NCBI GenBank assembly: GCA_016791475.1
Contig: JAEUWI010000015.1
Coordinates: forward strand, 62,001 to 126,000
Source of the DNA: Candidatus Hydrogenedentota bacterium
GTDB lineage: Bacteria > Hydrogenedentota > Hydrogenedentia > Hydrogenedentales > JAEUWI01
DNA: 64,000 nt
Reading direction: 5' to 3'
This document shows positions 1 to 64,000 of this stretch, in pieces. Within the stretch, counting starts at the first letter, position 1. Each line of letters begins with the position of its first letter. A program made the translations under genes and the position numbers. The notes under the pieces were generated by a model that was given only the letters and a program-made list of their open reading frames with translations, searched no databases and was not told the DNA's origin.

Positions 1-372
1 CTCAGGGAATCAAAAGAGTTCATCGACGACCTGGAAGCGCAATTGCGTCGGGATTATCCAGACTTCCCCCAGAATCCCGCCACTTCCCCAAAGTCACACC
101 GGCCATCAATGGGCAATATGCCCGAGGAAGACGCGAAGAAGATGACGGATTTCATCTTCGCCGGGCAAAAGATTGCGGCGATCAAGATGTATAAGGAAGC
201 GACGGGGCTGGGGCTGAAGGAGTCGAAGGACGTCATCGACGCGCTGGAAAAGCAGTTGCGCGAGGAATGCCCGGAAGAATTCGCGCACGCGGCGAAGACG
301 GGGTGCAGTGTAGTGTTGGTGGGCGGGATTCTTGCATTTGCGGCGGCGACTGGGATTCTTGGCTGGGCGTGA
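1..372 (+). CDS. Ribosomal protein L7/L12 C-terminal-domain-like protein with a C-terminal membrane segment (5' partial)
   Basis: The frame is open to the window edge, so the start lies upstream; 123 residues are visible. Two copies of an L7/L12-CTD-like helix pattern are seen. The first, incomplete one begins LRESKEFIDDLEAQLRRD. The second, GQKIAAIKMYKEATGLGLK continuing into ESKDVIDALEKQLREE, matches the bL12 CTD pattern (I/V-x-V/I-K, T-GLGLKE-K-V). The last 20 or so residues (SVVLVGGILAFAAATGILGW) form a hydrophobic segment that would anchor it in a membrane. Real bL12 has an N-terminal dimerisation domain and no membrane helix, so this is a paralogous use of the fold, not the ribosomal protein. 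Function is unknown. Confidence 0.7.
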   Translation, partial: LRESKEFIDDLEAQLRRDYPDFPQNPATSPKSHRPSMGNMPEEDAKKMTDFIFAGQKIAAIKMYKEATGLGLKESKDVIDALEKQLREECPEEFAHAAKTGCSVVLVGGILAFAAATGILGWA

Positions 373-379
373 CGTGGGG

Positions 380-482
380 ACGTACCGCCGCAAGGGCCCC
401 AAACAGTCGCGCCAAAAGCCCGACGACATCCTCACCACCCAACCGACCGAAGCCCACACCAACGCGGCGGCATGTCCCTGGG
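380..482 (+). repeat. Dispersed 3'-flanking repeat, copy 1
   Basis: Starts 8 bases after the preceding stop codon. It shares an ordered set of blocks with 27218-27340: ACGTACCGCCGCAA-GGCCCC, then a diverged part, then CGACGAC, GCCCACACCAA-GCGGCGGCA and ACATGTCCCTG-like ends. Both copies lie just downstream of a plus-strand stop. No convincing reading frame was found in it. The rest of the 373-867 gap holds the two 9-bp arrays and a terminator. Confidence 0.6.
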
Positions 483-590
483 GAACCTGGAATCGCGACA
501 GGATGCAGCATCGGATCACCCCACACATCCCCTGGGACAGGCACGCGCGTTAGCAATTCCGTCGCGACGGTGAGTGGAGTGATGCGACTT

Positions 591-660
591 TATGGGACTT
601 ATGGGACTTATGAGTCGTATGAGTCGTATGAGTCGTATGAGTCGTATGAGTCGTATGAAT
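591..660 (+). repeat. 9-bp tandem array, left arm (TATGGGACT/TATGAGTCG)
   Basis: Two TATGGGACT units are followed by five exact TATGAGTCG units and a partial sixth. Because the unit is 9 bp, every frame reads as a tripeptide repeat with no stop, which produces spurious open frames on both strands. The array faces a second, related array at 692-776 in inverted orientation. Confidence 0.9.
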
Positions 661-691
661 CCGCCCAGTGCACCGCCGACATATCCTTGGC

Positions 692-776
692 CCCATAAGA
701 CCCATAAGACCCATAAGACCCATAAGACCCATAAGACCCATAAGACCCATAAGACCCATAAGCCCCATAAGACCCA
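692..776 (-). repeat. 9-bp tandem array, right arm (CCCATAAGA)
   Basis: About nine CCCATAAGA units, one with a variant base. The reverse complement TCTTATGGG in register gives TATGGGTCT, which matches the left-arm units TATGGGACT and TATGAGTCG at 7 of 9 positions. The two arrays are therefore inverted relatives separated by about 30 bp. Confidence 0.9.
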
Positions 777-812
777 TGGTCCCATCCCCGCCCCCCCCCC
801 CCACACACAATC

Positions 813-845
813 AAAAATCCGGCGGGCGCTTTCGCACCCGCCGGA
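813..845 (-). terminator. Rho-independent terminator after the VWA gene
   Basis: On the minus strand a GC-rich stem (TCCGGCGGGTGCG pairing with CGCCCGCCGGA around a small AAAG loop) is followed directly by a run of five T. It lies 23 bases after the stop codon of the VWA gene and probably ends the sigma/VWA transcript. Confidence 0.85.
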
Positions 846-867
846 ATGCCCCCTCCCCGCCGCAGCC

Positions 868-3507
868 TTATTGATTCTGCGTGCTCAACGTCTTCGCCGT
901 GATAACCAAATCCACAAAAGCCTCTCGATCCGCGTCGCCGTTGGCCGCGCCGCGCGCCAGCTCGATGATCCGGTCGAAGTTCGTGCTGTGTCGGTAGCCG
1001 CTGTTGCGCAATACCTGACCGAAGGCCGCCACGGCGGAGGCGAAGCGGAAGTCCGCATCGACCTCGCGCAGGTCGCCGTTCATGGCGAGGAGGGGCACAT
1101 CGATCTTCGTGCTTTCGTTGCCATCGGGCTGCTTATAGCGCATTTTCACCGTGAGCCATTCTCCCGCGGGTACCGGGATGGGAACGGGCATCGGCTCCGG
1201 CGCGAAGCGCTCTTCACCGCCAAATCCTGGCTTGGCAGGCTCCACCACATCGGTGCCGGGCGCGGGAACGCCGGTCTGATATTTCAGCGCATCGACACTG
1301 GGTACCCCCGGCTGTACTTCCACCGGTGCACTCGGCTCGGTGCTCTGGTATTTCAGCGCGTCCACACCGGTCATCGGCCGGACACCCGCCGGGATGATCT
1401 CGTAGAGCGCCGTCACGGTATGGCCCGCGCCGATCTCGCCCGCGTCCTTCGTGTCATCGTTAAAGTCCTGATTCGCCAGAGCGCGGTTTTCATAGCCCAG
1501 CAGGCGGTAGTGGGACACCTTCGCGGGGTTGAATTCCACCTGGATCTTCACGTCCTTCGCGATGGTCTGGAGGGTGCCCGAGAGCTGGTCGACCAGAGCC
1601 TTCCGCGCCTCGGCGTGGTTGTCGATGTAGGCATAGTTGCCGTTACCGCGATTGGCCAGTTGCTCCAGCGTGGAGTCCTTCAGGTTGCCCATCCCGAAAC
1701 CGAGGGTCGTCAGGAACACCCCCGACTTCGCCCGCGATTCGATGAGGCCCATGAGGTCGCCATGCTCCGTCGTGCCCACATTGAAGTCGCCGTCCGTCGC
1801 CATGACAACGCGGTTGATGCCTTCCTTGATGAAGTTGCTCTGGGCCAGGTCATAGGCCATCTGGATGCCACCGCCGCCGTTGGTGCTGCCGCCGGAGTTG
1901 AGGCTTTCGATGGCCTGCGTGATCGCCGCGCCTTCGCTGCACGGCGTCGAGCCGAGCACCTGCCGCGCATCGCCCGCATAGGTCACGATGCCCACGCGAT
2001 CCTGAGGCCGAAGCTGGCTGAGGAGCGTCTTCATGGACTCCTTCACCAGGGGCAGCTTGTTCGCGTCACCCATGGAGCCGGAGACATCCAGCAGGAAGAC
2101 CAGGTTCGCCGGGGGCCGCTCGCTGGCGGGCACTTCCTTGCCCTTCACGCCGATGCGCACCAATTGCCGCTCCGGTGCCCAGGGCGCGGGCGCGCCATGG
2201 ACCGCCACCGCGAAGGGACGTCCGTCCGTCGGCTGGGGATAGCTGTAGGCGAAGTAGTTGATCATTTCCTCGATGCGCACCGCGTCCGCCGGGGGCAACT
2301 GGCCCTGGCTCAGAAAGCGCCGCACATTACTGTAGGCCGCCGTGTCCACGTCGATGCTGAAGGTGGACAGGGGTTCGTCCTTCACCGCCACAAAGGGCTT
2401 CACACCCGCGACCTTGACGTAGGTCTCCGTGCCGGGACCACTCACGATTTCCGTGGGCTTGTCGGTGGGGGTGTTCCACTGCCAGAGATTGTCGTTTTGC
2501 GGCTCGCGAATCTTAAACTCGAGCGCTTCTTCGTGATTCGAGGCCACGATGGTTGGGAGCTCGGACTGGCCCGTCAGGTTGCCGACGTTGTACTCGGCCC
2601 ATTGTTCTTCTGGGGCTAGCTCTTTGGGCTTTGGCTCCTCTCTAGGCTTCTCTTTGGATTTGCTATCTGCGCCTGTCGGATTGGGTGCGTATTGATCCGT
2701 GCGATCCGAACTATTTTCATAGCTTAGGCTCAAGCCATCCTGCAGATTGGCTTTCATTTTGAGACGGTTTCGGGCCTCGACGATGGCGGGGTCCTCAGGG
2801 GTGCTGCCCTCAGACTCAGAAAGTCGACCATACCCATAATATTCATCCTTGGATGGCTGAGTTTCAAGCCCGGTGCGCGGGTCGAAACCACCGCTGCCCG
2901 GCGTGCCCAAGGGGTCGCCGCCGATGTCGGTCATTACTACGTTGGGTTCCTGTGGAGGAATGGGTTCAGCTTCGTATGTGCTGTAGGAACGGGTCAGGTC
3001 GTGTACTTCCACACCAGCTCGAATTGGCCTGGGCTCCTGTTTCTTCTCCGGTTCCGGGCTTAGTGCGATGCCTTCGGGCTCAGCCAATCTAGCGAGCTGA
3101 CTCTCAATGCGGTCGGCCTCCGCGCCTGCCGCAGATTCGTGGACTCGTAACGCCAAGGGCTTAGGGTGCATCCCATACGTCGGAACGGCAACCCGCACCA
3201 GGAAGCCCAAAAACACGAGAGCGGCAACGCCCGCAAGTATTTTGAGCACTCGCTTGCGAAATGGCACCACCTCCCCCACCGTCCCCACAATCGCGGCGCG
3301 TTGCTCATCGCTCAGCGCCACGCCCGCATCCTCCTCGTGCAGGATTCGCCGCGTCATTTCGGTGACGCCGCGCAGTTCTTCCACGAGTTCGCGGGCTTCC
3401 TTGTTTTCTTCTTGTTCCAGTGCGGCGGCCACCGTGAGGGCTTCGCCGTCTTCCAATTCGCCGAGGACGTAGTCCATCAGGCGAGGATCATCGAGTTCGA
3501 GTCGCAT
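868..3507 (-). CDS. VWA-domain protein with anti-sigma-like N-terminus and YfbK-type C-terminal region
   Basis: 879 residues. Residues 1 to about 80 are acidic and resemble the cytoplasmic part of anti-sigma factors (DDPRLMDYVLGELEDGE) but lack a zinc motif. A membrane segment follows (VLKILAGVAALVFLGF, about 87-105). After a long low-complexity linker come the YfbK-type N-terminal domain (FSIDVDTAAYSNVRRFL) and a von Willebrand A domain with an intact MIDAS (DVSGSMG, near residue 472; later T and D sites present). The C-terminal part matches DUF3520. It starts 12 bases after the ECF sigma gene on the same strand, so the pair is very likely one operon and the N-terminus may sequester the sigma factor. 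Its extracytoplasmic ligand is unknown. Confidence 0.88.
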   Translation of the reverse strand: MRLELDDPRLMDYVLGELEDGEALTVAAALEQEENKEARELVEELRGVTEMTRRILHEEDAGVALSDEQRAAIVGTVGEVVPFRKRVLKILAGVAALVFLGFLVRVAVPTYGMHPKPLALRVHESAAGAEADRIESQLARLAEPEGIALSPEPEKKQEPRPIRAGVEVHDLTRSYSTYEAEPIPPQEPNVVMTDIGGDPLGTPGSGGFDPRTGLETQPSKDEYYGYGRLSESEGSTPEDPAIVEARNRLKMKANLQDGLSLSYENSSDRTDQYAPNPTGADSKSKEKPREEPKPKELAPEEQWAEYNVGNLTGQSELPTIVASNHEEALEFKIREPQNDNLWQWNTPTDKPTEIVSGPGTETYVKVAGVKPFVAVKDEPLSTFSIDVDTAAYSNVRRFLSQGQLPPADAVRIEEMINYFAYSYPQPTDGRPFAVAVHGAPAPWAPERQLVRIGVKGKEVPASERPPANLVFLLDVSGSMGDANKLPLVKESMKTLLSQLRPQDRVGIVTYAGDARQVLGSTPCSEGAAITQAIESLNSGGSTNGGGGIQMAYDLAQSNFIKEGINRVVMATDGDFNVGTTEHGDLMGLIESRAKSGVFLTTLGFGMGNLKDSTLEQLANRGNGNYAYIDNHAEARKALVDQLSGTLQTIAKDVKIQVEFNPAKVSHYRLLGYENRALANQDFNDDTKDAGEIGAGHTVTALYEIIPAGVRPMTGVDALKYQSTEPSAPVEVQPGVPSVDALKYQTGVPAPGTDVVEPAKPGFGGEERFAPEPMPVPIPVPAGEWLTVKMRYKQPDGNESTKIDVPLLAMNGDLREVDADFRFASAVAAFGQVLRNSGYRHSTNFDRIIELARGAANGDADREAFVDLVITAKTLSTQNQ

Positions 3508-3519
3508 TTGGGGACTCCT

Positions 3520-4053
3520 TTACTGGCCCACGGCCGGGTTGAGGCGGCCCTGGAGTTGTTGGCGGAGGGTCTTGAGGGTCGTGTGGATCACGTAGCGGAT
3601 GTTGTTCAGGTCGTGCCCGGTGACCTCGCTGATTTCCTGATAGGAGAGTTCATTCTGAAATTTGAGGCGGAATATCTCCTGGTTTTTCGCCGGGAGTCCC
3701 GCCAGCACGGCGTGGACCAGGGCCTCGGTCTCGTGACCCTCGGCCACGGCGCCGGGGGCCGGTTTGGTATCGGGGCGGGATTCCGCCTGTCCTTCTGCCA
3801 GGGCTTGCATGCGGTTTTCCTTCTTGAGGACATCGAGGGCGCGATTGCGGCAGACCCGGTAGAGCCACGGGGCGAGGTAGGCTTCGATTTGATCCCACTC
3901 CGCCGTACACAGCTTTAAAAAGGTGTCCTGCACGATGTCCCGCGCCAGCTCGCTGTTGCCGGTTAGGCGCGTTGCGTAACGCAATAAGGGGGCCTCGTAT
4001 CGATCCAGGGCCTCCCGCACGCGGTCCGCGCGGCGTTGCTCTTCCTTGCTCAT
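3520..4053 (-). CDS. ECF-family RNA polymerase sigma factor
   Basis: 177 residues, a normal size for an ECF factor. Region 2 is visible at about residues 20-85 (LLRYATRLTGNSELARDIVQ, then DTFLKLC and APWLYRVCRNRALDVLKKE). Region 4 is at about 125-172 (LAGLPAKNQEIFRLKFQNEL, then SYQEISEVTG). The start is supported by GGAG eight bases upstream of the ATG. It lies directly upstream of the VWA/anti-sigma-like gene, the usual order for a sigma/anti-sigma pair. The trigger and target promoters cannot be told from the sequence. Confidence 0.93.
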   Translation of the reverse strand: MSKEEQRRADRVREALDRYEAPLLRYATRLTGNSELARDIVQDTFLKLCTAEWDQIEAYLAPWLYRVCRNRALDVLKKENRMQALAEGQAESRPDTKPAPGAVAEGHETEALVHAVLAGLPAKNQEIFRLKFQNELSYQEISEVTGHDLNNIRYVIHTTLKTLRQQLQGRLNPAVGQ

Positions 4054-4127
4054 CCACTCTGCTCCGGAACCTGGGTTAAACCGTCCGTGGCGCGGCGAGT
4101 GTTACTCAGGCAAACCCCGCGATGGCT

Positions 4128-4223
4128 AAGGACTTAAGGGACTGAAAAGACTTGAAGGACCCATGGCCTCAATACCACCGACTCCGCCGCTGTCCTTTAA
4201 GTCCTTTCCGTCCTTTAGGTCCT
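4128..4223. repeat. Inverted array of 9-bp AAGGACTTA-type modules
   Basis: Two arms of 33 bases (4128-4160 and about 4191-4223) are inverted copies differing at five positions, three of which would be G-T wobbles in a hairpin. Each arm is internally periodic at 9 bp (AAGGACTTA, AGGGACTGA, AAAGACTTG, AAGGAC). The spacer is about 30 bp. It lies in the divergent gap between the sigma gene and the phosphatase gene. Confidence 0.85.
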
Positions 4224-4356
4224 TCCTCCCTGCCGGGCATCCTCGAACAACTACCTGCCTTGCTATTGCTTATAACGCCCACGGAGGAAATGTGTTTGAA
4301 GTAATTTCACGCTCATGCTACAGGGTATGAACCCGAAAAGGGGAATAGGTTCGGAA

Positions 4357-4462
4357 AGACGGGAGCACGGGTTTTCTTACCCGTGTACGCGCCGACGGCG
4401 CACGCGCGGGTAGGAATACCCGCGCTCCCGCTACACGGGTAGGAAAACCCGTGCTCCCGTCT
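4357..4462. repeat. Nested inverted repeat able to form a large cruciform upstream of the phosphatase
   Basis: Arms 4357-4387 and 4432-4462 match as an inverted repeat at 30 of 31 positions. Each arm also contains its own small hairpin (CACGGGT ... ACCCGTG), and a third one lies between them (GCGCGGGTA...TACCCGCGC, 4404-4425). The right arm ends about 58 bases before the GTG of the phosphatase. Together with the preceding 9-bp array it fills the 467-bp gap 4054-4520, in which no gene was seen. Confidence 0.85.
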
Positions 4463-4520
4463 ATATACTACCCCCGGCTCCACCGAGCCCCGACGCTTAG
4501 CCCCCCAAGGAGTACCCCCC

Positions 4521-6845
4521 GTGAAGCGCCTTTCCCTGCTCTTGACCTTGGCCACCTTTTCCGTTTTCCACGCCCGTGCCGAATGGGATTTCGATTCCAC
4601 CGTCCAGCTTCTGGTCCAGGACTGGCGCTATGTCGCCACGAAGACAGTCTTTCCGGCGCCGCCCGAGGTCTCCCCGAAGGAACTACCCATCGTCACCTTG
4701 CCGTGGGCTGTCGAGCGTCCACGGGCCGGGGCCTGGTTCACGGCGGAAGTGACCATCCCCGAGGCATGGGGCGAAAAGCAGGTGGTGCTGACGCTGGAGG
4801 CCGAAGGCCCCGTGACGGTCATGGCCAACGGCAAGCTCGTGCGGGACATCCCCGGCACAGGCACAAATGAACTTTCCTTGCTGCTTCCGCCCGATATCCA
4901 GGGTGGCGATCACCTCGTGCTCGCGCTGGGCATGCGCCATGGCGATAAACCCGCGCAATTGACCAAAGTGAAGCTCCAGGGCGAACCCCGGGGACTCACG
5001 GGGGCCATGAGCGCCGCCAATGCCGCCTTTGACGGCCTGAAGGATTATGCGGAGCCGCTGGGACCGTGGAAACGCATGGTGAAAGGGCCCGACGACAGCG
5101 CCTTCAAGCCCGAATTCGACGACACAACGTGGGAAGTGGTGAAGGTGAATGATCCCTGGGAAGGCGATCAGGTCCCCGCGTGGTACCGCGCCCGCTTAAC
5201 GGTGCCCACGACCATTGCGGGCATGAACACGGTCCAATTTGCGCCATTGCTCGCGCTGGACTTCGACGATCCGGGCGAGTGCTACCTGAATGGCGTGAAG
5301 ATCGAGCCGGTAAGCAAAGACACGCGCGGCAGTATCTTCGCCATGCCCGAAGGCGTGAAGCCGGGCGACGAAATCTTTGTCGCGGCGCGGATCCTGAACC
5401 GCTGGGGCTCGGGCAAGCTGCGCCAGGCCGCGTGGCGCGTTGCGGATATCGACGCGGGCTATCAGATCAAACTGGAAATACAGGAAGAGCTCAACCGCCT
5501 CGCCACGTGGATCCGAAGCAACGACCAGCCGCGCACGGAATGGGTGGCGGCGATCGAGGCCCTGACGGCCCCCCTGACGACCGCCAACGCGGACATGACA
5601 AAGTTCACCGGGACCTTGCAAAGCGCCCAGACTGCCGTAGCGGCGCTGAAGGCCGAGGTGCAGTCCGATCCCGTCCTGTTGCTCCAGCCCTATCTCCAGG
5701 ATCTTCGGCCCGACCAGATTACGGTGGTTTTTGAGACCAGCGCGCCCCTCCCATCCACCGTGCGCTATGGCGTGGACACGTTGAACAAACAGGTTACCGA
5801 GGGAAGCAGCGTCAGCACGATCCACAAGGTCGTGCTCAGCGATCTGAAGCCCGCCACGACGTATCAATATCAGGTGGTAGCCGGACGTCAGGAGACGAAG
5901 ACCTATAGCTTCACCACGGCCCCCGACGGCCCCGCGCCCTTCAATTTCATCGTGTGGGCCGATCATCAGGGGGGCTACCGCATGACCGAGCGCGTGGCCC
6001 GTGCCATCGGTCGCGACTCGGCCAGCTTCGTCATCAGCGTGGGCGACGTGGTGAATCGGGGCATCAACTGGGACGAGTGGTCCTACCAGTACCTCATCCC
6101 CGCGCGCTACTTCCAGCACAAGTTCCCCAGCTACATCGCCATGGGCAACCACGAGTACGGTGGCTTCGACGGCAACCCGGATATCCCCGCCTTCGACCAC
6201 TACTTCAAGCACCCGGACACCTCGGAGGGCAGCACGAACTATTACTATTCCTTCGCCCACGCCAACGCCCACTTCATCATCCTGGAGCCCCTGAAGATCA
6301 AGCAACGCCTCCACGCGGACCCGGCGCTGGGCAACACAGTCGATCCGAGCGACCCGCAGATGGTCTGGCTGGAAAAAGAACTGAAAGACAATCAGGGTCA
6401 ATACGACTGGACCTTCGTGTTCTTTCACGAGCCCGCCTTCTCCGAGACCTGGAGCGGCGGCTACTATGACGGCGAAGATTTCATCCGCAACGGCATCACG
6501 CCCATGCTGGAACAGTACGACGTGGACTTCACCTTCAGCGGCCACACCCACGCCTACGAGCGCGGCTTCCCCCATCCCGCCGACGGCCCGAACAACGTGA
6601 TCCACATTATCAACGGCGGCGGTGGCGGCAGCCTGGATAACCACAAGTACAAAGAGTGGGATCAGGTCGACCTGCCCGATCACCCCGCCCGCCCCGATAG
6701 CGACGAACCCGACGAAGGGGCCTATTACCGCCACCACTACCTCAAGATCGCCATCGACGGAAAGAAGCTCGACTTCAAGGCCCAGGAAGTATTGCCCAAC
6801 GGGCGATTGGGCGACCTGATGGACGATTTCCGGCTGGAGAAGTAA
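4521..6845 (+). CDS. Secreted metallophosphoesterase with PAP-like N-terminal domain
   Basis: 774 residues with an N-terminal signal peptide (MKRLSLLLTLATFSVFHARA). The GTG start is preceded by AAGGAG at good spacing. Residues 25 to about 300 form beta-rich, galactose-binding-like regions. A fibronectin-III-like domain of the purple acid phosphatase type follows (SAPLPSTVRYGVDT, LSDLKPATTYQYQVV). The C-terminal half is a calcineurin-like phosphoesterase: ADHQGG, GDVVNRG, GNHEYGG, FFHEPAFS and GHTHAYERG, so nearly all metal ligands are there. The second block has Asn where true purple acid phosphatases have the iron-binding Tyr, so a purple Fe(III) chromophore is not expected. It probably acts on phosphate esters outside the inner membrane; the substrate is unknown. 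Confidence 0.88.
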   Translation: MKRLSLLLTLATFSVFHARAEWDFDSTVQLLVQDWRYVATKTVFPAPPEVSPKELPIVTLPWAVERPRAGAWFTAEVTIPEAWGEKQVVLTLEAEGPVTVMANGKLVRDIPGTGTNELSLLLPPDIQGGDHLVLALGMRHGDKPAQLTKVKLQGEPRGLTGAMSAANAAFDGLKDYAEPLGPWKRMVKGPDDSAFKPEFDDTTWEVVKVNDPWEGDQVPAWYRARLTVPTTIAGMNTVQFAPLLALDFDDPGECYLNGVKIEPVSKDTRGSIFAMPEGVKPGDEIFVAARILNRWGSGKLRQAAWRVADIDAGYQIKLEIQEELNRLATWIRSNDQPRTEWVAAIEALTAPLTTANADMTKFTGTLQSAQTAVAALKAEVQSDPVLLLQPYLQDLRPDQITVVFETSAPLPSTVRYGVDTLNKQVTEGSSVSTIHKVVLSDLKPATTYQYQVVAGRQETKTYSFTTAPDGPAPFNFIVWADHQGGYRMTERVARAIGRDSASFVISVGDVVNRGINWDEWSYQYLIPARYFQHKFPSYIAMGNHEYGGFDGNPDIPAFDHYFKHPDTSEGSTNYYYSFAHANAHFIILEPLKIKQRLHADPALGNTVDPSDPQMVWLEKELKDNQGQYDWTFVFFHEPAFSETWSGGYYDGEDFIRNGITPMLEQYDVDFTFSGHTHAYERGFPHPADGPNNVIHIINGGGGGSLDNHKYKEWDQVDLPDHPARPDSDEPDEGAYYRHHYLKIAIDGKKLDFKAQEVLPNGRLGDLMDDFRLEK

Positions 6846-6867
6846 CGTCGAATCTACAATGCTGACC

Positions 6868-6936
6868 AATCAGACGGATTAGACTGATCTAATCGATTTA
6901 ACCCCGATCCGTCTGATCCGTCTGATCAGTCCGATT
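6868..6936. repeat. Inverted array of 9-bp GATCCGTCT-type modules
   Basis: Begins 23 bases after the phosphatase stop. The right arm reads GATCCGTCT GATCCGTCT GATCAGTCC. The left arm ATCAGACGG ATTAGACTG ATC is its inverted relative (19 of 21 positions in the core). The period is 9 bp in both arms. It sits between two plus-strand genes. Confidence 0.82.
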
Positions 6937-7024
6937 GCCCGCCCGCAACATTGCGCCCCGATCCTCAACTTGCTATACTCCAAGTGCTGCAAAACAAACC
7001 ATTTTCTATTGAAGGGCGCATTGC

Positions 7025-7975
7025 ATGGCGTTTGATCTTGTTACCATCGGTTGTGTATGTGCCGATGTGAAAGCACAACCCGTAGACCAGCTCCCCGCAC
7101 GGGGCACCCTCGGCCTCATTCCCTCGCTGGAAATGACCATGGGAGGCCTCGCCGGCGTCACCGCCGCCGTTTTTAGTCGCCTCGGCGGCAAGGCGGCCTT
7201 TGCCGGTTGCCTCGGCAGCGATCCCTTCGGGAATTTCCTCATCGAAGCCTTCCAGGAAGCCGGGGTAAACACCCAGGGCATCCGCCGGGTGGACGACTGC
7301 GGGTCGGCCGCAACAGTCGTGCTTATCGGCAGCGATGGCGAGCGCACCTTCCTTCACCATGTCGGTACCGTTGGCATCCTGTCGGAGGACGATATCGATT
7401 TCGACATGTGCCAGCGCACGAAGGTCTTCCATTGGGGCGGTCCCGGCCTGACCCCGAAGCTCCATGGCGAGCCCATCGGGCGGGTCTTTAAGCGCATCCA
7501 GTCTTTTGGCGTCCGTACCTCCATCGACACCTGCTTCGACGGTTCCGGCACCTGGCTGCCCTTGATGGAAGCGGCCCTGCCCCACACGAATATCCTCTGC
7601 ACGAGCATGAGCGAAGCCCCCCACTATTCCGGTAAGACCGAGCCTGGCGAAATCTTGGATTTCTTCGCGGGTTTCGGCATCGAGCACATCCTGCTGAAAA
7701 TGGGAGGCGACGGACTGCTGGTGCGCGACAACAACGAGACCATCGCGTTCAAAGCCCACGACGTCAAGGTGGTGGATGGCACGGGTGCGGGCGATGCGGC
7801 CTGCGCCGGCTTCATCTATGGCCTGACGAAAAAATGGCCCCTGGCGCGCTGCGGCGCCCTGGCCAATGCCATCGGCGCATTGACCGTGCAAACCACGGGC
7901 AGCGCAGGCCCCAACATCAATCTGGATGCCGCCACCCATCTGATGGAGAAGCAACCATGTCAAGTTACTTCCTAG
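7025..7975 (+). CDS. PfkB-family carbohydrate kinase
   Basis: 316 residues, typical of the ribokinase/PfkB family. The N-terminal region has the substrate-binding pattern GCVCADVKAQPVDQLPARG and MGGLAGVTAAVFSRLGGKAA. The C-terminal signature VVDGTGAGDAACAGFIYG holds the anion hole and the catalytic Asp of the GAGD motif. It should phosphorylate a sugar or nucleoside with ATP in the cytoplasm, but the substrate cannot be read from the sequence. It is followed by two overlapping or close genes, so 7025-11995 may be one transcript. Confidence 0.92.
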   Translation: MAFDLVTIGCVCADVKAQPVDQLPARGTLGLIPSLEMTMGGLAGVTAAVFSRLGGKAAFAGCLGSDPFGNFLIEAFQEAGVNTQGIRRVDDCGSAATVVLIGSDGERTFLHHVGTVGILSEDDIDFDMCQRTKVFHWGGPGLTPKLHGEPIGRVFKRIQSFGVRTSIDTCFDGSGTWLPLMEAALPHTNILCTSMSEAPHYSGKTEPGEILDFFAGFGIEHILLKMGGDGLLVRDNNETIAFKAHDVKVVDGTGAGDAACAGFIYGLTKKWPLARCGALANAIGALTVQTTGSAGPNINLDAATHLMEKQPCQVTS

Positions 7976-8325
7976 CCGCGATGATCGCCGGTGTGGCTCT
8001 GATTCACGGTGCCGAGCCGGCCGCCGATGCTCCGGTCACGCAGGAAGCCGCCCCGGTGGAAACGCCTGCGCCGCCTGCCGCCGAGCCCGGCGCGCTGCCC
8101 AACATCGATCTGCCCGCGCAAACGACCCAGGGCGAGCCCGCCCCTCCCCAAACCCTGGGGGAGCCAAAGGCGGAAACACCCACCGGAACGACGCCAACCA
8201 CCACCACGGTCAGCGAAGTACCCGCGACCGAAGCGCCCCTCGAAGAATTGGTTCGCCCCACGGAAAAGAAGGATCGGAGCGGCAAGAAAGTTGCCGCGTT
8301 CTGGTTCATCACAACGGGAAAGTAA
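7957..8325 (+). CDS. Small secreted Pro/Ala/Thr-rich protein
   Basis: 122 residues, starting at the ATG inside the 3' end of the kinase gene (19-base overlap), with GGAG placed 8 to 9 bases upstream. Residues 1-18 (MSSYFLAAMIAGVALIHG) look like a signal peptide. Residues 20-100 are rich in Pro, Ala, Glu and Thr and look unstructured. The end is basic then hydrophobic (KKVAAFWFITTGK). It ends 4 bases before the GTG of the LptD-like fusion, whose own linker has the same composition. A role as a periplasmic partner of that protein is a guess from position. No family was recognised. Confidence 0.6.
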   Translation: MSSYFLAAMIAGVALIHGAEPAADAPVTQEAAPVETPAPPAAEPGALPNIDLPAQTTQGEPAPPQTLGEPKAETPTGTTPTTTTVSEVPATEAPLEELVRPTEKKDRSGKKVAAFWFITTGK

Positions 8326-8329
8326 ATCT

Positions 8330-11300
8330 GTGACACTGCGCAAACGCGTTTTAACCGCCCTGGCGGCCGCCACGTTCGCCCTCCTCGCAGGGGCTCCCCT
8401 GTCCTTCGGCCAGTCCACCCCGGAGCCGCTCAAGGCTCAGGGGCAATTCCGCGACGCCGCCGTCAACCCGGCACGAGGCCAGTTGTTCCTTTCTGTCTAT
8501 GATCGCGACGCGGTCTGGACGATCAATCCGGCCACCGGTGATATCGCCGCCCGGATCACAGTGGGCGACGGTCCCGGCGCCCTCGCTCTGGATGGCGAGT
8601 ACCTCGCCGTGGCCAACCGGCTGGGCAATTCGGTAACCCTCATCCGGCTGGACACGCTGGAAGTCAGCGGCACGCTGTCCACCGGCGAAAGCCCCAGCGC
8701 GATCGTGTCGCTGGGCGGCGGACGTTTCGTCACGGCGAACACCTTTTCCGACTCCCTTTCGGTAATCAACGCCTCGACCAACAGCGTGGAAACCATCACC
8801 GATTGCCCCAGCGTACCCGTCGATCTGGCCGTAGCCGGCCAGCATCTGGCCGTGGTCGGTCGCGCCGAAGCCCGCGCACAACTCTATGATCGCGATTCCC
8901 TCGCGCCGGGCAGTTCCGTCACCCTGAGCGCCATGGCCACCCGCGTCGTGGCCCACACGGGCGACACCTTCGTCCTGGCAAGCACCGACAAGCTCTTCGT
9001 CGTCGATCCGACAAGTGCCGCCGTCTCCGCAACCCGAAATATGGCCGTGGACGACCTGAGCAGTGACGATGGAATGCTCTATACGCTTAAGTCGGGCACC
9101 GTCGAGACGCTTGATGCCGGACTTCAGACCACCAACACAACAAGCCTCTCGCTGCCGGCCAGCGCCATCGCGGCGGGCGGCGGCGTCGTCGCATTTCTCG
9201 ATCCCAAGTCGTCCCGTGCGCAAGCCGAGAATTTGAGCAGCCTTGCGCGTGCCGTCCCGGTTCAGGTTGCGGCGCAGCCCGAGGCCCCGCTGCCTGCCCC
9301 CGAACCCGAGCGGAAAGGGAAGCGACAAAAAGACGGAGACCTGGTCATTGTCGAGGCCGCACCGGTCGAAACCGCCAACGTTTCGGAACCCGCGCCAGCG
9401 CCGGTAATCGAGCCCACACCGGATGCAACACCCGCCCCCGAAGTAACAACCGAGGCGCAACCGGAGCCCAGACCCGAGGCGGAAGTCACGCCGGCACCCG
9501 AAGCCTCACCCACGGTGGAAGCCACGCCCGCGCAGGAACCCGTCAAGGTGGCCGCTGAACCCGTGTCCGAACCCTCCCCGGTGGCGAAACGCCCCTCAGG
9601 CGCCACGCCGCCCTCGTCCGCCTCGGTGCGCCGCAACCCCATCGTCACGGAGAGCGTCCGCGCGCCTTCCACCGGACGGCCGTCGGCGTCTCCCATGCAG
9701 CAGCTTGATCGCAGGACCATCACCGACGCGCTGGTCCAGCCGACCGAGTTCGGCTCCACCACGGGCGGTTTCCAGGCCCCCGACCTGAGCAAGGATCTGG
9801 AGAACGTAACCGCGACCAGCATTTCCAGTGCGGGCCGCGGCGCGCCCACGATTTTCAACGGCTTCCGCGCCGAATTGGGGGATATGACCATGTCGGCGGA
9901 CGAGCTTACACACGTCCAGGAGCCGGTCGATCTCCATGCCAAAGGCAATGTGGAGATCACCCAGCAGTCCTCCACCATTACGGCCGACGAAATCCACTTC
10001 CGACTGGATCCCGAAGACGAAACAACCCCCGAAACCCCCAAAGTCATCCAAGGTGCGGAAGAGGAAGGCCCCTCTCTCGACAAGGGCCACCTGACACTCC
10101 ACAACGCCCACGTGGTTGAGCCGACCCGCGAAATGACCGCGGATTACATGGACTACGACTTCAAGTCGGGCCAGGGCGAGCTCAATAACGCAACCGGTCA
10201 GGCCGGAATCTACTATTTCTCCGCCGAAAAGCTCCACCTCCACGGCCCCCAGACCCTGAGCGGCGAAAACGTGTGGGTCACCACCTGCGACCGGCCCCAC
10301 CCCCACTACAAGATTCGCCTGAGCGAGCTCGAGATGGTGGACGGCCAGCCCGTCGCGGGCTCCAATGCCCGCCTCCAGTTGGGCAAAGCCGACACGCCCC
10401 TCTATCTCCCCCGCTGGCGTCGCGGCAGCGTGGGTGGTTCGCCCTGGACCCTCGACTTTGACAGCGGGCGGCAGGCCGATATCGGCTACTTCGTCAATGT
10501 GGGGCAGGCCTATGAAATCAATCCCGATGTAACCCTCGGGCCGAGGCTTTTTGTAACCGAGAAGGAAGGGGTGGGCTTTGGCGCCGACCTCACCTACGAC
10601 TTCATGGACAACCCGGCTTCCCGCTTCTATCGCACCCAGGGTGAGGCCCACGCCCTGTACACGACCGAGGACCGGGGCTACGTTCACTGGTACCACCGCT
10701 ACGAGTACAGCAATGACCTCGTAGTCCGCGCCCAGGTGGAGCATTGGGGCGATGAGGAGTTCTACAAGGACTTCTACTACGATATGTTCCGCAGCCGCTC
10801 GCAACCGCGGACCTTTGCCAACATCACCTACCGCCAGCCGAATTACATCGCCACGGGCACGGTTCGGGCCCAGACCCACAGTTGGTTCAGCGAGACGGAG
10901 CAGACGCCCGAAGCGACCTTCCACTACCTGGAACGGCCCCTCGTGGAGAATCTGTATTTCAGCTTTGACACGGCGAACGGCTACTACAACCGCGAGCCCT
11001 ACGGCGTGGATGGCGCCCGCACGGCCAACACCGCGCGTCTGACCTATAGCTGGGATCCCATGCCCGGCCTCGCCATCACGCCCTTCGTGGAAGCGGACGG
11101 CTACTTCTACTCCCGCGAGCGCCAGAGCGACACATCGGCCGGTCTCTTGTCCACCAACGTCGGGGTAACCGCCCAGACCCGGCTGCACCGCACCTATGCC
11201 GGACGCTGGGGCTTCTCCGCTTTCAAGCACATGATCGTGCCCTCCATTACCTATTCCTATCGGCCCGACACCAGCGTGGATCCCCTGGAGATTCCCCAGT

Positions 11301-11995
11301 ACGACCCGCTGGACAGCATCTTCGGTCGCAGCCGCATTGAGACCAAGCTCTCGAATGTATTCTATGGCCGCGACGCCGAAACCGGCGAAGTGTGGCAGGT
11401 GGGTCGCCTCACCCTCTATCAAGGCAACGACCTTCGCAATGAACGGAGCAAGACGGAAGACTACGAAGTCGAGCTGGACGTGCGCCCCCGCCCCTGGTGG
11501 GGACTCCAAGTCGTGGGCGAGCGCCAGAAGACCTCCGACGAGGATCAGGGCCTCAGCCGCGATACCATCGCCCGCAATTTCCCACGCTTCTATCAGGAGG
11601 TCCTCGGCGAGGCCTTCGGTTTCGATGATGCCCAGGACTACAGCGGGCGTTTCGGCGATTACAATCGCATGCTCGCCCAGTTGTACTACGACGGTGAGCC
11701 CCGGGGTGAAAAGGTCAGCGGGCGCGTCGGCTTCGCCTACACCAAGACCCAGGATGAAGTGTTCAACCGCGAAGCCCTCTACGGCCTTGGCTACAAGTTC
11801 AGCGACAAGTGGGGCTTCGGCTTCGAGCATACCTATGACTTCGAAGAACACGACCTCCGTTCGCAGACCTATGAACTCCGGCGCAGCCTCCACTGCTGGG
11901 AAACGGCCATCCGATTCCGGGATCGCGAATCGGGCTTCGACATCAACCTCGAATTCAACATCAAAGCATTCCCAGGCAGCCGCCTGAAACTGTAA
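8330..11995 (+). CDS. YVTN-type beta-propeller fused to an LptD/OstA-like outer-membrane protein
   Basis: About 1,221 residues from a GTG; the frame is open upstream but only this start gives a signal peptide (VTLRKRVLTALAAATFALLA). Residues about 25-305 form a YVTN/SMP-30-like propeller with repeating units such as LFLSVYDRDAVWTINPATG and YLAVANRLGNSVTLIRLD. Residues about 310-450 are a Pro/Glu/Ala-rich linker. Residues about 500-660 match the OstA-like region of LptD (DLHAKGNVEITQQSSTITAD, then YYFSAEKLHLHGPQTLSGE). The block VTTCDRPHPHYKI corresponds to the conserved TTC...W/Y segment at the start of the LptD barrel. The rest, rich in alternating aromatic strands, should be the barrel. LptD inserts lipopolysaccharide in the outer membrane; an N-terminal propeller is not part of the usual family architecture. 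Confidence 0.82.
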   Translation: MTLRKRVLTALAAATFALLAGAPLSFGQSTPEPLKAQGQFRDAAVNPARGQLFLSVYDRDAVWTINPATGDIAARITVGDGPGALALDGEYLAVANRLGNSVTLIRLDTLEVSGTLSTGESPSAIVSLGGGRFVTANTFSDSLSVINASTNSVETITDCPSVPVDLAVAGQHLAVVGRAEARAQLYDRDSLAPGSSVTLSAMATRVVAHTGDTFVLASTDKLFVVDPTSAAVSATRNMAVDDLSSDDGMLYTLKSGTVETLDAGLQTTNTTSLSLPASAIAAGGGVVAFLDPKSSRAQAENLSSLARAVPVQVAAQPEAPLPAPEPERKGKRQKDGDLVIVEAAPVETANVSEPAPAPVIEPTPDATPAPEVTTEAQPEPRPEAEVTPAPEASPTVEATPAQEPVKVAAEPVSEPSPVAKRPSGATPPSSASVRRNPIVTESVRAPSTGRPSASPMQQLDRRTITDALVQPTEFGSTTGGFQAPDLSKDLENVTATSISSAGRGAPTIFNGFRAELGDMTMSADELTHVQEPVDLHAKGNVEITQQSSTITADEIHFRLDPEDETTPETPKVIQGAEEEGPSLDKGHLTLHNAHVVEPTREMTADYMDYDFKSGQGELNNATGQAGIYYFSAEKLHLHGPQTLSGENVWVTTCDRPHPHYKIRLSELEMVDGQPVAGSNARLQLGKADTPLYLPRWRRGSVGGSPWTLDFDSGRQADIGYFVNVGQAYEINPDVTLGPRLFVTEKEGVGFGADLTYDFMDNPASRFYRTQGEAHALYTTEDRGYVHWYHRYEYSNDLVVRAQVEHWGDEEFYKDFYYDMFRSRSQPRTFANITYRQPNYIATGTVRAQTHSWFSETEQTPEATFHYLERPLVENLYFSFDTANGYYNREPYGVDGARTANTARLTYSWDPMPGLAITPFVEADGYFYSRERQSDTSAGLLSTNVGVTAQTRLHRTYAGRWGFSAFKHMIVPSITYSYRPDTSVDPLEIPQYDPLDSIFGRSRIETKLSNVFYGRDAETGEVWQVGRLTLYQGNDLRNERSKTEDYEVELDVRPRPWWGLQVVGERQKTSDEDQGLSRDTIARNFPRFYQEVLGEAFGFDDAQDYSGRFGDYNRMLAQLYYDGEPRGEKVSGRVGFAYTKTQDEVFNREALYGLGYKFSDKWGFGFEHTYDFEEHDLRSQTYELRRSLHCWETAIRFRDRESGFDINLEFNIKAFPGSRLKL

Positions 11996-12034
11996 CAGCG
12001 CCGAAGCATCGGCCGTGGAAAGAATAAGAAGTTT

Positions 12035-12311
12035 AACCACGAATGGACACGAATCCACACGAATAAGACGAACTAGAACTTGCTTTCAACCCTATGCCGC
12101 ATTGGCGATGTGGAAGGGCAAGCTGAATTCATTCCATCCGTGCCCATCCTTGTAATCCGTGGTCAGAAAAAAAGAGCATTGGCCACGGATTACACGGATG
12201 GGCACGGATAAGTTCTACCGAAGACACGGACTTAAAAAATTGGATGGGAGTTTGGACATTCTTCAGGCCCTTCCAGTTCTTATTCGTGTAAATTCGTGTG
12301 CATTCGTGGTT
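12035..12311. repeat. Nested pair of inverted repeats built of 10-bp modules
   Basis: Outer arms 12035-12068 and about 12277-12311 are inverted copies: AACCACGAAT-GACACGAAT-CACACGAATAAG against the complement of ATTCGTGTAA ATTCGTGTGC ATTCGTGGTT. Inner arms 12135-12164 and 12181-12210 match at about 27 of 30 positions and are built of ATCCGTGCCC-like units. Both pairs have a period of about 10 bp and the same final GTGGT motif. It occupies the gap between the LptD-like gene and the M20 gene; the right outer arm ends about 46 bases before the M20 start. Confidence 0.9.
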
Positions 12312-12357
12312 GGCATCTTTGGGTCAAATGGCTGAAGTATTACCAATACAGGAAATT

Positions 12358-13542
12358 ATGTCTGTCACGCGTTCCGAGATTAACAAGCTTGTACCGACAA
12401 TCACCGAACTTCGACATGAACTGCATCAGCAGCCCGAAATCCGATTCGAAGAGCGATGGACCTCGGATCGCATCGCGCGCTTCCTGAGCGAATCCGGAAT
12501 TCCCTTCACCCGGGGCCACGCCAAGGGCACGGGAATTATGGCAACCATCGCGGGCGAAGGTGACCGGTGCGTCGCATTGCGCGCCGACATGGACGCGCTG
12601 GAAATCCAGGAAGAGACCGGGCTCCCGTATTCCTCTCGCATACCCAACCGGATGCACGCCTGCGGACACGACGGCCATAGCGCCATCCTCTGCGGCGTGG
12701 CGAAAACCCTCTGGAATCTGCGAAGTGAATTGAAGGGCACCGTCAAGTGCATCTTCCAACCTGCGGAAGAAATCGCCGCCGGCGGGCGCTTCATCGTGGA
12801 AGAGGGCCTGCTGGACGACGTCGGCGCGGCTTTCGCCCTCCACTGCTGGCCCGGCCTCCCCTGCGGCAGCGTCGCCATCGGCACCGGCCCGGTCATGGCC
12901 AGTGCGGACTTCTTCCGCATCGTGGTCAAAGGCAAAGGCGGCCATGGCGCCAACCCCGGCGGGGCCATCGATCCCATCGTCGTGGCGGCCCACATCCTCA
13001 CCGCCCTCCAGAGCATCGTCAGCCGCGAGACCGATCCGTGGGATTCCGTGGTGGTGAGCGTCGCGCGCATCGAAGCCGGCTTCGCCTCCAACATCATCCC
13101 CGAGACGGCCATCATGGAAGGCACCTACCGCGCCCTGAATCCCGAGTCGCGCGCACGCACCGCCGAGGCCATCGAACGCATTGCATCCCAGATCGCCAAA
13201 GCTTTCCGCGCCGAAGCCGTCATGGAAACCGAAGGCGCGGGCTATCCCCCCCTCAGCAACGACATCGCCATGGGCACATTCGCCCAGGAATGCGCCCGCA
13301 ACCAATTCGGCGATGATCGCGTCATCCCCGTCACCCACCCCTACATGACCGCCGAAGATTTCGCCTACTACCTTCGCGCGGTGCCGGGCGCTTTTATCTT
13401 CCTCGGCAACGACACGCCGGATGCGGTCGATCCCCCCTCCCTCCACAGCCCACGCTTCATCTTCAACGACAACGCCATTCCCGTCGGCATCGAGACGATG
13501 GCCAGCATTGCGATTAACTACTTGGATCGGTCGCCGGCGTAG
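12358..13542 (+). CDS. M20-family amidohydrolase (N-acyl amino acid / hippurate hydrolase type)
   Basis: 394 residues from ATG 12358, which has AGGA five bases upstream; ATG 12328 is an alternative that adds ten residues. Family marks: ELRHELHQQPEIRFEE at the N-terminus, HACGHDGHSAILCGVA (metal-binding His and Asp), FQPAEEIAAGGRFIVEEG (metal ligand and catalytic Glu), ALHCWPGLPCGSVAI, and PYMTAEDFAYYLRAVPGAF near the end. These proteins cleave N-acyl or N-aryl amino acid amides with two metal ions in the cytoplasm. The exact substrate is unknown. It appears to stand alone between two inverted-repeat regions. Confidence 0.93.
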   Translation: MSVTRSEINKLVPTITELRHELHQQPEIRFEERWTSDRIARFLSESGIPFTRGHAKGTGIMATIAGEGDRCVALRADMDALEIQEETGLPYSSRIPNRMHACGHDGHSAILCGVAKTLWNLRSELKGTVKCIFQPAEEIAAGGRFIVEEGLLDDVGAAFALHCWPGLPCGSVAIGTGPVMASADFFRIVVKGKGGHGANPGGAIDPIVVAAHILTALQSIVSRETDPWDSVVVSVARIEAGFASNIIPETAIMEGTYRALNPESRARTAEAIERIASQIAKAFRAEAVMETEGAGYPPLSNDIAMGTFAQECARNQFGDDRVIPVTHPYMTAEDFAYYLRAVPGAFIFLGNDTPDAVDPPSLHSPRFIFNDNAIPVGIETMASIAINYLDRSPA

Positions 13543-13548
13543 GGCAAC

Positions 13549-13775
13549 GCGCCAACGTGGCTTAGCCTTCCAGGCTGAGACAAGGCACGACTTGGGTACA
13601 AGCTGGCTCTTGTAGCTCGTGCACCGTCGCAGATTTCTCGCTGAATAAGCCTCTACTTAAGCTATGGGAACGATGGGGCTCTGCCCACCGGGATCACTTC
13701 CTGAATTCGCCGTTCACCCAGACCAACCGGGCACCTTTTGTCTCAGCCTGGAAGGCTAAGCCACGTTGGTGCGCC
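13549..13775. repeat. Long inverted repeat with 32-bp perfect arms
   Basis: The left arm runs 13549-13583 and the right arm 13738-13775. The arms match perfectly over 32 bases (core CAACGTGGCTTAGCC and CCAGGCTGAGACAA) and then diverge by one inserted base. The spacer is about 154 bp and holds no gene. The left arm starts 6 bases after the M20 stop and the right arm lies 80 bases past the end of the convergent membrane-protein gene. A bidirectional transcript end or a small non-autonomous mobile element are both possible. Confidence 0.88.
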
Positions 13776-13854
13776 TTCTTGCTTCAAAGTGCATGGAGCT
13801 AGCCCAGGTCTACTTCGTTTTGATCGAAAGCGGTGGCCTCAAAATCCGTAACCG

Positions 13855-15207
13855 CTATTTCGCAGCCACCCCCGCCGACAGGTCGATATACGGCGCACCG
13901 AAGATCCAGCGGCAGGTCCACTCGTGGCACGCGCCCCAGGGTGCCCAATAGCATTCCCAGGCGCTGTACATCGACACCGCCATCAGTACCGCGACGACAG
14001 ACCAGGCCCAGGCTCCCCGCACGCGATTGAAGGCCGGGATGCCCATGAGGATCAGGATGGGCATGGCCCCCATGCCCCAGCGGAAGCCGTAGGCCGCGCC
14101 GCCGTAGTTGTTGGTGCCGGAGACGTAGTAGTAGCCTAGCGCGGCGAAGCAGGCCAATCCGGCAAGATAATAGTTCCGCCACTCCCGCATTCCATCCCGC
14201 CAGGCGAAATAAATACCTGCAAAGCCCATCAGGAGGATGGGGTACAGCAGAAAGATGCCGAAGCGGCCGAAGGTCATGTGGAAGAAATAGGTCCCCTTAG
14301 GCTCGTTCAGCGCGTCGATCTGGCCCGGGTGCCGCCAGGCGCTGGATTCGAAAAGATACAATTCCCGGTGTGACTGGACCGGCAGCAGACTGCCCGTAAC
14401 CTGATAGTTCGCGCCAAAATGGATGACGAGAGGGCCGATCAAGCCAAGGCCCCCCCACAACACCGCTGGCTTTGGATGTTTCCACAACAGACCGCAGCCG
14501 GCCGCGGCCACGAAGATCGTCAGTGGCATATCCAATGTAAAGACCAGCGCCCCCGCCAGACCATACGCTGCGAAGCGCCAGGGCGCCGGGGCCAGCTTAC
14601 CCGAGGTCACGCCGATGGCGAAATAGAGCGCCGCGAGCAAGGCGCCGATGGCCGGGCTGTGATTGTTCAATTCAGTGGCGAAGCCGGGCAGTTGGGTGGC
14701 GAATGCGAGGGCAAAGAGGGGGAGCAGTCGTTGCCATGGGTTTTCGATCAACAATCGCAAGAGCATAAAAAAGAAGATAATACCGATGGCGTGGGGAACC
14801 ATGACGAGTGTCAGAATCATGGTTCGCATGATCTGGCGAAGTTCGTCGCGAACCTCAAGGTCCCAGCCGAAGATCTTTCGCAGGCCCACGTATTCCGCCG
14901 TCATCGCGAGGGGAAGGAGCGGCGGCTTGGTCGACAGGAGGCGCCCGTTCAGCTCAATCTTGTCGATGGTTCCTTGTTCGAAGGGATTGGGGGCCTGATC
15001 CAGAGGGCGATCAATGTACCAGCTACCCTCGTGCACGAGACTGTACACCGTGGCAAGGCGGCTGTTCGATGAATCCCCCGTTTCCACGGAGTGAAGGCCA
15101 AGCAGCACGACGGCGAACGACAGCAACATGAGCGCCCAGGCCGCCAGCCGCGCCAGGCCTTCCCTGGGTCCTCGCGCTCCCATATCCCCTTCAACCGTGT
15201 CAGCCAT
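13855..15207 (-). CDS. Polytopic membrane protein, GT-C/GT39-like glycosyltransferase
   Basis: 450 residues from the ATG at 15207 (AGGA upstream); the longer open frame upstream overlaps the preceding gene and lacks coding character. About ten or more membrane segments are visible. The first loop, VETGDSSNSRLATVYSLVHE then GSWYIDR, has the acidic/Arg pattern of the GT-C active-site loop seen in dolichyl-phosphomannose-type transferases, followed by the typical LLSTKPPLLPL. GT-C enzymes transfer sugars from polyprenyl-phosphate donors on the outer face of the inner membrane. The assignment rests on this loop and topology, so substrate and activity are unproven. It lies 62 bases after the lipoprotein gene on the same strand. 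Confidence 0.68.
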   Translation of the reverse strand: MADTVEGDMGARGPREGLARLAAWALMLLSFAVVLLGLHSVETGDSSNSRLATVYSLVHEGSWYIDRPLDQAPNPFEQGTIDKIELNGRLLSTKPPLLPLAMTAEYVGLRKIFGWDLEVRDELRQIMRTMILTLVMVPHAIGIIFFFMLLRLLIENPWQRLLPLFALAFATQLPGFATELNNHSPAIGALLAALYFAIGVTSGKLAPAPWRFAAYGLAGALVFTLDMPLTIFVAAAGCGLLWKHPKPAVLWGGLGLIGPLVIHFGANYQVTGSLLPVQSHRELYLFESSAWRHPGQIDALNEPKGTYFFHMTFGRFGIFLLYPILLMGFAGIYFAWRDGMREWRNYYLAGLACFAALGYYYVSGTNNYGGAAYGFRWGMGAMPILILMGIPAFNRVRGAWAWSVVAVLMAVSMYSAWECYWAPWGACHEWTCRWIFGAPYIDLSAGVAAK

Positions 15208-15269
15208 GCTGGATCCTGAAAACCGGGCTGCCCACGCAGGCGCGCGGGCAGCCTCGGAAAGTAACGCTA

Positions 15270-15893
15270 TCAATCCCGACCGGTAATCGCAGACATCGTC
15301 CGGCTGAACCAGCCCTTCTGGGGCTCTTCGGCCTGAACCGTTCGCTCCACCACACGCTGCACGGGCGTCCACTGACCATTAACTTCTTCTTCGGTCAACT
15401 CCGACAGAAAAAAGCTCCCCACGCGCACCCAGCGCCCGTTGCGCAGCTCGTAGGTGAGCGTTTCAGTGCCGGTGTCGCGCAGGTAATTGTCGTCGATCTG
15501 GGCCTCGTCCCGACTCCGGTGGAGCCGGGTGGCGTAGCGCGTGCGATCCAGCTTCACATCGGCGATAAACGGCGAAGTGCGCGAATCCGTCTCGGTCAAG
15601 GTCACATCCGCATCGCGCGCGCCTGTGGCGTAGTCGCTGTACTCCTTGTAGAAATACGGGCGTTTGCGAATCACCCGGTCTTCATCGCTCCGGCCTTTCG
15701 CTTCGGTCTGGTCAATGTGAAGCTGAACCTGCCGAAGCAATTCGGCCCGGGATTCGGACTCGGTCGCCGTAACGGCCAGCGCCTCCTCCACCACCGGCTC
15801 ACCTCCAGCATCCGCCTTGTCCCCACCGCGAAGACTCGCGCAGGAACTCAGCAAAACCAACCCAAGAATTGACACTCCCTTAGCGATATGCAT
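15270..15893 (-). CDS. Predicted lipoprotein of unknown function
   Basis: 207 residues from the ATG at 15893. A short signal (MHIAKGVSILGLVLLSSC) ends in a lipobox LSSC with Cys18 as the lipid site. The longer open frame upstream is rejected because it would bury this signal. The mature part begins acidic, then has beta-like stretches (DADVTLTETDSRTSPFIADV, ETLTYELRNGRWVRVGSFFL). No family was recognised. It is between a zinc-ribbon membrane protein and a GT-C-like protein, all on the minus strand, and may share their transcript. Confidence 0.72.
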   Translation of the reverse strand: MHIAKGVSILGLVLLSSCASLRGGDKADAGGEPVVEEALAVTATESESRAELLRQVQLHIDQTEAKGRSDEDRVIRKRPYFYKEYSDYATGARDADVTLTETDSRTSPFIADVKLDRTRYATRLHRSRDEAQIDDNYLRDTGTETLTYELRNGRWVRVGSFFLSELTEEEVNGQWTPVQRVVERTVQAEEPQKGWFSRTMSAITGRD

Positions 15894-16075
15894 GCACCGG
15901 ATCCTTCTTCCATCAAAAAAAGCCTTGCGCATCCGTGCCTCCAAGCATCGTCCAGGGTTTTCCCCGGCCCGCTCCCCTGCTCGATTCGCACGGATGTCCA
16001 ACACAACTCGAAAATTCCGAGCATCATAGCACAAACGCACATGCCGACGCGCCACAGGCTGGGAGCGGCGCGCCT

Positions 16076-17203
16076 TTAATACGCCGAACGCACGCCCTCG
16101 TTGATTCCAATCGCCAGGCGGCGACCGCTCACGCGATCATCATTCAGGTGGACCTCGCTGCTGGATATGGCGGCAACGATAAAGCGATCCATGATGCGAT
16201 CCGACTGGCCCACCGTCACCTCCTGCTCGTAATCCGGGTTATTCAGGCGAAACGTGGCCTTCTTTCCATCGGAGTCCACCGATTTCAGCACAAACTTGAA
16301 CTGGCCGATCTCCCGCGCCACGGACTCGTACTTCGTCCGAATTTCCGGCGCGGAATCCACCTTCATCGCCCGCTGCATCATTTCGTAGGCCTTATCCTGA
16401 TCCGCGCGGCGCCAGGGATTGGCCGCCATGAGCGAATCCACATCTTTCAATAGAACCGAACGGACATCGGCGGCGATCTGACGGTTGGCGTCGGTGTCGT
16501 TGACCCGTAGCGCCGTCATCGCCTCTTCAAAAGCAACTATCGAGTCTTCTTGCGCCGCCAGCATCTCCAGCGCCCGATTCGTATAGACAACCTGATTGGC
16601 CCGGTTTCGGGCGTCGATAAATTCACTAATCTTGCCCCAGGCGAAGTTCCCGCCAAAATACAGCAGCACCAGCGCGCCGATCACCATGACAATGGGCCTG
16701 ATTCGGCCCGCAAGCCCGGCGCTGGACGATTGGGGCAACTGGGCGCGGGAAATGCTCACCGATGATGAAGACGGCATATCGTCCAGCAGCGACGCGGCCA
16801 GGTTGCGACTGTACTCGTCCAGATCCTGCGCGACGTGTGCGCTGCGTTTCGGGGGCGGGGGCGGGGGCGTACGCCCGAGGAGCCGATCCAGAAAACTCAC
16901 CTTGCGGCGGCTCGCAAGCATCGCCTCTACCGACGACGCCTCCTCCACGCGAAAGGATTCCAGCGCACCCGTTACATTGCCGGAAGGCGCATAACTGGTC
17001 TTGGATTCCCCACCCAGATCCTTCAGGGTGAGCTTCATTTCCTCGCGGCGCGGTCGCCCCACCTCTTCCCCGCAATGGTGGCACTTGGTCGCCCAGACGC
17101 TCACCTTCATACGGCACGTCGGGCAAAGCCGCATTTCTTCCTGCGGTTCGCCATAACTGCCCTTGTTATTCTGATCCTGGGACACGACTCCGACTCCTTT
17201 CAT
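16076..17203 (-). CDS. Zinc-ribbon membrane protein of unknown function
   Basis: 375 residues from the ATG at 17203; an in-frame ATG at 17221 would add six residues but has no ribosome site. A CPTC ... CHHC zinc ribbon lies near residues 25-45. A proline run follows (TPPPPPPKRS), then a Ser-rich stretch and one membrane helix (IRPIVMVIGALVLLYFGG). The C-terminal half is helical (DARNRANQVVYTNRALEMLA) and ends in a small beta domain. The layout suggests a cytoplasmic sensor head with an extracytoplasmic helical domain. No known family was recognised beyond the ribbon. Confidence 0.72.
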   Translation of the reverse strand: MKGVGVVSQDQNNKGSYGEPQEEMRLCPTCRMKVSVWATKCHHCGEEVGRPRREEMKLTLKDLGGESKTSYAPSGNVTGALESFRVEEASSVEAMLASRRKVSFLDRLLGRTPPPPPPKRSAHVAQDLDEYSRNLAASLLDDMPSSSSVSISRAQLPQSSSAGLAGRIRPIVMVIGALVLLYFGGNFAWGKISEFIDARNRANQVVYTNRALEMLAAQEDSIVAFEEAMTALRVNDTDANRQIAADVRSVLLKDVDSLMAANPWRRADQDKAYEMMQRAMKVDSAPEIRTKYESVAREIGQFKFVLKSVDSDGKKATFRLNNPDYEQEVTVGQSDRIMDRFIVAAISSSEVHLNDDRVSGRRLAIGINEGVRSAY

Positions 17204-17556
17204 GTACCTGTCTGCCGTCATCCGAATTGGAGGACCCCTTCACGCTGCGGGAATCTCCGCCCCATTCGGACTTTATTCTGTTTTCATCCGGACTGCTGGC
17301 TGCGCCACTCGGACTATCGTACCTTTATTACCTTTCCACAATAAAGAGGTGATCTCAGTAAATCAAGCTTATGCCTTCGGGCCGACCAATTTCCATGGAC
17401 CACGGGAATCGCCACGGGTATTCCAAATCTGCTACCATGCGCCCCGTTCAAACGAGAATGTAAGGGGACCGCACGGCCCACGTGTCCGCAGCAACTTCCG
17501 AAACCGGCGTTCAGGCCCGTTCAAGCGTACCACACCATGAAATCCAAAACCCGACT
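17204..17556. other. Gene-free divergent spacer
   Basis: 353 bases between the zinc-ribbon gene (minus) and the His-Cys membrane protein gene (plus). It must hold both promoters, but no clear -35/-10 pair could be picked with confidence. A short hairpin-capable CTTTATT...AATAAAG lies near 17322-17347. Nothing else was recognised. Confidence 0.4.
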
Positions 17557-18498
17557 ATGACGACCAGTACCATACCCCTGCGAGAGCGCGTCGGGGCAAC
17601 CGGGTGCTACCTGGGACTCCTGCCCTTGCCGTACCTCGTTCCTCAGGGCGATAACCGCCCCTATGGACGCCATCACTACCGTCAGGCCGCCATTCTATTC
17701 GGCGCGCTTCTGGCCCTGTTGGGCCTTCTGGCCGCCGCCTTGCTGATCTTATCATATCTGCTGGTCTATCATCGCGAATTCTACGAAAGTACCCGCATCG
17801 AGGTTCATGTATTCGGGATCATTCGCAAACTCTTTCTGGCCTGGGGCGTCTTCTGGGCCTTCGCCCTCGGCATGGCCCTGCTGGGGAAGGCACGCCCCAT
17901 GCCCCTGGTCCACCGAATGGCCACCCGCGACTGGGCCGTTCGAATGGCCCGCCTCGGGCTTGCCGCCGTCTATCTTTTCGTCCTGACTCTTATCCCTTTT
18001 GCCGTCCACGCATCCCTCCTGGTGCCCGCCAACCGAGAATCCGGCGCGGTGTACATGGTCTATGAGGACAACGGCATCTTCCCCCGCTGGCTCTTTGCCC
18101 TCGCCTTTTACCCCATGGCCCGAGCGGCCGAAAGCACCTACGGAAAGGACAGCGCGGTCCTGATCAAGATATCACGGGCAACCGTGGCCAGGGCGCTCGC
18201 GGAGGGGCATGTGGTGTTCGTCGGTTCCCATGGCACCCGGAAGGGGCTGATGCTGCACAACGACTGGCTGCTCCCGAAGGACATCGCGGCGCTCCCGAAG
18301 AATAAATCGCTTAAGTTTGTCTATCTGACCGGCTGTGACAGCGGCGACCAGCGGGAGGCGTGGACCGCCGCTTTCGCCCCCGCCGACGTGGTCACCTATG
18401 ACCGGCTCAGCGCCTCCCTGGAGCACGCCTGGTGGCTGTGGTTCAGTGGACCTGAAAAAGTGCGTGCCATGTACGCGGAGGAATCCCATGTCGGATGA
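17557..18498 (+). CDS. Membrane protein with a caspase/CHAT-like His-Cys pair in its C-terminal domain
   Basis: 313 residues from ATG 17557; upstream codons in frame look non-coding. Three hydrophobic segments at about 45-70, 90-110 and 133-153 place the remainder outside or on the membrane face. The C-terminal domain (about 160-313) has two strand-plus-motif blocks, HVVFVGSHGTRKG with His225 and LKFVYLTGCDSGD with Cys260, 35 residues apart. Clan CD peptidases (caspases, gingipains, CHAT) place their catalytic His and Cys after just such strands (hhh-x-HG and hhh-x-x-C-x-SG). A peptidase role is therefore an inference from two motifs, not an established match. It overlaps the aldolase gene by 11 bases, so the two are co-translated. 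Confidence 0.6.
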   Translation: MTTSTIPLRERVGATGCYLGLLPLPYLVPQGDNRPYGRHHYRQAAILFGALLALLGLLAAALLILSYLLVYHREFYESTRIEVHVFGIIRKLFLAWGVFWAFALGMALLGKARPMPLVHRMATRDWAVRMARLGLAAVYLFVLTLIPFAVHASLLVPANRESGAVYMVYEDNGIFPRWLFALAFYPMARAAESTYGKDSAVLIKISRATVARALAEGHVVFVGSHGTRKGLMLHNDWLLPKDIAALPKNKSLKFVYLTGCDSGDQREAWTAAFAPADVVTYDRLSASLEHAWWLWFSGPEKVRAMYAEESHVG

Positions 18499-19168
18499 GC
18501 AGAAGCTGCGCGAGACCATTTGTGAACTTGGGCGGCGCATGTACGCGCGCAATCTGGTGGGCGGGACCGACGGCAACCTGAGTGTGCGCCTGCCCGATGG
18601 CCACTTCCTGTGCACACCCAGTGGCGTCTCCAAAGGCTACATGAAGCCCGAAGATCTCATCGTGGCCGATGGCGCGGGAAACAAGGTTCGCGGCGAGGGC
18701 AAGGTCACCTCGGAGTTCTTTACCCACCTGGCCTGCTTCGAAGAGCGCCCGGATATTGCCGCCGTAGTCCACGCCCATCCGCCCATCGCCACCGCCTTTA
18801 CCCTGGCGGGGGTGTCTCTCGCAGAACCCGTGCTCCCCGAACTGGTGGCCGCCCTGGGCGGCATCCCGGTCACCGCCTACGCCACCCCCGGCACGCCCGA
18901 GGGGAATGAAGTGATCCGTCCCCTCATTCGCCTCTGCGACGGCCTCATGCTGGACCGCCACGGCTCGGTCACCGTGGGCGCAACGCTCGAAAGCGCCTAC
19001 TTCAAGCTGGAAAAGATCGAGCATTCGGCCACGGTATTGCTCGCCGCGCGCCAGTTGGGCGGGGCTTCCCGGCTGGGTGCGGCCGAAGTGGATCGCGTGC
19101 TGGCGACCCGCGCACCCTATGGCGCCACCGGACCGGTATACACGGCCGAGCTGTACACGGATCATTAG
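18488..19168 (+). CDS. Class II aldolase/adducin-family protein (L-fuculose-phosphate aldolase-like)
   Basis: 226 residues, the usual length. The ATG lies inside the end of the upstream gene. Marks: NLVGGTDGNLSVRLPDG (phosphate site), TPSGVSKGYMKPEDLIVADG, a catalytic-region Glu in KVTSEFFTHLACFE, the zinc pair in VVHAHPPIATAF (near residues 94-96) and a third His in MLDRHGSVTVG. Such enzymes split sugar phosphates such as L-fuculose-1-phosphate or related methylthio sugars with zinc. The exact substrate is unclear. Together with the PfkB kinase elsewhere in the window it could serve sugar breakdown, but no pathway cluster is present. Confidence 0.9.
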   Translation: MSDEQKLRETICELGRRMYARNLVGGTDGNLSVRLPDGHFLCTPSGVSKGYMKPEDLIVADGAGNKVRGEGKVTSEFFTHLACFEERPDIAAVVHAHPPIATAFTLAGVSLAEPVLPELVAALGGIPVTAYATPGTPEGNEVIRPLIRLCDGLMLDRHGSVTVGATLESAYFKLEKIEHSATVLLAARQLGGASRLGAAEVDRVLATRAPYGATGPVYTAELYTDH

Positions 19169-19172
19169 TAAG

Positions 19173-19457
19173 TTACACGGCGACTTTGGACCGCCAGATG
19201 ATCCGTGCCAGCGCATAGGAGATGGTCAACCCCACGACGAGATGGAGCGCCACCACAGCGACGATCAGCGGTTTCGGATCCAGAAACAGGAACGCATAAA
19301 TCACGTGCAGCGGCTCCCAGGCCGCAACACCCGCAGAATCTACGATCTGCATAGGGAGTATGGGCAGGCATGACGATGCCACAAGGACAACTATAACAAT
19401 CTGCCAGAATTTATCCCGAAAAATAAGTCGGGTTGGCGGCTGGATGCGTTTCGTCAT
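19173..19457 (-). CDS. Small two-helix membrane protein, function unknown
   Basis: 94 residues with GGGAG well placed before the ATG. Two or three hydrophobic stretches are seen (FWQIVIVVLVASSCLPIL, PLIVAVVALHLVVGLTISYA). Basic ends flank the helices. It converges with the aldolase gene only 4 bases away and sits 27 bases downstream of ilvE on the same strand, so it may be read from the ilvE transcript. No family was recognised. Confidence 0.62.
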   Translation of the reverse strand: MTKRIQPPTRLIFRDKFWQIVIVVLVASSCLPILPMQIVDSAGVAAWEPLHVIYAFLFLDPKPLIVAVVALHLVVGLTISYALARIIWRSKVAV

Positions 19458-19484
19458 GGGAATGCTCCCTCGCGCGGCATGCGC

Positions 19485-20414
19485 TCAATAAACCGGCGTG
19501 CACCAGTGGCGGTAGGCGTCCACCTTGCCCGTGACAACCTTGAAATAGATGTCCTGCAGACTGCGGGTCACCGGACCAGGTTTACCCGCGCCCACGGGAC
19601 GTCGGTCGACCGAGCGGATGGGAGCCACCTGGGCGCCTGTGCCGCAGAAGAAGGCCTCATCGCTGATGTAAAGCTCGGTGCGCGCGATGGGCCGTTCAAC
19701 GACCTTGATGCCCAACTGCTCCTGCGCGAGCTGGATGATCGTATTACGGGTAATCCCCACCAGAATGTCGGCATTGGCCGGCGGCGTGATGAGGGTGTCG
19801 CCCTGCAGCACGAAAATATTCATCGCGCTGCCTTCGGCCACCGTGCCGTCTTCCCGGAGAAAAATGGCTTCGTGGAATCCGGACTGCTTGGCTTCCGAAG
19901 CCGCCAGGGACGAGTTGATGTAGCTGCCGGTGGTCTTGGCGCGTGTGGGAATGGCGTTGTCCGAAAGGCGGCGCCAGGAGGACACGGCCACGTCCAGCCC
20001 CTCGCTCGTGTCCACGTAGTCGCCAAGCTTGATGAGATAGCAGCAAAGCGCGCTGGAAACGCCGCGCACGGCGGGCCCGAGGGACAGCTCGCTCTTGTAA
20101 CAAAGCGGACGGAGATAGATGTCCTCGCGCAGGGCGCAACGCCGCGACACTTCCAGGCAGATCTCGGTAATCTGACCCGCGTCTTCAGGGATATCCATGC
20201 ACAAGATGTTGAAGTTCCGCACAAAACGATCAATGTGCTCGTGGAGGCGGAAGATGAAGAGATTGTCTTCGTCTTTGCTGTAGTAGCCGCGGATCCCTTC
20301 AAAGAGTGCCGTGCCGTAGTTGAAGGCATGGGTCATCACGCTGAGTTTCGCGTCGGCGGAATTCATGTACGCGCCTTCAAAGTACGCCGTCGATCCTGGA
20401 TGCATTGTTGCCAT
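19485..20414 (-). CDS. ilvE: Branched-chain amino acid aminotransferase
   Basis: 309 residues, normal for fold-IV class enzymes. The start ATG at 20414 has GGAGAG upstream. Marks: YFEGAYMNSADAKLSVMTHA, TALFEGIRGY, the PLP lysine K160 in TRAKTTGSYINSSLA, EAIFLREDGTVAEGSAMNIF and the phosphate loop VGITRNTIIQLA. It moves the amino group between glutamate and the keto acids of Leu, Ile and Val in the cytoplasm. It is not in an ilv/leu cluster here. A small perfect hairpin just upstream of the ribosome site is listed separately. Confidence 0.95.
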   Translation of the reverse strand: MATMHPGSTAYFEGAYMNSADAKLSVMTHAFNYGTALFEGIRGYYSKDEDNLFIFRLHEHIDRFVRNFNILCMDIPEDAGQITEICLEVSRRCALREDIYLRPLCYKSELSLGPAVRGVSSALCCYLIKLGDYVDTSEGLDVAVSSWRRLSDNAIPTRAKTTGSYINSSLAASEAKQSGFHEAIFLREDGTVAEGSAMNIFVLQGDTLITPPANADILVGITRNTIIQLAQEQLGIKVVERPIARTELYISDEAFFCGTGAQVAPIRSVDRRPVGAGKPGPVTRSLQDIYFKVVTGKVDAYRHWCTPVY

Positions 20415-20429
20415 GTATTCTCTCTCCAA

Positions 20430-20449
20430 CCACCAGCCTTTCCTGGTGG
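20430..20449 (-). promoter_or_regulatory. Small hairpin in the ilvE leader
   Basis: A perfect 7-bp stem (CCACCAG with CTGGTGG around a six-base loop) ends about 5 bases before the ilvE ribosome site. It could influence initiation or be chance. The rest of the gap 20415-20837 (423 bp) holds no recognised gene; a terminator lies at 20781-20807. No leader peptide rich in Leu, Ile or Val was found. Confidence 0.3.
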
Positions 20450-20780
20450 ATACCATGTTCAATTTACATCTTGCCTTCCCGCCATGCATACCCTGATATC
20501 AAGGGATCGCAACGAATTGGATGTCGGGACGGGCCTGACCGGGATGCGGAAAACCGGCTGCGCGGCACATCCGCAAGGGAAAACACGAAGCGAGGCCCGG
20601 TCCCGAGGCGCTGTGGCGCACCGTTTCAGCGAAAGGCTCACCAGCATTGATGGGTGGGCGTAGTATCGCCGTTCCCGTGCGGTTTTTGCAAACTATGCCC
20701 CGAACGGACACGTCGCGTCCACCCGGCCAGGTGTCTCAAATCCCCCCTCGATCTCCGAAGCCCGACACCGGACAACAAAG

Positions 20781-20807
20781 AAAAATCCCCCCGCCTGGGC
20801 AGGGGGA
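20781..20807 (-). terminator. Rho-independent terminator after the CBS gene
   Basis: On the minus strand a stem of CCCCC/GGGGG with a TGCCCAGGC-type loop region is followed by ATTTTTC. It starts 31 bases after the stop codon of the CBS-domain gene. Confidence 0.7.
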
Positions 20808-20837
20808 ACGGCGCCTGAATTCTCCGGGACCCGGAGG

Positions 20838-21329
20838 CTACTGGGGCGTATATTGCTCGATGATTACCCGATTGGAAGACATGCGCCAGCGCGCACGATA
20901 CGCCTTTTCGTAATAGGCGTCGTTCAGCCGCTCGATAAGTTCCGAGCTTTCCGCCATGTCCGCCTCAATTAAATCGCGCATCGAGATCAACCCTTTGTAG
21001 ACACCGCCATTGCCAACGACGACCAGATGGCGCACGCCGCACTTGAACATCACCGACTTGGCATGGCGCATCTCGTCGTCCAGTCGAACGGAAATGGGAT
21101 CGGCGGTCATCACCTGGCGCACCCGTACCACGTCGATGTCCAGCGACGCGTTGACCACCCGGTGCATCAGATCCCGTTCGGAGAAGATGCCCACCACATG
21201 TTCCCCCTCTTTCACCGCTACGGCCCCCGTCTTCCGTTCGCATAGATAATGCACTGCATCTCGGACCGAGTCATCGGCGCTCACCCAGTAAATATCGCGA
21301 GGCTTGATGACATCACTGATCATTTGCAT
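20838..21329 (-). CDS. CBS-domain pair protein
   Basis: 163 residues. The start is fixed by AAGGAGG seven bases before the ATG at 21329; the longer frame upstream is not coding. Two CBS motifs fill the protein: one with GAVAVKEGEHVVGIFSERDL near residues 35-60 and one with GVRHLVVVGNGGVYKGLISM followed by RDL near residues 98-120. A short helical tail follows (YYEKAYRARWRMSSNRVI). CBS pairs bind adenosyl ligands such as AMP or ATP and act as energy sensors. Nothing shows which partner it controls. Confidence 0.9.
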   Translation of the reverse strand: MQMISDVIKPRDIYWVSADDSVRDAVHYLCERKTGAVAVKEGEHVVGIFSERDLMHRVVNASLDIDVVRVRQVMTADPISVRLDDEMRHAKSVMFKCGVRHLVVVGNGGVYKGLISMRDLIEADMAESSELIERLNDAYYEKAYRARWRMSSNRVIIEQYTPQ

Positions 21330-21547
21330 GGACCCTACCTCCTTCTGTGGCGAAGGCTGCGAATCGCCACGGCTGCCTGGCTGGAACGGCTGCAAACGCG
21401 CCCGGAGCGGGCGTGATGCGGAAACAAAATTCGGTTGCACTCTCCTCTTCGTATTGATTAGTCTAGCACAGGGTCGTCCATTCGGATACCCCTTTTTGCG
21501 TCCCCAATACGGCACTTTTCTCAGTTTACACACCAAAGGCCCGCCCC

Positions 21548-22684
21548 ATGACCTTCGATTTTGCCTGGCCCGTTTTCGATAGTTCCGACCAGGAAGCCCT
21601 CATGCGCGTCCTTCAACGTAGGAAATGGTTCAATGGCGAAGAAACCGTGGCTTTTGAGAAAGCCTATGCGGCTTTTCAGGGAGCCCGCCATGGTGTCGCC
21701 TGCACCAGTGGCACAACAGGCCTCGAAGTGGTCCTCGAAGCCCTCGAAATCGGGCCCGGCGATGAAGTTATCGTCCCCCCCTACACCTTCGTAGCCACCG
21801 CGACCGCCGTATTGCGCGTGGGCGCCACACCGATTTTTGTCGACGTGGACGAAACCTGGTGTATGAACCCCGAGGCCGCAGCGGCGGCCATCACGCCGCG
21901 GACCAGGGCCATCATGCCCGTATATTTCGGTGGCTCCATGGCCCACTGCGCCGAACTGGCCGCGCTGGCGGAAAAACACGGAATCAAGCTGATTGAGGAC
22001 GCGTGCCACGCCTGGGGAAGCGCCTGGGAGGGGAAGGGCGCGGGAACGATCGGGTGCGCCGGTGTGTTCAGCTTCCAGGAGTCCAAGAACCTTACGGCGG
22101 GCGAAGGAGGCGTCATTGTAACGGATGACACGTCCCTCGCCGAACGCTGCCGCAGTATTGTCAACTGCGGACGGGAAGAAGGGGCCGCCTGGTATCACCA
22201 CATCAACCTCGGCACGAACGCCCGAATCACGGAATTTGGCGCCGCCATACTCCAGGCGCAACTGGACCGATATCCCGAACAACTTGAGCGCCGTTGCGCC
22301 AACGCCGCCCTGCTGGACGCCGGACTCACGGGAATTCCCGGCATTACCCCTCAACCCGTGGCCCCCGGCATGACGCGACGCTCCTATCACCTCTACTGCC
22401 TCCGCCTGGACAGTGCCGCCTATGGCATGAGTCGGGCGGACTTCCTCGCCGCCGCCAGAGAGCGGGGCCTTCCCTTCGTCGCCGGCTACCCCCTGCCGCT
22501 CTACGAGCAACCCCTCTTCAAGAAATTCAAGGACCGCTTCGACTACAGCACCTGCCACTGCCCCGTGACCGAAGCCCTGTGCGCCAGCGAGGGCGTCTGG
22601 CTCACCCAGCACATGCTGCTGCTGACGGAAGCCCATATGGCGGAACTGATCAAAGGCGTGCGCGAAATCGGCGGACACGGGTGA
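21548..22684 (+). CDS. DegT/DnrJ/EryC1-family PLP aminotransferase
   Basis: 378 residues. Marks: WPVFDSSDQEALMRVLQRRK, the cofactor loop TSGTTGLEVVLEAL, VDVDETWCMNP, EDACHAWGSAWEGKGAG and the PLP lysine K180 in FSFQESKNLTAGEGG. Proteins of this type transfer an amino group to keto-sugars or act on related scaffolds in surface glycan or antibiotic pathways. The N-terminus is short but complete. No sugar-nucleotide genes are next to it, so the substrate is open. Confidence 0.92.
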   Translation: MTFDFAWPVFDSSDQEALMRVLQRRKWFNGEETVAFEKAYAAFQGARHGVACTSGTTGLEVVLEALEIGPGDEVIVPPYTFVATATAVLRVGATPIFVDVDETWCMNPEAAAAAITPRTRAIMPVYFGGSMAHCAELAALAEKHGIKLIEDACHAWGSAWEGKGAGTIGCAGVFSFQESKNLTAGEGGVIVTDDTSLAERCRSIVNCGREEGAAWYHHINLGTNARITEFGAAILQAQLDRYPEQLERRCANAALLDAGLTGIPGITPQPVAPGMTRRSYHLYCLRLDSAAYGMSRADFLAAARERGLPFVAGYPLPLYEQPLFKKFKDRFDYSTCHCPVTEALCASEGVWLTQHMLLLTEAHMAELIKGVREIGGHG

Positions 22685-22745
22685 GTTGACAGTTAATCCG
22701 CCGCAGGCGGAACAATTGACAATTGACAAAGAAATATTCCAGGCA

Positions 22746-22780
22746 AACCTTCAACCTTCAACCTTCAACCTTCAACCTTC
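22746..22780 (+). repeat. 7-bp tandem repeat (AACCTTC) x5
   Basis: Five exact AACCTTC units. It is preceded by two copies of CAATTGACA-like sequence. It lies between the DegT gene and pilT, about 70 bases before the pilT start. Function unknown. Confidence 0.88.
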
Positions 22781-22851
22781 AGACTTATACTCTCTTCTGC
22801 TATACTCGCACTTGGCGAGCTGCTCGCTTTGGGAACAACCGGGAGTGCGGC

Positions 22852-23949
22852 ATGATCGAACTGAACAAGATTCTGAGTTACGCGGTAAAAAACGGAGCGT
22901 CGGACATCCACCTGACGGTGGCCAGCCCGCCCGCGGTCCGAATTGACGGCAAGATCCGATTTCTGGAGACGGAGCCCCTGACCCCCTCGGACACGCTGGA
23001 GTTTGCAACCGAGATCATGAATGAAAAAGAGCTCGCGGCCTTCCATGACAAGGGCGACGCGGACTTGGCTTACGGTGTGGCCGGCCTCGGACGCTTTCGT
23101 GTCAACGTGTTGAAACAGCGGGGCTCCGTGGGTATTGTCATGCGCCACGTGAAGGGCAAGATCCTCGAGTTCACGGAGCTGAATCTACCCCCCGCTCTGA
23201 CCAAGATCGCCGAACTTCATCGGGGGCTGGTACTGGTCACCGGCACGACGGGCAGCGGCAAGTCCACCACCCTGGCCTCCATCATCGACTATATCAACCA
23301 ACGCAACCGATTCCACATCGTGACCCTGGAAGACCCTATCGAGTTCCTCCATCACAATAAGAAGAGCATTGTTACCCAGCGGGAAATCAACATCGACACG
23401 AAGGACTTCTACTCCGCCCTGCGCGCCGCCATGCGCGAGGACCCGGACGTAATTCTCATCGGCGAAATGCGCGACGCGGAAACATTCCAGGCCGCCATCT
23501 CGGCCGCGGAAACGGGGCACCTCGTCTTCAGCACGCTCCACACCACCAACGTGATGCTCACGATTGACCGCATCATGGATATGTTCCCCTCCAATATGCA
23601 CGACCAGATTCGTTCGCAGATCTCCATGCAGCTCAGGGCCTGCGTATCGCAGCGCCTGTTGCCCGCCGCCGACGGAAAGGGACGGGTGCCGGCCATCGAG
23701 TTGATGTTCAACAATCCTGGTATTGCCTCGTTGATCCGGGAAAACAACATCAAGCAGATCCCCACGGCGATTGTTGGCGGGAAGGAAGACGGCATGCAGA
23801 CCTTCAACATGAGTCTGGCCGCCCTCATCAAGTCGGGACTTATCAAGGAAGAACACGCCTACGCCTTCTCGGACAATCCCGAAGAGCTCCGGATGAACCT
23901 CCAGGGAATCTTCATCAGTAGCGGTCGGGGCGGCATCCTGAAGAAATAA
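22852..23949 (+). CDS. pilT: Type IV pilus retraction ATPase PilT
   Basis: 365 residues from ATG 22852. The N-terminal PAS-like domain carries NGASDIHLTVASPPAVRIDG. Walker A is GTTGSGKST (131-139), followed by the Asp box LEDPIEF, Walker B in DPDVILIGEMRD and the His box FSTLHTTN. The family C-terminal motif region (LIKSGLIKEEHAYAFSDNPE) is complete. PilT is the cytoplasmic hexamer that depolymerises type IV pili. No other pilus gene adjoins it. Confidence 0.94.
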   Translation: MIELNKILSYAVKNGASDIHLTVASPPAVRIDGKIRFLETEPLTPSDTLEFATEIMNEKELAAFHDKGDADLAYGVAGLGRFRVNVLKQRGSVGIVMRHVKGKILEFTELNLPPALTKIAELHRGLVLVTGTTGSGKSTTLASIIDYINQRNRFHIVTLEDPIEFLHHNKKSIVTQREINIDTKDFYSALRAAMREDPDVILIGEMRDAETFQAAISAAETGHLVFSTLHTTNVMLTIDRIMDMFPSNMHDQIRSQISMQLRACVSQRLLPAADGKGRVPAIELMFNNPGIASLIRENNIKQIPTAIVGGKEDGMQTFNMSLAALIKSGLIKEEHAYAFSDNPEELRMNLQGIFISSGRGGILKK

Positions 23950-24099
23950 TCCGTTGTAAATTCTACGTAATTCCAGTATCCTAACACGACGCTTGGCGCC
24001 CAATTGAGAGCCTGCCGGACGGGCAACTTCAATTGGGCGTGTCATTTGTGCGTAACGGCCCCGCGACAGCAGGCGGAGCCACCGGGAGGATCTTCAATC

Positions 24100-27000
24100 G
24101 TGCGTCAACCTTGGCCCTTCGCAATGTCCACTCTTGCGGTCGCCCTCGTCTTGTTTGCATTCGCCTCGGGCGTTCGGGCGCAGGAGGAGAGTTTTGTGAA
24201 CTTTGAGACGGCCCCGGTTCATCCCGTGGATTTAAGTCCCTCGGCTCAGTTCCTGGCGGTGGCGCACCTGGCGGACAACCGCGTTCTGATCTTTGACCTG
24301 ACGGAGGGCTCTCCCGTCCTGAGCCGCGCCATTCCGGTGGGCATTGACCCCGTCTCCGCACGATTCCGCACCGATACGGAACTGTGGGTCGTGAACCATA
24401 TCTCGGACACCATCACCATCGTGGATGCCTCCAATGGTGCCGTCACGGGCTTGATCCAGACCCTCGACGAGCCGGCGGATGTCGTATTCGCCGGTAATCC
24501 GGTGCGGGCCTTTGTCACCTGCTCGCAGGTCAACACCATTCAGGTATTTGATACCACAACACACGGCGTGGTTGAGGAAATGGTCCTGGATGCGGAGGAT
24601 CCCCGCGCCCTGGCCGTCAGCCCCGACGGCAACACGGTCTATGCCGCGATCTTCGAGTCCGGCAACCGAAGCACCCTGCTGGGCGGCGGTTCCGTGGGAC
24701 CAGGCACCATCAGCTTCCCCCCCAATGTCGTGGACGATGCGAATGCGCCCCACGGCGTGGTCAATCCCGCCCCGAACAACGGGGCCCAGTTTTCCCCACC
24801 CAAGAATCCGGCAAACGGCACGCCCCCCCCGGTGGGCCTTATCGTCAAGCAGGACAGCGAGGGGCTCTGGCGCGATGACACCGGAGCGAACTGGACCGAG
24901 TTGGTCAGCGGGAATCTGGCCGCCCAGTCCGGTCGCCCCGTAGGCTGGGAGTTGCTCGATCATGATATCGCGATTATTGATGCCAACGATTTGTCCGTGG
25001 ATTACATCGACCACCTGATGAACATTGGCATGGCGCTCGCCGTGAATCCCGGCACCGGCGCGGTGACGCTCGTGGGCACCGACGCCACCAACGAAATCCG
25101 GTTTGAGCCCGTGGTCAACGGCACCTTTCTACGGGTCCTGTATGCCGCCGCCGACCCCGATACGGGGCAATCCACGACCATAGCGGACCTGAACGCCGCC
25201 CATGTCAACGGCTATGCGACCCGACGCATTCCCCAGGCGCAGCGCAACCGCTCCATCGGCGATCCGCGGGGCATCGTGTGGAACAGCGCCGGCACCACGG
25301 CCTACGTAACCGGCATGGGCTCCAACAACCTCGTGGTCATCAACACCCAGGGCGTCCGCGCGGGCCAGGCGGACACCATAGAGCTGGGCGAAGGACCTAC
25401 CGGCCTGGCCCTGGATGAAGAGCGTCAGCAACTCTACGTCTGGAACCGATTCGCGGCGTCTCTATCCGTCATCAGCACGGAGTCAGAGACTGAGCTCAGC
25501 CGTCTGAGCGTCTTCGATCCCACCCCGGCGGCCATCCGCACCGGGCGCAAACACCTGTACGACACCCACAAGACTTCCGGCCTCGGCCAAATCGCCTGTG
25601 CTTCCTGCCATGTGGATGCCCGCATGGATCGACTCGCCTGGGATCTCGGCGACCCCGCCGGTGATCTCCTCCAATTGACCAACCGTAATCTCGGCGGAGA
25701 TATCCCCGGCTTGAATGAGGATTTCCAGCCCTTCCACCCCATGAAGGGGCCCATGAGCACCCAGACCTTCCAGGGCATCATCGGTCAGGAGCCCTTCCAC
25801 TGGCGCGGCGACCGCCTCGGACTGGAAGATTTCAATCCCGCATTCAAGGGCCTTCAGGCTGACGACACCGAACTGACACCTACGGAGATGCAGGAATACG
25901 AGGATTTCCTCGCGACTATCCACTTTCCGCCGAATCCCTATCGCAATCTGGACAATACCCTGCCCACGAGCCTTCCCCTGCCCGATCACTTCGTCCCACA
26001 CCAGATGGACGTTCCGGCGGGCACGCCCCTGCCCAATGGCAACGCACGGGATGGTCTGGATCTCTATCGCGATCACGTAAGGCGGATTGACGGCGACACC
26101 ATGGCCTGCGTCACCTGCCACAGCTTGCCAAGCGGGAATGGCCCGAATGCCCGATTCAACGGAACATCCATCGAGACCATTCCGGATGGCCCACGGGACG
26201 AAAAGCACCTCATGCTCGTCAGCATCGATGGTTCCACCAATCGCTCCCTCAAAGTGGCCCAGCTTCGCAACCTCTACGACAAAGTGGGCATGACCATGCT
26301 CAACAGCCCGAGTCGTGCGGGCTTCGGCTTCCTCCACGACGGCAGCGTGGACACCCTGGAGCGCTTTCTCTCCGAAAACGCCTTCAATACGGCAACGGCC
26401 CAGGAACTGGCCAACCTCGTCGCCCTGATGCTGGCTTTCTCCGGCTCAGACTTTGAACCCGATGCCACCCCGCCCGCGATCCCCTTCCTCGACATCCCCG
26501 GGGAACCCAGCAAGGACGTCCACGCCGCCGTGGGCCAGCAGACGGAAGTAGACCCCGCCGCAAAGGATCTCGGCGAGCTGGCCCAGTTTGTCAATATCGT
26601 CGAGACCTCGAACCGCGTTGAGCTCGTGGCCCATTTCCCGGTGAATGGCATCCAGCGCGGCGCGCGCTACCAGGGCAACGATTCCTTCGAGCGCGACGCT
26701 GCAGGTTCTACCATCACGACCGATGCGCTGCTGGCTTCCGTGGACGATGGTGGAACCGCCATTTTTACGATTGTGGCCGCAGGCACCGCCAACCGGATCG
26801 CCCTCGATCGGGATCAGGACAGCTACTACGACTATGACGAAGTACTCGCCGGCTCCGACCCGGCCGACCCCGAAAGCTTCGGGGGCGGTGGCGAGGGAGA
26901 AGGCGAGGGCGAGCTGCTCTACCACTCGGCCGATACCAACGAGGACTATGCCATCTCCCTCTCCGAACTCCTGCGCATCGTCCAGTTCTACAACAGCGAC

Positions 27001-27204
27001 CGACTGGGCTGCCAGGATGGCACAGAAGACGGCTTCCAGCCCAACGGCACCAGCGAAACCTGTGCGCCCCACAAGAGCGACTACGCACCCCAGGACTGGC
27101 GCCTGAACCTCAACGAGGTACTCCGCCTCATCCAGGTCTACAACATCGGTGGCTACGAGCTGTGCGAAGGCAGCGAGGACGGCATTTGCCCCGTGGCGCC
27201 ATAA
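24100..27204 (+). CDS. Secreted beta-propeller, di-heme cytochrome protein with dockerin-like C-terminus
   Basis: About 1,034 residues from GTG 24100, which has GGGAGGA eight bases upstream; the later ATG (24124) has none. The signal peptide ends near SGVRAQ. Residues about 35-480 form a YVTN-type propeller (VDLSPSAQFLAVAHLADN, NTVYAAIFESGNRS). Two c-type heme sites follow, CASCH and CVTCH, in a region like di-heme peroxidase-type cytochromes. A glycine/glutamate linker (GGGEGEGEGE) precedes a tail with two EF-hand-like units (DTNEDYAISLSELLRIVQFY, and LNLNEVLRLIQVYN) and paired cysteines. The tail could anchor the protein at the surface or bind a partner. Electron transfer outside the cytoplasm is likely; the substrate is unknown. 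Confidence 0.85.
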   Translation: MRQPWPFAMSTLAVALVLFAFASGVRAQEESFVNFETAPVHPVDLSPSAQFLAVAHLADNRVLIFDLTEGSPVLSRAIPVGIDPVSARFRTDTELWVVNHISDTITIVDASNGAVTGLIQTLDEPADVVFAGNPVRAFVTCSQVNTIQVFDTTTHGVVEEMVLDAEDPRALAVSPDGNTVYAAIFESGNRSTLLGGGSVGPGTISFPPNVVDDANAPHGVVNPAPNNGAQFSPPKNPANGTPPPVGLIVKQDSEGLWRDDTGANWTELVSGNLAAQSGRPVGWELLDHDIAIIDANDLSVDYIDHLMNIGMALAVNPGTGAVTLVGTDATNEIRFEPVVNGTFLRVLYAAADPDTGQSTTIADLNAAHVNGYATRRIPQAQRNRSIGDPRGIVWNSAGTTAYVTGMGSNNLVVINTQGVRAGQADTIELGEGPTGLALDEERQQLYVWNRFAASLSVISTESETELSRLSVFDPTPAAIRTGRKHLYDTHKTSGLGQIACASCHVDARMDRLAWDLGDPAGDLLQLTNRNLGGDIPGLNEDFQPFHPMKGPMSTQTFQGIIGQEPFHWRGDRLGLEDFNPAFKGLQADDTELTPTEMQEYEDFLATIHFPPNPYRNLDNTLPTSLPLPDHFVPHQMDVPAGTPLPNGNARDGLDLYRDHVRRIDGDTMACVTCHSLPSGNGPNARFNGTSIETIPDGPRDEKHLMLVSIDGSTNRSLKVAQLRNLYDKVGMTMLNSPSRAGFGFLHDGSVDTLERFLSENAFNTATAQELANLVALMLAFSGSDFEPDATPPAIPFLDIPGEPSKDVHAAVGQQTEVDPAAKDLGELAQFVNIVETSNRVELVAHFPVNGIQRGARYQGNDSFERDAAGSTITTDALLASVDDGGTAIFTIVAAGTANRIALDRDQDSYYDYDEVLAGSDPADPESFGGGGEGEGEGELLYHSADTNEDYAISLSELLRIVQFYNSDRLGCQDGTEDGFQPNGTSETCAPHKSDYAPQDWRLNLNEVLRLIQVYNIGGYELCEGSEDGICPVAP

Positions 27205-27217
27205 GGAAACGATAGAA

Positions 27218-27340
27218 ACGTACCGCCGCAAAGGCCCCCATGCACGCCGCAATCGCCAAAGCCTGACGACGACCCCGTCGTGCAACGCCCACACCAAGGC
27301 GGCGGCACGCCACGGCGCGTCTCCGACATGTCCCTGCGGA
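27218..27340 (+). repeat. Dispersed 3'-flanking repeat, copy 2
   Basis: Starts 14 bases after the preceding stop codon and shares its block order with 380-482. Blocks include ACGTACCGCCGCAA, GCCTGACGACGA, GCCCACACCAAGGCGGCGGC and ACATGTCCCTG. It is the first part of the 501-base gap 27205-27705. The remainder holds a gene remnant (27459-27524) and the AbiE operator. Confidence 0.6.
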
Positions 27341-27458
27341 TGTAAGACGACGACCTGAACGAACGCAAAAAGCCACTACCCTTCCCAGTAGAGGCGCCCC
27401 AAAAGAAAGCAGACAACCACGGGTGCCACCTCAATCGAGCAACGCTCGTTTGGGTGCC

Positions 27459-27524
27459 TTGAGCAGTGCCAGCGCCGCATCATACCGGCGCGAAGTTTTG
27501 CGGCGAGTGGGAAAAAGCGACCGC
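27459..27524. repeat. Remnant homologous to the start of the gene at 29234-29851
   Basis: Direct copy of 29756-29822. The shared text includes GTGCCAG-GCCGCATCATACC, GCGCGAAGTTTTGCG and AGTGGGAAAAA, with one 3-base insertion. On the minus strand both read FPTR-KTSR-YDAALAL. In this copy the frame continues briefly into unrelated residues and stops. The pair flanks the AbiE operon. Confidence 0.75.
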
Positions 27525-27658
27525 AATGAAGCCATATCCCCTTCTAGACGTTTCGCTCATTCCCGGTGCTGCCCGTTCCTGCCGCCCGGCGCGGTTTTTG
27601 AAAAAAACCGCACTGGTGTCCCGTCTGTCTGGAGATCCGAGACGGTCATCGCATATTA

Positions 27659-27697
27659 TTTACCAGAAACTGTCATTTTTTGACAGTTTCTGGTAAA
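27659..27697 (+). promoter_or_regulatory. AbiE operator: 17-bp perfect palindrome
   Basis: Arms 27659-27675 (TTTACCAGAAACTGTCA) and 27681-27697 are exact reverse complements with a five-T spacer. The site ends 8 bases before the antitoxin ATG. AbiEi antitoxins are known to bind inverted repeats upstream of their operon and repress it, so this is the expected operator. As RNA it would also form a very stable hairpin next to the start codon. Confidence 0.8.
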
Positions 27698-27705
27698 ACA
27701 ATGAC

Positions 27706-28341
27706 ATGAACAGCATCACCGAACATTTTCTAAATGCGCCCATGGGCGTCTTTACTCATTCCGATGTCGCCGTGGCGTTTCAAGGCTCGGATGACAGCCG
27801 CCACGGCAAGGTGAAGCGCGCCCTGGCCAGCAATGAGATTCAGGTCGTTCGGCGCGGTCTCTACTGCCTGGCCAGACCCTATCGCCGACATCCCATCAAT
27901 GTCTATGCCCTTGCGCAGCGCGTGTACGGCCCGAGCTACGTCAGTATGGAATCGGCGTTGAGCTATCATGGCTGGATTCCCGAGGCCGTTCGCGTATGCA
28001 CGAACGTCTGCCTCGGAAACCCAAAGGAATTTCGGACACCCTTCGGCGTATTCTCCTTCGAACGGGTCCCGCAGCGGGTTTTCTATGCGGGGGTGGAACG
28101 CCTGGACGACGGCGATCACGGCGTAGCATTCATGGCGACGCCGGCCAAAGCACTCGCCGACTACTATTATGTCCGCCACCCGAGTTGGACAACCATTCGC
28201 GACGCTGCGGGCAGTCTGCGGATAGAGCCGGAAGACTTGAGCCAGGTATCGGCGGCGGATATCGACGAACTGGCAGCGAACTACCGGAACCGCCGCGTGC
28301 TTGCGTTCCTGGCGGACTGGAAGGCAGCGCTGCAACCATGA
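27706..28341 (+). CDS. abiEi: AbiEi-type antitoxin (type IV toxin-antitoxin)
   Basis: 211 residues. The N-terminal half is a winged-helix-like domain (GVFTHSDVAVAFQGSDDSRH, KVKRALASNEIQVVRRGLYC), and the second half carries the family pattern YVSMESALSYHGWIPE, TPAKALADYYYVRH. The stop overlaps the start of the toxin gene by four bases (ATGA). In known AbiE systems the antitoxin represses the operon and counters the toxin without binding it. No clear ribosome site precedes the ATG; the palindrome occupies that position. Confidence 0.88.
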   Translation: MNSITEHFLNAPMGVFTHSDVAVAFQGSDDSRHGKVKRALASNEIQVVRRGLYCLARPYRRHPINVYALAQRVYGPSYVSMESALSYHGWIPEAVRVCTNVCLGNPKEFRTPFGVFSFERVPQRVFYAGVERLDDGDHGVAFMATPAKALADYYYVRHPSWTTIRDAAGSLRIEPEDLSQVSAADIDELAANYRNRRVLAFLADWKAALQP

Positions 28342-29201
28342 GCATTCAAATCATTCAAGACCGTCTGAACGGGCAACTCTGGGAGACGCATCTCGAAGAA
28401 CAACAGGTCCTCCGCGAGATTACCCAGGAGATCGTTCTGGCCGCATTGGGGCGGGGCGATTTTTTCAAACACGCCGCGTTTCAAGGCGGGACCTGTCTTC
28501 GAATCTTCCACGGGCTGGAGCGCTTTTCGGAAGATCTGGATTTCATCCTCCGGAAACCGAACCCGGATTTTGACTGGAGTGATTACGTAATCCAAATCAA
28601 ACGCGAAGTCGAAGCCTTTGGCCTGAACTTCACCGCCAAAGACAAGAGCGAATTGAACGCGGCCGTGAAAAAGGTGTTCCTCAAAGAGGACTCCCTCGGT
28701 AAGGTGCTCGCCCTGCAGTATGCACCCAAAACGGGTCCTGCCAGGAAAATCCGCATCAAGCTCGAAGTAGATACCAACCCGCCATCGGGCAGCGGATGTG
28801 AAGTCAAGCACTTGGAGTTTCCTTTTCATGCATCCGTCACCGTGCAGGACCTTCCGAGCCTCTTCGCGGGAAAGATTCACGCCCTGCCGTGCCGTGACTA
28901 TATAAAAGGCCGGGATTGGTACGACTTCCTTTGGTATACAAGTCGAGGCACTCCCATCAACTACCGATTCCTGACATCGGCCCTCAGTCAACTGGGGCCT
29001 TGGAAATCCGCTGGCGTAGTGGCGGACGAAGCTTGGTTGGTCAAAGAGTTGGGCAGTAGAATCGCCTCCCTGAACTGGAAGCAGGCCGCAGACGACGTGC
29101 GAAGATTTGTCCCGGCCCGCGATCAGAAATCTCTCGATCAGTGGAGCGAGGCACTATTCCAAGCGCTGCTTAGGCGCTGGCAGAGTACACAACGGGGTTG
29201 A
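28338..29201 (+). CDS. abiEii: AbiEii-type nucleotidyltransferase toxin
   Basis: 287 residues. The nucleotidyltransferase core is intact: FQGGTCLRIFHGLERFSEDL followed by DF gives the G-G-T and S-x-D-x-D motifs. The third and fourth motifs appear in RIKLEVDTN and LFAGKIHALPCRDYIKGRDW followed by YDF. AbiEii/MenT-type toxins transfer nucleotides to RNA targets such as tRNA and can stop growth upon phage infection. Four-base overlap with the antitoxin implies coupled translation. No break or missing catalytic residue was seen, so the system looks functional. Confidence 0.9.
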   Translation: MSIQIIQDRLNGQLWETHLEEQQVLREITQEIVLAALGRGDFFKHAAFQGGTCLRIFHGLERFSEDLDFILRKPNPDFDWSDYVIQIKREVEAFGLNFTAKDKSELNAAVKKVFLKEDSLGKVLALQYAPKTGPARKIRIKLEVDTNPPSGSGCEVKHLEFPFHASVTVQDLPSLFAGKIHALPCRDYIKGRDWYDFLWYTSRGTPINYRFLTSALSQLGPWKSAGVVADEAWLVKELGSRIASLNWKQAADDVRRFVPARDQKSLDQWSEALFQALLRRWQSTQRG

Positions 29202-29233
29202 TTGTTGGGTTCTGGTTCTCCGCCCCGCCAATC

Positions 29234-29851
29234 TCAGAGTTTCGGAACTCTGGTCTCCCCACCCCATCTTAGGTATGCAATATGGCAGACGAACCTGTGC
29301 GTCCAGGGCCCCGTCGCTTCAATCCTGCCTTGCAAAAAAGCGCCGTCAAGAAATTCCACAACGGCGCTACGCGTTGCGCAGTCCGGAATTCTTTTCAGCA
29401 CAAACTTCACGACAAGGTCAGGTTCCACGAAAGAATTCGGCACAGAAACTCGTCGACCACCGGTCTCAAGTATCAGCGCATCCAAGATTACATTATAGCG
29501 CACCCCCGTCACCTGCTCCCATGGCAGATGGCGCCTTCTTCCAAGCATATCGACAAAACCACAGCCAGATTCATCAATCGCTAGGCGTTCAAACCTGGAG
29601 GTCTGCCAGCGCCAGAACAGTGATGGGGCTGAAATCGAGAACACGAAGAGGAATATGATCAAGGACTGCAGGAACAAGGCTGAGATCGGCGCGGGCTGGG
29701 CATCATCAATCAAGTAAATGACGATGAATGGGCAAAGCACCAAAACCAGTCCCAAAGTTGAATATAGTGCCAGAGCCGCATCATACCAGCGCGAAGTTTT
29801 GCGAGTGGGAAAAACTGATCGCCCAGCCAGCGCCCCGTCACTTTTTCTCAT
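29234..29851 (-). CDS. Membrane protein with PH-like C-terminal domain, function unknown
   Basis: About 205 residues from ATG 29851, which overlaps the end of the upstream LURP-like gene by 14 bases. Two hydrophobic segments (ALYSTLGLVLVLCPFIVIYL; FLQSLIIFLFVFSISAP) are followed by a beta-rich part (LAIDESGCGFVDMLGRRRHL, PWEQVTGVRYN) that resembles the PH-like domains of small bacterial membrane proteins. A fragment of its N-terminal coding region occurs again at 27459-27524, on the other side of AbiE. Its role is unknown. Confidence 0.65.
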   Translation of the reverse strand: MRKSDGALAGRSVFPTRKTSRWYDAALALYSTLGLVLVLCPFIVIYLIDDAQPAPISALFLQSLIIFLFVFSISAPSLFWRWQTSRFERLAIDESGCGFVDMLGRRRHLPWEQVTGVRYNVILDALILETGGRRVSVPNSFVEPDLVVKFVLKRIPDCATRSAVVEFLDGAFLQGRIEATGPWTHRFVCHIAYLRWGGETRVPKL

Positions 29852-30320
29852 CGTGCAACACCTGGTCAATCACGATACACGTTGCCAGAATCGAGACGGC
29901 GTCTTCGCCCTCCAGTATCTCCACGCTGTACGTGTGGGTCAACGAAAATAGACGGCGCGTGACAATCGCGACGTTTCGACCCCCGCGAATGAACACATAT
30001 TCATGGTCCCAGAAACTGCCTTCGATCGTGTAGTCGTTCGGACCCGGAACGTCCAGCGTAAACGCCTTGTGGAACCAGGAGAACTCCTTCGCGACTTCGG
30101 CGAAGAGCTGGCCGTTGCGATAGATACCGTACCGGGGCATGAAGGAGAGGAGTTCCTGGTCTATGCAGGCCAGCTCCCTTCCCTGCATGTCCTGAAAAGA
30201 GAGTTTGTCCCCCCACGAAAAAGCCGCGCCGTCGATGTGAAAGACCGGTCGCTGACTTTCGTCCAGAATATTGAAGTCATCGCCGAGCGCCCAGAATTCC
30301 TCCCTGATGAGATAGTGCAT
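29838..30320 (-). CDS. LURP-one-related / Tubby-C2-like protein
   Basis: 160 residues, the normal family length. It begins MHYLIREEFWALGDDFNILD and continues with strand-turn repeats (GAAFSWGDKLSFQDMQGREL, YTIEGSFWDHEYVFIRGGRN, VEILEGEDAVSILATCIVID) typical of the LURP-one/YxjI fold. The fold is a beta barrel around a central helix; the bacterial members have no settled function. It precedes and overlaps the PH-like membrane protein gene, which suggests a shared membrane task. Confidence 0.85.
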   Translation of the reverse strand: MHYLIREEFWALGDDFNILDESQRPVFHIDGAAFSWGDKLSFQDMQGRELACIDQELLSFMPRYGIYRNGQLFAEVAKEFSWFHKAFTLDVPGPNDYTIEGSFWDHEYVFIRGGRNVAIVTRRLFSLTHTYSVEILEGEDAVSILATCIVIDQVLHDEKK

Positions 30321-30510
30321 GGTCCGGCCATCCTTTCGTGTTAGCTGCCGCAGCGTTTACATCGCCGTAAAATACACCTTAGATGGCGAACTATTCGCCT
30401 CACACCAGAAAGCCAAATCCCTGCAGAATCCGCACCTTCGCGTCGCAGGGGAAGTACCGCCGATCCGCTCCCCTGCAGGAACCTGGATCTTGCCGCAACA
30501 CCGTTGATAT

Positions 30511-33500
30511 CTACAAGTCACTCAGAAGGCGCTTGATAGCCGCCTCCAATTGAAGATCGCGTCCGGCGGCCACATCCTCCGGCGTGTTGTACACCAGAAT
30601 ATCCGGTACGGTCTCGCTGTTCTCATACCACCCCGTCTCGCGGTCTTTCGCACCCAATTGGGGAATGCCATATTTGATGTTCGCATTCAACAGTTCCATC
30701 CACCACACGGCCGTGCCGGTACCCGGAACGCGTGCCCCGACGATGGGGCCGATCTTCAGGCGCTGATAAAGGTGGGGGAAAATGCTGCCGTCCGAGTAGC
30801 TCGAAGCATTGGTAATCAAAATGCTGGGTTTGCCCCAGCGGTCCTTTGGGATTCGGCTGGTGTGGTAGCCATCTCGCGAGTAGAAGTCGGCCGTTACTTC
30901 CCCCGTGAACAAGGTGACCAACTGGTCGTGAAGATTCCCGCCTCGGTTATAGCGGATATCGACCACCAGAGCCTCCTTGTCGCGGCCTTCGCCAAAGACG
31001 TAATCCACGGCACGCTGGTAATTCTCCCCGTCCATCTCAGAAATGTAGAGATAGCCCAGCCGCCCGCCGGACAGCTTATCCGTCATGGCCTCGCGGCGCG
31101 CCACCCAATAGTCTACAGCCAGCTCCTTCTCTGCTTTCGCGCTGACCGGCACGACAACAAAGCGAGACGGGGCCGCCCCCGCACCATCGCTCACGGTCAA
31201 CTCCACGGGTGTGCCGGCCTTCCGGTTGAGCAGGGTGCTCAGGTGCTCGTTGTGGTGGACCGGGACGCCGTCGATCTCGGAAATAATGCCCCCCTGCGGA
31301 ATGGGCTGCATGGCGAGGTCGCACGGACCGCCAGCGAGGATCGCTTTCACTTTTACCCCGGGTCCCGAATAGTCGCTGTCTTCGTAGATACCCAGCGCGG
31401 CCGTGTCGTCCGCCAGGCCCGGAACATAATTCCAGAAGCAACCCATATGGGAGGCGTTCAGTTCACCGGCCATTTCGCCCATCAGATCGCAGAAATCTTC
31501 CCACTGCTGAAGATCGGGAAGGTACCGGGCGTAGTCGGCGCGCAGCGCCTCCCAGTCGCGGCCATGCATGTCGGGCTGATAAAACTTGAGTCTGGTCATC
31601 TGCCAGCAGTGCTGGAAAATCCACGCCATTTCCCCCCGCGGATCGTAGTCCAGTTGCGCTTCAAAGGGAATCGGGCTCGAAGTGCCGTCGGCCAGCGAGA
31701 TGCGAACCATACCCGCGGGGCCGACGCCGTAGAGGGCGTCACCGCCCGGCGCCAGGCTGAGAGCGGCGACGGAAGGCTGCATGGCAAAGATCTGCTCGAA
31801 GGACTCACGGGCGAGACCAACGCGATACCCCACCAACTGCGACGCGTTGTTCACGCCGACCAGCAACAGGTCCTGGCCGCCAGGCAAGGCCTTTGTGTAG
31901 ACAATCGAGGCGAGCGACACCGGCGTGAGGCGGGTGATGCGATGCTGGATACCTTCGGTCTGCGGTGCCCAGGATCCGTCGCTTTTGGCCGCATCGCCCG
32001 CATTCGCCTTGACCGCCTGGTCGGCCCCCGATCGGGCCAGCTTGAATGCGTCATAGGCCTCCTGGGTCAAGTGCGCGATGTATAGATCCATCTGCCCTTC
32101 GGAACCGTCCGGACTCCGAAATCCCTGCCGGTCACCGGACCACAGTATGGCCTGCCCGTCCGGTAGAATGGTGGGAAGGCTGTTGGAATAGCCGCTCCGC
32201 GATAGATTCACCGGTGGTGTCTGGCCCGTGGTGTCACAGAGCGCAATATCCAGGTCCCCGGCCAGGGAGCCCACGGTGGACGCAATAAAGCGTCCATCAG
32301 GCGACCAATCGAAGCTCAGATCCCCGTCGATATAACTGTACACCTGTCCGGGAGGAAGCGCGGTGGCGGTGGTGTTCTTTTCGCGATCCCATACCTTGAT
32401 GCTGTTCCGGTTCTCGAAATAGGCGATGCGCCCGCCATCCGGTGAGTAAGCCGGGAAGAGCAGATCGACCTCGCTCGCGATGACTCTGCTTTCCTCCAGC
32501 CCGCCGGGCGCGGTAAATCCTGCCCGTCCTTCCGGCAAGGCCAACTCGTAGATCTCGGAAACGCCTTCGCGCTCGCTGCAGAAGAGCAGACGGCGACCGT
32601 CTGGGCTGAAACTGACATGCTGCTCAAAGGCCGGCGTACTGGTTACCCGGCGTGACCGCCCACTTGCGGTGGAAACAACAAAAATTTCCCCTCGGGCAAC
32701 CACGGCGACTTCAGAACCGTCGGGCCGGGTCACGATTTCGGATACGTAGGCATTGGCGCTCGTGGAAAAGGCCCCGGAGACCAGCGGCGCCTGGTGGATG
32801 TTCAATGCAAGGGGTCGCGCCTCACCGCCCGCGGCCTCCCGACGCCAGATCGCGCCGTCATAGCCATAGACCAACGTGCCGTCCCGGGCGACGCTCACGA
32901 AGCGTACCGGGCGTCCCTCGTGGCGGGTGATCGCCTGGGGCTCAGCGCCGTCCTCCAGCCCGACCTGCCAAACATTGAAGCTTCCACCGGTCCCTTCGCT
33001 TATATAGAAAATGCTCCGACCGTCGGGCGCAAAGACACCGTCGCGATCTTCGCCCCGGTTGTCCGTCAGTTGACGGTGCTTTCCGCTGGCAAGGTCGTGG
33101 AGCCAGAGATCGTGGGTGCCATCGGATACAGCCCCCTTGCGCCACTCGTTTTCAAACACCGGACAATTGTCGTAAACCAGCGCCTTGCCATCCGGGCTGA
33201 CCGCCGCATCCAGGGCGGGCGTAGGCAGCACCAGGTCTACCGCACCGCCCGTCGTGGGCACGGCATAAAGCTGGGTACTGTCGTTGTATGCCCCCACCAG
33301 TTCTGTTTCAGGGCTGCCGATCCGGGTCGAGCTGAAATAGACCGTAGCACCGTCGGTGGAGAACGCATAGGGCAGATCATTGGCCGAGTGAAAGGTCAGC
33401 CGTTGGGGAGTCTCGCCTTCGAGCCCGACAACAAACACGTCGAAGTTCCCATTGCGCTTGCACGCAAAGGCAATACTTTTCCCGTCAGGCGACCATACAG

Positions 33501-33738
33501 GGCGTGTCGAATAAAACTCACCGCTGGTCAGCGGCGTGGCGTCACCGCCCTTCGCGTCCACCAGCCAAAGCTGGCCACCCATGGCAAAGGCGATCAAGTG
33601 CCCGTCCGGGGAAATCGCAGGGTATCGAATCCAACGCGGCGACAAGTTCTCTGATTCGGCCATCGCCTGGGGCGTTGCGCCCGCTAGAGAGATTGCGCCC
33701 AGTAGTAGACATACGCAGGCACCTGTAAGTTTACGCAC
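30511..33738 (-). CDS. Secreted tricorn-like S41 protease
   Basis: 1,075 residues from a GTG with AGGAGGA upstream, and a signal peptide ending near PQAMA. Residues about 30-330 and 330-640 form two TolB/WD40-like propellers (RYPAISPDGHLIAFAMGGQL; VWSPDGKSIAF). A helical S41 N-terminal region follows, then a PDZ-like segment (GGIISEIDGVPVHHNEHLST). The catalytic core shows VDIRYNRGGNLHDQ and ITNASSYSDGSIFPHLY with the predicted nucleophile Ser in SYSDGS. It ends with GTGTAVWWMELL. Tricorn proteases degrade peptides; this one has a signal, so it should work in the periplasm or outside. It stands alone. Confidence 0.92.
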   Translation of the reverse strand: MRKLTGACVCLLLGAISLAGATPQAMAESENLSPRWIRYPAISPDGHLIAFAMGGQLWLVDAKGGDATPLTSGEFYSTRPVWSPDGKSIAFACKRNGNFDVFVVGLEGETPQRLTFHSANDLPYAFSTDGATVYFSSTRIGSPETELVGAYNDSTQLYAVPTTGGAVDLVLPTPALDAAVSPDGKALVYDNCPVFENEWRKGAVSDGTHDLWLHDLASGKHRQLTDNRGEDRDGVFAPDGRSIFYISEGTGGSFNVWQVGLEDGAEPQAITRHEGRPVRFVSVARDGTLVYGYDGAIWRREAAGGEARPLALNIHQAPLVSGAFSTSANAYVSEIVTRPDGSEVAVVARGEIFVVSTASGRSRRVTSTPAFEQHVSFSPDGRRLLFCSEREGVSEIYELALPEGRAGFTAPGGLEESRVIASEVDLLFPAYSPDGGRIAYFENRNSIKVWDREKNTTATALPPGQVYSYIDGDLSFDWSPDGRFIASTVGSLAGDLDIALCDTTGQTPPVNLSRSGYSNSLPTILPDGQAILWSGDRQGFRSPDGSEGQMDLYIAHLTQEAYDAFKLARSGADQAVKANAGDAAKSDGSWAPQTEGIQHRITRLTPVSLASIVYTKALPGGQDLLLVGVNNASQLVGYRVGLARESFEQIFAMQPSVAALSLAPGGDALYGVGPAGMVRISLADGTSSPIPFEAQLDYDPRGEMAWIFQHCWQMTRLKFYQPDMHGRDWEALRADYARYLPDLQQWEDFCDLMGEMAGELNASHMGCFWNYVPGLADDTAALGIYEDSDYSGPGVKVKAILAGGPCDLAMQPIPQGGIISEIDGVPVHHNEHLSTLLNRKAGTPVELTVSDGAGAAPSRFVVVPVSAKAEKELAVDYWVARREAMTDKLSGGRLGYLYISEMDGENYQRAVDYVFGEGRDKEALVVDIRYNRGGNLHDQLVTLFTGEVTADFYSRDGYHTSRIPKDRWGKPSILITNASSYSDGSIFPHLYQRLKIGPIVGARVPGTGTAVWWMELLNANIKYGIPQLGAKDRETGWYENSETVPDILVYNTPEDVAAGRDLQLEAAIKRLLSDL

Positions 33739-34218
33739 GATTCCTCCTGTCTGCGGGAAATCCGGCCCCGACCATCACCGTAACAAGGCCGAAGCGGGTC
33801 AGTTGCGGGATTCTATCGAAATTCAGGGTTCATCCCACCGCTATCAATAATAGATTGGCACCATTCCGAGTTCAAGTGCCGCAACCCAATGCGCTGAACG
33901 TCGAATATTCGTAGACGCTCGCAAACCAAGTGAAAAGGAAGCGAAAGTAACTTGAACTGCGAACGAATGCGAAGTTCCGCTCTGCGTTTACAAGTTCGGT
34001 CATCGCATAGCGTGTTGAATAGGTTCATTTCTATGAATTCCCGTGCCCTTCCGTGGTCAATCACGGCCCCAACCGGAACGGGCGTTTACGGGCCTTCGCG
34101 CGCAGCGCATTGCCGTTGGGCAGCCTCGCGCCGCTTTTGCAATTTTGCCGCCCTTGGTGTAGTCTGGAGCCGCCGGGGACCAAGTGTGCCGTACCCCGCT
34201 CAGTGAGGTATTCTTGTC
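33739..34218. other. Gene-free divergent spacer with a one-armed 10-bp phrase
   Basis: 480 bases between the tricorn gene and the first PSD1 gene. The middle (about 33840-34020) looks less GC-rich than its surroundings. At about 34039-34066 stands TTCCCGTGCCCTTCCGTGGT, the same 10-bp phrase found at 48391-48422, here with a short CACGG return at 34063-34067. No gene was accepted; an 83-residue minus frame at 33813-34064 has no family signal. Confidence 0.5.
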
Positions 34219-37164
34219 ATGTCGTATCAATTTCGTTGTCTCATTGTCGCCTCCCTTGCGGTGGGAATGTCTCTCCCCGCGCTGGCCGCCCCCCTCTCTT
34301 ACGGTCGCGACATCCGACCTATCCTGGCAAGCAAGTGCTTCAAATGCCACGGCCCGGACGAACTGACACGCCAAAGCGGCCTGCGACTGGACACCTTTGA
34401 AGGCGCGACGGCGGAATACAAGGCCGGGTTGAAGGCCATCGTGCCCGGTGATGCGACCCAGGGCGAATTAATGAAACGGGTCCTGACCCACGACGAAGAC
34501 GACCGGATGCCCCCGCCCGAGATGGGCCCGGCGCTGGACGAAGCCGCGGTGGCAAAGCTACAGCAGTGGATTGCCGAGGGCGCAATCTACGAGCCCCACT
34601 GGGCTTTCGTAAAGCCGGCCAAGGCCCCCCTGCCCCCTTCCTCCCAGCAGACCTGGCTCCGCAACGCCATCGACTTTTTTATCGCGAAGGGACTGGACGA
34701 CGCTGGCCTGGCGCCCACGGCCGAAGCCGACAAGTATACGTTGATTCGCCGGGTCTACCTGGACCTCACGGGCCTCCCGCCCACTCCAGCGGAAGTAGAA
34801 GCCTTTGCCGCCGACACAAGCCCCGTGGCCTATGAAAAGCTGGTGGAAAAGCTTCTGGCCTCGCCGCGCTATGGCGAGCGCTGGGCCCGGGTCTGGCTCG
34901 ACCTCGCGCGATACGCGGACACCAAGGGCTACGAAGCCGATCGTCACCGGGACATGTGGCGGTACCGTGACTGGGTCATCGACGCATTCAATCAGGACAA
35001 ACCATTCAATCAGTTCACCATCGAGCAGATCGCGGGCGACATGCTGCCAAACCCGACGATGGAACAGCAACTCGCCACGGCCTTTCACCGCAACACCATG
35101 ACCAACGACGAGGGTGGCACGGACAACGAGGAATTCCGCACGGCGGCGATCATTGACCGGGTCGACACGACCATGTCCGCGTGGATGGGCCTTACGATGG
35201 GCTGCGCCCAGTGCCACACCCACAAGTACGATCCCCTGACGAACAAAGAGTTCTACCAGTTCTACGCCTTCTTCAACCAGACGCAGGATGCGGACCTCTA
35301 CCCGGAAGAATCCCCCGTGCTGCCCGCGCCCACGCCCGAGCAGCAGCAGGAACTGAGCTTCCTCAATGCGCGGCTCCAGCAGGTCGGCGCACTCCTCCAG
35401 ACGGCCCTGCCAAGCCGCGGCGCGGCTCAGGAAGCCTGGGAGCATAAACTTGCGACGGAAGGCAACGGCGCCCAGTCGGTCTCTGCGTGGGAATCCCTGG
35501 GACCGATTCCACAGGAAAACTTCGAGGTGGCCTATGACGCCACCGGCGGTCTGGATCCGGCCTCAAAGGACTTGGTCGCACCCGAAGGCTATGCCTGGCA
35601 GCCGCGTCCTGAGTGGGCCGATGGCGCCATCCACAAACTGGAGAGCGGCCCGGCCATCACCTACCTGCGCCGCACGATTCACACTGAATCGGCCCTCCCC
35701 TATCCCATCAAGGTCGGCAGCAACGACGCCATCATGATCTGGCTGAACGGCGTGCTGGTACACGGCAACAAGATTGCCCGCGCCATCACCCAGGGCTCGG
35801 ATGCGGTTCAGTTGAGCCTGCAACCAGGCGACAACCTGCTCCTGATGAAGGTGGTGAATGCCGGCGGCGAGTATGCCTTTTCCTATGAGAGCCCCTTTCA
35901 GGGACTACCCGAGAATATCGTAAACCTTGCGAAGCTGCCCGTTGAACAGCGCACACCGGAGCAAACCACGGAGTTGCTCAACTACTACCGGGATAACATC
36001 GCGCCGGAGCTCGCTCCGTTTCGCGAGCAGATTGCCCAGGTCAAGGCGGAAATTGATCGCGTGAATACCGCCGTACCGAAAATCCCCGTATTGCGCGAAC
36101 TGAGCCCGACCGAACAACGCGTTACGCGCATGTTCGAGAAGGGCAGTTTCCTGAACCCGGGTGCGGAAGTTCTACCCGGCACCCCCGCCGCACTGCACCC
36201 GATGCCGTACGACGCCCCCCGCAACCGACTGGGCCTGGCGCAGTGGCTGGTGGATGAGAACAATCCCCTGGCCGCCCGCGTGCTCGTGAATCGCTTTTGG
36301 ACGCAGTTTTTCGGGGTTGGTCTGGTGGAAACCGCCGAAGACTTTGGTACCCAGGGCGAAATGCCCTCCAATCAGGCCCTCCTCGACTGGCTCGCCGTCG
36401 ACTTCATGGAGCAGGGCTGGTCCATGAAGAATCTCTGCCGCACCATCGTCACCTCGGCGACCTATCGCCAGGCCCCCACGGTTACACCGGACCGCCTCGA
36501 GAAGGACCCCAACAATCGTCTCCTCGCCAGAGGACCTCGCTTCCGTCTGGAAGCCGAAATGGTTCGGGATCAGTCGCTCGCGTCCGCCGGATTGCTGAGC
36601 GCGAAGCTCCACGGTCCCTCGGTGATGCCGCCCCAGCCCGAGGGGATCTGGCAGGTGGTCTACAGCGGCGACACGTGGAAGGAGAGCACCGGCGAAGACA
36701 AGTACCGCCGCGCCCTCTACACCTATTGGCGGCGCACCATGCCCTACCCCTCCATGGTTGCCTTTGACGCGCCCTCGCGCGAAGTCTGTACCGTTCGTCG
36801 CGTCCGCACGAATACCCCCCTGCAGGCGCTCGTCACGCTGAACGACCCGGCCTATATTGAAGCCGCGCAGGCCATGGCCCGCCGCGTGCTCCGCGAGGCG
36901 CCCGCGCCCGATTTGGACAGCCGGATTCGCTACGCCTACCTCCTCGCTGCGTCCCGTCCGCCGGAAGCCGCCGAAGTGGAATCCGTCAAAGCACTGTATA
37001 ATGACGGTGTGGCCCAGTTCTCCGCCGACAGCGAAATCGCCCTGGCCATGGCCACAAACCCGCTCGGGCCGCCCACGGGAAACGCCGACAACGCCGAGCT
37101 GGCCTCGTGGACCCTCGTGAGCAATGTGTTGTTGAATCTGGATGAAGTCTTGACCAAACGATAG
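34219..37164 (+). CDS. PSD1-type cytochrome protein (PSCyt1-DUF1549-DUF1553), first copy
   Basis: 981 residues with a signal peptide ending at ALAAP. The N-terminal cytochrome module has one heme site in ILASKCFKCHGPDEL. DUF1549 follows (YTLIRRVYLDLTGLPPTPAE, ARVWLDLARYADTKGYE), then a second cysteine motif CAQCHTHKYDP. An inserted jelly-roll-like module at about residues 470-560 contains SNDAIMIWLNGVLVHGNKIA. The C-terminal DUF1553 starts near RNRLGLAQWLVDENNPLAAR. Such proteins are typical of Planctomycetes and relatives and are almost always followed by a DUF1501 gene, as here 32 bases on. They are thought to act in the degradation of polymers; this is not proven. Confidence 0.93.
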   Translation: MSYQFRCLIVASLAVGMSLPALAAPLSYGRDIRPILASKCFKCHGPDELTRQSGLRLDTFEGATAEYKAGLKAIVPGDATQGELMKRVLTHDEDDRMPPPEMGPALDEAAVAKLQQWIAEGAIYEPHWAFVKPAKAPLPPSSQQTWLRNAIDFFIAKGLDDAGLAPTAEADKYTLIRRVYLDLTGLPPTPAEVEAFAADTSPVAYEKLVEKLLASPRYGERWARVWLDLARYADTKGYEADRHRDMWRYRDWVIDAFNQDKPFNQFTIEQIAGDMLPNPTMEQQLATAFHRNTMTNDEGGTDNEEFRTAAIIDRVDTTMSAWMGLTMGCAQCHTHKYDPLTNKEFYQFYAFFNQTQDADLYPEESPVLPAPTPEQQQELSFLNARLQQVGALLQTALPSRGAAQEAWEHKLATEGNGAQSVSAWESLGPIPQENFEVAYDATGGLDPASKDLVAPEGYAWQPRPEWADGAIHKLESGPAITYLRRTIHTESALPYPIKVGSNDAIMIWLNGVLVHGNKIARAITQGSDAVQLSLQPGDNLLLMKVVNAGGEYAFSYESPFQGLPENIVNLAKLPVEQRTPEQTTELLNYYRDNIAPELAPFREQIAQVKAEIDRVNTAVPKIPVLRELSPTEQRVTRMFEKGSFLNPGAEVLPGTPAALHPMPYDAPRNRLGLAQWLVDENNPLAARVLVNRFWTQFFGVGLVETAEDFGTQGEMPSNQALLDWLAVDFMEQGWSMKNLCRTIVTSATYRQAPTVTPDRLEKDPNNRLLARGPRFRLEAEMVRDQSLASAGLLSAKLHGPSVMPPQPEGIWQVVYSGDTWKESTGEDKYRRALYTYWRRTMPYPSMVAFDAPSREVCTVRRVRTNTPLQALVTLNDPAYIEAAQAMARRVLREAPAPDLDSRIRYAYLLAASRPPEAAEVESVKALYNDGVAQFSADSEIALAMATNPLGPPTGNADNAELASWTLVSNVLLNLDEVLTKR

Positions 37165-37196
37165 CCGCGCAGGCCAAATATAAAGAGAAAAGCCCT

Positions 37197-38633
37197 ATGA
37201 ATCCCTACATGGAACATATGCACGCCCTGACCCGCCGCCACTTTCTGCAACGCGCCGGCGCGGGGATCGGCGCGACCGCCCTGAGCTATCTGATGGGCCA
37301 GAATCCCGCCGCGGCGGCGAATACCGAGGGGCCCCGCGGCGCACAGTTCACCCCCCGCGCGAAGCGAGTCATCTGCCTCCACATGGCCGGGTCGCCCTCT
37401 CAGCTTGACCTCTTCGACTACAAGCCGAAGCTCAACGAGTTGAATGGCCAGAAATGCCCCGACGAGTTCCTGGCGAATGAACGCTTCGCCTTTATCAAGG
37501 GCCACCCCACCATGCTGGGCACCCCCCACAAGTTTGCTCAACACGGACAGAGCGGCACGTGGATCTCGGAACTGCTGCCACACATCTCCGGTGTGGCCGA
37601 CGAATTGTGCATGGTCCGTTCCATGAAAACCGATCAGTTCAACCACGCCCCGGCGCAGCTCTTTCTCTACACCGGCGCGCCACGGCCGGGCCGCCCCTCC
37701 ATGGGCTCGTGGCTCACCTACGGGCTCGGCTCGGAGAACCAGAACCTGCCCGGCTTCGTGGTGCTCGTTTCCGGCGACAAGACGCCCGACGCGGGCCAGA
37801 GCGTGTGGGGTAGCGGCTTCCTTCCGACCGTGCATCAGGGCGTTCAATGCCGCACCAGCGGCGACCCCGTGCTCTATGTTTCCGACCCCAAGGGTATCTC
37901 GCGAGACACGCGCCGTCGTTCGCTGGATACGCTCAACCAATTGAACGAACTCCACTTCTCGAAGGATGCGGATCCCGAAACGATGACCCGCATCTCCCAG
38001 TTCGAACTGGCCTACCGCATGCAGCTTTCCGTCCCTGAAGTGATGGACATCGGCGCGGAGCCAGACTACATCCATGAGATGTACGGCACCAAACCGGGCA
38101 CAACCTCTTTTGCCAATAATTGCCTGCTGGCGCGACGGCTGGTTGAGAAGGGCGTGCGCTTCGTACAGCTCTTTGACTGGGGCTGGGACACCCACGGCGC
38201 TGGCCCCGGCAATGATATCGTCGAGTACCTCCCCCAGAAATGTAAACTGACCGACCAGGCGGCGGGCGCGCTCATCCGCGACCTGAAGCAACGCGGCCTG
38301 CTGGAAGACACCCTCGTCATCTGGACCGGCGAGTTCGGTCGCACGGCGATGAACGAGGCCCGTGGCGGCTCCACCTACCTCGGCCGGGACCACCACCCCC
38401 ACGCCTTCACAATCTTCATGGCGGGCGGCGGATGCAACGCCGGTGCCCAGATCGGCCAGACGGACGAACTCGGCTACCGCATCGCGGAGAACCCGGTTCA
38501 CATTCACGATCTCCAGGCCACCATCATGCACCTCATGGGCTTTGAGCACGACAAGCTGACCTTCTACTACCAGGGTCGGGACTACCGACTGACGGACGTC
38601 CATGGCATGGTCCGGCCCGAGTTGATGGCCTGA
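37197..38633 (+). CDS. DUF1501 Tat-exported protein, first copy
   Basis: 478 residues. The N-terminus carries a twin-arginine signal (TRRHFLQRAGAGIGATAL). The body has the alkaline-phosphatase-like/sulfatase-like DUF1501 pattern: HMAGSPSQLDLFDYKP, PSMGSWLTYGLGSEN, FDWGWDTHG, WTGEFGRTAMNEARGG and GRDHHPHAFTIFMAGGG. The fold is that of the phosphatase superfamily with some metal ligands kept. It is paired with the PSD1 gene directly upstream. The substrate is not known. Confidence 0.93.
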   Translation: MNPYMEHMHALTRRHFLQRAGAGIGATALSYLMGQNPAAAANTEGPRGAQFTPRAKRVICLHMAGSPSQLDLFDYKPKLNELNGQKCPDEFLANERFAFIKGHPTMLGTPHKFAQHGQSGTWISELLPHISGVADELCMVRSMKTDQFNHAPAQLFLYTGAPRPGRPSMGSWLTYGLGSENQNLPGFVVLVSGDKTPDAGQSVWGSGFLPTVHQGVQCRTSGDPVLYVSDPKGISRDTRRRSLDTLNQLNELHFSKDADPETMTRISQFELAYRMQLSVPEVMDIGAEPDYIHEMYGTKPGTTSFANNCLLARRLVEKGVRFVQLFDWGWDTHGAGPGNDIVEYLPQKCKLTDQAAGALIRDLKQRGLLEDTLVIWTGEFGRTAMNEARGGSTYLGRDHHPHAFTIFMAGGGCNAGAQIGQTDELGYRIAENPVHIHDLQATIMHLMGFEHDKLTFYYQGRDYRLTDVHGMVRPELMA

Positions 38634-38772
38634 GGTCTCAGCACGGCGGAAATTGGGACGTTTTCAGCGTTTCGGCATTATTACGCTGCCTGATGCCCCT
38701 TGGGTGCCGGACATACGTGTACACTGCGAAGATTCCGCTTGCCCGAAGCCGTCGTTTCTGAAATCCCCTGTA

Positions 38773-38815
38773 AAGCACAAAACACTCCCCGGGGGTTTAG
38801 CGGGGAGTGTTGTGC
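38773..38815. terminator. Strong hairpin between convergent genes
   Basis: Stem AGCACAA-ACACTCCCCG pairs with CGGGGAGTGTTGTGCT around a GGGTTTAG-like loop, with one unpaired base. It lies 140 bases after the DUF1501 stop and about 100 bases past the small minus-strand gene. The minus reading has a short T-run within the stem end. A bidirectional terminator is the likeliest role. The remainder of 38634-38916 shows nothing recognised. Confidence 0.55.
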
Positions 38816-38916
38816 TGCAGGACCTTGGCGTCGCACGGAGTGCCACGATTCAGTCTTGCAGTAGTGTGCGAAGATTTTTGACGCTCCAGCCGCGTGGCGG
38901 TCTGGATGCGGATCGT

Positions 38917-39105
38917 TCAGTTAACGTCGGCACTCCATTGCTTGAAAAATGCCTGAATTCCGCGGATGGGCTTCAATTTAATATTCGTATAGTGAAGCCG
39001 CATCAACTTGTCGAAGGCGTCCAACTTGTCCCGAGCGATTATCGTCCCTTGCGCCTTGTCTTCCAGACTGTCCGCCGACTTGGCGGAGAATTCAAACACG
39101 GCCAT
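38917..39105 (-). CDS. Small stand-alone protein resembling the N-terminal motif of PilC/GspF
   Basis: 62 residues with GGAGA about nine bases before the ATG. MAVFEFSAKSADSLEDKAQG, TIIARDKLDAFDKLMRLHYT and NIKLKPI resemble the short sequence at the start of type II secretion/pilus platform proteins (M-x-x-F-x-Y-x-A ... G-T-I-x-A-x-x-x-x-x-A-x-x-K-L). There is no membrane part, so it cannot be a platform protein by itself. The overlapping 203-residue plus-strand frame has no such signal. The call rests on pattern only. Confidence 0.6.
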   Translation of the reverse strand: MAVFEFSAKSADSLEDKAQGTIIARDKLDAFDKLMRLHYTNIKLKPIRGIQAFFKQWSADVN

Positions 39106-39323
39106 GTTGCGCTGTCTCCGAAGTACCCAGAATCCGACTACTCTCGAAGCCTCACTCTCGACTTCTGCCTATATAGTCGTATTTTCGGACAGAAAATGCA
39201 GAGATGGGTCCATATTGGAACAGTTATACTTAAAGGATGTTCGCAGGAGGTTATCGCTGGATAAGTATCCCTGCCACAAGCCCGTGCGCGGGGTTCTCAA
39301 GGCCCTGAACGGCGACGAAACCC

Positions 39324-40460
39324 TCAATAGTCCGCCGCTTTGTTGCTGTACCTGTCGCCGAATGGGCCATTCTGCGCGTCTTCCATGCTCATCCGAATAC
39401 GCAGGTAGGATTCGTAGCGCCAGGGCAGCAATTCCCCGGAATTCACAGCCTTCTCAACCGCACAATCGGGCTCGTGGGTGTGGCTGCAGTCGCGAAAGCG
39501 GCATTGCGTGCCCAGCGCGGCCAGATCGGGGTAGAACCAGGCGACTTCTTCGGGGGAGACGCCCCAGACACCGAGCGCGCGGATGCCGGGCGTGTCGATA
39601 ATACGCACATCGCCCTCCAGTTCATAGAGCCGCGAGGCCGTGGTGGTGTGGCGGCCCCGCTGTGAGACGACACTGACTTGCTGGGTATGCACCTCGAGTT
39701 CGGGATCCAGGGCGTTCAGCAGGGAGGATTTTCCCACGCCACTGTGGCCGGAGAGGATGCTGAGCTTGCCCGCGAGCAGCGCGCGAAGCTCATCCAGCCC
39801 GCGCCCAGTCTCGCAACTGGTGCGGACCACGCGAAAGCCGAGCCGCTCATAGTCCACGAGCTCCGGCGGCTCCTCCTCCCCCACCAGGTCCATCTTGTTT
39901 ACGCAGATGACGCAGTCCACCCCGCCAACCTCGGCGGCTATCAGATAACGATCCACCAGGCCGGGACGGAACGGCGGATTGGCCGCGGCGGTCACGATGA
40001 CGAGGAGATCGATGTTGGCGGCGAAGACTTGTTCGTCCAGGCGGTCGTGCTCGTGGCCGGGACGGCTCAAACGCGTCCGGCGCGGGGCCACACCGCGGAC
40101 GATGAGCTTTTCCTCCTCCTGCTCCACCAGCACATTGTCTCCCGGCGCGATAAGGGTGGCGCCGCCCTCTTTCAGGCGTTCGTCAATAAGGCAGAGCTCT
40201 TCCTCGCCGTCCATGAGCACAAAGGCCCACTTCTTGGAGTGCGAAATGACGAGGGCGTTCGGCTCGAAATCCGTCGGCAGGGATTGAAGCTCCAGCGCCA
40301 CATCGGATATGGCCGACTGGGCGCGGCGGTGCCGCACGCGGTCGTGGCTGAACGCGGTCTCGTGAGCCTGGTCCCAGTTGCGCGTGCGGACCTGGGAGCG
40401 TTTTTTCTTTTTGACGAGTTTTTTTTTCAAGTATTCCTGCGTATCACTATCAAGCAGCAA
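39324..40460 (-). CDS. rsgA: Ribosome small-subunit-dependent GTPase RsgA
   Basis: 378 residues from a TTG; an in-frame TTG at 40427 has AGGA upstream and would give the usual Lys-rich start, so the exact start is open. It has an OB-fold, then the circularly permuted GTPase motifs in the order NKMD (G4), GHSGVGKSSLLNAL (G1), TTTAS (G2) and DTPG (G3). The zinc site CRFRDCSHTHEPDC is complete. RsgA checks the 30S decoding centre late in assembly. The basic N-terminal stretch KKKLVKKKKRSQVRTRNWDQ probably binds rRNA. Confidence 0.95.
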   Translation of the reverse strand: MLLDSDTQEYLKKKLVKKKKRSQVRTRNWDQAHETAFSHDRVRHRRAQSAISDVALELQSLPTDFEPNALVISHSKKWAFVLMDGEEELCLIDERLKEGGATLIAPGDNVLVEQEEEKLIVRGVAPRRTRLSRPGHEHDRLDEQVFAANIDLLVIVTAAANPPFRPGLVDRYLIAAEVGGVDCVICVNKMDLVGEEEPPELVDYERLGFRVVRTSCETGRGLDELRALLAGKLSILSGHSGVGKSSLLNALDPELEVHTQQVSVVSQRGRHTTTASRLYELEGDVRIIDTPGIRALGVWGVSPEEVAWFYPDLAALGTQCRFRDCSHTHEPDCAVEKAVNSGELLPWRYESYLRIRMSMEDAQNGPFGDRYSNKAADY

Positions 40461-40572
40461 CTCAATTGATCTGGATCTTTTTGGCCGTGTATCGTCGTGA
40501 CGCGATGGTAGTATAACCGCTGAAATGCATCATACAGGTAGTGAGGCTGTCTGCTTCGAAAAAAAACTCCGC

Positions 40573-40626
40573 GCTCGTTCCCACGGTCCGCCGTGGGAAT
40601 GCATGCCGTTCCGCTCTGCGGAGCGG
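40573..40626. repeat. Double hairpin repeat (TTCCCACGG / CCGCTCTGCGG type)
   Basis: Two adjacent hairpins: GTTCCCACGG-TCCG-CCGTGGGAAT and CCGCTCTGCGGAGCGG. Similar paired hairpins are, to my knowledge, dispersed in many bacterial genomes, but this was not searched. They lie upstream of rsgA in the gap 40461-40752. No gene is seen in that gap. Confidence 0.7.
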
Positions 40627-40752
40627 ACACGCGAAATGAACTGAGTTCATTTTCATCGTTATGCGTGAGGGAAAGCCTCATGGACGACCGCTCTTGAATG
40701 CCATATCAGTTTTGATCGTAGCTCAGGTAGCATCTTTGGAAAGGAAACTTTC

Positions 40753-41268
40753 ATGAATATCACGTTCAGCATCTGCGACGACGATGGTTTGCTGGGTATC
40801 GTGAACAACGAGTTATATGACGCATTCATAGGAGAAGATTGGGAGTTCGACGATGTAAAAGATCGGATCATCCAGGAATCAAACAAGGGGCATCTGCTCT
40901 TCTGGGGCACGGGCTGCGAAAACTTCTGGCCTGTTATTGTATCTGATTCACCAATATCTTCAACGGACTTTAGAAGTTTCTCCGGTCGCATACGCGTTAC
41001 CAACGGGGACCTTTACTTGATCAGCTATACCGACCTGACAATGGCGGCGCAGTTTGAGGATCAAACGCTGCCCTCGAACACGGGCGGAGTCTCCCGAATC
41101 GAACTTGAGAACGGCCTCTACGAGATTATGGTCCGTCAACTCGTCGATCCGAGCAATGTCGAAGAGGATGTTGCGACTCTTGGATTTGAGCTTATAGTTC
41201 GTGCAATCCCCCCCGTGGATAAAGAGATACTTAATAATTTCGACAGTATCACTTGGCTTCACGCCTGA
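40753..41268 (+). CDS. Hypothetical protein, possibly immunity-like
   Basis: 171 residues with a good ribosome site (GGAAAGGAAAC region) and an ATG. It is acidic, alpha/beta, and has no signal or membrane segment (MNITFSICDDDGLLGIVNNE; HLLFWGTGCENFWPVIVSD; LYLISYTDLTMAAQFEDQ). Size and acidity are like those of single-domain immunity or orphan accessory proteins, but no family was recognised. It converges with a small minus-strand antitoxin-like gene 39 bases away. Surroundings look slightly less GC-rich than the genome average by eye. Confidence 0.65.
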   Translation: MNITFSICDDDGLLGIVNNELYDAFIGEDWEFDDVKDRIIQESNKGHLLFWGTGCENFWPVIVSDSPISSTDFRSFSGRIRVTNGDLYLISYTDLTMAAQFEDQTLPSNTGGVSRIELENGLYEIMVRQLVDPSNVEEDVATLGFELIVRAIPPVDKEILNNFDSITWLHA

Positions 41269-41307
41269 TTCGTCGATGCCAAAGCGAATCGAAAGCCATT
41301 GAGGCGC

Positions 41308-41520
41308 CTAGAAGCGATCCTCCCGTTCCTCACTGATGTCGTCGCTCCAGCAGGATTTGTCGTGGCTAGTCATTTCCCAGACTTCTTCAATCGTTGGCAC
41401 CCGCCGCGAATCCGGCTCGCAATTCAATGGCAGTAAAGTCTTGATGCGTTCTTGTACTAACAGCAATCCTTCGTCATCCAGCTGCTCGATCATCCCGTGC
41501 ACGATTTCTCTAAGTGTCAT
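41308..41520 (-). CDS. Small antitoxin-like protein without a visible partner
   Basis: 70 residues from ATG 41520, with AGGAG eight bases upstream; the 23 extra residues of the longer frame are not supported. The sequence MTLREIVHGMIEQLDDEGLL, RRVPTIEEVWEMTSHDKSCW and EEREDRF has the helical, acidic look of short antitoxins or small regulators. No toxin gene lies downstream on the same strand before the convergent hypothetical gene. The call is from composition and layout only. Confidence 0.55.
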   Translation of the reverse strand: MTLREIVHGMIEQLDDEGLLLVQERIKTLLPLNCEPDSRRVPTIEEVWEMTSHDKSCWSDDISEEREDRF

Positions 41521-41630
41521 GTCGAATGCTCCTAAGTGCCAATTGATACTCAAGGCGGCAATCCAACCGATTACCACCCCGATGAGCACACTCGACTATG
41601 CACACTTAGATCCGGCGAAGGCTTTTCGCA

Positions 41631-42929
41631 TTACGCCTCGTGGTCAAACGAAACCTTCGGCGCGATGTAGTTCGCCACTTCGTCAATCGGGATGCGGATC
41701 TGCTCCATGCTGTCCCGCTCGCGGATGGTGACGGTGTTGTCTTCCTTCGTGTCGTAGTCCACGCAGATGCAGAAGGGCGTGCCGATTTCGTCCTGACGGC
41801 GATAGCGGCGGCCGATGGCGCCCGCCTGATCGTAGTAGGTGTTGAACTTGCGCCGGAGCTTCTTTTCCAGGTTCTCGGCGATTTCCGCGAGGCCGTCCTT
41901 CTTCACGAGAGGCAGGATCGCCGCCTTGATGGGGGCCAGCTTCGGGGCAAGACGCATGACCACGCGCTGTTCGCCATCCACCTCGTCCTCGTGGTAGGCC
42001 GAGCAGAGCACGGCCAGGGTGGTGCGGTCGGCGCCGGCGGAGGGTTCCAGCACGGTGGGCACGAAGCGCTCGTTCTTCACCTGATCGAAGAAGGACAGGT
42101 CCTTGCCGGAGTGCTTGGAGTGAGCGTTCAGGTCGAAGGTGCCGCGATTCGCGAGCCCCTGAAGCTCGCCCCAGCCGAAGGGGAACTCAAATTCCACGTC
42201 AACGGTGCGCTTGGAGTAGTGGGCCAGGCTTTCCTTGGGGTGCTCATACCAGCGGAGCTTGTCCTCGGGAATGCCCAGGCGCAGGTACCAGCTCCAGATG
42301 GCCTCCTGCCACTTTTCAAACCAGATTTCTTCCTCTTCTTCCTTGCAGAAGAACTCAATTTCCATCTGCTCGAATTCACGGCTGCGGAAGATGAAATTGC
42401 GGGGATTTACTTCGTTGCGGAAGCTCTTGCCCACCTGCGCAATGCCGAAGGGAATCTGGCAGCGGGTGGAGGAGTAGACCTCTTTGAAGTCCACGAAAAT
42501 CGACTGGCAGGTCTCGGGACGCAGGTAGGTGTTGACCGCCGTGTCCTCGCTCACGCCGAGCTGAGTGCGCAGCATGCTGTTGAACTTCTTCGGCTCGGTC
42601 AACTCGCCGCCGCAATCGGGACACTTCTTCGACTCGAGGTGGTCTTCGCGGAAGCGGTGCTTGCACTCTTTGCAGTCCACCACCACATCGTGGAAGGCTT
42701 CCACGTGGCCGGAAGCGACCCAGACTTCGGGGTGCATGATGATGCTCGCATCAAGGCCAACAATATCATCGCGGGTCTGGACAAAGTTGTACCACCAGTC
42801 ATCCTTCAGGTTGCGCTTGAGCTCAACACCCAGGGGGCCGAAATCCCAGCAGCCATTGACGCCGCCGTAGATTCCGCTCGATTGAAAGATAAATCCCTTA
42901 CGCTTGCAAAGGCTGACCAGCTTGTCCAC
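41631..42929 (-). CDS. glyQS: Glycyl-tRNA synthetase, dimeric (alpha2) type
   Basis: 432 residues from GTG 42929 with AGGAG upstream. Class II motifs are seen: SSGIYGGVNGCWDFGPLGVE at the N-terminus, the zinc-like CKECKHRF ... CPDCGGEL, LRPETCQSIFVDF, motif 2 in FRNEVNPRNFIFRSREFEQM and motif 3 in VLEPSAGADRTTLAVL. The C-terminal anticodon domain begins near LAPIKAAILPLVKK. It charges tRNA-Gly in the cytoplasm. The length is slightly shorter than the usual 450-plus residues but nothing essential is missing. No T-box or other leader was seen. Confidence 0.95.
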   Translation of the reverse strand: MDKLVSLCKRKGFIFQSSGIYGGVNGCWDFGPLGVELKRNLKDDWWYNFVQTRDDIVGLDASIIMHPEVWVASGHVEAFHDVVVDCKECKHRFREDHLESKKCPDCGGELTEPKKFNSMLRTQLGVSEDTAVNTYLRPETCQSIFVDFKEVYSSTRCQIPFGIAQVGKSFRNEVNPRNFIFRSREFEQMEIEFFCKEEEEEIWFEKWQEAIWSWYLRLGIPEDKLRWYEHPKESLAHYSKRTVDVEFEFPFGWGELQGLANRGTFDLNAHSKHSGKDLSFFDQVKNERFVPTVLEPSAGADRTTLAVLCSAYHEDEVDGEQRVVMRLAPKLAPIKAAILPLVKKDGLAEIAENLEKKLRRKFNTYYDQAGAIGRRYRRQDEIGTPFCICVDYDTKEDNTVTIRERDSMEQIRIPIDEVANYIAPKVSFDHEA

Positions 42930-43154
42930 GATAAACTCCTGTTCTTACTCAAAGGATGAAATGGCGCGCGGCCCAGGGAGAGGGTGCGGCACAAGCGGGT
43001 ATTGTATCGGTTGAAGTCCTTTAATTTCAATTGTTTGGCGGCACAGAAGCGGTTTACGAGTGACCGTTCGACCGCCACGGGTGGCATCAGGCGAGGGGGT
43101 CACGCTACACTCTCGTGTCGAATACGAATGGGAAGAATTCAGAAAGCCTTTGCC

Positions 43155-43943
43155 ATGGCGCGCAAACCCACGCGAAGCGCGGCGGATGAGTCGTCGACTT
43201 CGGAACATCTACAGCTCGATCTACTTGATCCTGCCGATCTCCATTCCGGTCCACTTCCGGCCCGGAAAAGTTTTGCGGGTCCCGTGACCGCGCCCGCACG
43301 GCGCGAGGTGACCCAGCCCGAATCGGTCGTGCTCGTCGATATGGAGAATACTCAACCCGACAAATTGGAGATCCTGGTGGATTTTCCCTTTCGCTTGATT
43401 CTGTTTACAGGGGAGAACCAGTCCAAGATTCCGCTTAGTACGGCAGCCGCTATGCAGCGAATGGGTGCCCGCGCGGAATATGTGCGTATGACGGGAAAAG
43501 GTCCCAATGCTCTCGATTTTCTTATCGCCTTTTATGCGGGCGAGCTGTCGCGCACGATGCCCGGGGCCCAGTTCTACATCGTCACGCAAGATCGGGGCTT
43601 CGACCCCCTCATCAACCAACTGAATGAACGTCACGAGCGCCCCGTGAAGATGAAGCGGATTCGCGATCTGACGGAAATTCCCGGACTCCCGATTTACACA
43701 CCAGATCGAATGAGTGCGTTGGTGGACGCGGCTATTGAGAAGCTTGTTCGGCATCGCGGCGCGAAGCCGCAACGATTGAAGACCCTGACCCGTTCCATCG
43801 CGAGCGCCTTCTCGAATCAGCTTGAGTCGGGGCAGGCAAAGGCCATCGTGGCCGAACTGGTGGCACGGGGTATCGTGATTGCGGAGGAAAACCGCGTGAG
43901 TTACGCCCTGCCCTCGGAAACAAGCGAAATCAAATCGAACTGA
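43155..43943 (+). CDS. PIN/NYN-like domain protein
   Basis: 262 residues from ATG 43155. The core has VVLVDMENTQPDKLEILVDF, GPNALDFLIAFYAGELSR and FYIVTQDRGFDPLINQL, i.e. strands each ended by Asp as in PIN/NYN RNases (D...D...D). The C-terminus (RSIASAFSNQLESGQAKAIV) is helical and may bind nucleic acid. It is most likely a metal-dependent RNase. It is not paired with an antitoxin. No clear ribosome site precedes the ATG. Confidence 0.7.
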   Translation: MARKPTRSAADESSTSEHLQLDLLDPADLHSGPLPARKSFAGPVTAPARREVTQPESVVLVDMENTQPDKLEILVDFPFRLILFTGENQSKIPLSTAAAMQRMGARAEYVRMTGKGPNALDFLIAFYAGELSRTMPGAQFYIVTQDRGFDPLINQLNERHERPVKMKRIRDLTEIPGLPIYTPDRMSALVDAAIEKLVRHRGAKPQRLKTLTRSIASAFSNQLESGQAKAIVAELVARGIVIAEENRVSYALPSETSEIKSN

Positions 43944-44040
43944 GCTTCTTCGTACTATATACTACGCGGGAATTTCCGAGTGCCGGGACGACAGATATCC
44001 CGAAAGCGCGTCACAACGAACAAGAGGATCGCCAGCAACT

Positions 44041-45138
44041 ATGAGCAAGAAAGGCGAATACGAAGCGCGCATCCAGACCGTATGTCTGGCGACACTTACC
44101 ATCATGGCCGTTGCGGTTGCACTCCACCTCCTTCGGATCGTGCTTGTCCCCTTCATACTTGCCGCTTTTCTTTCGCTCCTCCTGATACCGGTCGTAGAAT
44201 TCATGATGCGGAAACTGCGTATCAACCGGCCCATTGCGCTGCTGCTGACCTTTCTCGGCGGCAGCCTCATCGTAATTGCCATAGCCGCTTTTGTCTCCGT
44301 GTCCGTGGGGCAATTCGCCAACAGCGCGAGCATCTACGAAGCCCAGATCTCGCGCCTGCTTAACGATGCGGAGAACTCCGGCCCGTTCAAGGCCCTGCTT
44401 TACCTGGCCGGTGCGCCCGTGCCAACCCGGCCCATTCAGGTGGATGGCATCTCCGGCGCGGGAGAACCCACCGGCACCTTTCACGCCTCCCAGTTGCTCC
44501 CGGAGGGCACAATCAACGGCCTGGCCCGCCGCCTGTCCTCGGGCGTCCTGTCTCTCCTGTCGAATGGCTTCCTGGTTCTTCTCTTCGCCGCCTTTCTCCT
44601 GATGGGAAGCACGACGCAACATCACTCCACAAGAGGCGTCATCGGCGAAATTGAAAAGCGCGTGCAGAAATACATCGTCATCAAGCTCCTTTCTTCGATG
44701 CTCACCGGCTTTCTTGTGTATCTCGTGCTCCAGTTTCTCGGGGTGCGCTTTGCCATGTCCTTCGGGGCCTTCGCCTTTATCCTGAATTTCATCCCCAACC
44801 TGGGGTCGGTCGTCGCCACCCTGCTCCCACTGCCATTCGTGCTCCTCACGCCCGATGTCAGCATGGTTACGGTGGCCCTCGCGCTTCTCCTGCCCCTTAT
44901 GATTCAGTTCACCATCGGCAGCGTCCTCGAACCCAAGATCATGGGCGATACCCTCGGGCTCCACCCTGTCGTCGTGCTCATGTCCCTCATTTTCTGGGGC
45001 ATACTCTGGGGCTTCGCCGGCATGCTCCTCGCCATCCCCATGACCGCCAGCGCCAAAATCATCTTTGGCCGCATCGACGTGACCCGGCCCATCGTCGCCG
45101 TGCTGGAAGGACGTCTGGAAGCCCTCGATGAGATGTGA
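44041..45138 (+). CDS. AI-2E family (PerM-like) membrane transporter
   Basis: 365 residues with GAGGA before the ATG. Seven or eight membrane segments and the family pattern are visible: ILVPFILAAFLSLLLIPVVE, the central soluble stretch, YIVIKLLSSMLTGFLVYLVL, FAFILNFIPNLGSVVATLLP, GSVLEPKIMGDTLGLHPVVV and the end ILWGFAGMLLAIPMTASAKI. Members export small molecules such as AI-2 or exchange sodium for protons. Nothing near it points to one of these. Confidence 0.92.
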   Translation: MSKKGEYEARIQTVCLATLTIMAVAVALHLLRIVLVPFILAAFLSLLLIPVVEFMMRKLRINRPIALLLTFLGGSLIVIAIAAFVSVSVGQFANSASIYEAQISRLLNDAENSGPFKALLYLAGAPVPTRPIQVDGISGAGEPTGTFHASQLLPEGTINGLARRLSSGVLSLLSNGFLVLLFAAFLLMGSTTQHHSTRGVIGEIEKRVQKYIVIKLLSSMLTGFLVYLVLQFLGVRFAMSFGAFAFILNFIPNLGSVVATLLPLPFVLLTPDVSMVTVALALLLPLMIQFTIGSVLEPKIMGDTLGLHPVVVLMSLIFWGILWGFAGMLLAIPMTASAKIIFGRIDVTRPIVAVLEGRLEALDEM

Positions 45139-45154
45139 GTTTCGCCCCGCCCCG

Positions 45155-46189
45155 CTACTTCGCCAATAGCCCATCCACCTCGGGCTTGAGGTCCGCCCAG
45201 AGCCGCTCCCGGCCCGCCGTTGTCAAGTGCTCATTGGGCGCGCCGCCGTGATCCAGAAAGTCCTCCGTCGGGACTCCGTCCGCCCGATCCAGCAGCCGCA
45301 GACCCTGATCGGCCGCGAGTGCATCCGATATCACCCCTTTCACTACCCCCCGATTCTGATCGATGGCCGACGCCATCCCTGGGCCGAACTCCGCCGCACC
45401 GCGTTCCCGGTCCAGCGGCGTGATGTACAGCAGCACCTTTACGCCATCGGCCCGCATTTCATTCGCCAGGCCCGCCATGGCGCGCAACAGGGGATGTTCC
45501 TCCGGTATGGGCAGGCCGTAGGAGAGGTAGTAAGACGCACGCGCACTGAGTTTTTCGTCGGCCGCGCTCGAGGCGGCTCCGCCATCCAGCCCAAAGTCCA
45601 CCGGCGCATCGCTGAGGTGCCTGCGCAGCATGCGGTAGTATTCGTCGATTTTCAGCGCCTTTTTGTTCAACACATCAAACTCCACCAGGGGACGATAGAG
45701 CGCGCGTACGAAACGGGAGTCCCACGTCAACTGATGGAGCACCTTCTCGGTATAGCTGTCCGGGCGTTCGTACCACGTGGGAGAAAAGGACCGGAGGTTC
45801 ACCACCACGACCGCCACACGCGGTGCGGCGCCTCGCGCGCGGAGATAGCGCCAGCTTGCCTCCATCATGTCCAGCGTGAGGGCCGCTTCGGAAATGGAAC
45901 TTACTTTCAACTCCGGATAGGTCGCCGCAATGGCGTCCTCCAGGCTGAGGGACTCCTTCTCCGCGGGACCGCGCCAGAACAGGGTGCTGTCCCCCATGAG
46001 CAGCAGGTCCGGCCGCGCTTCCGCCGCCCGATCCAGCACGCCAAGAAATGGTTCGGGCTCCGCGAGCCCCATCGTCAGAGCAAATGCGACCCACAGCCCG
46101 GTGACAAGTCCCACCAGCACCGCAAGCCTGGCCCCGATGCGCAGGGGCACGACCCACTCAGAACTGGAAGTAAATGAAAGGAATTTCAT
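45155..46189 (-). CDS. SGNH-like hydrolase partner of the MBOAT protein
   Basis: 344 residues from ATG 46189, overlapping the end of the MBOAT gene by 32 bases. One N-terminal membrane segment (LAVLVGLVTGLWVAFALTMG) is followed by the block LLLMGDSTLFW, with the GDS motif, and a C-terminal DHGGAPNEHLTTAGR holding an Asp...His pair. This matches the SGNH/AlgJ-like proteins that go with MBOAT acyltransferases. It should act in the periplasm on O-acylation of a surface polymer. The polymer is unknown. Confidence 0.82.
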   Translation of the reverse strand: MKFLSFTSSSEWVVPLRIGARLAVLVGLVTGLWVAFALTMGLAEPEPFLGVLDRAAEARPDLLLMGDSTLFWRGPAEKESLSLEDAIAATYPELKVSSISEAALTLDMMEASWRYLRARGAAPRVAVVVVNLRSFSPTWYERPDSYTEKVLHQLTWDSRFVRALYRPLVEFDVLNKKALKIDEYYRMLRRHLSDAPVDFGLDGGAASSAADEKLSARASYYLSYGLPIPEEHPLLRAMAGLANEMRADGVKVLLYITPLDRERGAAEFGPGMASAIDQNRGVVKGVISDALAADQGLRLLDRADGVPTEDFLDHGGAPNEHLTTAGRERLWADLKPEVDGLLAK

Positions 46190-47603
46190 GGTACCCTCCC
46201 AGTGCAAAGATGAGAAACAGAGTGACGGCGTAGGTGGACCAGCGCACAAATCCATGGGGACTCTGAAACGGACGCGGGGCCTGGTTCGCCGCCTGCGAGC
46301 CTTCCAGCACGAGCATACCCGCGAGCGCGCCCAGCCCGAGCAGCAAACTGGACACCGGATTGGCCAGGGTGAACGCTTCCCACTGCTCCGCCACCAATAC
46401 CGGATCAAGCCAGCCCCTGGGCAATGCGGTCACGAGGTCCATTGCATGCTCCAGCGATGTGGCCCGGAAGAAAATCCATGCAAAACAGACAAGACCAAAA
46501 ATAGTCACGCGATTCACCAGCGCCCGCACTGCGCCGGGCTCTCCCGGCCCCCGCAATCTGGCAATCGCTTCTCCCGCGAAATAGTACAACGCGTGGAGCG
46601 CGCCCCAGCACACAAAGGTCCATTCGGCGCCGTGCCAGAGACCACTGAGGAGAAAGACCACCGCAATATTGCGCACCCACCGCAGGCCCGATACACGACC
46701 GCCCCCGAGCGGCATGTAGACATAGTCGCGAAACCAGATGGACAAGGAAATATGCCAGCGTCGCCAGAAATCGCGGATGGACTGGGCGGCATAGGGCCGG
46801 TTGAAGTTGAGCATGAGATCGATGCCGAGTACCCGCGCCGAGCCCACGGCAATATCGGAATAGGCACTGAAATCGCAGTAGATCTGAAAGGCGAAGGCCA
46901 CGGTGCCGATGACCACAAAAATGCCCGCCGGCGCTTCGGCCTCGCCATAAACGCTCCCCGCAATGAGGGCCATGCGATCGGCCACCACCATCTTCTTGAA
47001 AAGCCCCCACAGTACCAGGCGCAGACCCGACACCGTGCGCGCGTAGTCCCAGCGGTGTCGCTCGCGGAACTGGGGCAGCAGATGGGCGGCGCGCTCAATG
47101 GGGCCCGCCACAAGCTGGGGGAAAAAGGCCACATAGAGCGCGAAGCGTCCCAAGTGCTTCTCCGGTGGGCAGTCCCGCCGGTAGACGTCAATCGTATAGG
47201 CCAGGGTCTGAAACGTATAAAACGAGATGCCCGCGGGCAGGAGCACATCCAGGTGATAGGGCAGTACCTCGCGATTGCCTATCACTCCCGTGAGATGAGC
47301 GAAGGATTCGCTGAAGAAATTGAAATACTTGAAGGTAAAGAGCAATCCCAGATTGAGCGCCAGGCTGCACAGCAGCATTGCGGTTCGCGCCGTCGGACGT
47401 TGTACCCTGCCCAGCGCCAGGCCCACGCTGTAGTCCACCACCGTCGAGGCCAGCAGCAACAGAAGATAGACCGGATTCCAACACCCGTAGAAGTAGTAGC
47501 TCGCCGCCAGCAGCCAGGCCCACCGCCACCACTGAGGGAGGGCAAAATAGCCCAGCGCAACGAGGGGAAAGAACAAGATGTAATGGAGGGAATTGAATTG
47601 CAC
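46158..47603 (-). CDS. MBOAT-family O-acyltransferase (AlgI/DltB-like)
   Basis: 481 residues from GTG 47603; the longer frame has a non-coding Arg/Pro-rich extension. Marks: FNSLHYILFFPLVALGYFAL at the start, YHLDVLLPAGISFYTFQTLA, the block AGPIERAAHLLPQF, IRDFWRRWHISLSIWFRDYV, and FLLSGLWHGAEWTFVCWG with the catalytic His. About 11 membrane segments. It passes acyl groups across the inner membrane to a polymer with help from the SGNH-like partner encoded next. The pair is transcribed together. Confidence 0.94.
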   Translation of the reverse strand: MQFNSLHYILFFPLVALGYFALPQWWRWAWLLAASYYFYGCWNPVYLLLLLASTVVDYSVGLALGRVQRPTARTAMLLCSLALNLGLLFTFKYFNFFSESFAHLTGVIGNREVLPYHLDVLLPAGISFYTFQTLAYTIDVYRRDCPPEKHLGRFALYVAFFPQLVAGPIERAAHLLPQFRERHRWDYARTVSGLRLVLWGLFKKMVVADRMALIAGSVYGEAEAPAGIFVVIGTVAFAFQIYCDFSAYSDIAVGSARVLGIDLMLNFNRPYAAQSIRDFWRRWHISLSIWFRDYVYMPLGGGRVSGLRWVRNIAVVFLLSGLWHGAEWTFVCWGALHALYYFAGEAIARLRGPGEPGAVRALVNRVTIFGLVCFAWIFFRATSLEHAMDLVTALPRGWLDPVLVAEQWEAFTLANPVSSLLLGLGALAGMLVLEGSQAANQAPRPFQSPHGFVRWSTYAVTLFLIFALGGYHEIPFIYFQF

Positions 47604-47877
47604 AGGCTCTGATCCGCGAACAAGACCGACCGCCGACGCGCACGCTCCCGGACGCGGCGCCTGCGGCGGGCGCAGTCTAACACAAGACGCTCCCACCGGC
47701 AACCGCTCCACAGCGCGGTCTTGCAATAACGGAGCCCTATTCCCTACTCTAGCAATTGACCCGACTAACTGCGGGTTCTGACCCGCGCCTCGGGTCGGAG
47801 AGCAGGGACACTAGACGGCGGCTTACCCCTTGCCAACGTCTGACGCAAACCACAGGGGAATGAGGAGAGTTGCGGCT

Positions 47878-48222
47878 ATGCATTGGTATCTGGACGTTTT
47901 GAAGAACTACACGGGTTTCACCGGTCGCGCGCGACGAACTGAACTGTGGATGTTCTGGCTTGTCAACCTTGGTATTGTCATTGCGCTGTCCATCGTTGAA
48001 GGCATCATCGGTATGCCGGGCATCCTGAGCGGACTGTACAATCTGGCGGTTCTGCTGCCTACTATCGCAGTGGGCATGCGCCGCCTTCACGACACGGACC
48101 GCAGTGGCTGGTGGCTGCTAATTGCATTTATACCCTTTCTCGGCGGCATCGTGCTCTTGATCTTCTTCTGCCTTGAAGGCACCAAGGGCGACAACCAGTA
48201 CGGGCCCGATCCCAAGGCCTGA
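47878..48222 (+). CDS. DUF805 membrane protein
   Basis: 114 residues, a normal size, from ATG 47878 (GAGGAGA upstream). The family pattern is YLDVLKNYTGFTGRARRTEL, three to four helices, MRRLHDTDRSGWWLLIAFIP and the end EGTKGDNQYGPDP. DUF805 proteins are inner-membrane proteins without a settled function. It faces away from the MBOAT operon across a 274-base gap in which no element was recognised, and a terminator follows. Confidence 0.93.
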   Translation: MHWYLDVLKNYTGFTGRARRTELWMFWLVNLGIVIALSIVEGIIGMPGILSGLYNLAVLLPTIAVGMRRLHDTDRSGWWLLIAFIPFLGGIVLLIFFCLEGTKGDNQYGPDPKA

Positions 48223-48248
48223 CACGATCCCCAATAGAAATTCCAACG

Positions 48249-48274
48249 CAGGCGGGCGAGCAATCGCCCGCCTG
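48249..48274 (+). terminator. Hairpin after the DUF805 gene
   Basis: An 11-bp perfect stem (CAGGCGGGCGA with TCGCCCGCCTG, four-base loop) begins 27 bases after the stop. The T-tract after it is weak (TTGCATTTCC), so termination efficiency is uncertain. Further on, 48391-48422 carries the one-armed phrase TTCCGTGAGT TTCCGTGCCC TTCCGTGGTC. Confidence 0.65.
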
Positions 48275-48490
48275 TTGCATTTCCAGCGGACGGGCTCACG
48301 CGCGGTAGTTTCATTGCCAGGGCCCCGACAGAATTCTGCACCCATCCAACCGCGCCTGATCAACTTTGGAAGACCTTCTGGATGACCGCTTCCGTGAGTT
48401 TCCGTGCCCTTCCGTGGTCAAGAACATCTCCCCCAAAAAGGGACGAGGTCTTACCCACCCAGCTACCATTTCTCGCCCTCTTCGTGGATA

Positions 48491-51400
48491 ATGATACCTA
48501 TGATTTTGCTGCTTCCACATAAAGCGTCGCGCCGAACCAGCGACCTCGTGCTGGCTCTCTGCTTCGTCACCCTGTCGCACGCCGCCAACGCCGACACCTT
48601 CTCCGACCACGTCGCGCCCCTGCTCCAGGCCCATTGTCTGGAATGTCATCAGCCCAACATCCTCAAGGGCGACCTGTCTCTGGCAACGCAAGCCGAGCTC
48701 CTCGCCAGCGGCACCATCACGCCCGGTGACCCCGCCGCCAGCCGCCTCTTGGAAGTCATCATGCCCGGTCCGAATGGCGACGTACCCGAAATGCCGAAGA
48801 AAGGCGCGCCGCTGACCGCGGAACAGGTGGAACATATCCGCCAGTGGATCGCCGAGGGCGCGCCCTGGCCCGACGGCGTTGTTTTGAAAGAGCCGTCGAA
48901 GGCCGACACCTCCTGGTGGTCCCTCCAGCCCCTGGCGGACATCGCGCCGCCCGAGGTGCCCGGAGCACCCGAGGCGTGGCAGGCGAACCCCATCGACCGC
49001 TTTCTTTTCGCGAAGCTGGCGGAGAAAGATATCGCACCCGCGCCGGAGGCGGACCGGCGCACCCAGATCCGCCGCCTCTACTTCGATCTCTTGGGCCTTC
49101 CGCCCTCCATCGAGGCCATCGAGGCCTTCGCCGCCGACACGCGACCCGATGCCTATGCGCGCCTTGTGGATGAACTTCTCGCCTCACCCCACTACGGCGA
49201 GCGCTGGGCCCGCCACTGGCTCGACATCGCCCATTACGCCGACACCCACGGCTTCGAGCGCGACCGCCCACGGGAAAACGCGTGGCGCTACCGCGATCAT
49301 GTCATCCGCGCCTTCAATGAAGACAAGCCCTACGATCAGTTCCTGCGCGACCAAATCGCGGGCGATGTGCTCCATCCGGAATCGCCCGAGGCCGTCATCG
49401 CCACGGGCTTCCTCGCGGCGGGCCCCTGGGACATGGTGGGGCAGGACGAGACCGTGAACGCCTCCCTCAAGCGCATGGCCCGGGCGGACGATCTGGACGA
49501 CATGGTTACCACGACCATCACGGCCACCATGGGCCTCACGGCGAATTGCGCGCGTTGTCATGATCATAAGCTGGATCCCATCCCCCAGAAGGACTACTAC
49601 CGGCTGTCGGCCGTCTTCGCGGGCACGGCCCGGGGCGAACGCACCGTGGCCCCGGCGTGGGACGCCGCCCAGGTGCGCGTGGCCGCGATCCAGCGCGAAC
49701 TGGATGCCCTGGGCGCAAAGCCCATCGATCTCTCCGACCTGGTCGCCGGAGGCGACGGCTACGGCACGGGCAGGCCTTACCCCGCCGGTATCAACACCCG
49801 GACGGGTGCCGCGATCGCGGCCATGGCGCAGGGGGTAGAGTCCACGCCCAACTCCTACCTGCCCGTGCCGGAAATCGCGGCTGTGGACGGTGTCTTCGTG
49901 CCCGATGGCGGCGCGGGGCAATCCGTTACCATAACTTCCACGGGCATCCAGATCCACGATCTGCCCGACACCACCGCGTTGACCTGGGACTACATCCTCA
50001 ACGGAAAAGTAAGTCTCCAGGCTTCCAGCACGCTGGGTGAAACGGACTACGCGATTGCACCCAACACCCTCCTGGGTTTCCACGCGAACAAGGGCATCAC
50101 CTTCGATCTCGACGCAATCCGCGCGGACGGCCACAGCGGTGTGTTTCGCTTCCGCGCCGTCGCGGGCTATGGCGGCGGGCCGGTCGCCACGAAGGCGGAC
50201 TTCTTCCTCTACATCGACGGCGCGTTGCGCGCCGTGCGACGCGGCTTCGGCACGAAGGACGGCCCGATCCCCATCGAGTTCGATATTGCTCCCGCCGAAC
50301 GTTTCCTCACCCTCATCGCGACCGACGGTGGCGACGGACTGAGTTCGGATCAGGTGTTCTTCGGCAATCCACGCCTCATCCCCATCGGGGACGACGCGCA
50401 ACTGAGCCCAGAGCAACGGACGCAGCGCGCGGCCCTCCAGGAAGAGCGCACCCGGCTGCTCGCGATGTATCCGCCCGACGCCAAGCCCGATCGCGTCTAT
50501 GCGACCCTGGCCAAAGAGCTGCCCCCCACCCACGTGCTCCTGCGCGGCAGCGCCGAATCGCCCGGCGACGCGGTCACGCCCGGAGCCCTTTCCTGCCTGC
50601 CCATGCTCACCCCGGATCTCGGTGACGACACATTGAGCGAGGGCGAGCGGCGCGTGCGCCTCGCGCAATGGATCACCCATCCGGACAATCCCCTCACGCC
50701 CCGGGTCTGGGTCAATCGCCTCTGGCATTACCACTTCGGCAAAGGCATCGTGGATACGCCCAGCGACTTCGGCTTTGGCGGCGGACGCCCGACCCACCCC
50801 GAGCTGCTCGACTGGCTGGCGAAGCATCTGCAGGCTGAAGACTGGTCCACCAAGGCCATGCATCGCCTTATCCTCACCAGCCAGGCCTATCGCCAGGAAA
50901 GTCGCATGAGCGAGAGCTATCTCGCCGGCGTCGTCGACCCGCGCGAGGTAGACGCGGACAACCGACTCTTGTGGCGCATGAACCCGCGACGCCTCCCCGC
51001 AGAGGCCCTGCGCGACGCCGTCCTCGCCACGGCGGGCACCTTGAACCCCGCGCAATTCGGCCCCGGCTACCGCGATTTCACCATGGAAGAAGACTACGCG
51101 CCGAAGTACACCTACATCACCGCCGACGCGCCGGAGCTGTGGCGCAGGAGCGTCTATCGCTTCGTGGTGCGGAGTTCGCCCGAGCCCTTCATGACCACGC
51201 TGGATTGTCCGAACCCGGCCGTCCTCACCCCCGCACGCATGACCACCACCACGGCGCTGCAATCGCTGTCCTTATTGAACAACGAATTCATGCTCAAGCA
51301 GGCGGGTTATTTTGCGGAGCGAGTGAAGCGCGAGGCTGGGGCGGATGTATCAGCCCAGGTGCAGCACGCCTTTCGCATCGCTTTCGGGCGCGAACCAGTC

Positions 51401-51502
51401 GACAGTGAGTCCGCTGCATTACAAACATTGGCGGAGAAGCAGGGGCTGCCAGCCCTTTGCCGCGTGCTGTTTAATGCGAATGAGTTCGTACATATTGACT
51501 GA
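48491..51502 (+). CDS. PSD1-type cytochrome protein with NPCBM-like insert, second copy
   Basis: About 1,003 residues; ATG 48500 is an equally possible start. Signal peptide ends near SHAANA. One heme motif lies in LLQAHCLECHQPNIL. DUF1549 region: IRRLYFDLLGLPPSIEAIEA and ARHWLDIAHYADTHGFERD, then CARCHDHKLDPIP. The middle insert (about residues 470-640) resembles an NPCBM-type carbohydrate-binding module (ADFFLYIDGALRAVRRGFGT, FLTLIATDGGDGLSSDQVFF). DUF1553 follows (LAQWITHPDNPLTPRVWVNR). It differs from the first copy in the inserted module. It is followed by a DUF1501 gene after a 197-base spacer that holds a nested inverted repeat. Confidence 0.92.
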   Translation: MIPMILLLPHKASRRTSDLVLALCFVTLSHAANADTFSDHVAPLLQAHCLECHQPNILKGDLSLATQAELLASGTITPGDPAASRLLEVIMPGPNGDVPEMPKKGAPLTAEQVEHIRQWIAEGAPWPDGVVLKEPSKADTSWWSLQPLADIAPPEVPGAPEAWQANPIDRFLFAKLAEKDIAPAPEADRRTQIRRLYFDLLGLPPSIEAIEAFAADTRPDAYARLVDELLASPHYGERWARHWLDIAHYADTHGFERDRPRENAWRYRDHVIRAFNEDKPYDQFLRDQIAGDVLHPESPEAVIATGFLAAGPWDMVGQDETVNASLKRMARADDLDDMVTTTITATMGLTANCARCHDHKLDPIPQKDYYRLSAVFAGTARGERTVAPAWDAAQVRVAAIQRELDALGAKPIDLSDLVAGGDGYGTGRPYPAGINTRTGAAIAAMAQGVESTPNSYLPVPEIAAVDGVFVPDGGAGQSVTITSTGIQIHDLPDTTALTWDYILNGKVSLQASSTLGETDYAIAPNTLLGFHANKGITFDLDAIRADGHSGVFRFRAVAGYGGGPVATKADFFLYIDGALRAVRRGFGTKDGPIPIEFDIAPAERFLTLIATDGGDGLSSDQVFFGNPRLIPIGDDAQLSPEQRTQRAALQEERTRLLAMYPPDAKPDRVYATLAKELPPTHVLLRGSAESPGDAVTPGALSCLPMLTPDLGDDTLSEGERRVRLAQWITHPDNPLTPRVWVNRLWHYHFGKGIVDTPSDFGFGGGRPTHPELLDWLAKHLQAEDWSTKAMHRLILTSQAYRQESRMSESYLAGVVDPREVDADNRLLWRMNPRRLPAEALRDAVLATAGTLNPAQFGPGYRDFTMEEDYAPKYTYITADAPELWRRSVYRFVVRSSPEPFMTTLDCPNPAVLTPARMTTTTALQSLSLLNNEFMLKQAGYFAERVKREAGADVSAQVQHAFRIAFGREPVDSESAALQTLAEKQGLPALCRVLFNANEFVHID

Positions 51503-51513
51503 AGAGAAAATTC

Positions 51514-51673
51514 AACCACGAATACACACGAATGCACACAAATGGAAGAGAAAAGGCAGAGGAACCACAGAGAACGCAAAGAGCACAAAGAATATAGGAT
51601 GCTTTGTGCTCTTTGCGTTCTTTGTGGTTTCGTCCTCTCTTCCATTCGTATAAATTCGTGTCCATTCGGGGTT
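51514..51673. repeat. Nested inverted repeats of 10-bp and 9-bp modules
   Basis: Outer arms 51514-51549 and 51637-51673 are built of ACACGAATGC-like 10-bp units (AACCACGAAT-ACACACGAAT and the complementary ATTCGTATAA ATTCGTGTCC). Inner arms 51564-51590 and 51602-51628 are 9-bp units (ACCACAGAG AACGCAAAG AGCACAAAG) and are inverted copies with 26 of 27 matches. It fills the PSD1-DUF1501 spacer. Confidence 0.9.
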
Positions 51674-51699
51674 AAAAAAACCATAACTTGAGAATTCCG

Positions 51700-53169
51700 A
51701 TGCCCAATACCAATCGTTGCCCCGGCCACCAAATCCATTACGGCACCCGCCGCGAATTCCTCTGGAAACTCGGCGGCGGCCTGGGCGGTGTTGCGCTGGC
51801 CTCATTGCTCAACGACGGCGGCTACCTCAGCGCCGCGCCCGCTGATCCCCTCGGAGCGCGCCCGCCCCACTATGCCCCGAAGGCGAAAGCCGTCATCCAG
51901 ATCTTCTGCCCCGGCGGTCTGAGCCAGGTGGACACCTGGGACTACAAGCCCGAGCTGGAGCGGCGCACCGGCCAGCCCTTCGACCCCACGGGGAAACTGG
52001 AATTCTTCGCGTCAAAGCCCGGCAACTGCCAGGGAAGCTATTGGAAATTCCGCCAGCATGGCGAGTGCGGCAAGTGGATGAGCGACCTCTTCCCCCGCCT
52101 CGCCGGTTGCGTGGACGACATGGCCTTCATCCATTCCATGATCAGCAAGACCGCGCTCCACGGCCCCGCGTGCTTCATGATGAACACCGGCTACACCCTG
52201 CCCGGCTTCCCCTCCATGGGCGCGTGGGTGACCTACGGCCTCGGCTCCGAATCGCGCAACCTGCCCTCTTTCGTGGTACTGCCCGACGTGCGCGGCCTGC
52301 CGCCCGGCGGCCCCATCAACTGGGGCGCGGGCTTCCTCCCCGCCGTCCACCAGGCCACCACCCTCAGCAGCGATCCGAGCCGCCCCGTCATCGCGGACCT
52401 TTTCCCGCCCGAGGGCTACGCCGCAACGCCCGAGGGCGAACGCCAGTCTCTGGAAACGCTCGCGCTCTTGAACCAGCGCCACGCCGAAGCCCGCGCCGAG
52501 TACTCCGAACTCGAAGCACGAATCACGGCCTACGAACTCGCCGCGCGCCTCCAGCTCAGCGCCCCGGAGGTCACCGACATCGCCTCGGAGAGTGAGGCCA
52601 TCCGCAGGCTCTACGCGCTGGACCACCAGGACATCGGCTCCTTCGGCCGCCAATGCCTCCTCGCCCGCCGACTCGTACAGCGCGGCGTCCGTTTCGTGCA
52701 GATCTACTGCGGCGCGGAAAACACCCAGTCCAAGGCCATCCGCCCCAACTGGGACAGCCACGAAGACCTGCCCCGCGACCACGGCTACTGGGGCCCGATC
52801 CTCGACACCGGCGCGGCCGCGCTCTTGCGCGATCTGAAGAGCCAGGGCATGCTCGACGACACCCTCGTCATCTGCACCACGGAATTTGGACGCCAGCCCG
52901 GCGCACAAGCAGGCATCGGCCGCGATCACAACCCCGGTGCCTTCACCGCCTGGATGGCCGGCGGCGGCATCCGCGGCGGCATAAGCTACGGCCAGAGCGA
53001 CGAATTAGGATTCAAAGTCGCCGAGAACCCCGCCTACTGCTACGACCTCCACGCCACCGCGCTGCATTTGCTGGGCATGGATCACGAACGCTTGAGCTAC
53101 TACCACAATGGCATCGAGCGCAGGCTGACGGATGTGCATGGGCACGTGATTCGGGAGTTGTTGGTGTGA
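51700..53169 (+). CDS. DUF1501 Tat-exported protein, second copy
   Basis: 489 residues from ATG 51700. Tat signal TRREFLWKLGGGLGGVAL. The body shows IQIFCPGGLSQVDTWDYKPE, PSMGAWVTYGLGSESRNLPS, NWDSHEDLPRDH, CTTEFGRQPGAQAGIG and RDHNPGAFTAWMAGGGIRGG, the DUF1501 pattern. It differs from the first copy in the 'QPGAQAG' region and in the long substrate loops, so the two may serve different substrates. It is paired with the second PSD1 gene. Confidence 0.93.
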   Translation: MPNTNRCPGHQIHYGTRREFLWKLGGGLGGVALASLLNDGGYLSAAPADPLGARPPHYAPKAKAVIQIFCPGGLSQVDTWDYKPELERRTGQPFDPTGKLEFFASKPGNCQGSYWKFRQHGECGKWMSDLFPRLAGCVDDMAFIHSMISKTALHGPACFMMNTGYTLPGFPSMGAWVTYGLGSESRNLPSFVVLPDVRGLPPGGPINWGAGFLPAVHQATTLSSDPSRPVIADLFPPEGYAATPEGERQSLETLALLNQRHAEARAEYSELEARITAYELAARLQLSAPEVTDIASESEAIRRLYALDHQDIGSFGRQCLLARRLVQRGVRFVQIYCGAENTQSKAIRPNWDSHEDLPRDHGYWGPILDTGAAALLRDLKSQGMLDDTLVICTTEFGRQPGAQAGIGRDHNPGAFTAWMAGGGIRGGISYGQSDELGFKVAENPAYCYDLHATALHLLGMDHERLSYYHNGIERRLTDVHGHVIRELLV

Positions 53170-53175
53170 AGGTGC

Positions 53176-53280
53176 CGGGGCCTATGCCGCCCCGCTGGGG
53201 CTTGACTGGGGTGGGCCCGTGATACCCAGGACTCGCTTCGCTCGCCGCTGGGCTACGATATACCGCCGCTTCGCGACTAA
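53176..53280 (+). repeat. Three-copy repeat, copy A
   Basis: Starts just after the DUF1501 stop. The core CCCAGGACTCGCTTCGCTCG, CCGCTGGGCTACGATATACC and GCCGCTTCGCGACTAA recurs in copies B and C. It contains several short inverted motifs (CAGCGGCGAGC and its complement), so each copy can fold. The 592-base gap 53170-53761 holds copies A and B and no accepted gene. Confidence 0.88.
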
Positions 53281-53576
53281 TTCATGCGCGATGGATTGTG
53301 CACAGAGATATCGATATCCACGTAGATCTTTGATTTATCCCTGTTTATCTCATTCCAAAGCTCTACCTTTAAACGAGGAGCATCCTCTCGCGCCTACCCA
53401 CACCCACAATGCCACTCGTACCTCGAGTCTTTGACCGCAGCACCCTTGGCGGGTATTCGGTTCGCTCGCGACTCGCCTCGTTAGCAGGTATTGCACCTGA
53501 AATTCAGCCCCTGGACCACAGCATCGCCCCCCTCTTCTGGCCGAATCAACCTCGATAGATATCAATCTCTCCAATT

Positions 53577-53678
53577 TCAGTCGCGAAGCGGCGGCATATC
53601 GTAGCCCAGCGGCGAGCGAAGCGAGTCCTGGGTTCTTGCCACATCCACGCCGCAAGTCCCGAAGGGGCGACATAGGCG
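53577..53678 (-). repeat. Three-copy repeat, copy B (inverted)
   Basis: Reverse-oriented copy of the core of A and C, differing by few bases (GATATGCC for GATATACC). It forms a long inverted repeat with copy A about 300 bp away. It lies 84 bases upstream of the transposase remnant. Confidence 0.88.
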
Positions 53679-53761
53679 CGTTCTGGAATCGCCCCTGTGT
53701 TACTCGGCAGACTTCCTCAAATTGCACTCTCCTATAATTGCAGTCGCAAAAGGAGGGAGCC

Positions 53762-54215
53762 ATGTCGCGGACGCACCGCAACCTTCTCTATCAGATCGCC
53801 TTTTCCACCAAGGCCCGTGTGCGATTTCCGACGCCCGACCTCCGTCCCGAGGCGCATCGCTGCTTCGCGAACTCAGTGCAGGGTGTCGATGGCATCCCAC
53901 GCATTATCAATGCCGCCGAAGACCATGTCCAACTGTTGGTGAAGTTAAGCCAGAATCACGCCCTCAATAATGTGTTGTCCGAAGTAAAATCCAACAGCTC
54001 CGGCTGAATTCACCGCCAGGATTGGGGTCTCGCCCATTTTGCATGTCGGGCGTACTAAGGCGCGTTTGCTGTGAGAACAAGCCAGAAGGAACGGGGCTAT
54101 CTATACATCAAGATTCAGGTGGCCGGGCCTGGCGGGTACCCCTTTTCGGGCGGAGTATCTGGGGGTGTTGAAGGCCCACGAGGTGGAATTCGACGAACGG
54201 TATATCTGGGATTGA
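53762..54215 (+). pseudogene. Decayed IS200-like (Y1/REP-associated type) transposase
   Basis: Starts at ATG with AAAGGAGGGAG upstream (MSRTHRNLLYQIAFSTKARV). The normal D-H-x-H-L-L-V block is DHVQLLV, so the second metal-binding His is Gln. After SEVKSNSSG a TGA replaces Trp; the same frame goes on with IHRQDWGLAHFA, then a further stop and a frameshift. In the shifted frame EYLGVLKAHEVEFDERYIWD and a stop match the family end. Three or more lesions and a lost catalytic His make it inactive. Confidence 0.88.
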
Positions 54216-54220
54216 ATGGG

Positions 54221-54326
54221 GCAGGGGCCTACGCCGCCCCGCTGGGACTTGATTGGCTTGGCCCGTTTGACCCAGGACTCGCTTCACACGCCGCTGGGCT
54301 ACGATATACCGCCGCTTCGCGACTAA
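54221..54326 (+). repeat. Three-copy repeat, copy C
   Basis: Begins 5 bases after the end of the transposase remnant. It has the same core as A and B, with GCTTCACACGCC for GCTTCGCTCGCC. The position right after the transposase is typical of repeat families moved by Y1 transposases. The rest of 54216-54569 holds nothing recognised. Confidence 0.88.
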
Positions 54327-54569
54327 CTGCTGTGTATCGAATCACATCAATCCGAGATGCCCAAGGCTGCACTCGTAGACTTCACCTTGTCTTAACTCCA
54401 GATTCGGACACCATCGGTGCACGATGCTTGCCTGGGGCGCCAGAACGAAAAATACCTGAGCCCCTTTCTCCGCCGATCCAACTGGACTACGAATACGTAC
54501 AAGACCCCCACGCGCACTCGTGCTATATTGGCGGCTGATTCCCGCGTGAACTCCACAAGGAAAACCACC

Positions 54570-56909
54570 ATGCTGACCAGCCTCTTGATCACCCTCCTCG
54601 GCGCTACCATGTCGCCCTATGTTGGCACGGGTTCTGAACCCGTGGCGATGCCCCACTTCCCATCCCCGCTCCACGCCTATGTGTGGCGCAACTGGATGCT
54701 GGTGCCCGTGGAACGCCTGGCGAAGGCCATCGACGCGAAACCGGACGACCTCGTTGCGCTGGGCCATCGCATGGGCCTGTCGGGTCCGCCGGAAATCACG
54801 CCGGCTCGCTTCGAGCGCGCCTACATCTCCGTCATCCGCGCCAACTGGCACCTCCTACCCGACGAACAACTATTGAAACTGCTGGATTGGACGCCGGAGC
54901 GCTTCGCCTTCTGCATGCGTGAGGAGGACTTCCTCTACGGCAAGCTGGGCGTTCGCCCGACGCTGTCTCCCATCGTTTTCGAGACGTCGGACGCCGCTAC
55001 ACGGGCGCGGGAAGCGGAAATAGCCGCCGTGGTGAAGGTCCAGTTCCCCGGGGGCGTGGGGCTGCCCGAGGAGCCGCTCTTTGGCTTTGTGGAGCGACTC
55101 TCCGCGCCCCTCGAAAACGTCGCGCCCGCCGCGCCGTCCCTCTTTTCACCGCGCTTCTCCTATTCCTATTTCGCGGTCTATGGCGATGCCCTGCTGGAGT
55201 CGGATCCCTTTCCCGACGGCATGCTGGCGCGCCTGGCCGAGTCGGGCGTGGACGGCGTGTGGCTACAGACGGTGCTGTACAAGCTCGCGCCATTCCCCTG
55301 GGAGCCCGCGCGGAGCGAACACTTTGAACAGCGCCTGGCGAACCTCCAGAAGCTCACCGAGCGCGCAAGAAAATACGGCATCGGTGTCTACCTTTACTTG
55401 AACGAGCCCCGCAGCATGACCCTGGACTTTTTTGAAGGCCGGGAACATCTCAAGGGCGTTGAGGAAGCGGGCTATGGCCGCCTGTGCACGAGTGTGCCGG
55501 AAGTGCAGGACTACCTCCGCGACTCCATTGCCAGGATCTGCACCGCGGCCCCCGGACTCGCGGGCTTCTTCTCCATCACGGTGGGTGAGAACCGAACCCT
55601 CTGCTGGTCCCACATGGACGCCTCGGGCTGCCCGCGCTGTTCCAAGCGCGAGCCCGCCGAGGTCATCGCGGAGGAATGCACTATCATTCAGGAGGGTATC
55701 GACCGCGCCAACAGTGACGCCGCCCTCATCGTGTGGGACTGGGTCTGGCCGGAGGACTGGTTCGACGGCATTGTGACGCGCCTGCCGAAAGAGGCCGCGC
55801 TGATGAGCGTGAGCGAATGGGATCTTCCCATTGAGCGCGGCGGCGGCCCGGTGGCTGTCAGCGAGTACTCCATGTCCGCCGTCGGCCCTGGTCCGCGTGC
55901 AAAGCGCCACTGGGCCAGCGCCCGCACTCAGGATCTCAAGACCATCGCCAAGGTACAGGCCAATGCGACGTGGGAGCTTTCCACCGTGCCCTATATCCCC
56001 GCGTTTCGCAATGTGGCAGATCACATGGCGAACCTGCGCGAGGAAGGCGTGAACGGGCTCATGCTGAGCTGGACCGTGGGCGCCTATCCGTCGGCGGGTT
56101 ATGAAATAGTGTCCGTCATGGGCGGTGCGGATCGTCCCGCCCCGGAAGCGGCCATGCTGCGCGTGGCGCAACGGCGCTTCGGCGATACCCTCGCCCCCGC
56201 TGTCGTAGCGGCGTGGAACGCCTATAGCGAGGCGCTGAAAGCCTACCCCTTCCACAATCATCCACTCTACCTCGGCCCGGTGCAGGCCGGCGCCGCCAAT
56301 CCCCTGTGGGAGCGTGAAACCGGCTATCGCGCTACGATGGTGGGCTTCCCCTACGACGACCTCACGCGGTGGCGGGCCATGTACCCCGAGGAAGTCTTCG
56401 CAGATAGCTACGCGCAAATGGCCAAGGGCTTCGACGGTGCCACCCTCGCGCTGAACGATGCAGCGGCTTCACTCGCGTTGTCCCCCCCGGAATCCGAAGC
56501 CCTGGCTGAGCACGTGCGCGTCGCCCGCGCCTGCGCCATTCATTTCAAGAGCACGGCCAACCAGGCGCGATTCATCACCCTGCGCCGCAGCCTGGAAGAA
56601 GCCCGTCACGTCGCGGGCAGTGCCGATGGCGTACCCGAGGGCGCGGCCTTCCCGGCCATGGCCGATGGCGACGCGTTGAAGGCCCTCAAAGCAATGGAGG
56701 CCATACTCGAAGAGGAGCGCGCGCTGGCCCGTGAGATGTATGCACTGCAGTGCGCGGATTCCCGATTCGGCTTCGAGGCGTCGAACCAATACCATTTCAC
56801 ACCGATGGATCTCGCGGAGAAGGTGCTGAACACGGAAGACTTGCTGACCCGCTGGCTACCCAGCGAGCGCGCAAAGAATCTGTACGCTCCGAATTGGTGG
56901 CAACCGTAG
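54570..56909 (+). CDS. Secreted glycosidase-like TIM-barrel protein, family unassigned
   Basis: 779 residues from ATG 54570 (AAGGAAAACC upstream), with a short signal (MLTSLLITLLGATMS). The N-terminal part begins HFPSPLHAYVWRNWMLVPVE with a helical domain. The middle looks like a (beta/alpha)8 barrel: RFSYSYFAVYGDALLESD, LARLAESGVDGVWLQTVLYK, IGVYLYLNEPRSM, LAGFFSITVGENRTLCWSHM, ALIVWDWVWPEDWFD. A CPRCSK motif lies near residue 355. The C-terminal third is helical. A hexosaminidase-like (GH20-type) fold is possible, but no catalytic pair was identified. Confidence 0.62.
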   Translation: MLTSLLITLLGATMSPYVGTGSEPVAMPHFPSPLHAYVWRNWMLVPVERLAKAIDAKPDDLVALGHRMGLSGPPEITPARFERAYISVIRANWHLLPDEQLLKLLDWTPERFAFCMREEDFLYGKLGVRPTLSPIVFETSDAATRAREAEIAAVVKVQFPGGVGLPEEPLFGFVERLSAPLENVAPAAPSLFSPRFSYSYFAVYGDALLESDPFPDGMLARLAESGVDGVWLQTVLYKLAPFPWEPARSEHFEQRLANLQKLTERARKYGIGVYLYLNEPRSMTLDFFEGREHLKGVEEAGYGRLCTSVPEVQDYLRDSIARICTAAPGLAGFFSITVGENRTLCWSHMDASGCPRCSKREPAEVIAEECTIIQEGIDRANSDAALIVWDWVWPEDWFDGIVTRLPKEAALMSVSEWDLPIERGGGPVAVSEYSMSAVGPGPRAKRHWASARTQDLKTIAKVQANATWELSTVPYIPAFRNVADHMANLREEGVNGLMLSWTVGAYPSAGYEIVSVMGGADRPAPEAAMLRVAQRRFGDTLAPAVVAAWNAYSEALKAYPFHNHPLYLGPVQAGAANPLWERETGYRATMVGFPYDDLTRWRAMYPEEVFADSYAQMAKGFDGATLALNDAAASLALSPPESEALAEHVRVARACAIHFKSTANQARFITLRRSLEEARHVAGSADGVPEGAAFPAMADGDALKALKAMEAILEEERALAREMYALQCADSRFGFEASNQYHFTPMDLAEKVLNTEDLLTRWLPSERAKNLYAPNWWQP

Positions 56910-57067
56910 GGACTGCCTCGCGACACGACTCGCAGTAGCAAAAAAACTGCGGGTCCGATGAACTGCCTCGACCGAGCGACGTGAGCTTCATCTGGCGAGG
57001 CTGTCCTGTCGTCTGACGTCGCGATGTGATACGTCAGAAGAAAAGGGTGCAGTTTTAATACTACCGC

Positions 57068-58474
57068 TCAAGCGGCGTGCTGTAGGGCCAAGTATTCTTT
57101 CCAAAAGAGGTCCCATCGATTCGATTTTACGTAACATCGCAGGTCGAGGATCCTTTGCCCACCTTCTCTCGACCAGCGCATTCCGCTGCGGCACATTCTG
57201 TTTTTGATGAGGCTTTTACATGCCGCTTCGACGGGGCCGCTACCGATGGGAAGTCCCCGTCGGCGAAAATCGGCATAGTTCATTTTGGATTGGTTTCTCT
57301 CGAAGAATGTTTGCTGTGTCTTGAGGTCATCGCGACGACTCTTGGGAAGCTTGAGCGTTTGGAGGTAGTACGCCATGGACTTGAGCACGGCCCGCGCCGC
57401 ATTATCCTGCTGCAGCAATTTCTCGGCGTAATCGTTGTACCACGCTTTGGCTTTTTCCGTGCCCTTGCCGAAGAGCGCCTCGGCGGCCAGCGACAAGTGC
57501 TCGGCCGCGTGCCAGTAGTCGATGAGCGTCTCGTAACCGGCGAAGCGCAAATTACCATCAATATAAGACCAGATGCTGCGCGCGCCATCGCATAAGATGA
57601 CCTTCACGACGTCTTGACCACACAGCCCTTCCGCAGCATTAAGTTCTTCCTCGAAGCGCCTCTTGAAGGTGGGCGCGAGGTCCTCTGGCATGTGGACCAC
57701 GTAACGGGTTCGCAGACGCTGGGGACACTTTTTCCCTTCTTCTACGGCACCGTAGAAGGAAAAGCTGCCAGCCATGGCGTTCTTGTACGAGGTCTTGGAC
57801 TCTTCCTCCGAACCGCCTTTGGGGCGCTCTGCGGGGCGACCTCGTTTTTTGCCAGGCTCGTTGAGCAACACGTTCGCGCCGTCCATGCTGGCCACGAGCA
57901 CACGCACATTCTCAGGCGCCGACTCCTGTACGCGTATGCGTTCGTCGACGACATCGCGCATATCCGACACCCGAGCGTCAATACGCTCCAGCGCCTCCAG
58001 GATCTGGGTGCGGTGCGGGTGAAACTGAGCACTCTTCTCCATCAGCTCGGCCACCTCCTGGGGCGTGACGTGGGCGCTGGCAAAAGCCACCGCCTCGCGC
58101 ACTTCAGCCATCATGAATTCGCCAGACATGCCCCAGGCCGAATCCAAGGGTACGTGGGATTGGTCCTTGGCATTCTGATAAAGCCTGCGCGCGAACCGCA
58201 TCTTGCCCCAGGGAGACAGCGCCTCGCGCTCGCTCAAAAACTTGAAACGGTACGAATCCTGGCCGACCCGAATCAGATCGTCGGTCTCGTCCTTGGCCTC
58301 GAGAAAAAGGCGGAGTGCCGCCTTTGAGGCCGCATTGGCGGCTTGGTGAAGCCCCGATACAATCAAAGCGGACGAAGCCGGTGACAAATCCAACTCTGCG
58401 GCACCCGAGCAATATTCGAGCAAAAATTTCTTGTATTCGGCCATGGCAGCTACTAACATCTTCTCTACAAGCAT
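57068..58474 (-). CDS. ISKra4-family transposase
   Basis: 468 residues from ATG 58474, with GAGGAG six bases upstream. A helical N-terminal part ends in LFLEAKDETDD. The central block contains VRVLVASMDGANVLL, with the first Asp, and VKVILCDGARSIWSYIDGN, with the second. The third acidic residue is in RRRGLPIGSGPVEAACKSLI. This D-D-E set and the GSGPVEAACK motif are typical of ISKra4-type transposases. No internal stop or frameshift was found, so the element could still be active. Confidence 0.9.
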   Translation of the reverse strand: MLVEKMLVAAMAEYKKFLLEYCSGAAELDLSPASSALIVSGLHQAANAASKAALRLFLEAKDETDDLIRVGQDSYRFKFLSEREALSPWGKMRFARRLYQNAKDQSHVPLDSAWGMSGEFMMAEVREAVAFASAHVTPQEVAELMEKSAQFHPHRTQILEALERIDARVSDMRDVVDERIRVQESAPENVRVLVASMDGANVLLNEPGKKRGRPAERPKGGSEEESKTSYKNAMAGSFSFYGAVEEGKKCPQRLRTRYVVHMPEDLAPTFKRRFEEELNAAEGLCGQDVVKVILCDGARSIWSYIDGNLRFAGYETLIDYWHAAEHLSLAAEALFGKGTEKAKAWYNDYAEKLLQQDNAARAVLKSMAYYLQTLKLPKSRRDDLKTQQTFFERNQSKMNYADFRRRGLPIGSGPVEAACKSLIKNRMCRSGMRWSREGGQRILDLRCYVKSNRWDLFWKEYLALQHAA

Positions 58475-58550
58475 TGTGGGCTCCTCGTTGGGTTGCGCTA
58501 ACTTTTTGTGCAAATTAAGTATAGCCAATTCCAACCCGGAGCCCACAACT
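58475..58550 (-). promoter_or_regulatory. Transposase leader with RBS-masking inverted repeat and internal promoter candidate
   Basis: On the minus strand the segment at 58548-58538 (TTGTGGGCTCC) is the exact complement of 58484-58474 (GGAGCCCACAA), which includes most of the ribosome site and the A of the ATG; four further bases pair beyond a three-base bulge. A -10-like TATACT lies at 58523-58518, between the arms, so transcripts from it would lack the first arm. Confidence 0.6.
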
Positions 58551-58788
58551 ATATTTATCTGGCATTATTAGCGGTAATAGCAGATCTGCACCCGAAGAAA
58601 ACGTATGAAGCGGCAGGAATGGTGTTGAAAGCACTTCCACAACTCGGGCGTTCGTTGAAAGTCTTGGCGCACCACCCTGACGTCAGGACAGCCCCGCCGG
58701 TCACGGTAAACCGCCCACGACCCAGCGTGCATTTCAGACCTAAGGTGACTCTCGCAATTCAGTGTCTCTGGGCGACGCTGTCCCCAAG

Positions 58789-58817
58789 AAAACTGCCGGA
58801 CCCGAGGGCCCGGCAGT
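58789..58817 (-). terminator. Rho-independent terminator after the HEAT-repeat gene
   Basis: On the minus strand ACTGCCGGGCCC pairs with GGGTCCGGCAGT (one mismatch) and is followed by TTTT. It begins 60 bases after the HEAT gene stop, and probably ends the isomerase/Gfo-Idh/HEAT transcript. Confidence 0.8.
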
Positions 58818-58876
58818 GTGTTCATTCGCTATTCACTATTCTAAATTTCCGCCTGCGGCGGACGTTCCGCACCATT

Positions 58877-61399
58877 CTACTTCGCGGCTTGCGTAATCCC
58901 GGTGACCGGCTGGCCATCCTTCGTGCGCAGGCGGGCGGCCGCGCCCCAGTCGCCACCGTGCTGGTAGATCGCCATGACGAGGGTGTTGTCCCCCGCCTTG
59001 AGCGACACGGGCAACTGGTCCTGACCGGCGGCCAGGCCACGGGCCACATTGAGGCCGTGGATCATCTCGCCATTCCACCACACCTTGATGCCGTCATTGC
59101 TGCCGGCTTCGAGGATCACATCCTGCGCGGTGGCGGAGGTGATGGTGCTGCGGAGATAGACCACGCGATCGAAATCGCCCAGGATCTGGGCCAGGGCAAC
59201 CACCCAGGGACGGAGCGGATCGAGGCCCATGGGGACGATGTTCCACACTTCCCCGGCGGGGTCGGTCTCAGCCTTGAACTGCATGTCATAGAGCGCGGCG
59301 CCGGGCTTGCCCTCTACGAAATACGGGCCCGCATACTGCCAGGCCGTGATGTAGTCTTCGTAGCCCACGAGGCCATTGAGCACGTTCTGGGCGAGCTTCT
59401 TTACCGCCTCGTTTGTGTCCTGCTGGATATAAGCATTCATCCGCTTCGTGACTTCGTCACGGTAGGCGCCGCCGATGGCGCCCGCAATACGGATGACGGC
59501 CTGCGTGGCTTCGGCGGCCACGGCCGGGTCCTGCTGGCGCGATTCGGCGTACTGCAGGGCTTCCAGCGAGACCACTTCGGCCGTGCCGGCCACGATGAGC
59601 TTCTTCTCCTGGGGCGTGGACGCAAGGGCATCCGCCGCCTTCAAGGCGGCCAGCTTATCCGCGGGATTGAGCGTCTTGTCGGCGCGAAGCAGTCGCAGGT
59701 ATCCCGCAAAGGCCGCGGCATGGGCCTCGGCGTTGCTCGTATCGGCGGCAAGCGCCTTCAGGTCTTCCATGGGCGCGGCATTGGGCCAGTCGGAGAGCGC
59801 CTGAACGGCGGCCAACTTCAGCACCGGGCTCTGGGACTTCACATTTTCCCGGACCACCGCCAGGGCGTCTTCGGTGCCGATGCGGCCAAGCACCATGATG
59901 AGGGACGCTTTCGTGGCGTCATCGCTTGCGGCCGCTAGGGCCTTGATGGGCTGAGCCGACTTCGCATGATCATCGGCAATGCGTCCCGTCAGCTCGACTA
60001 TAGCCTGGGCCACGTTCTTGCGCTTGTCGTCGGCGCTGGCGGAGGTTAACAAAGAGATGAGCGTCCCCATGTCGTCTTCACCGGCCAGTACCCGGAGCGC
60101 CTTGAGGGCTTCCGTTTCCACGGCGGCATCGCCCGAATTCGCCAGTTCCAGCAGGGCGGGTGTGGTCTTCACGGCGCCGCGCGCGGCCAGCGCGCTGATG
60201 GCCTCCAGCCGCACTGCGCCGGACCCTTCCTGGGCAGCCTTGAGAATGGCCACGTCGGTCTTGCGGCCGGGAATGGTCTTGATGCTGTTGCGGGCGGTGC
60301 GCTGTACATCGCCGTCCGAGGTCGCTGCCAACTCGAGGAGCATGGTGGCCGTGTCCGGCGTGCCCAGCACCCCGAGGGCGTTCAGCGCGACCAGTTGCAC
60401 GGCGGGATCGCCGCCCTTTGCCTCGGCAACAACCGCGTCAAGCGCGCCGCCTTCTTTGCGGTGGGCCAGCGCGTCGATGATGAGGATCTTCCGCTCTTTG
60501 TCCGCCGTGGGAAGCATGGCGGCGAAAGCTTTGGTGGCCTCCTCACCGGGCAACTCCCGGATGAAGCTGGAAGCGACGAGCACCAAGGCCGGATCGCTGT
60601 CACCCAACGCATCCATCACCAGTTCCTGGGCTTTGCCGGACTCCAGCCGAACGAGACCGGTGAGGGCCGCCGCGCGGACATAACCGGGCTGGCTGCCGTT
60701 GTACAGCGTGGTGTAAATCTCCAACGCTTCGTCTTTCTGACTGGCCGGCGCCCACTGACCGCACTGGAGGCAGGCATCGGCAAGCACCGTGTCGCCGCCG
60801 CCGTTGGCCGCTTTCAGCGCCTTGAGCAACTCCGTGCAGCCTTTGCCGCCGATGCTGCCCAGGGCCGCGGTGGCCGCCTGTGCCAGGGCTTGGTCCGTGT
60901 CGCCCATCAACGCCACGAGGGGTGCGACGGCGTCCTGGGATTTCGTCCGCGCGATAGCGTTGACGATATTCACTTTCTGGGTCTGGGGGCCTTCCGCGAT
61001 GGCCTTCACCAGGGCCGCGAGGGCGGCCTTGTCGGGAATAGTCACCAGCGCGCGCAGGGCATAGTCCGCGAGTTGTTCGTCCGCGATGAGCCCGGCCAGG
61101 GTGTCTACGCTCTTGGCGGTGCCCATGGCGCCGAGTTGGCGGCAGACGAAGCGCTTCGCTTCGACCGACGCGTCGCTCTTGAGCACTTCAATGAACTGCT
61201 CTTCCAGTTTCACCCGGAGAGGGCCGTCGTTCTGGGCTTTCAGGGCCAGTTCTTCCAGCGGAACGATGCCCGTGCGGGAATCGCCGAATTTATAGGCCTT
61301 CAGGGCCCCGATGGACTGGTCCAGGTCCTGCGCATAGCCGGGGCAAATCGCCGCCAGCGCGCAAAACGCCACCCCAAGTATCAGTGCGTTCTTCTTCAT
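58877..61399 (-). CDS. Secreted HEAT-repeat protein with C-terminal jelly-roll-like module
   Basis: 840 residues from ATG 61399 with AAGGAG upstream. Signal peptide ends at CPGYAQ. Residues about 25-620 are consecutive HEAT units (SKDAVAPLVALMGDTD type: SQDAVAPLVALMGDTDQALA, AATAALGSIGGKGCTELLKA). Residues about 715-830 form a beta module with GSNDGIKVWWNGEMIHGLNV and LPVSLKAGDNTLVMAIYQHG. That module also occurs in the first PSD1 protein. HEAT arrays bind proteins, and this one follows a Gfo/Idh gene by 25 bases, so it may scaffold a catabolic complex outside the cytoplasm. That role is inferred. Confidence 0.85.
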   Translation of the reverse strand: MKKNALILGVAFCALAAICPGYAQDLDQSIGALKAYKFGDSRTGIVPLEELALKAQNDGPLRVKLEEQFIEVLKSDASVEAKRFVCRQLGAMGTAKSVDTLAGLIADEQLADYALRALVTIPDKAALAALVKAIAEGPQTQKVNIVNAIARTKSQDAVAPLVALMGDTDQALAQAATAALGSIGGKGCTELLKALKAANGGGDTVLADACLQCGQWAPASQKDEALEIYTTLYNGSQPGYVRAAALTGLVRLESGKAQELVMDALGDSDPALVLVASSFIRELPGEEATKAFAAMLPTADKERKILIIDALAHRKEGGALDAVVAEAKGGDPAVQLVALNALGVLGTPDTATMLLELAATSDGDVQRTARNSIKTIPGRKTDVAILKAAQEGSGAVRLEAISALAARGAVKTTPALLELANSGDAAVETEALKALRVLAGEDDMGTLISLLTSASADDKRKNVAQAIVELTGRIADDHAKSAQPIKALAAASDDATKASLIMVLGRIGTEDALAVVRENVKSQSPVLKLAAVQALSDWPNAAPMEDLKALAADTSNAEAHAAAFAGYLRLLRADKTLNPADKLAALKAADALASTPQEKKLIVAGTAEVVSLEALQYAESRQQDPAVAAEATQAVIRIAGAIGGAYRDEVTKRMNAYIQQDTNEAVKKLAQNVLNGLVGYEDYITAWQYAGPYFVEGKPGAALYDMQFKAETDPAGEVWNIVPMGLDPLRPWVVALAQILGDFDRVVYLRSTITSATAQDVILEAGSNDGIKVWWNGEMIHGLNVARGLAAGQDQLPVSLKAGDNTLVMAIYQHGGDWGAAARLRTKDGQPVTGITQAAK

Positions 61400-61424
61400 G
61401 TGATAGCTCCTTCCTGGGGATGGG

Positions 61425-62747
61425 TTAGACGTGCCACGGCGCGCGCATGGACGGGATGAGCATGCGGTTGGCTTCGTCGTCGTTGGTGAACTGTTCGGTG
61501 TCGGGATTCCACAGCAGCTTCTTGCCACGCCGCATGGCGATGTTGCACATGTGGCACATGGTGGCCGTGTGGTGGCCCACATAGACCGGCGCCTTCGGTT
61601 CGCCGCGCGTGATGACGCAGTTCACGAAGTCGGCATGGTGGCCGCGGCTGCGGCCGAGCTGGAGTTCGTCCGGCCCGATGATTTCTTTCAGCAGCGCGGG
61701 GTTGCTGGCTTCCAGGTCGCCGCCGTGGACGTGAATGAAGACCCAGCCCTTGTCGCCCTCGAACTTTACGCCGCGGGGGCCGACGCTCTCGCCGATAATC
61801 TGCACGCCGCTCGCGTATTCAAAGCGGAAAGAATAGGCCATGGCCGTGTTGAAGAGGCCTTCCTTCGGAAATTCGCCGACGCCTTCGACGGAGATGGGCG
61901 TGGTGTGGTCGCTGCCGTTGCCGAGCTGGGCAAGGTCCAGAATGTGCGCGCCACGGTCGGTCATTTCGCCGCCGCTGTAGTCCAGGATATAGCGGAACCA
62001 GAAATGGCAGCGCTTTTCCGTGTAGGGGGCGCTGGGCGCCGGTCCGAGCCACATATCGTAGTCAAAGCCGGGAGGAATGGGCATTTCGGGCTGCGGGCCG
62101 ATGGGCGCGTGGTTGTCGATGGGCATATTCACGCGGATCGTGTGGAGCTTGCCGATGCGGCCGTTGCGCACGAGTTCGGCGGCGTAGCGCGCATTGTCGC
62201 GGGAGCGCTCGTGGCTGCCGGTCTGAAGCACGCGCTTGTAGCGCTCCACGGCGTCTTTCACGGCGCGGCTCTCGGGAATCGAGTTGGCCAGGGGCTTCTC
62301 GCAGTAAATGTCCTTGCCGGCCTTGGCCGCGGCCACGCAGACAATCGCGTGGGCGAAATCGGGCGTGGCGCACATGATGGCGTCGATGTCGTCGCGGGCG
62401 ATGACTTCGCGGAAATCGTTGTAAGTCGCGCAGCCCTTGTAGTCTTTCTCATTCTTTGCGGTGTAAAAATCCTCCACCATCTTCTTCGCTTTTTCGCGGT
62501 GCGCCGTGTCCACGTCGCACACGGCCACGAGCTGCGCCTCGGGAACATTCATGAGTCCCTGGGTGTCGTAGCTGCCCTGGCCCCCCACGCCGATGGATGC
62601 GATGGTGATGCGGTTGCTCGGGGCGATGTGACCATCCAGGCCAAGGGCGGAGGACGGAATGATGTACGGAAATCCAACGGCGCCCGCGGTGGCGGCGAAG
62701 GAATTACGCAGGAAGTGCCTGCGCGAAAGTATCCGTTTTTTTGCCAT
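61425..62747 (-). CDS. Tat-exported Gfo/Idh/MocA-family oxidoreductase
   Basis: 440 residues; the ATG has GGAGAG upstream. The N-terminus is a Tat signal (LSRRHFLRNSFAATAGAVGF). The NAD-binding fold reads ITIASIGVGGQGSYDTQGLM. The family dipeptide is in DIYCEKPLANSIPESRAVK. The C-terminal domain shows FRYILDYSGGEMTDRGAHIL then DLAQ. These enzymes oxidise or reduce sugar-like substrates with bound NAD(P); exported members are common in these phyla. It is between the isomerase-like and HEAT genes in one operon. Confidence 0.94.
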   Translation of the reverse strand: MAKKRILSRRHFLRNSFAATAGAVGFPYIIPSSALGLDGHIAPSNRITIASIGVGGQGSYDTQGLMNVPEAQLVAVCDVDTAHREKAKKMVEDFYTAKNEKDYKGCATYNDFREVIARDDIDAIMCATPDFAHAIVCVAAAKAGKDIYCEKPLANSIPESRAVKDAVERYKRVLQTGSHERSRDNARYAAELVRNGRIGKLHTIRVNMPIDNHAPIGPQPEMPIPPGFDYDMWLGPAPSAPYTEKRCHFWFRYILDYSGGEMTDRGAHILDLAQLGNGSDHTTPISVEGVGEFPKEGLFNTAMAYSFRFEYASGVQIIGESVGPRGVKFEGDKGWVFIHVHGGDLEASNPALLKEIIGPDELQLGRSRGHHADFVNCVITRGEPKAPVYVGHHTATMCHMCNIAMRRGKKLLWNPDTEQFTNDDEANRMLIPSMRAPWHV

Positions 62748-62868
62748 GGTGCTCTCTCCAGTGGGTTTAAAACGACGGTGATGGATTAATTCTTTGGACT
62801 CGTGTTTCGCGAATTCAGATTCATGAGGCTAAGTCTCACCCGTAGAGGATAAAAGAACTCGTCGGGTT

Positions 62869-62964
62869 TACCCCCCCCTGCCCCCCCCCCCGCAAGCGGG
62901 GGGGACCAAGAGGCTCGCATCTAGTAAGAAAGGTTCCCCCCGCTTGCGGGGGGCCAGGGGGGTA
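62869..62964. repeat. C/G-tract inverted repeat with GCAAGC/GCTTGC hairpins
   Basis: Left arm 62869-62906 (TTACCCCCCC, CCCGCAAGCGGGGGGG) and right arm 62932-62964 (GGTTCCCCCCGCTTGCGGGG, CCAGGGGGGTA) are inverted relatives, and each has its own hairpin around GCAAGC or GCTTGC. It lies in the 352-base gap 62748-63099, between two minus-strand genes. Long homopolymer runs may carry length errors. Confidence 0.85.
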
Positions 62965-63099
62965 CAGTCTTCGATAGAATAGGCCCTTCTTGACCTTCAG
63001 GCTCAACTCCGTCTGCTTTTGATCAGTTTTCAATTGGCGCTGCGACCAATTTTTTATCGCCGTCGCCATTCGCCATCCAGCCATTTTCCTCTTTTCAAC

Positions 63100-64000
63100 T
63101 TAAACGCCCATCAGGTGCGACATGACGGCCAGTTCCAGGCCTTCATAATCGCGCGCTTCGATGAGCTGCTTTTCCAGATTCTTGTCGAAGCTGCGAACCT
63201 TGTCCACCAGCGCCAGGAAGATCTTCTTGCTGTTGGACAAGTGCGCGGTGACGCATTCGCCCGACTGTGTGCGCATCGCCTTGACGTCCAGACCCACGAA
63301 GCGTCCGGTTCCAGCGTAGTTCGCCAACTCCAGCACGCGCACCTGATTGTAAGCCTGGCGGAGATTCGCGGAACCAAAGGACTTGTCCTGATCGAACTTC
63401 AGGCCGTTCTGATCGTTCAAGTGTACGCTCAAAAGCTTGTCCGCCGCCAGTGCGAAGGCCATTTCGTCGGAGGGGTCCAGACCGGCCAAAAGGGCGTGGG
63501 CCGTTTCAATCAGGCCGCCGACGCGCTTCGGATCATTGCTCATGCCAGCAATCGCCAGGGCATGTCCGATGGTGGGCACGTAGGCGTGGTCCACGGGCTC
63601 ATTCGGCTTGGGCTCGATGGCGATTTCGATTTCGCTGTCATAGGCCAGCAGGGTGTTCACCAGCTCGAGAATCTGCTTGTAGGCCGTGATTGCATTCTTG
63701 GACTCGCGGGTATAGGTGCCTTCGCGGGCCAGCCACAACACGATCATCTTCGTGTCCAGCGCCCGGGCAATGTCCGCGCACTTCTTCGCGCGGTCAATGG
63801 CCCACTCACGCACCTTGGCGTCGTTCGCCGTGAAACCGCCGTCGATGCCCCGCTTGTCTTCCCACAGACGCGGCGCGATGAACTCGCAAACGAGTCCTTC
63901 GCCATCCAGCACCTTCTTCATGTCGCCGGCTTTCTCACCAAGCTGTTTGGCGGAAAGGCCTTCCAGCTCCGGCACGGCGTCATCATCGTGAAATTGCACG
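63100..64000 (-). CDS. Xylose-isomerase-like TIM-barrel protein (5' partial)
   Basis: About 300 residues are visible; the start lies beyond the window end. It begins VQFHDDDAVPELEGLSAKQL, the HDDD motif of the xylose isomerase family. Further marks are IEIAIEPKPNEPVDHAYVPT and AADKLLSVHLNDQNG (metal ligands), and RVLELANYAGTGRFVGLDVK. It is an intracellular sugar isomerase or epimerase type enzyme. It precedes the Gfo/Idh gene by 352 bases on the same strand. Confidence 0.9.
   Translation of the reverse strand, partial: VQFHDDDAVPELEGLSAKQLGEKAGDMKKVLDGEGLVCEFIAPRLWEDKRGIDGGFTANDAKVREWAIDRAKKCADIARALDTKMIVLWLAREGTYTRESKNAITAYKQILELVNTLLAYDSEIEIAIEPKPNEPVDHAYVPTIGHALAIAGMSNDPKRVGGLIETAHALLAGLDPSDEMAFALAADKLLSVHLNDQNGLKFDQDKSFGSANLRQAYNQVRVLELANYAGTGRFVGLDVKAMRTQSGECVTAHLSNSKKIFLALVDKVRSFDKNLEKQLIEARDYEGLELAVMSHLMGV

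Follow-up and report, generated by a model that had tools for sequence, protein, structure and literature searches.

Most bacteria that bear LPS cannot do without LptD. The accessory components known for it (LptE, LptM and LptY) are proteins in their own right and have been studied in Proteobacteria. A gene in the window, the stretch of 64,000 nucleotides analysed here, raises the question of whether an LptD can carry a beta-propeller within its own chain and, if so, what the propeller could do there. The host is a Candidatus Hydrogenedentota MAG of 7.7 Mb in 529 contigs. The open frame is uninterrupted from 8009 to 11995, and its probable start, GTG at 8330, lies five bases past the stop of a small upstream ORF. 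The features of the gene and its product are as follows.

8330..11995, + strand: lptD-type gene with N-terminal propeller, 1221 aa from a GTG start (Pfam, AlphaFold2, Foldseek, VIA)
8330..8410, + strand: signal peptide, residues 1-27 (judged by eye)
8411..9244, + strand: seven-bladed YVTN-type beta-propeller, residues 28-305 (TIGR02276, AlphaFold2, VIA, our own HMM in relatives)
9269..9766, + strand: Pro/Glu/Ala-rich linker, residues 314-479, predicted to be mostly disordered (pLDDT)
9659..9685, + strand: short linker motif RAPxxxRPS, residues 444-452 (column conservation)
9800..10420, + strand: OstA/LptA-like beta-jellyroll (beta-taco), residues 491-697 (PF03968, strands, Foldseek)
10286..10288, + strand: Cys653 (TTCD), putative interdomain disulfide partner 1 (kept in 46/48 rows)
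10445..11992, + strand: LptD transmembrane barrel of about 26 strands, residues 706-1220 (AlphaFold2, Foldseek, VIA)
11894..11896, + strand: Cys1189 (LHCWE), putative interdomain disulfide partner 2 (41/45 rows)

The preliminary description had read a single frame running from a signal peptide through a propeller, a Pro/Glu-rich linker and an OstA-like domain into a barrel, and this order is borne out by the frame itself, by the Pfam and NCBIfam matches and by an AlphaFold2 model built on 48 relatives (model residue i is protein residue i + 27). The profile searches placed PF03968 and TIGR02276 above their cut-offs and PF19838 barely so; the predicted structure has a propeller, an OstA-like domain and an LptD-type barrel of ~26 strands. 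The description had also argued against an annotation artefact. Among 54 loci, an HMM built in this analysis found the propeller in 33 LptD frames and in a broken-off N-terminal part (L069, belonging to L014), or 34 of the 52 loci with a readable N-terminus; it is absent at 18, and the other two are cut by contig ends. The 34 loci come from separate MAGs, and at none of the fused loci is the frame interrupted. With the same fusion at more than 30 other loci, an assembly join at 9240-9700 is for practical purposes ruled out. The joining of two genes by assembly or annotation has the low complexity of the linker in its favor and nothing else, and the 34 separate occurrences, together with congruent propeller and barrel trees, make it so improbable as to be negligible. 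The fusion of propeller and LptD is genuine.

The propeller is predicted with about 28 strands at pLDDT 91-97 (about 95). YVTN repeats were recognized near residue 136 (TIGR02276, 30.8 bits against a cut-off of 27.85); PF21783 (YNCE) fell below its gathering score in Pfam (15.0 bits against 27.1). The VIA list for the full-length model was filled by seven-bladed propeller matches, including YncE (Z 32) and the archaeal YVTN propeller 1l0q (Z 31). Lying N-terminal to the periplasmic OstA domain, the propeller should itself be periplasmic. The alignment column of window residue 94 holds Cys ("LACVN") in 26 of 33 rows, and Val in the window protein. The linker of ~165 residues that follows is nearly all below pLDDT 50 (27-43 over most of it), so the model is uninformative about how propeller and barrel sit with respect to each other. 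Its RAPxxxRPS motif is common to fused and unfused LptDs, as is a conserved GFxPPDWT segment that comes after the motif and ahead of the OstA domain.

The remainder of the protein had been described as an LptD-type OstA domain and barrel. Pfam matches to PF03968 (LptD_N; residues 523-627, 21.8 bits against a cut-off of 20.4) and PF19838 (LptD_2; residues 937-987, 23.4 bits, just above the cut-off of 22.5) were found in the window protein, and among 41 relatives PF03968 was matched in 27 and PF04453 in 16. The predicted structure, rather than the marginal Pfam match, is what confirms the barrel as LptD. In Foldseek the whole model matched full-length LptD at E 8e-28, and the OstA domain and barrel folded alone did so at E 1e-28; in VIA this portion aligned to LptD over 612 residues with Z 23.6, whereas the highest-scoring barrel other than LptD reached Z 15.5. 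A sequence profile of the same portion matched Neisseria LptD (E 2.7e-7). The TTCDRPHPHY block of the OstA domain is residues 651-660 and includes Cys653. Of 45 readable rows, 41 have both this residue and Cys1189, which lies close to where the barrel ends. In E. coli LptD, Cys31, 173, 724 and 725 form the pairs that join the OstA domain to the barrel (PMC12644819). From its position in the sequence, the Cys653/Cys1189 pair resembles one of these two interdomain disulfides; a second OstA-barrel pair is absent from the window protein.

The host genome has a single recognized LptD and the other parts of an LPS pathway. LptC, LptA and LptB are together on one contig (C11), LptF/G are on another (C54), LptE is on a third (C47; E 5e-16), and LpxC is present. 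LpxC, LptF/G, LptC and LptE were over their cut-offs; LptB and LptA were assigned by position beside LptC, with a PF03968 match near the cut-off for LptA. The propeller as a replacement for a missing LptE was rejected, because LptE is present. Across the phylum, LpxC was found in 63 of 68 genomes, LptF/G in 67 and a match to the LptD query in 59. Nine genomes with LpxC and LptF/G had no LptD match at the threshold used (G018, G028, G032, G035, G041, G046, G058, G061 and G064). Most of these either are less than 90% complete or are members of f4, a divergent family; either incompleteness or a very divergent LptD would account for them.

Unfused LptDs retain the rest of the protein, and no separate copy of the propeller was found in the high-quality unfused genomes. 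Since both are so, the propeller looks like a dispensable accessory. The splitting off of the propeller as a gene of its own in unfused genomes was also considered and rejected, with no second match in the high-quality ones. The other YVTN proteins of the host genome are weakly similar to the propeller. One of them is a longer, multi-domain protein (L068:2436-4259, on C54) of 607 aa with CxxCH haem-binding motifs, encoded about 10 kb from LptF/G.

When fused and unfused states were placed on the barrel tree, seven changes were needed, at least five of them forced by well-supported branches. The propeller and barrel trees have 13 of 23 splits in common, including the deepest, and their distances are correlated (Mantel r 0.76, 0 of 2000 permutations). 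Because the two trees agree at the deepest split, we infer from the sequences a single ancestral fusion, older than the diversification of the order sampled; the propeller would then be ancestral in the order and has probably been lost several times. This polarity, fusion and then loss, depends on a root placed at the midpoint. In a search of 42 genomes from other phyla with the OstA and barrel query, two long LptD frames (L078 and L079) were inspected by eye; they begin with Pro-rich sequence or have an extended OstA region, and no propeller was evident in them. The open literature, with subscription papers and preprints outside the search, yielded no paper joining LptD to a propeller fusion or to the Hydrogenedentota, and no description of the propeller-LptD or of the small upstream protein discussed below.

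The number of changes on the tree could mean that selection for LPS transport does not act on the propeller, an old fusion persisting passively and lost when genomes shrink. Unfused genomes are indeed smaller (median 3.9 Mb against 6.4 Mb for fused ones, p 6e-6), in a test that ignores relatedness. A domain free of any role would decay, however, and the 29 propellers that were excised all measure 291-306 aa, the frame stays open, and about twenty positions of the domain are kept in at least 80% of rows at a mean identity of 31%. We therefore give passive persistence only a slim chance.

The reading that we favor, with a little better than even confidence, is that the protein is the host's sole recognized LptD, the LPS translocon, with an accessory periplasmic docking propeller that ties the translocon to another component of the envelope. 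What is established for this family implies that the LptD part transports LPS: the OstA domain would accept LPS handed on by the LptA bridge, and the barrel, together with LptE, would put it into the outer leaflet. The propeller is tethered to the OstA domain through the disordered linker and, by analogy with LptY and BamB, most probably serves as a non-catalytic docking module tying the translocon to a periplasmic or cell-wall component. Accessory docking is the most economical role to infer, because no catalytic family was matched over its cut-off by the propeller in Pfam or NCBIfam, the tether is long and several lineages lack the domain. The weak Pfam support for the barrel in this genome counts against the LptD part of this reading. 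The propeller evolves faster than the barrel (mean identity 31% against 48%), which would suit a lineage-specific ligand or weak constraint equally well.

The same long, disordered Pro/Glu arm could instead let the propeller act as a cell-wall or glycan anchor, binding peptidoglycan or an envelope polysaccharide and so holding the Lpt bridge. The conserved acidic, Arg and aromatic positions of the propeller (R41-D42, F133, F139, D141 and R178) might make up a site for a ligand. The range of things bound by YVTN propellers is wide, however, and no known peptidoglycan-binding family was detected in Pfam or NCBIfam, so that we consider an anchor unlikely. BamB, the periplasmic propeller of the BAM complex, is a separate lipoprotein with eight blades that acts on outer-membrane proteins, and a BamB-like assembly helper in cis, aiding the folding of LptD at BAM and the formation of its interdomain disulfide, would make sense for a slow-folding, disulfide-bonded client in which the Cys pair is kept. 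Most unfused LptDs retain the pair too and manage with no propeller, and the matches of the propeller in Pfam and NCBIfam are to YVTN-type repeats and not to BamB; we assign such a helper a small probability. Docking remains our preferred role for the propeller, and the propeller-free relatives offer natural pairs, with and without it, for probing what an accessory periplasmic domain contributes.

The genes on either side of lptD are as follows.

7025..7975, + strand: pfkB-family sugar kinase, syntenic upstream neighbor (PF00294)
7957..8325, + strand: small secreted Pro/Glu-rich protein, 122 aa (same design in 37/49 loci)
12298..13542, + strand: M20 peptidase/amidohydrolase, downstream neighbor in many fused loci (Pfam)

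In most of the loci that extend far enough, lptD is preceded by the same pfkB gene. A palindromic intergenic element lies at 12035-12311 of the window. Its 34-nt arms are 91% complementary, and an inverted repeat of 30 nt is nested inside it. Parts of the element, chiefly the arms, occur at up to 100 places in the genome among the matches listed, many of which are both strands of one place.

The small secreted protein had been suspected of belonging to the same complex as LptD, and its relevance is upheld by its conservation at the lptD locus across the phylum. It has a signal-like N-terminus (by eye), a Pro/Glu/Ala-rich middle and the C-terminus KKVAAFWFITTGK. The same design was found by iterative search and pattern scan at 37 of 49 loci, both fused and unfused. 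The small ORF stops no more than some tens of bases from where lptD begins, and a C-terminal peptide of the type (K/R)VAAFWFILPGK is conserved directly ahead of lptD (for example in L007, L027, L033 and L040). An "ELAPP"-like motif after the signal is common to many of these proteins. Some loci, such as L005, L006, L018, L048 and L056, showed no C-terminal AFW pattern ahead of lptD.

A C-terminal peptide kept so strictly at the junction of two translated frames points either to an LptD-binding partner or to a leader with a regulatory role. The criteria published for arrest-peptide uORFs include a signal, a spacer of more than 30 aa and conserved C-terminal residues (PMC10987492), and the small ORF has all three, the signal being judged by eye. 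If a ribosome stalled on the final codons of this ORF, it would sit over the start of lptD. A stem-loop hiding the downstream Shine-Dalgarno, as in SecM-like control, was looked for at the junction in this one genome, and no excess of mRNA structure was seen (z -0.48). We lean toward an LptD partner rather than a leader because of this covering of the start and the lack of unusual mRNA structure. The small protein does not fit LptM, a lipoprotein with an N-terminal Cys peptide, as the window's copy contains no Cys and its conserved peptide is C-terminal.

Taken together, propeller and small protein could make up a distinct Hydrogenedentota LPS translocon, in which a propeller in cis works alongside a co-translated small protein whose AFW peptide binds LptD or stalls the ribosome, matching the synthesis of LptD to export. 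We regard this fuller proposal as doubtful; if true, the two would form a lineage-specific layer of control on LPS insertion. An LptD with a propeller built in across a whole phylum, coupled to a small protein, would be evidence that extension of the translocon has also taken other routes.

Among known systems, the closest is the LptD of LptDE from E. coli and Klebsiella (PDB 5iv9, 4q35 and 9kn3), which likewise has an OstA/beta-taco domain plus a barrel of ~26 strands; the likeness extends to an OstA-barrel Cys pair and to the presence of LptE and LptA/B/C/F/G in the host genome. The window protein differs in having one Cys pair instead of two and in its added N-terminal propeller and linker, and identity in the structural alignment is only 13-14%. 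With the seven-bladed YVTN/YncE-type propellers (PDB 3vgz and 1l0q) it has in common the fold (VIA Z 31-32, rmsd 2.1-2.2 Å) and a YVTN repeat model above cut-off; identity is 15-17%, and here the propeller is a module of an outer-membrane protein. BamB is likewise a periplasmic propeller serving an outer-membrane machine, with no sequence match seen to the one described here in Pfam or NCBIfam. SecM/RAPP-type arrest-peptide uORFs are also small upstream ORFs with conserved C-terminal residues beside the stop (PMC10987492), although the ORF described here precedes lptD rather than sec or yidC and its motif is different. LptY (YedD) and LptM are accessory lipoproteins of the E. coli translocon, located at the LptD beta-taco, which LptY binds, or at the hinge (PMC12644819). 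They would be the functional neighbors of the propeller if the docking reading is right, although they are separate proteins, lipocalin-like or a short peptide, whereas the Hydrogenedentota propeller is joined to LptD in cis.

Follow-up and report, generated by a model that had tools for sequence, protein, structure and literature searches.

A lineage-restricted family of membrane proteins with a predicted caspase-like domain in Candidatus Hydrogenedentota

The focal gene and its product

The window analysed here is a stretch of 64,000 nucleotides from a Candidatus Hydrogenedentota genome (contig JAEUWI010000015.1, positions 62,001 to 126,000). On its forward strand, the focal gene at 17557–18498 encodes a protein of 313 amino acids, with an ATG start and a TGA stop codon at 18496–18498. 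An in-frame GTG at 17482 offers a possible longer start; the ATG is preferred because in most members the family similarity starts at about residue 8. As read from its sequence and AlphaFold model, the product is an integral membrane protein whose C-terminal part forms a caspase-like domain. It is followed on the same strand by a gene for a class II aldolase (18488–19168, 226 amino acids, Pfam Aldolase_II E = 4.4e-48), a neighbor identified by its Pfam match and synteny that we do not count as part of the system.

Three parts can be distinguished in the focal protein. A DUF4870/HOTT (Tic20-like) membrane region comprises residues 8–109 (17578–17883) and is indicated by hhalign, weak Pfam matches and the helix pattern. 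An extra transmembrane helix at residues 125–155 (17929–18021), placed by the model and the charge pattern, joins the C-terminal domain. The latter is a compact, putatively caspase-like domain of residues 163–313 (18043–18495), related to CHAT and C25 of clan CD by profiles and structure matches and predicted from the topology to be extracytoplasmic. Within it, VVFVGSHG leads to His225 (codon CAT, 18229–18231), a candidate catalytic histidine followed by the invariant Gly226, and FVYLTGCDSG contains Cys260 (codon TGT, 18334–18336), a candidate nucleophile; both assignments draw on invariance and profile alignment.

The original prediction for this gene, made from the letters alone, had described three membrane helices, the two motifs 35 residues apart and each behind a hydrophobic strand, and an overlap of 11 bases with the aldolase start. 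All of this agrees with our data: the model contains long hydrophobic helices at residues 35–71, 81–109 and 125–155, all N-terminal to the C-terminal domain, His225 and Cys260 are separated by 35 residues and preceded by modeled strands at 219–223 and 254–257, and the aldolase ATG at 18488 lies within the focal gene, whose stop codon ends at 18498 (overlap 18488–18498).

Distribution and conservation of the family

When the 68 genomes of Ca. Hydrogenedentota were searched in full, 36 proved to carry a homologue, among them 26 of the 38 of good quality. Each has a single locus, which in G032 is in two pieces. A profile search of 386 genomes, at least 318 of them from outside the phylum, returned the same 36 homologues and two partial matches to the membrane part only. 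The family is thus restricted to the phylum as far as sampled. Mapped on an rpoB tree that covers 63 genomes, the presence of the gene requires about five changes, and family f11, which lacks it, adjoins family f5 inside the gene-bearing part of the tree. With midpoint rooting, this tree suggests an old gene with several later losses.

Thirty-four of the 36 homologues are intact and were aligned. The two outside the alignment are that of G019, which ends at a contig end before the C-terminal domain, and that of G032, which is split by a frameshift and nevertheless keeps the equivalents of both His225 and Cys260. The split (L036:3730-4592) falls at a proline-rich stretch encoded by a run of C, and both halves are conserved apart from the frameshift, which may therefore reflect an error in sequencing or assembly.

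Identity to the window protein ranges from 26 to 53% among the 34 aligned sequences, and 11 of 313 columns are invariant: P23, W96, P176, H225, G226, G230, Y256, C260, W269, A276 and H290. His225 and Cys260 had been named before the alignment was made, with the expectation that homologues of a true clan CD peptidase would not vary at either; we looked for such variation and found none in the 34 intact sequences, down to 26% identity. Position 170 is acidic in all 34 (Glu in 21, Asp in 13), and position 261, immediately after the cysteine, is Asp in 28. The spacing between the histidine and the cysteine is 34–36 residues across the aligned family, and that between position 170 and the histidine is 55–56.

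None of the 34 members matched the PADLOC profiles of anti-phage defence at E ≤ 0.1, and the window protein matched no PHROG profile; a role as a defence system was rejected on these results.

Evidence for a clan CD domain

Searches of Pfam and NCBIfam gave no match to the focal protein, and a sequence search of the PDB returned chance matches only (Claudin-3 and Dynamin-2). Taken singly, seven of the 34 family members weakly matched Pfam Peptidase_C25 (best E = 0.0016), and six matched Pfam CHAT (best E = 8.7e-4). Because these weak matches point in one direction, we compared profiles with profiles. The family profile aligned by hhalign with that of 21 CHAT domains of the same phylum with a probability of 93.4 and a score of 52.7, over about 59 columns around His and Cys, placing H225 on the CHAT histidine and C260 on the CHAT cysteine. 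With 15 C25 domains of the phylum the probability was 35.6 and the score 34.2, and the histidines and the cysteines were again paired with each other. The controls scored lower: the best of 59 column shuffles reached 22.1 for CHAT and 21.0 for C25, reversed CHAT 12.7, and 17 unrelated families from the neighborhood at most 21.2, and the CHAT and C25 profiles compared with each other gave 39.6. Flavodoxin (16.2) and Hydrolase_4 (13.0), which stand for look-alike folds, fell far below the 52.7 for CHAT, by which an identity as flavodoxin or alpha/beta hydrolase was rejected.

The AlphaFold2 models have a pLDDT of 92.8 for the full-length protein and 90.0 for the domain alone. In VIA the best match of both is SAVED-CHAT (PDB 8tl0; Z = 11.1 for the full-length model and 11.3 for the domain), followed by DdvA (PDB 8rw5; 8.9 and 9.9). 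TPR-CHAT (8.8 and 8.9) and separase (8.0 and 8.5) also match both models, gingipain RgpB the full-length model (8.8) and legumain the domain model (8.4). Look-alikes stand near these clan CD entries: the flavodoxin-like domain of sulfite reductase reaches Z = 9.4 with the domain model, and cutinases, at about 8 with the full-length model, appear among or close behind them. Plain Foldseek gave no match at E ≤ 0.001 for either model, and its top ranks are GPCR fusion constructs and flavodoxin-like folds. A structural check of the fold, proposed with the original prediction, came out in its favor in VIA, where clan CD structures head the list, and Foldseek ranked other folds first. The fold alone would be ambiguous; with the residue-level profile match added, the reading of the modeled domain as clan CD and caspase-like is well supported.

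The protein stays below the cut-offs of the established families. CHAT (PF12770) gave no match for the window protein, the best of the 34 members is the one at E = 8.7e-4, and the list of CHAT matches in the phylum includes no locus of the family. For Peptidase_C25 (PF01364), where the best single member is the one at E = 0.0016, the family locus of G021 scored 21 bits against a cut-off of 23, and for DUF4870 the family locus of G018 scored 22.7 bits against 25. We therefore do not file the protein as a member of CHAT, C25 or DUF4870.

Candidate active site

A His-Gly pair with a downstream Cys is common to clan CD enzymes, according to the available part of one account (PMC12445089). All 34 aligned sequences of the focal family have His-Gly and then Cys, and in the model both motifs follow a core strand. 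In legumain the Cys-His dyad is extended by a residue that orients the histidine, Asn42, with Asp in this role in gingipain K, and the acidic Glu190 adjoins the cysteine and slows it, as stated in the accessible text of PMC9604545. By analogy and by their order in the chain, residue 170 and Asp261 could fit the His-orienting and Cys-slowing roles, respectively. In the window protein the former is Glu170 (18064–18066), located where the first strand of the domain ends, a candidate orienting acid by comparison with legumain and gingipain K. The global hhalign alignments with CHAT and C25 gave no placement for the acid at 170 or for His290.

His290 (18424–18426) is invariant in the alignment and lies near the start of the C-terminal helix in an E/Q-H-x-W-W-L-W motif. 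Together with this tryptophan-rich motif (18424–18441) it is about as conserved as the His225/Cys260 dyad, and the clan CD active-site residues in the portions of PMC12445089 and PMC9604545 at hand do not explain it.

Membrane region and topology

In the model, residues 8–109 form a broken, re-entrant-like helix (8–21/23–27), a charged loop, and helices 35–71 and 81–109. The loop is positively charged and contains the near-invariant His40. The published plan of HOTT/DUF4870 proteins consists of a re-entrant helix, a charged loop and two membrane helices, as far as the available part of PMC11628618 describes it, and by model and charge residues 8–109 show the same plan. A comparison by hhalign with 24 DUF4870 domains of the phylum gave a probability of 54.6 and a score of 30.6 over 34 columns, the best of 59 shuffles being 17.9, and 3 of 34 members match Pfam DUF4870 at E up to 1 (best E = 6.8e-4).

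The net charge before the first long helix is +3.06, and that of the loop between the second and third helices (107–127) is +2.94; both are positive in 34 of 34 sequences. The loop between the first and second helices (70–88) carries −0.88 and is positive in 3 of 34, and the segment 70–92, which includes two basic end residues, carries +1.03. From the positive-inside rule alone, this charge pattern would probably place the caspase-like domain outside the cytoplasm.

Gene neighborhood

The original prediction went further than the features of the protein and proposed a membrane-tethered peptidase coupled to the aldolase and sugar metabolism. The former part is borne out by the profiles and VIA, insofar as these indicate a membrane protein with a clan CD-like domain; the coupling did not survive the comparison of loci. 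Among 35 loci, 14 have an aldolase downstream of the focal gene: five of these, all in family f1, carry it on the same strand and nine on the opposite one. The other 21 loci have no aldolase in the examined flank, some because the contig ends. Same-strand adjacency, looked for in all 35 loci, is thus not conserved, and on this synteny coupling to the aldolase was rejected as a general feature. Proximity to the aldolase is partly conserved; co-transcription is not.

In f1 and some other genomes, the focal gene is flanked by a divergent gene for a zinc-ribbon protein and followed by genes for the aldolase, a class IV aminotransferase and a CBS protein. The last three (18488–21536 in the window) tend to lie near one another in f1, f2, part of f3 and f6, and across these families the aldolase strand flips relative to the focal gene. 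The divergent neighbor in the window (16076–17221, reverse strand) has a zinc-ribbon-like N-terminus, a proline-rich stretch and a likely transmembrane helix, and its homologue is upstream and divergent in 12 of 35 loci. In other genomes the setting is wholly different; in part of f3, for instance, the neighbors are what we take, from their sequences, to be dapB-like and surE-like genes. No conserved partner gene that would point to a substrate was found in the family neighborhoods. Exosortase was considered as a partner and rejected, as 13 of the 36 genomes that carry the focal gene have strong matches (best E below 1e-15) and so do 18 of the 32 that lack it, which amounts to no association.

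Dockerin-like modules

Another feature of the window concerns a possible class of partners. A large, beta-propeller-like open reading frame at 24004–27204 ends in a GEGEGE linker and a module of roughly 95 residues with two dockerin/EF-hand-like repeats (26902–27201, forward strand), which we regard as a lead only. Among 20 sampled modules, EF-hand_6 was matched in 17 and Dockerin_1 in 3 at E up to 0.1, and NCBIfam held no relevant model. The module ends the protein in 16 of the 17 sampled modules shown by pattern; modules that are not C-terminal occur in L253 and in G016/G017.

Modules were detected in 41 of 68 genomes of the phylum, with agreement between single-query and profile searches, and up to 75 or more were counted per genome; where modules are most numerous, the counts are minimum values. 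Four of the six f5 genomes have none, and neither does almost any genome of family f11. The distribution follows that of the focal gene: modules are present in all 36 genomes with the gene, eight of which carry just one, and absent from 27 of the 32 without it, the remaining five being G012, G033, G042, G043 and G058. The concordance across genomes is 0.93, compared with 0.32 for DUF4870, 0.40 for exosortase, 0.62 for CHAT, 0.65 for C25 and 0.66 for flavodoxin. Two lineages have neither gene nor modules, and on the rpoB tree at most two independent co-losses support a link. Among the independent contrasts, one or two pairs are in agreement, no pair conflicts, and another two or three are uninformative, so that the pair test cannot reach significance.

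The examined flanks of the focal gene contained four modules versus 1.4 expected; we count this against the link, like the five genomes with modules and no focal gene, the eight with a single module, the modules that are not C-terminal and the few co-losses. In G001 and in G016/G017 a module-bearing gene lies directly beside the focal gene in convergent orientation; such immediate adjacency in two independent genera compares with 0.15 expected (P = 0.01, a post hoc value). The shared distribution and this adjacency are suggestive of dockerin-like envelope proteins as clients, which we offer as a lead only. One can further imagine the focal protein as the core of a Hydrogenedentota envelope sorting or maturation system, in which the Tic20/HOTT-like part would hand exported proteins, namely those with GEGEGE-linked modules, to a caspase-type peptidase or transpeptidase on the outer face; we regard this larger scheme as improbable.

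On some contigs (G001:C279, G039:C139, G039:C63 and G040:C63), gingipain-like C25 domains and dockerin-like modules occur together in open frames of equal length. Some C25 peptidases of the phylum are therefore likely to bear the module, which can precede or follow the peptidase domain.

Proposed function and alternative explanations

The helices of the membrane part, the invariance of the His/Cys pair, the relationship to clan CD, and the single-copy, lineage-restricted distribution are the computed support for a function of the focal protein. We propose, with a probability of about 0.62, that it is a membrane-integrated, envelope-facing clan CD cysteine peptidase or transpeptidase that would cut arriving proteins. 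The DUF4870/HOTT (Tic20-like) region and the extra transmembrane helix would anchor the protein in the inner membrane and hold the compact caspase-fold domain on the outer face, an orientation predicted from the charges. The domain would most likely act as a cysteine peptidase, or as a transpeptidase like some clan CD enzymes; in this scheme Cys260 would be the nucleophile, His225 would serve as general acid/base, and the acidic residue 170 would orient the histidine. Presumed envelope substrates would be cut or trimmed on arrival.

The same features could belong to a regulated binding or sensing module on the membrane, a pseudo-enzyme or scaffold whose His and Cys serve in binding or redox sensing. 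DdvA, the second-best structure match, is a transmembrane anti-sigma factor and a regulator by title, and no substrate is visible in the gene neighborhood. Still, a dyad that is invariant and a residue 170 that is always acidic at identities of 26–53% are what one expects of catalysis, and we consider a purely regulatory domain unlikely. Another possibility is a domain that has the same fold and dyad but faces and acts in the cytoplasm, where the targets of CHAT proteases such as Csx29 are found. Some of the metacaspases with transmembrane helices are predicted inside, according to the part of PMC3501461 available. The charge pattern, which favors an outside C-terminus in 34 of 34 sequences, makes a cytoplasmic location quite unlikely.

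Two further explanations would remove the clan CD identity or shift the function elsewhere. If the domain had another three-layer alpha/beta fold, flavodoxin-like or that of a cutinase-like hydrolase, the HG...C pattern would have arisen by chance. That Foldseek puts flavodoxin-like folds on top for the domain model and that cutinases reach Z of about 8 in VIA would agree with this, against the hhalign scores of 16.2 and 13.0 for these folds and 52.7 for CHAT, which make such a coincidence very improbable. A joint role in sugar metabolism with the neighboring class II aldolase, finally, is scarcely credible: the 11-base overlap in the window and the same-strand aldolase next to the gene in five f1 genomes speak for it, and are set against an opposite strand in 9 of the 14 loci with an aldolase nearby and its absence from the examined flank in 21 of 35.

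Novelty and significance

Among the literature-search entries listed, none describes a protein that joins a HOTT/DUF4870 membrane part to a caspase-like domain, and none gives an account of the focal family; nothing relevant was found on Hydrogenedentes with caspase, or on DUF4870 with CHAT, caspase or C25. Judged by its sequences, this is a previously unnamed, lineage-restricted family among clan CD-like proteins, and membrane-linked caspase-fold proteins are already known in bacteria. In other lineages, membrane clan CD members carry out sorting, as do the GPI transamidase and PorU of type IX secretion, and an unrelated bacterial lineage that uses the clan CD fold at the inner membrane would be informative. 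If active, the family would add to clan CD a combination of a HOTT/Tic20-like membrane part and an envelope-facing caspase-like domain. HOTT proteins are largely uncharacterized, as the available part of PMC11628618 states, and a fused enzymatic domain would offer a handle on their function.

Comparison with known systems

The closest likeness is to CHAT proteases (TPR-CHAT/Csx29 and SAVED-CHAT; PF12770), which provide the best structure match (Z up to 11.3) as well as the best profile match. The differences lie in size, with about 150 residues in the focal domain and 289 positions in the CHAT model, and in architecture, as the focal protein has no TPR or SAVED part and its domain is fused to membrane helices and probably located outside; moreover, nearly all members of the focal family are below Pfam recognition. 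HetF of Anabaena is a membrane CHAT protein of the divisome that combines CHAT with one transmembrane segment (PMC8406250). In the available part of that account HetF has one predicted transmembrane segment, CHAT in residues 1–555 and a TPR part, whereas the focal protein has three transmembrane helices N-terminal to its domain and no TPR.

With the gingipain family (Peptidase_C25, PF01364) the focal protein shares aligned HG and C motifs and a Z of 8.8 to RgpB, but gingipains are large extracellular proteins and the focal protein is much shorter and membrane-integral. The likeness to DdvA (PDB 8rw5) extends over 132 residues (Z = 9.9) to the chain region 802–962 of a protein that is transmembrane by title; DdvA is much larger, the likeness is known from structure alignment, and a literature search found no paper on its structure. 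In family C13, that of legumain and the GPI transamidase PIGK, legumain resembles the focal domain in structure (Z = 8.4) and in a His-Cys dyad with an orienting residue, a likeness that is structural. Legumain also has ligase ability, according to the consulted part of PMC9604545. Among prokaryotic metacaspases (C14), 104 of 671 have predicted transmembrane helices, mostly a single N-terminal helix that is possibly a signal peptide, and the part of PMC3501461 at our disposal describes no HOTT-like region in them.

The membrane part, in turn, resembles MamF-like/HOTT (DUF4870) proteins and Tic20 in its re-entrant helix, charged loop and two membrane helices, by the plan in the accessible part of the HOTT account, and by a distant profile match. 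The HOTT matches of the phylum are mostly in open frames of about 120–190 amino acids and are therefore probably stand-alone proteins, to which the focal protein adds an extra helix and a putative caspase-like domain.
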